Assembly: GCA_003661385.1 (NCBI GenBank)
Contig: QMWA01000065.1
Coordinates: forward strand, 1 to 8,505
Direction: 5' to 3'
Length of the DNA stretch: 8,505 nt
Source of the DNA: Thermoproteota archaeon
Lineage (GTDB): Archaea > Korarchaeota > Korarchaeia > B14-G2
A program made the translations under genes and the position numbers. Below, piece after piece: positions 1-8,505 of the stretch. The notes under the pieces are model-generated. The model was given only the letters and a program-made list of their open reading frames with translations. It was not told where the DNA came from and searched no databases. The first letter of the stretch is position 1; the number at the start of each line of letters is the position of its first letter.

Positions 1-641
1 ACACGCACTGAGTCGATGTGCTCTACTGTGCGGTCAGCAGTCACTAGCGCCCTCACGCCACTGTAGTCCATTGGAGAAAGCGCTCCCAAAACCTCCTCTA
101 CAGCCTCCTCTACGCTAGCGACCTTGGCCTTCCCCTCCTCGACCCTAGGCTGAATGACCTTCACGCCACCCTCAGAGAGCCTCCTCAAGCTCTCTGAGAC
201 AAAAGGGTTCCTGTACATCGAGTAGTGCATGGCGGGGGCAACTAGCATAGGGATCCCAGAGCCCAGCGCGGTGGAAACCACCGTGGTGACTGGAGTGTCA
301 TCTACCCCATGGGCTATCTTGCTTATCGTGTTAGCTGTAGCAGGGTAAACCAGCACCAAGTCAGCCTTACCCTCCCATTCTCCAGCTAGCTCAACGTGCT
401 CCAGCCTCCCAGTCAGCTCTGTGACAACAGGGTTGCCAGTAGCCCACTCCATCAAGTCAGGGCCAATCAGCTTACAAGCAGCCCTAGACATCACGACGTG
501 CACGTCAGCGCCATGCCTCATAAGCTCCCTTGCAAGCCTAGGAGCCTCCACAGCAGCCACACTCCCAGTCACACACAAAACAACTCTCCTACCCTCAAGC
601 CTCCTACTGACACTGCCAACAATCCCCTTGAGATGGCTCAA
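1..641 (-). CDS. coaBC: Bifunctional phosphopantothenoylcysteine decarboxylase / phosphopantothenate-cysteine ligase, N-terminal CoaC half (partial)
   Basis: CoaBC (Dfp) performs two coenzyme A biosynthesis steps: CTP-dependent joining of cysteine to 4'-phosphopantothenate (CoaB) and FMN-dependent decarboxylation to 4'-phosphopantetheine (CoaC). I translated the minus strand from TTG at 641; 213 codons lie inside the window. Seen: a flavoprotein Rossmann start (VLCVTGSVAAVEAPRLAREL, residues 21-40), the probable catalytic histidine H82 in EHVELA, the PATANT motif (100-105) and PAMHYSMYRNP (136-146), the counterpart of the PxMNxxMW substrate clamp. The bacterial flap cysteine is replaced by EEGKAK (169-173), as I recall for archaeal CoaBC. 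The CoaB domain begins at about residue 196 with TADRTVEHIDSVR, where bacteria usually have TAGPTREPIDPVR, and continues beyond base 1. The TTG start is supported by GGGGTGGG at 652-645, an in-frame stop at 656-654, and a TATA element at 690-683. The family call is secure; the exact start is less so. Confidence 0.93.
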   Translation of the reverse strand, partial: MSHLKGIVGSVSRRLEGRRVVLCVTGSVAAVEAPRLARELMRHGADVHVVMSRAACKLIGPDLMEWATGNPVVTELTGRLEHVELAGEWEGKADLVLVYPATANTISKIAHGVDDTPVTTVVSTALGSGIPMLVAPAMHYSMYRNPFVSESLRRLSEGGVKVIQPRVEEGKAKVASVEEAVEEVLGALSPMDYSGVRALVTADRTVEHIDSVR

Positions 642-682
642 ACACCCACCCCACTAAACCCACAATACCCGGCTCAAACTAG

Positions 683-690
683 CTTAAAAG
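683..690 (-). promoter_or_regulatory. TATA box of coaBC
   Basis: On the minus strand the sequence reads CTTTTAAG, a good match to an archaeal box A. Transcription would be expected to begin about 25 bases downstream, near 661. That gives a leader of about 20 bases carrying the GGGGTGGG ribosome binding site before the TTG at 641. Inferred from spacing and consensus only. Confidence 0.5.
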
Positions 691-1185
691 CCACCACACC
701 AGGCTACTGGCAGCTAGAAGCACACAGCAGCCACCCAGCCTAGCGAGCTAGCCTGTAAGCAGGCGAAGTCAAGCAAGATAGTGGATGTAAGTTGTGTAGC
801 TTAATTCTCCTCTAGTAGCTCGGCTAGCTACTTGGAATGCGTGTGGAACCTCCTCTCTGAGAGGATCCTCTAGAAACCTTGATGAGCTCAGGGGTAGCTT
901 TGAGAGAGCACTTCTCCGTATGCTGCCCTACTTAATCCCATTGCTTTGCTTCCATTCTCTTCTGCAGGCAGAAACGGCGTATGGTTTGGCTCTAGTAGCT
1001 GTATGGTGTGTCTGGCGTGCTGAGCAGGGGTTCGTGCTGCCTGCTTTCCACCTGCTCTCCTGGGGGACGGCTGTGATGGAAGATGGGTGGTGCTAGTTCA
1101 CGCTTAAGTCTTTGGAGGGTTGATGAGTGGAGGGCTGTCATGAAAAGGCTTTCTGCTGAGGAGGTTGTTTCAGCTTGCCTTAAGG

Positions 1186-1193
1186 TGTATAAG
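1186..1193 (+). promoter_or_regulatory. TATA box of the tRNA methyltransferase gene
   Basis: TGTATAAG preceded by purine-rich AAGG resembles an archaeal BRE/TATA element. Initiation about 25 bases downstream, near 1216, would leave a leader of some 30-37 bases before the TTG (1247) or GTG (1253) start. A second TATA-like string at 1233-1239 lies too close to the start to serve. Confidence 0.4.
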
Positions 1194-1246
1194 CTGATTG
1201 AGTAGGGTGGCTGCTGATCTGCGGGTTTGGGGGTATAGGCTGGTGG

Positions 1247-2389
1247 TTGAGCGTGGAGGCTCTTGTGATATGCTTTTGGGGGCTTGAGGATGTTGCAGCT
1301 GGTGAGGTAGCTGAGCTCTTGGGTGAGAAGAGGTTTAGGGTTGTTGGACGTGGCAGAGTTGTTTTCGAGTGCTCTCCAGGGGAGTTTTTGACGCTTAACC
1401 TTGGGTGTAGGACTCTGCTGAGGGTGTTGGTTTATGGGGGGGCCTGTAGGGTTTCGCTTGGCAAGGAGGGGCTTGATGAGGTGTATAGGGCTGTAAGGGA
1501 GTTTGAGTGGTGTGAGCTTTTCGACGAGAGCTTTACTTTCGCTGTGAGGACTGCTAGACACGGTGGCCACAGCTATACCTCCATCGACGTGAATAGGGTG
1601 GCTGGGCAGGCTGTAGTAGACTACTTTAATGGGAGGATTAAGGTGGACTTGAGGAATCCAGATGTGGTTGTTAGGTGCTATGTGATTGATGACCTCTTCT
1701 ACTTTGGTGTCGATACGAGTGGAGCTTCACTCCACAAGAGAGGGTATAGGGTGTATAACCACCCTGCTCCACTCAACCCTGTGCTAGCCTCCTGCATGCT
1801 GAAGCTCTCAAGGTGGAGGTGTGGGAGGAGCCTCTTGGATCCCATGTGTGGGAGCGGCACCATCCTGATTGAGGCGGGGATGATGGCTCTCGGCATCCCT
1901 CCTGGAAGCTTCAGGAGAAGCTACCCGCTGGTTAGGCTTAAGCCTTTCTCGGGGCTGGATGTAGGGGAGGAGCTAGCTAGGCTCAGGGAACGCATGTCCA
2001 AGGGGAGGTGTAGTCCAGAGCTTTATGGAGTTGATGTCAGCCCGAAGCACATCCAGGGGGCTGTCCTCAACGCGGCTAGAGCTGGAGTCCATACCATAGA
2101 CTTCACAGTGGGAGACTTCCTTGAGGTCTATGGGAGGTACAGTGTGGACTACATGGTGTCTAACCCTCCATTCGGGTATAGGTCTGGTAGGAGAGGTAGG
2201 ATAGCTGAGCTCTACAGGAGGCTCTCAGCTGCCTTAGTGGAGTGTGTTCACGAGGGGGTGTGCGTGATATCTGAGGCTGGGGTAGCAGGGGTCTTCGAGG
2301 AGGAGCTAGGCAAGCACATGGAGCTCACTGAGAGGAGGGTTGTCCCCTACGGGGGGCTTCAGACGAAGATACTTTACTTCAAGCCTTGA
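1247..2389 (+). CDS. trm14: THUMP-domain tRNA (guanine-N2-)-methyltransferase, Trm14-like
   Basis: Expected to use S-adenosylmethionine to methylate N2 of a guanosine in tRNA, position 6 if it is a true Trm14 orthologue, in the cytoplasm. Residues 1-90 are a ferredoxin-like N-terminal region. A THUMP RNA-binding domain ends with a conserved-looking FAVRTARHGGHSYTS block (98-112). A Rossmann methyltransferase domain from about 175 has the SAM-binding DPMCGSGTILIEA (198-210), an acidic GVD (261-263), and the N2-guanine catalytic motif SNPPFGYR (305-312). The 380-residue length fits Trm14 better than the shorter archaeal Trm-G10/Trm11. TTG at 1247 is the longest start. GTG at 1253 is attractive because GGTGG (1242-1246) then sits six bases before it. 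The first third is notably G+T-rich on the coding strand. It converges with the next gene, leaving four bases between stops. Confidence 0.85.
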   Translation: MSVEALVICFWGLEDVAAGEVAELLGEKRFRVVGRGRVVFECSPGEFLTLNLGCRTLLRVLVYGGACRVSLGKEGLDEVYRAVREFEWCELFDESFTFAVRTARHGGHSYTSIDVNRVAGQAVVDYFNGRIKVDLRNPDVVVRCYVIDDLFYFGVDTSGASLHKRGYRVYNHPAPLNPVLASCMLKLSRWRCGRSLLDPMCGSGTILIEAGMMALGIPPGSFRRSYPLVRLKPFSGLDVGEELARLRERMSKGRCSPELYGVDVSPKHIQGAVLNAARAGVHTIDFTVGDFLEVYGRYSVDYMVSNPPFGYRSGRRGRIAELYRRLSAALVECVHEGVCVISEAGVAGVFEEELGKHMELTERRVVPYGGLQTKILYFKP

Positions 2390-2393
2390 GCCT

Positions 2394-3302
2394 CTACTGC
2401 TGCTCTCTTACAGCATACCATATCATGCCCGTCAGGCTAGCGTATATGAGCTGCCTGATGAACTCCTGTGGGTAGCTTTCGAGGAACCTGCTGAGCACTG
2501 GGTCTCTCCTCTCTAGCTCGCCTAGCATGTCGTCTAGGCTGGCTTCCCTGCCCAGCATCTCCCTTACTGTGCTGTACCAGAGCTCTAGCTGCCTCCTGTA
2601 GCCTAAGATCATCTCTACAGCATTGGGGTATGCCCCGAAGTGCGTGTAGCATAGGTGCTCTGGCGCCAGGGAGGCTAGCTTGTCTAGGGTCTTGAGCTCT
2701 ATGTCAAGGCGGAATGGGGGAGGTGTCGTCGGGACGGTGGCGTCAGCTTTAGGGAGCCTCACACCAACAGCGTCGCCTGCGAACAGCGCCTTCATGGAGG
2801 GCATCAGGTAGCAGATGTGGTGGTAGGCGTGGCCAGGTGACTCTATGACCTCCAGCTTGAAGCTACCTGCGCTTATTGAGTCACCCTCCCTCACCTCCAG
2901 GATCCTGCCTGGTGGAACTGGCTTATAGGGGCCATATACCTCAGCTCTCTCCCCTAGAACCTGCTTTGTGCTCTCCCACAGCTTAGCTGGGTCCACCATG
3001 TGCTTCGACGCCCTATGGAACACAGCTAGCTTGGCTTCAGGCAGCTCATCCAGCAGGAAGCCTGACGCGCCAGCGTGGTCGACGTGGATGTGCGTCACCA
3101 GTATGTAGGCCACCTTAGCTGGAGGTATTGAAAGCTCCTCTAGAGCTGAGAGCAGCCTTCCTGCTGTGGAGGAGGGGCCTGGCTCCACTATCACAGCTTT
3201 CTCGCCAGCTACTATGTAGGAGGATATGAAGCCTTCGAGGCCAGCTGGCTTGAGGTCAACCTGGAATACCTTGGGGAACACTTCCCTGATCAAGGCTGGC
3301 AC
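2394..3302 (-). CDS. Metallo-beta-lactamase-fold metal-dependent hydrolase
   Basis: A soluble, probably dinuclear-metal hydrolase of unknown substrate. Seen in the 302-residue product: an N-terminal strand region ending in AVIVEPGPSST (36-46), the signature HIHVDH (71-76), a further metal histidine in SPGHAYHH (H158), the bridging aspartate in FAGDAVG (D177) and the last histidine in YTHFG (H221). So the full ligand set is present and the enzyme should be active. Residues 225-302 form a helical C-terminal extension (for example MLGELERRDPVLSRFLES), as in several glyoxalase-II-like and archaeal subfamilies. The start is GTG at 3302; TTG at 3293 or GTG at 3281 are alternatives, and no strong ribosome binding site decides between them. 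It lies nine bases after the Nudix stop and is very likely cotranscribed with it. The fold is certain; glyoxalase, thioesterase or lactonase activity would be a guess. Confidence 0.88.
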   Translation of the reverse strand: MPALIREVFPKVFQVDLKPAGLEGFISSYIVAGEKAVIVEPGPSSTAGRLLSALEELSIPPAKVAYILVTHIHVDHAGASGFLLDELPEAKLAVFHRASKHMVDPAKLWESTKQVLGERAEVYGPYKPVPPGRILEVREGDSISAGSFKLEVIESPGHAYHHICYLMPSMKALFAGDAVGVRLPKADATVPTTPPPFRLDIELKTLDKLASLAPEHLCYTHFGAYPNAVEMILGYRRQLELWYSTVREMLGREASLDDMLGELERRDPVLSRFLESYPQEFIRQLIYASLTGMIWYAVREQQ

Positions 3303-3311
3303 CAGCAGGCC

Positions 3312-3782
3312 CTAGTGGCTAGGGGACTTAAGCTTGAGGAACCCTACTTTAGCTAGGATCTTCCGAGTCGACTTCGTGACCCTATCTGCTACCAGGGGGA
3401 GCTCGTCCAAGCCGACCCACACGGCCCTCCTGGCGTCTCCTCCCGCCCTCAGCGAGCCTCCAACAGGCTTCGCTAGGAAGTCTATGAGCACGTAGTGGTA
3501 GATTGGCCTGCTCTCCCCTGGCCTATACACTATGCTGTCTACCACGTCTATCAGCTCTAGAACCTCCACCTTCAGCCCAGTCTCCTCCATGGCTTCTCTG
3601 GCAGCAGCTGCCCTCACAGTCTCACCGAGCTCAACCAGCCCACCTGGAAGCGAAAGCCTTCCCTCAGCTGGAGGAGCACCCCTCTCCACCAGCACAATCC
3701 TCTTAGCCTGCTCATCGTATATCAAGACACCGACTCCAACTAGGGGCGCCTCTGGGTACTCTCTCCTCAAGCACAGCACCAA
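3312..3782 (-). CDS. Nudix hydrolase (NUDIX-domain nucleoside diphosphate-linked pyrophosphatase)
   Basis: Cleaves a nucleoside diphosphate linked to another group X, such as ADP-ribose, (d)NTPs or NADH; the substrate cannot be read from sequence. The 156-residue product has a perfect Nudix box GX5EX7REUXEEXGU at residues 48-70: G48, E54, R62-E63, E66-E67, G69. It sits after the LSLPGG strand, so metal-binding catalysis should be intact. The opening REYPEAPLVGVGVLIYDE resembles many small archaeal ADP-ribose/dNTP pyrophosphatases. TTG at 3782 gives the longest product; GTG at 3779 and TTG at 3770 are equally possible. A TATA element centred near 3806 places the transcript start at about 3780, so the message is probably leaderless. 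It is first in a two-gene unit with the metallo-hydrolase, and divergent from the asparaginase gene with only 53 bases between starts. Confidence 0.9.
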   Translation of the reverse strand: MVLCLRREYPEAPLVGVGVLIYDEQAKRIVLVERGAPPAEGRLSLPGGLVELGETVRAAAAREAMEETGLKVEVLELIDVVDSIVYRPGESRPIYHYVLIDFLAKPVGGSLRAGGDARRAVWVGLDELPLVADRVTKSTRKILAKVGFLKLKSPSH

Positions 3783-3796
3783 GCTGGCTGCATGGA

Positions 3797-3812
3797 AGCT
3801 TAGATAAAAGCT
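3797..3812. promoter_or_regulatory. Shared near-palindromic TATA element between the Nudix and asparaginase genes
   Basis: AGCTT-AGATAA-AAGCT reads as a TATA-like element in both directions: GATAAAA toward the asparaginase gene on plus, CTTTTATC toward the Nudix gene on minus. Its centre is about 30 bases from the ATG at 3836 and 24 bases from the TTG at 3782. That suits near-leaderless transcripts both ways. There is no other AT-rich element in the 53-base gap. Confidence 0.45.
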
Positions 3813-3835
3813 GAGCTGTAGGAGGGGGTGGCTCC

Positions 3836-4804
3836 ATGAAGGCTGCTATCATAGTGCATGGTGGAGCAGGGTGGGTTGAGCTGAGCCGAGAGGAGGCTGA
3901 GGAGAGGCTTGAGGTCATCAGAGAGAGCATCAGGGCAGGGCTCAGGGCTCTGAGGTCAGGTGGGAGCTCACTGGATGCTGTCGAGGCGGCTGTGAGGGTT
4001 ATGGAGGACTCGCCGCTGTTCAACGCTGGATTAGGGTCTTCTCTGAACTACATGGGGGAGGTTGAGATGGATGCCAGCATAATGGATGGCAGCACGCTGA
4101 AGGCTGGTGCAGTAGCCTGTGTCAGGAGGGTCAAGAACCCTGTTTCACTCGCTAGGCTGGTCATGGAGAGGACTCCACACGTGCTGCTTGCCGGGGAGTG
4201 GGCTGACAAGCTGGCTAAGGAGGCTGGGCTTGAGCTAGCTGACCTCAAGACTGAGAGGGCAGTGAGGAAGTGGAGGAAGGCCATGGAGAAGGCTAGGGAG
4301 TACGGGTTCACTTGGGCTCTCAGGATAAGGGAGCTTCTCGAGGAGTACCCTGGGCGCGCTGGGACTGTTGGAGCTGTAGCAGTGGACTCTCAGGGGAGGG
4401 TTGCAGCTGCAACCTCGACTGGAGGCCTCATACTGAGGATGCCTGGCAGGATAGGGGACACACCGCTGATAGGCTGTGGAACCTATGCTGACTTGGCTGG
4501 AGGCTGCTCTGCTACCGGCGTCGGGGAGGCTGCTATCAGGGTGTGCCTTGCTAAGAGCGTGGTTGACTTGATGAGCCGTGGGCTGAGCCCTAAGTCAGCT
4601 GCGTCAGCTGCCTTGGAGTACATGAAGAAGAGGACTGGACTTGACTGCGGCGTGGTGTGCTTGAGCAGCCTTGGGGAGCTTGCTGCAGTGCACACCACAC
4701 CTTACATGCTGTGGGGGCGTGGTGATGTTGAGGCTGGGGTAGCTGAGGCATCTCTAGCTGGTGTGAGGCTAGAGGTGCCCTCTGAGGAGAAGCGAGAACA
4801 CTAG
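3836..4804 (+). CDS. Plant-type L-asparaginase / isoaspartyl aminopeptidase (Ntn hydrolase)
   Basis: Hydrolyses L-asparagine and/or beta-aspartyl (isoaspartyl) dipeptides. The latter activity recycles aspartate residues damaged by heat, which suits a thermophile. The 322-residue precursor starts KAAIIVHGGAGW (2-13), has the LDAVEAAVRVMEDSPLFNAGLGSSL block (46-70), then the autoprocessing site G176-T177 in GTVGAVAVD. T177 becomes the N-terminal nucleophile of the beta subunit. The following ATSTGG (192-197) and RIGDTPLIGCGTYAD (205-219) are the standard substrate-pocket segments. Length matches bacterial IaaA. ATG at 3836 follows GGAGGGGGTGG (3821-3831), the strongest Shine-Dalgarno-like sequence in the window, although the TATA position would put that site at or before the transcript start. 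The last 36 bases overlap the 3' end of the convergent exchanger gene. The asparaginase versus isoaspartyl peptidase balance cannot be told from sequence. Confidence 0.92.
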   Translation: MKAAIIVHGGAGWVELSREEAEERLEVIRESIRAGLRALRSGGSSLDAVEAAVRVMEDSPLFNAGLGSSLNYMGEVEMDASIMDGSTLKAGAVACVRRVKNPVSLARLVMERTPHVLLAGEWADKLAKEAGLELADLKTERAVRKWRKAMEKAREYGFTWALRIRELLEEYPGRAGTVGAVAVDSQGRVAAATSTGGLILRMPGRIGDTPLIGCGTYADLAGGCSATGVGEAAIRVCLAKSVVDLMSRGLSPKSAASAALEYMKKRTGLDCGVVCLSSLGELAAVHTTPYMLWGRGDVEAGVAEASLAGVRLEVPSEEKREH

Positions 4805-5839
4805 GAGCTGCACGAGTAGGACCATGACGCCCTCGTATAGGTCTAGCTTGCCGTCGTCGACCATGCTTCTCTTGAGGAACCACAGGGAGCCTGCAGCTAC
4901 CATGAGCTGGAACACCACGTACTCGTCTAGTGCTATGGGTATGAAGACTCCTATCCCACCTAGGATCAAGAGGAGCGACTGGGTGAGGCCTGAGACCAGG
5001 TTCCCGAGGCTGAAGCTGAGAGCCCCCTTTGAGGCCTGTACTATGGCTATCATGTGCTCAGGTATGCTCCCCAGGCCTCCTATGACTACTCCACCGAGGA
5101 CTACTGGGCTTACTCCAGCCACCTCCTCTAGGTGCAGGAAGCCCTCTACTGTGTCTACTATGAGCTCGCTTCCAGCAGCTATCCCAGCGAAGCCGGCTGC
5201 AGCAAGCGCTATGCTGTGCCTAAGCTCCTTGCCCTCTGCTCCATGCCCTTCTCTGCCTTCCCTAAGCATGAACACCACGTAGGCTATGTAGGATGCGACT
5301 AGGAGGGCTGCTGCCTCCCTAGGCAGCATCTTCAGAGCTCCTCCAGGTGGGATCGATGAAACTGCCCCCAGGGCTGATATGAGGAGCATTGCAACTATCG
5401 AGAACCTCATGAGCTCTAGTTCGTGCGCTAGAGCCTCAGGTGGCGTCGGGATGCTTCTCCTGCCTCTGGTGCTCAGCACTATCACTGCACCGAGCAGCAT
5501 CATGTTGAAGCCTATGGCGCTCAGGATGGAGAGGACAGCTAAGTCGACCATCTGGGGGACGCCTTTCACGACACCTGTGTAAGCTGCTCTGCTGCTCATT
5601 ACTATCTCAGGGAGGTTTGATGCTAGGCTGCTTAGGACTCCTGCGGTGTAGCTGCTGAACCCTAGTGCCAGCCCCAGGCTCTCCATCCCCTCTGCAGCCC
5701 ACTCCGAAGGCCTGTAGACCAGCCAGCAGCCTAGGGCTAGCGCAGCAGCTGCTGTAAGCCACTTCACCCCAGCTAGCCTGGCTGCAGCGTAGAGAGCTGC
5801 TAGAGCTAGAGGCCAGGCTAGCTCTCTCATGCTGCTCAT
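4769..5839 (-). CDS. Sodium/calcium exchanger family (CaCA) membrane antiporter
   Basis: A membrane protein of about 10-11 helices, predicted to exchange Ca2+ or another cation for Na+ or H+ across the cytoplasmic membrane. The two inverted alpha repeats are visible. Alpha-1 lies around residues 50-120, with the ion-binding glutamate E78 in SLASNLPEIVMSS and a FN pair (111-112). Alpha-2 lies around 240-295, with GGLGSIPEHMIAIVQ (E261) and SLGNLVSGLTQS (278-289). A hydrophilic loop with charged LREGREGHGAEGKELRH (192-208) separates the halves. The repeats are divergent: the usual G(T/N)S(L/I)PE is NLPE and SIPE, and the usual GNxxGSNIFN is replaced. Ion specificity is therefore open. ATG at 5839 is chosen; ATG at 5830 is an alternative. 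There is no ribosome binding site, but an AT-rich element about 20-30 bases upstream suggests a leaderless message. Its 3' end overlaps the asparaginase gene by 36 bases. Confidence 0.85.
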   Translation of the reverse strand: MSSMRELAWPLALAALYAAARLAGVKWLTAAAALALGCWLVYRPSEWAAEGMESLGLALGFSSYTAGVLSSLASNLPEIVMSSRAAYTGVVKGVPQMVDLAVLSILSAIGFNMMLLGAVIVLSTRGRRSIPTPPEALAHELELMRFSIVAMLLISALGAVSSIPPGGALKMLPREAAALLVASYIAYVVFMLREGREGHGAEGKELRHSIALAAAGFAGIAAGSELIVDTVEGFLHLEEVAGVSPVVLGGVVIGGLGSIPEHMIAIVQASKGALSFSLGNLVSGLTQSLLLILGGIGVFIPIALDEYVVFQLMVAAGSLWFLKRSMVDDGKLDLYEGVMVLLVQLLVFSLLLRGHL

Positions 5840-5856
5840 GGAGGTAGTAGGCTGGT

Positions 5857-5870
5857 ATTTTAGAATAAGC
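5857..5870 (-). promoter_or_regulatory. Putative TATA region of the exchanger gene
   Basis: The minus strand reads CTTATTCTAAAATA within the 57-base gap after the second Lrp gene. It is the only AT-rich tract there. Its centre lies about 25 bases before the ATG at 5839, matching a leaderless archaeal promoter, so the exchanger can be transcribed separately from the regulator pair. Confidence 0.4.
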
Positions 5871-5896
5871 TGTTGCCAGTAGGCTGCTGCTGGAGC

Positions 5897-6478
5897 TTAG
5901 AACAGGCTGTCAGCTGAACTCCTGTAGTATATTGTGCTGGGGCATGCTCTGCACTTGTTGCTGGCGTAGCGCTCACAGTTCTTGCATACTGCTCCACAGG
6001 GTGCTTTCTCTCGGGATCTGCTTGCCAGGTTGACCCTGACTGGCAGGTATGGGGAGTAGTATATCTCTCCTATAGGATAGAACTCTGATCTCCTTACTCC
6101 AGGCTGGCTTCTTATGGAGCAGACCTCCAGGGACTCGCTTTCCAGCGTGCTGAGGTCTTCAGCTACAGTCATGACCAGCATGTTGTAGCCTCCTATTGTG
6201 GAGCACACGTAGACGACCCTAGGGCACTTCTTGAACTTCTCTAGTATTCTCTTCATTGCAGCTGAGCTGTTTACCTCGAGCAGGAGGATTGCAGCGTATG
6301 CCTTCGCCTTCTTCACGTTGACTAGCGCGGATACCTTTATCATACCGCTCTTCAGGAGCTTGTCCAGCCTCTTCTTTGCTCCCATGCTTGTGAATCCGAG
6401 TATCTCTCCTATCTTCTTCAGGCTAGCTCTCCCGTTTTCCTGCAGAGCTGCAACTACCTTCCGGTCTATCTCATCCAT
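5897..6478 (-). CDS. Lrp/AsnC-family transcription regulator with C-terminal cysteine cluster
   Basis: A 193-residue DNA-binding regulator, about 50 residues longer than a normal Lrp. Residues 1-48 are the AsnC-type helix-turn-helix (DEIDRKVVAALQENGRASLKKIGEIL, then the recognition helix TSMGAKKRLDKLLKSGMIK). Residues about 58-135 form a RAM-like ligand-binding/oligomerisation domain, with CSTIGGYNMLVMTVAED matching the GxxD/YDxx turn. The tail beyond 150 has C161, C165, C168, C176 and C179 (C-x3-C-x2-C-x7-C-x2-C, CGAVCKNCERY...CRACPS). That spacing suits zinc or a [4Fe-4S] cluster, so metal or redox control is inferred; C85, C92 and C120 are extra. ATG at 6478 has GGTG (6487-6484) five bases upstream, and this site overlaps the stop of the preceding lrp (TAAGGTG). 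The two genes should be cotranscribed and translationally coupled. I recall similar tails in other archaeal regulators but cannot name the target genes. Confidence 0.87.
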   Translation of the reverse strand: MDEIDRKVVAALQENGRASLKKIGEILGFTSMGAKKRLDKLLKSGMIKVSALVNVKKAKAYAAILLLEVNSSAAMKRILEKFKKCPRVVYVCSTIGGYNMLVMTVAEDLSTLESESLEVCSIRSQPGVRRSEFYPIGEIYYSPYLPVRVNLASRSREKAPCGAVCKNCERYASNKCRACPSTIYYRSSADSLF

Positions 6479-6487
6479 GGCTACACC

Positions 6488-6910
6488 TTACTTTATCCTC
6501 TCTAGGACTATGCTCGTGTAGACTTTTGTGATGCCGTCTATCTTGCCGTACTTCTGGCATATGAGCTTGCTCAGCTCCTCTCCGCTCCTAGCCCAGACCT
6601 CAGCTACGAGGGTGTGGCTTCCGCTGCATATCAGGACTCTCTTGACCTCGTCGAACTCAGACAGCTTCTTCGCCACGTCTATGTTCTTCTCTGGCGTGGT
6701 GTCGAAGCCGAGGATTGCAATGACGGAGTAGCCGAGCTTAGCTGGGTCCTCTATGACAGTGTACTTCCTTATCACCCCGTTCTCCTCCATCCTCCTGAGC
6801 CTCTTCCTGACGTTTGACTCGCTTATCCCGAGCTTCTTAGCTATCTCAGCTATGGTGGCCCTGGAGTTCTCCTCTAGGATCCTCAGGATGTCGAGGTCTC
6901 TCTTATCCAC
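6488..6910 (-). CDS. Lrp/AsnC-family transcription regulator
   Basis: A standard-size (140 residues) archaeal Lrp regulator that binds DNA as a dimer or higher oligomer and usually senses amino acids. Seen: an N-terminal helix-turn-helix (MDKRDLDILRILEENSR, then IAEIAKKLGISESNVRKRLRRMEENGVIRKY, residues 21-50), a linker strand EDPAKLGYSVIAILGF (54-69), and a RAM domain with the ligand-turn region CSGSHTLVAEVWARSGEEL (94-112). All normal elements are present, unlike the cysteine-tailed partner downstream. The start is GTG at 6910, directly after GGTGGTGGT (6919-6911) on the coding strand; an ATG at 6923 is out of frame. Two copies of TTTATAC lie upstream and may serve as promoter and operator. 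It is the first gene of the two-regulator unit. Autoregulation is common in this family and is inferred here, not shown. Confidence 0.9.
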   Translation of the reverse strand: MDKRDLDILRILEENSRATIAEIAKKLGISESNVRKRLRRMEENGVIRKYTVIEDPAKLGYSVIAILGFDTTPEKNIDVAKKLSEFDEVKRVLICSGSHTLVAEVWARSGEELSKLICQKYGKIDGITKVYTSIVLERIK

Positions 6911-6926
6911 ACCACCACCATTTACA

Positions 6927-6948
6927 GTATAAACCTAATTGGTATAAA
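6927..6948 (-). promoter_or_regulatory. Duplicated TATA-like element upstream of the Lrp pair
   Basis: On the minus strand TTTATAC occurs twice, at 6948-6942 and 6933-6927, 15 bases apart. The distal copy would place the transcript start near 6919, giving a short leader containing GGTGGTGGT. The proximal copy lies about 20 bases from the GTG, slightly close for a TATA box. The proximal repeat is also part of TTTA-CAGTA-TAAA (plus strand, 6921-6933), a possible regulator half-site pair. One copy may be the promoter and the other an operator or alternative promoter. Confidence 0.45.
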
Positions 6949-6999
6949 GATGTTTCTAAAAGCAACTGGCAGCTGGCGCTTGAGCTGTGAAGCTGGAGC

Positions 7000-7794
7000 T
7001 CATGCTGAGACCAGACATGACCCAGCTACTATCAGGGCTGCTCCAGCTGTGAACTGGGGTGTGAGCCTCTCTCTGAAGACTGCCCTGCCAGCTAGCGCTG
7101 AGAACAGCGGGGTTGTCGAGGACAAGGGGACAGCTACGAGCGCACCAGCTTTGACGAGCCCTACTCCGAGGAAGACCCAGCCTGCACCGATCGCCACTAG
7201 GCCAGCTGAGAGCAGCAGAGCCCATTCCCTGGCTGAAAGCGATGCCATAGCCTTGCGCTTCAGCACTACAGGTGGTGTGACAGCTATGGCTGCTGCTAAA
7301 ACCCTCACCGTGTTTATCGCCATGGAATTCCTTACCAGGGAGCTGGAGGCTCCAGGCAACGCTAGATCCAGCAGGAGGATGCTTAGGCTCCATACTGCCG
7401 CCGTAACAACAGCTACTACAGCCCCTAGCATGCTGACTCTGCTGGACCTCCTTACCCCAGTGACCAGCGGCATCCCAGAGACTATGGCTAGCGCCCCCAC
7501 TACAGCCCTCAGGGCTACAGGCTCACCTAAGGCCAAGGACGCTATCACAGAAAATAGGGGGTAGGTTGATGTCAGGGCTACAGACACTGAGACATCAGCT
7601 AGCTTCAGGGTCAGCAGGTAGAGGGTGTCTCCGATGGCTTGCCCCACTACCCCGCTTGCAGCAGCTAGAGCCAGCGAACTGGTTGAAGTTGACTCGAGCA
7701 CGTCTAGGAGGCCAGCTGCAGGCAGTGTGGCAGCTAGCACCAGGGCTGTTGACAGCAGCCTAGCCATGTTAGCTGCCAGCGGGTCTGACCTCAT
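7000..7794 (-). CDS. EamA/DMT-superfamily transporter, 5' end unusual
   Basis: A drug/metabolite-type membrane exporter or permease with two EamA repeats. The annotated part (264 residues from ATG 7794) has about nine helices. Repeat 1 ends with VALTSTYPLFSVIASLALGEP and ALRAVVGALAIVSG. Repeat 2 has WALLLSAGLVAIGAGWVFLG, VAVPLSSTTPLFSALAGR and FRERLTPQFTAGAALIVAG, the classic end. The reading frame stays open upstream to a stop at 7896-7894. The added residues ELAALAAALCWTYSAVAYKL form a textbook first EamA helix with the family's W...K pattern, so the real protein probably begins near 7860-7893. That stretch contains no ATG, GTG or TTG and overlaps the end of osmC in the -1 frame. With it the length would be about 285-290, the family norm. 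Substrate unknown. Cotranscription with osmC is likely. Confidence 0.85.
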   Translation of the reverse strand: MRSDPLAANMARLLSTALVLAATLPAAGLLDVLESTSTSSLALAAASGVVGQAIGDTLYLLTLKLADVSVSVALTSTYPLFSVIASLALGEPVALRAVVGALAIVSGMPLVTGVRRSSRVSMLGAVVAVVTAAVWSLSILLLDLALPGASSSLVRNSMAINTVRVLAAAIAVTPPVVLKRKAMASLSAREWALLLSAGLVAIGAGWVFLGVGLVKAGALVAVPLSSTTPLFSALAGRAVFRERLTPQFTAGAALIVAGSCLVSA

Positions 7795-7862
7795 TACCGC
7801 CAGCTTGTATGCTACAGCGCTGTATGTCCAGCAGAGTGCTGCAGCTAGAGCTGCTAGCTCGC

Positions 7863-8273
7863 CTAGCGTCTCACACTCACCTCTACATCGAGCTTAGCTG
7901 CCTTCTCCACCATCCTGGTTATCGGGCAGTACTCCTCAGTCAGCTTCAAGCACTTCTCGAGCTTCTCCAGGTCATCTGACGAGGCCTCAACTCGCAGTGC
8001 CACTCTTGACACCGTGAAGCCCTTCTCCCCCCTCTCTAGGGTGCATGTGGCCTCAGCGGTGAGGGAGCTGAGGCTTAAGCCCGTCTTCCTGGCGAAGTAC
8101 AGGAGGGTTGTCACGTAGCAGGCTCCAACTGAGGCTGCTAGGAGCTCCTCTGGAGGAGGCCCTTGGGCTCTGCCGCCGAACTCGCTTGGCGTATCCACCT
8201 TGATCTGCTGCTTGCTCAGCTCAGCTATGCAGCCTGTCTCACCATCCCAGGTCAGCTTGACCCTGTACTCCAT
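7863..8273 (-). CDS. OsmC/Ohr-family protein
   Basis: The OsmC family includes thiol-dependent peroxidases that reduce organic hydroperoxides, and also related proteins of unknown role. The 136-residue product has the two family cysteines: C52 in EELLAASVGACYVTTLLYFA (43-61) at the start of the central helix, and C116 in EEYCPITRMVEKAA (113-126). An amino-terminal beta hairpin (YRVKLTWDGETG) and a C-terminal strand (LDVEVSVRR) complete the fold. Glutamate E43 or E42 near PPPEELLAAS is the likely partner of the catalytic arginine network. Peroxide detoxification is inferred from both cysteines being present. ATG at 8273 has GGTGG (8282-8278) just upstream, overlapping the stop of the preceding dehydratase-like gene (TAGGTGG). 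It should be cotranscribed with that gene, separated by eight bases, and possibly protects it or its product from oxidation. Confidence 0.9.
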   Translation of the reverse strand: MEYRVKLTWDGETGCIAELSKQQIKVDTPSEFGGRAQGPPPEELLAASVGACYVTTLLYFARKTGLSLSSLTAEATCTLERGEKGFTVSRVALRVEASSDDLEKLEKCLKLTEEYCPITRMVEKAAKLDVEVSVRR

Positions 8274-8281
8274 GCTGCCAC

Positions 8282-8505
8282 CTAGGGCTTAGCTAGCTCA
8301 AGCACCTCCCTCTCCTTCTCCTCCAGGGATGCTGTCTGGTATATTAGCATCCTCTGTGCAGCAGGTGACCCCCCTCCATGCCATGTCTCAGCTGCATGTG
8401 GGCCAGCAGCCCAGTGCTGTAGGAACTTGAAGACCCTCCAGCGCTCCTCTGCTGTCGCATACGGCGTCTTCAGGTACTTTCTGATGTACTTGCCTGCCTC
8501 AGGGT
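8282..8505 (-). CDS. 4-hydroxybutyryl-CoA dehydratase / vinylacetyl-CoA delta-isomerase-type protein, C-terminal end (partial)
   Basis: Only the last 73 codons lie in the window. I translated them by hand on the minus strand; they end ...LELAKP before TAG at 8284-8282. Seen: YIRKYLKTPYATAEERWRVF (6-25 of the fragment) and HGGGSPAAQR (42-51), followed by a charged C-terminal helix. The HG(A/G)GSPxAQR block is what I know from 4-hydroxybutyryl-CoA dehydratases, [4Fe-4S]/FAD enzymes of the HpaB superfamily. These act in the crenarchaeal hydroxybutyrate carbon-fixation cycles and in 4-aminobutyrate fermentation. The 4-hydroxyphenylacetate 3-monooxygenases of the same superfamily have a different tail. 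The cluster ligands (three cysteines and a histidine) lie outside the window, so activity cannot be judged. It is upstream in the same unit as osmC and the EamA transporter. Confidence 0.75.
   Translation of the reverse strand, partial: PEAGKYIRKYLKTPYATAEERWRVFKFLQHWAAGPHAAETWHGGGSPAAQRMLIYQTASLEEKEREVLELAKP

Follow-up and report, generated by a model that had tools for sequence, protein, structure and literature searches.

The closest architectural precedent for the protein described here is CopR of Pyrococcus furiosus (PF0739), an archaeal regulator in which an Lrp-type DNA-binding part is followed by a metal-sensing, cysteine-containing C-terminal tail (PMC7830388). The gene for CopR is divergent from its target, and the protein has been proposed to be an octamer (PMC7830388). 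The closest working precedent is SufR (Synechocystis; Rv1460 in M. tuberculosis), a cysteine-containing, autoregulated and often divergent repressor encoded beside Fe-S assembly genes, with two DNA sites and an O2-sensitive Fe-S cluster (PMC6034842). In fold, the nearest relatives are archaeal Lrp proteins of the LrpA/FL11/PH0140 type (2cyy, 7fby, 9w4v), whose palindromic operators lie two or three turns apart, the three-turn spacing between Lrp sites being established (PMC2995911). How Fe-S assembly is regulated, and how oxygen is responded to, is little known in uncultured anaerobic archaea, Asgard archaea included.

The window studied here is an entire contig of 8,505 bp from a draft genome of 1.74 Mb, and encodes an Lrp-family regulator with a cysteine tail. 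It resembles CopR in architecture, and the divergent arrangement and proposed octamer of CopR may be a further likeness; however, its cysteine motif and spacing are different, its signature includes two cysteines of the RAM domain (C85 and C120), and the genes that it is predicted to control belong to Fe-S, sulfur and redox functions rather than copper export. SufR, in contrast, has a non-Lrp scaffold and a different cysteine layout, and the present family was found in archaeal genomes only, bacteria not having been searched systematically. Proteins of the LrpA/FL11/PH0140 type share the fold but lack the tail, C85 and C120, and their known members respond to amino acids.

Domain structure of the regulator

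The open reading frame encodes 193 amino acids counted from its ATG, within a stop-to-stop frame of 196. Its features are as follows.

5897–6478, minus strand: Lrp/AsnC-family regulator with a seven-cysteine signature, 193 residues (open reading frame, Pfam, alignment)
6326–6478, minus strand: AsnC-type winged helix-turn-helix, residues 1–51 (Pfam PF13404/PF13412; AlphaFold helices 3–14, 20–27 and 31–43)
6053–6298, minus strand: RAM ligand-binding/oligomerization domain, residues 61–142 (Pfam PF01037; structural match to archaeal Lrp, Z 12–14)
6224–6226, minus strand: codon of C85, in a CPR motif (goes with the tail; missing from tail-less paralogues)
6119–6121, minus strand: codon of C120, in a C-x2-R motif (goes with the tail; missing from tail-less paralogues)
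5924–6010, minus strand: C-terminal cluster, residues 157–185, PCG-x2-C-x2-C-x-[RK]-[YF]-x4-C-x-[GA]-C-P-x4-Y (alignment; AlphaFold pLDDT 92–93 for residues 161–180)

The first-pass annotation had described a normal helix-turn-helix and a RAM-like domain, and Pfam detects both: the N-terminal winged helix-turn-helix as PF13404 (9.3e-11, 41.8 bits against a cut-off of 27) and the RAM domain as AsnC_trans_reg, PF01037 (9e-6, 25.9 bits against a cut-off of 25). PADLOC gave a match at the level of the helix-turn-helix only. Cysteines occur at positions 85, 92, 120, 161, 165, 168, 176 and 179, the last five of which form the tail that follows the RAM domain, C161-x3-C165-x2-C168-x7-C176-x2-C179, with exactly the spacing previously reported. 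Lrp proteins had also rightly been said to end normally after the RAM domain, as typical examples in the PDB stop at about 140–170 residues and have no tail.

No Pfam or NCBIfam family gave an accepted match to the window tail. Pieces of the tail gave matches below threshold to CIAPIN1, DUF6171, FeoB-associated, Fer4_6 and Lipase, which were set aside as chance. The TRASH motif is C-x19-22-C-x3-C; the spacing here is 3, 2, 7, 2, and Pfam reports no such domain in the protein. Nor did the SufR model of NCBIfam (TIGR02702) match it at any value up to E = 1. The first cysteines of DUF3795 (PF12675), CG-x2-C-x2-C-x-x-Y, resemble the start of the tail, and four of six tails gave weak matches to this profile (best E 0.008, 14–17 bits against 22.6, positions 2–19 of 83). 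However, the profile did not match the window tail, the gathering score was not reached, and DUF3795 is a longer domain, only 16–18 residues of which align, and has no Lrp part. By these tests the protein is a member of the Lrp/AsnC (FFRP) family, and is not a SufR, TRASH or DUF3795 protein.

The AlphaFold model of the full-length protein has a mean pLDDT of 90, and residues 1–149 match solved archaeal Lrp structures with Z of approximately 14 and 27% identity. The PDB matches to the full model span residues 1–152 only, except for weak matches to NirDL that reach residues 168–169. Modeling of the tail had been suggested as a check on it, with a divided outcome: the tail core (residues 161–180) is well ordered in the full-length model, at pLDDT 92–93, whereas the tail modeled in isolation reaches just 71. 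A Foldseek search of the PDB with the isolated tail gave no match at E ≤ 10, which is not evidence of a novel fold.

Conservation and distribution

Across 86 distinct homologues, C85, C161, C165, C176 and C179 are 100% conserved, C168 is 98.8% conserved and C120 91.9% conserved, and the motif is therefore beyond chance. C92 lies outside the conserved signature. The 24 relatives that were aligned have in common R17, C85-P86-R87, C120, R123, R129, P160, the five tail cysteines, P180 and Y185, whereas 14 tail-less Lrp proteins from the same search are all without C85 and C120. Because these two residues are absent from the tail-less paralogues and are kept with the tail, the signature consists of seven cysteines, not five, and because two RAM-domain cysteines accompany it, the C-terminal cluster is not a lone add-on. 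The first-pass annotation was thus right to single out a five-cysteine tail, which is conserved in relatives, and overlooked C85 and C120. It had also proposed a search for such tails on AsnC-family proteins across archaea; many tailed relatives were found, with their cysteines conserved.

At set E-value cut-offs, the window's own phylum has tailed relatives in about 20 of its 29 genomes; the count is 74 of the 397 genomes sampled from the phylum that contains the Bathyarchaeota (that of the metagenome-assembled genome G031), and 82 of 214 for an Asgard-centered phylum (that of an Asgard-labeled metagenome-assembled genome). In a tree of 43 rows, the window protein clusters with Bathyarchaeal sequences (support 97/85) and apart from the other proteins of its own phylum, a placement that suggests either lateral transfer or an old paralogue. 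One genome of the Asgard-centered phylum (G643) has seven matches to the tailed family, which suggests either a local expansion or a mixed bin. The tail was also considered as a free-standing domain. The one short match, a 49-residue frame in G011 (L182, contig C4 near 640231), proved to be a decayed, frame-shifted relative and not a domain on its own; this genome belongs to the window's class, and no intact copy of the regulator was found in it.

A search of the openly accessible literature gave no account of this regulator family, which is widespread and apparently undescribed.

Predicted operator

The upstream regions of tailed regulators share a 15-bp palindrome, GTTTA-N5-TAAAC; other branches appear to have GTTTC or GTTAC arms. 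In its more general form, GTT-N9-AAC, the palindrome precedes 26 of the 46 regulators examined, where 0.44 would be expected. Promoters of the Bathyarchaeal type have two copies exactly 31 bp apart, with the TATA box between them. The window has such a pair in front of the operon that contains the regulator, with a spacing of 32 bp and imperfect halves.

6952–6966, minus strand: predicted operator half 1, GTTGCTTTTAGAAAC, 32 bp upstream of half 2 (read as 6966–6952; the window's only match to GTT-N9-AAC)
6941–6949, minus strand: TATA-like box CTTTATACC, between the operator halves (read from the sequence)
6920–6934, minus strand: predicted operator half 2, GTTTATACTGTAAAT, between the TATA-like box and the start codon (read as 6934–6920; one mismatch to GTTTANNNNNTAAAC)

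A pair of this type did not occur in 300 shuffled windows, and arose once when the 90 bp between the genes were shuffled 5,000 times. Two 15-bp palindromes at 31–32 bp appear to follow the pattern expected of Lrp proteins, namely operators spaced by whole helical turns, and autoregulation.

The pair is strongly associated with the presence of the regulator. Among the 397 genomes of the Bathyarchaeota-containing phylum, the 31-bp pair with at most one mismatch is found in 23 of 74 carriers and in none of 323 non-carriers (p = 7e-19); with at most two mismatches, the numbers are 30 of 74 and 4 of 323. Fewer than half of the carriers have the pair in the form searched. A reversed-pattern control showed no association (2/74 against 6/323).

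The window locus

The genes immediately around the regulator are as follows.

6488–6910, minus strand: LrpA-like regulator without a tail, first gene of an apparent two-regulator operon, with a gap of 9 bp (open reading frame, family profiles)
4769–5839, minus strand: CaCA-family cation exchanger, 57 bp downstream of the regulator, possibly co-transcribed, not a conserved partner (Pfam, neighborhoods)

The operon thus encodes two Lrp paralogues, which might form mixed oligomers. A type-2 asparaginase gene (3836–4804) converges on the CaCA exchanger gene, and its end overlaps with it. This setting differs from that of other tailed loci. The redox-related neighbors named in the first-pass annotation are roughly as described: OsmC was confirmed, and the gene given as of 4-hydroxybutyryl-CoA dehydratase type encodes, at the edge of the contig, a truncated protein with an HpaB C-terminal domain. 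A conserved partnership of OsmC or HpaB with the regulator was not borne out, and OsmC was dropped as a functional partner, being within three genes in just 2 of 43 tailed loci.

Gene neighborhoods of tailed relatives

We read 40 further regions of 10–18 kb, together with control regions around tail-less Lrp genes. At least one of Mrp/NBP35 (PF10609), Nitro_FeMo-Co (PF02579), TSUP (PF01925), DGC (PF08859), SufC/SufB and rhodanese, all confirmed as families, lies within three genes of the regulator in 34 of 43 tailed loci, as against 3 of 20 tail-less controls (p = 3e-6, to be read with the knowledge that the families were picked after inspection of the loci and that the genomes, being related, do not count as independent). 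ABC ATPases of another kind may account for some of the SufC matches that lie three genes off. The Fe-S or sulfur gene is most often divergent, at position −1. Individual loci include a regulator–sufC–sufB run (L102), a regulator–sufC pair (L108), and regulators that adjoin genes for a prismane/hybrid-cluster-type protein (L103), a ferredoxin-like protein (L104) and hydrogenases (L088 and L105), the last two kinds named by eye from the sequence.

Two further genes recur in these regions. A metallo-β-lactamase-fold gene lies at +1 on the same strand, often overlapping, in 14 loci (L088, L090–L098, L118, L121, L125 and L023); a radical-SAM-like protein follows it at +2 in six loci of the Bathyarchaeal type (L090, L091 and L093–L096).

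Carriers of the regulator are poor in terminal oxidases. Among the same 397 genomes, COX1, of the haem-copper oxidases, is encoded by 2 of the 74 carriers, as opposed to 167 of the 323 non-carriers (p = 2e-17). The near-absence of COX1 fits an anaerobic life, although the contrast is confounded by phylogeny, because many of the oxidase-bearing genomes probably come from a few aerobic clades.

Predicted regulon

Operator pairs were also found away from the regulator, some of them with the criterion relaxed to as many as three mismatches. Such unlinked pairs stand 31–68 bp before Nitro_FeMo-Co (nifX-like) genes (L208, L269, L271 and L273), Mrp genes (L272, L274 and L277; there is also an Mrp pair in L095), peroxiredoxin genes (L273, L275, L276 and L277), a gene for a CoA-disulfide-reductase-like flavoprotein (L270) and a methyltransferase gene (L275), and 183 bp before metK (L274). 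In the genome of the window, the only exact single site (contig C188 of G000, 2803–2817; L191, 1501) falls between divergent heterodisulfide reductase genes, 48 bp upstream of hdrCB and 173 bp upstream of hdrA. Single sites with one mismatch were tried as a route to the regulon of this genome and proved unusable: there are 22, against 17 for the reversed control, and the regulon therefore cannot be defined there beyond the promoter pair and hdr. In another genome (G267), a short distance upstream of a GTTTATATCCTAAAC site, is a DUF3795-like protein (L227:2327–2818), recognized by eye from APCGMNCGVCKAYLAYS..., whose first cysteines are similar to those of the regulator's tail.

The target list matches, as far as sequence can tell, what would be expected of Fe-S repair and of peroxide or disulfide stress.

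Discussion

What was computed directly is the assignment to a protein family, the conservation of the cysteines, the pair of palindromes flanking a TATA box, the restriction of the pair to carriers and the identity of the genes behind it. On this basis we propose, with a probability of roughly 0.6, that the protein is an autoregulated Lrp/AsnC regulator that uses its seven cysteines to sense the state of the anaerobic archaeal cell with respect to redox, Fe-S or sulfur. It is a probable redox or Fe-S sensor because the genes beside its predicted site handle Fe-S clusters, sulfur and peroxide. The best explanation is that it acts in the manner of SufR and IscR, on an unrelated Lrp scaffold.

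The regulator itself would bind the palindrome, as paired dimers or as an octamer on one face of the DNA, and, bound over the TATA box and start site, would act mainly as a repressor. The C-x3-C-x2-C-x7-C-x2-C motif, perhaps helped by C85 or C120 from the same subunit or an adjacent one, would most likely hold an Fe-S cluster that is oxygen-labile, or else zinc. If the cluster were lost or oxidized, DNA binding would change and there would be more Mrp/NBP35 Fe-S carriers, Nitro_FeMo-Co proteins, peroxiredoxin, disulfide reductase and sulfur transport. The switch would be the state of the cysteine-bound cofactor or of the thiols. The metal- or Fe-S-dependent redox regulator proposed by the first-pass annotation is backed indirectly by the cysteines, which rank among the best-conserved residues of the protein, by the scarcity of oxidases in carriers and by the Fe-S, sulfur and redox genes of the regulon and neighborhoods.

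We infer that the tail holds an Fe-S cluster in preference to zinc or bare thiols. Over zinc it is favored because so many cysteines are invariant, the targets include Fe-S carriers and Nitro_FeMo-Co proteins, and the distribution is anaerobic, none of which amounts to proof. The main alternative, that the two CxxC knuckles bind zinc in a structural or a regulatory role while the protein senses zinc or a ligand of the RAM domain such as an amino acid, has in its favor that CxxC-x7-CxxC is a normal zinc-knuckle spacing and that the tail, a short one, is predicted to be ordered when the whole protein is modeled; cysteine tails of the zinc-knuckle kind can be purely structural. We nevertheless consider it unlikely, as five conserved tail cysteines plus C85 and C120 exceed the needs of a zinc site, the predicted regulon comprises Fe-S, sulfur and peroxide genes rather than zinc transport, and the carriers are mostly without terminal oxidases.

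TauE and rhodanese genes accompany known persulfide sensors, and genes for TSUP (TauE/SafE), rhodanese, DGC, CoA-disulfide-reductase-like and peroxiredoxin proteins are neighbors or operator targets here. The cysteines could on these grounds be metal-free and form disulfides or persulfides, sensing reactive sulfur, peroxide or disulfide stress as CstR, BigR and SqrR do. Such a thiol switch seems to us improbable to much the same degree, because spacing as strict as C-x3-C-x2-C-x7-C-x2-C typically serves to ligate a metal or a cluster, and the commonest targets, Mrp/NBP35 and Nitro_FeMo-Co, indicate cluster trafficking.

Still less probable is an ordinary amino-acid-responsive Lrp whose cysteine tail merely stabilizes the fold. 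The helix-turn-helix and RAM domains are indeed normal, and the nearest solved structures include amino-acid complexes (9w4v, 9w4w), but C85 and C120 are conserved jointly with the tail, and the predicted regulon is without amino-acid biosynthesis genes, except for metK. The first-pass annotation had allowed for amino-acid sensing by the regulator, a suggestion to which we found no evidence connecting the protein. A sensor of copper or other heavy metals, on the model of CopR as an archaeal Lrp-type octamer with a C-terminal metal-sensing (TRASH) domain, is very improbable, given a tail spacing unlike that of TRASH, recurrent neighbors among which no copper ATPase or chaperone was seen, and operator targets that are Fe-S and peroxide genes.

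For the Fe-S and redox sensor that we prefer, a bolder formulation is that these are the first Fe-S regulators of the Lrp family: widespread proteins of anaerobic archaea (of the window's phylum, the Bathyarchaeota-containing phylum and Asgard archaea) that sense cluster status by seven cysteines and control, through paired GTTTA-N5-TAAAC sites, a conserved regulon made up of genes for Fe-S carriers, Nitro_FeMo-Co proteins, peroxiredoxin and disulfide reductase, in the role that belongs to IscR or SufR in bacteria. This we hold tentatively, as a little short of an even chance.

The analysis supplies a candidate regulator, seven key residues, a probable operator and a list of target genes, and makes the protein a candidate archaeal counterpart of IscR and SufR. 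If this is true, the Lrp scaffold would have been put to use in redox or Fe-S sensing on a path separate from that of IscR and SufR, and the palindrome motif could be used to predict redox regulons in the genomes of as yet uncultured archaea.
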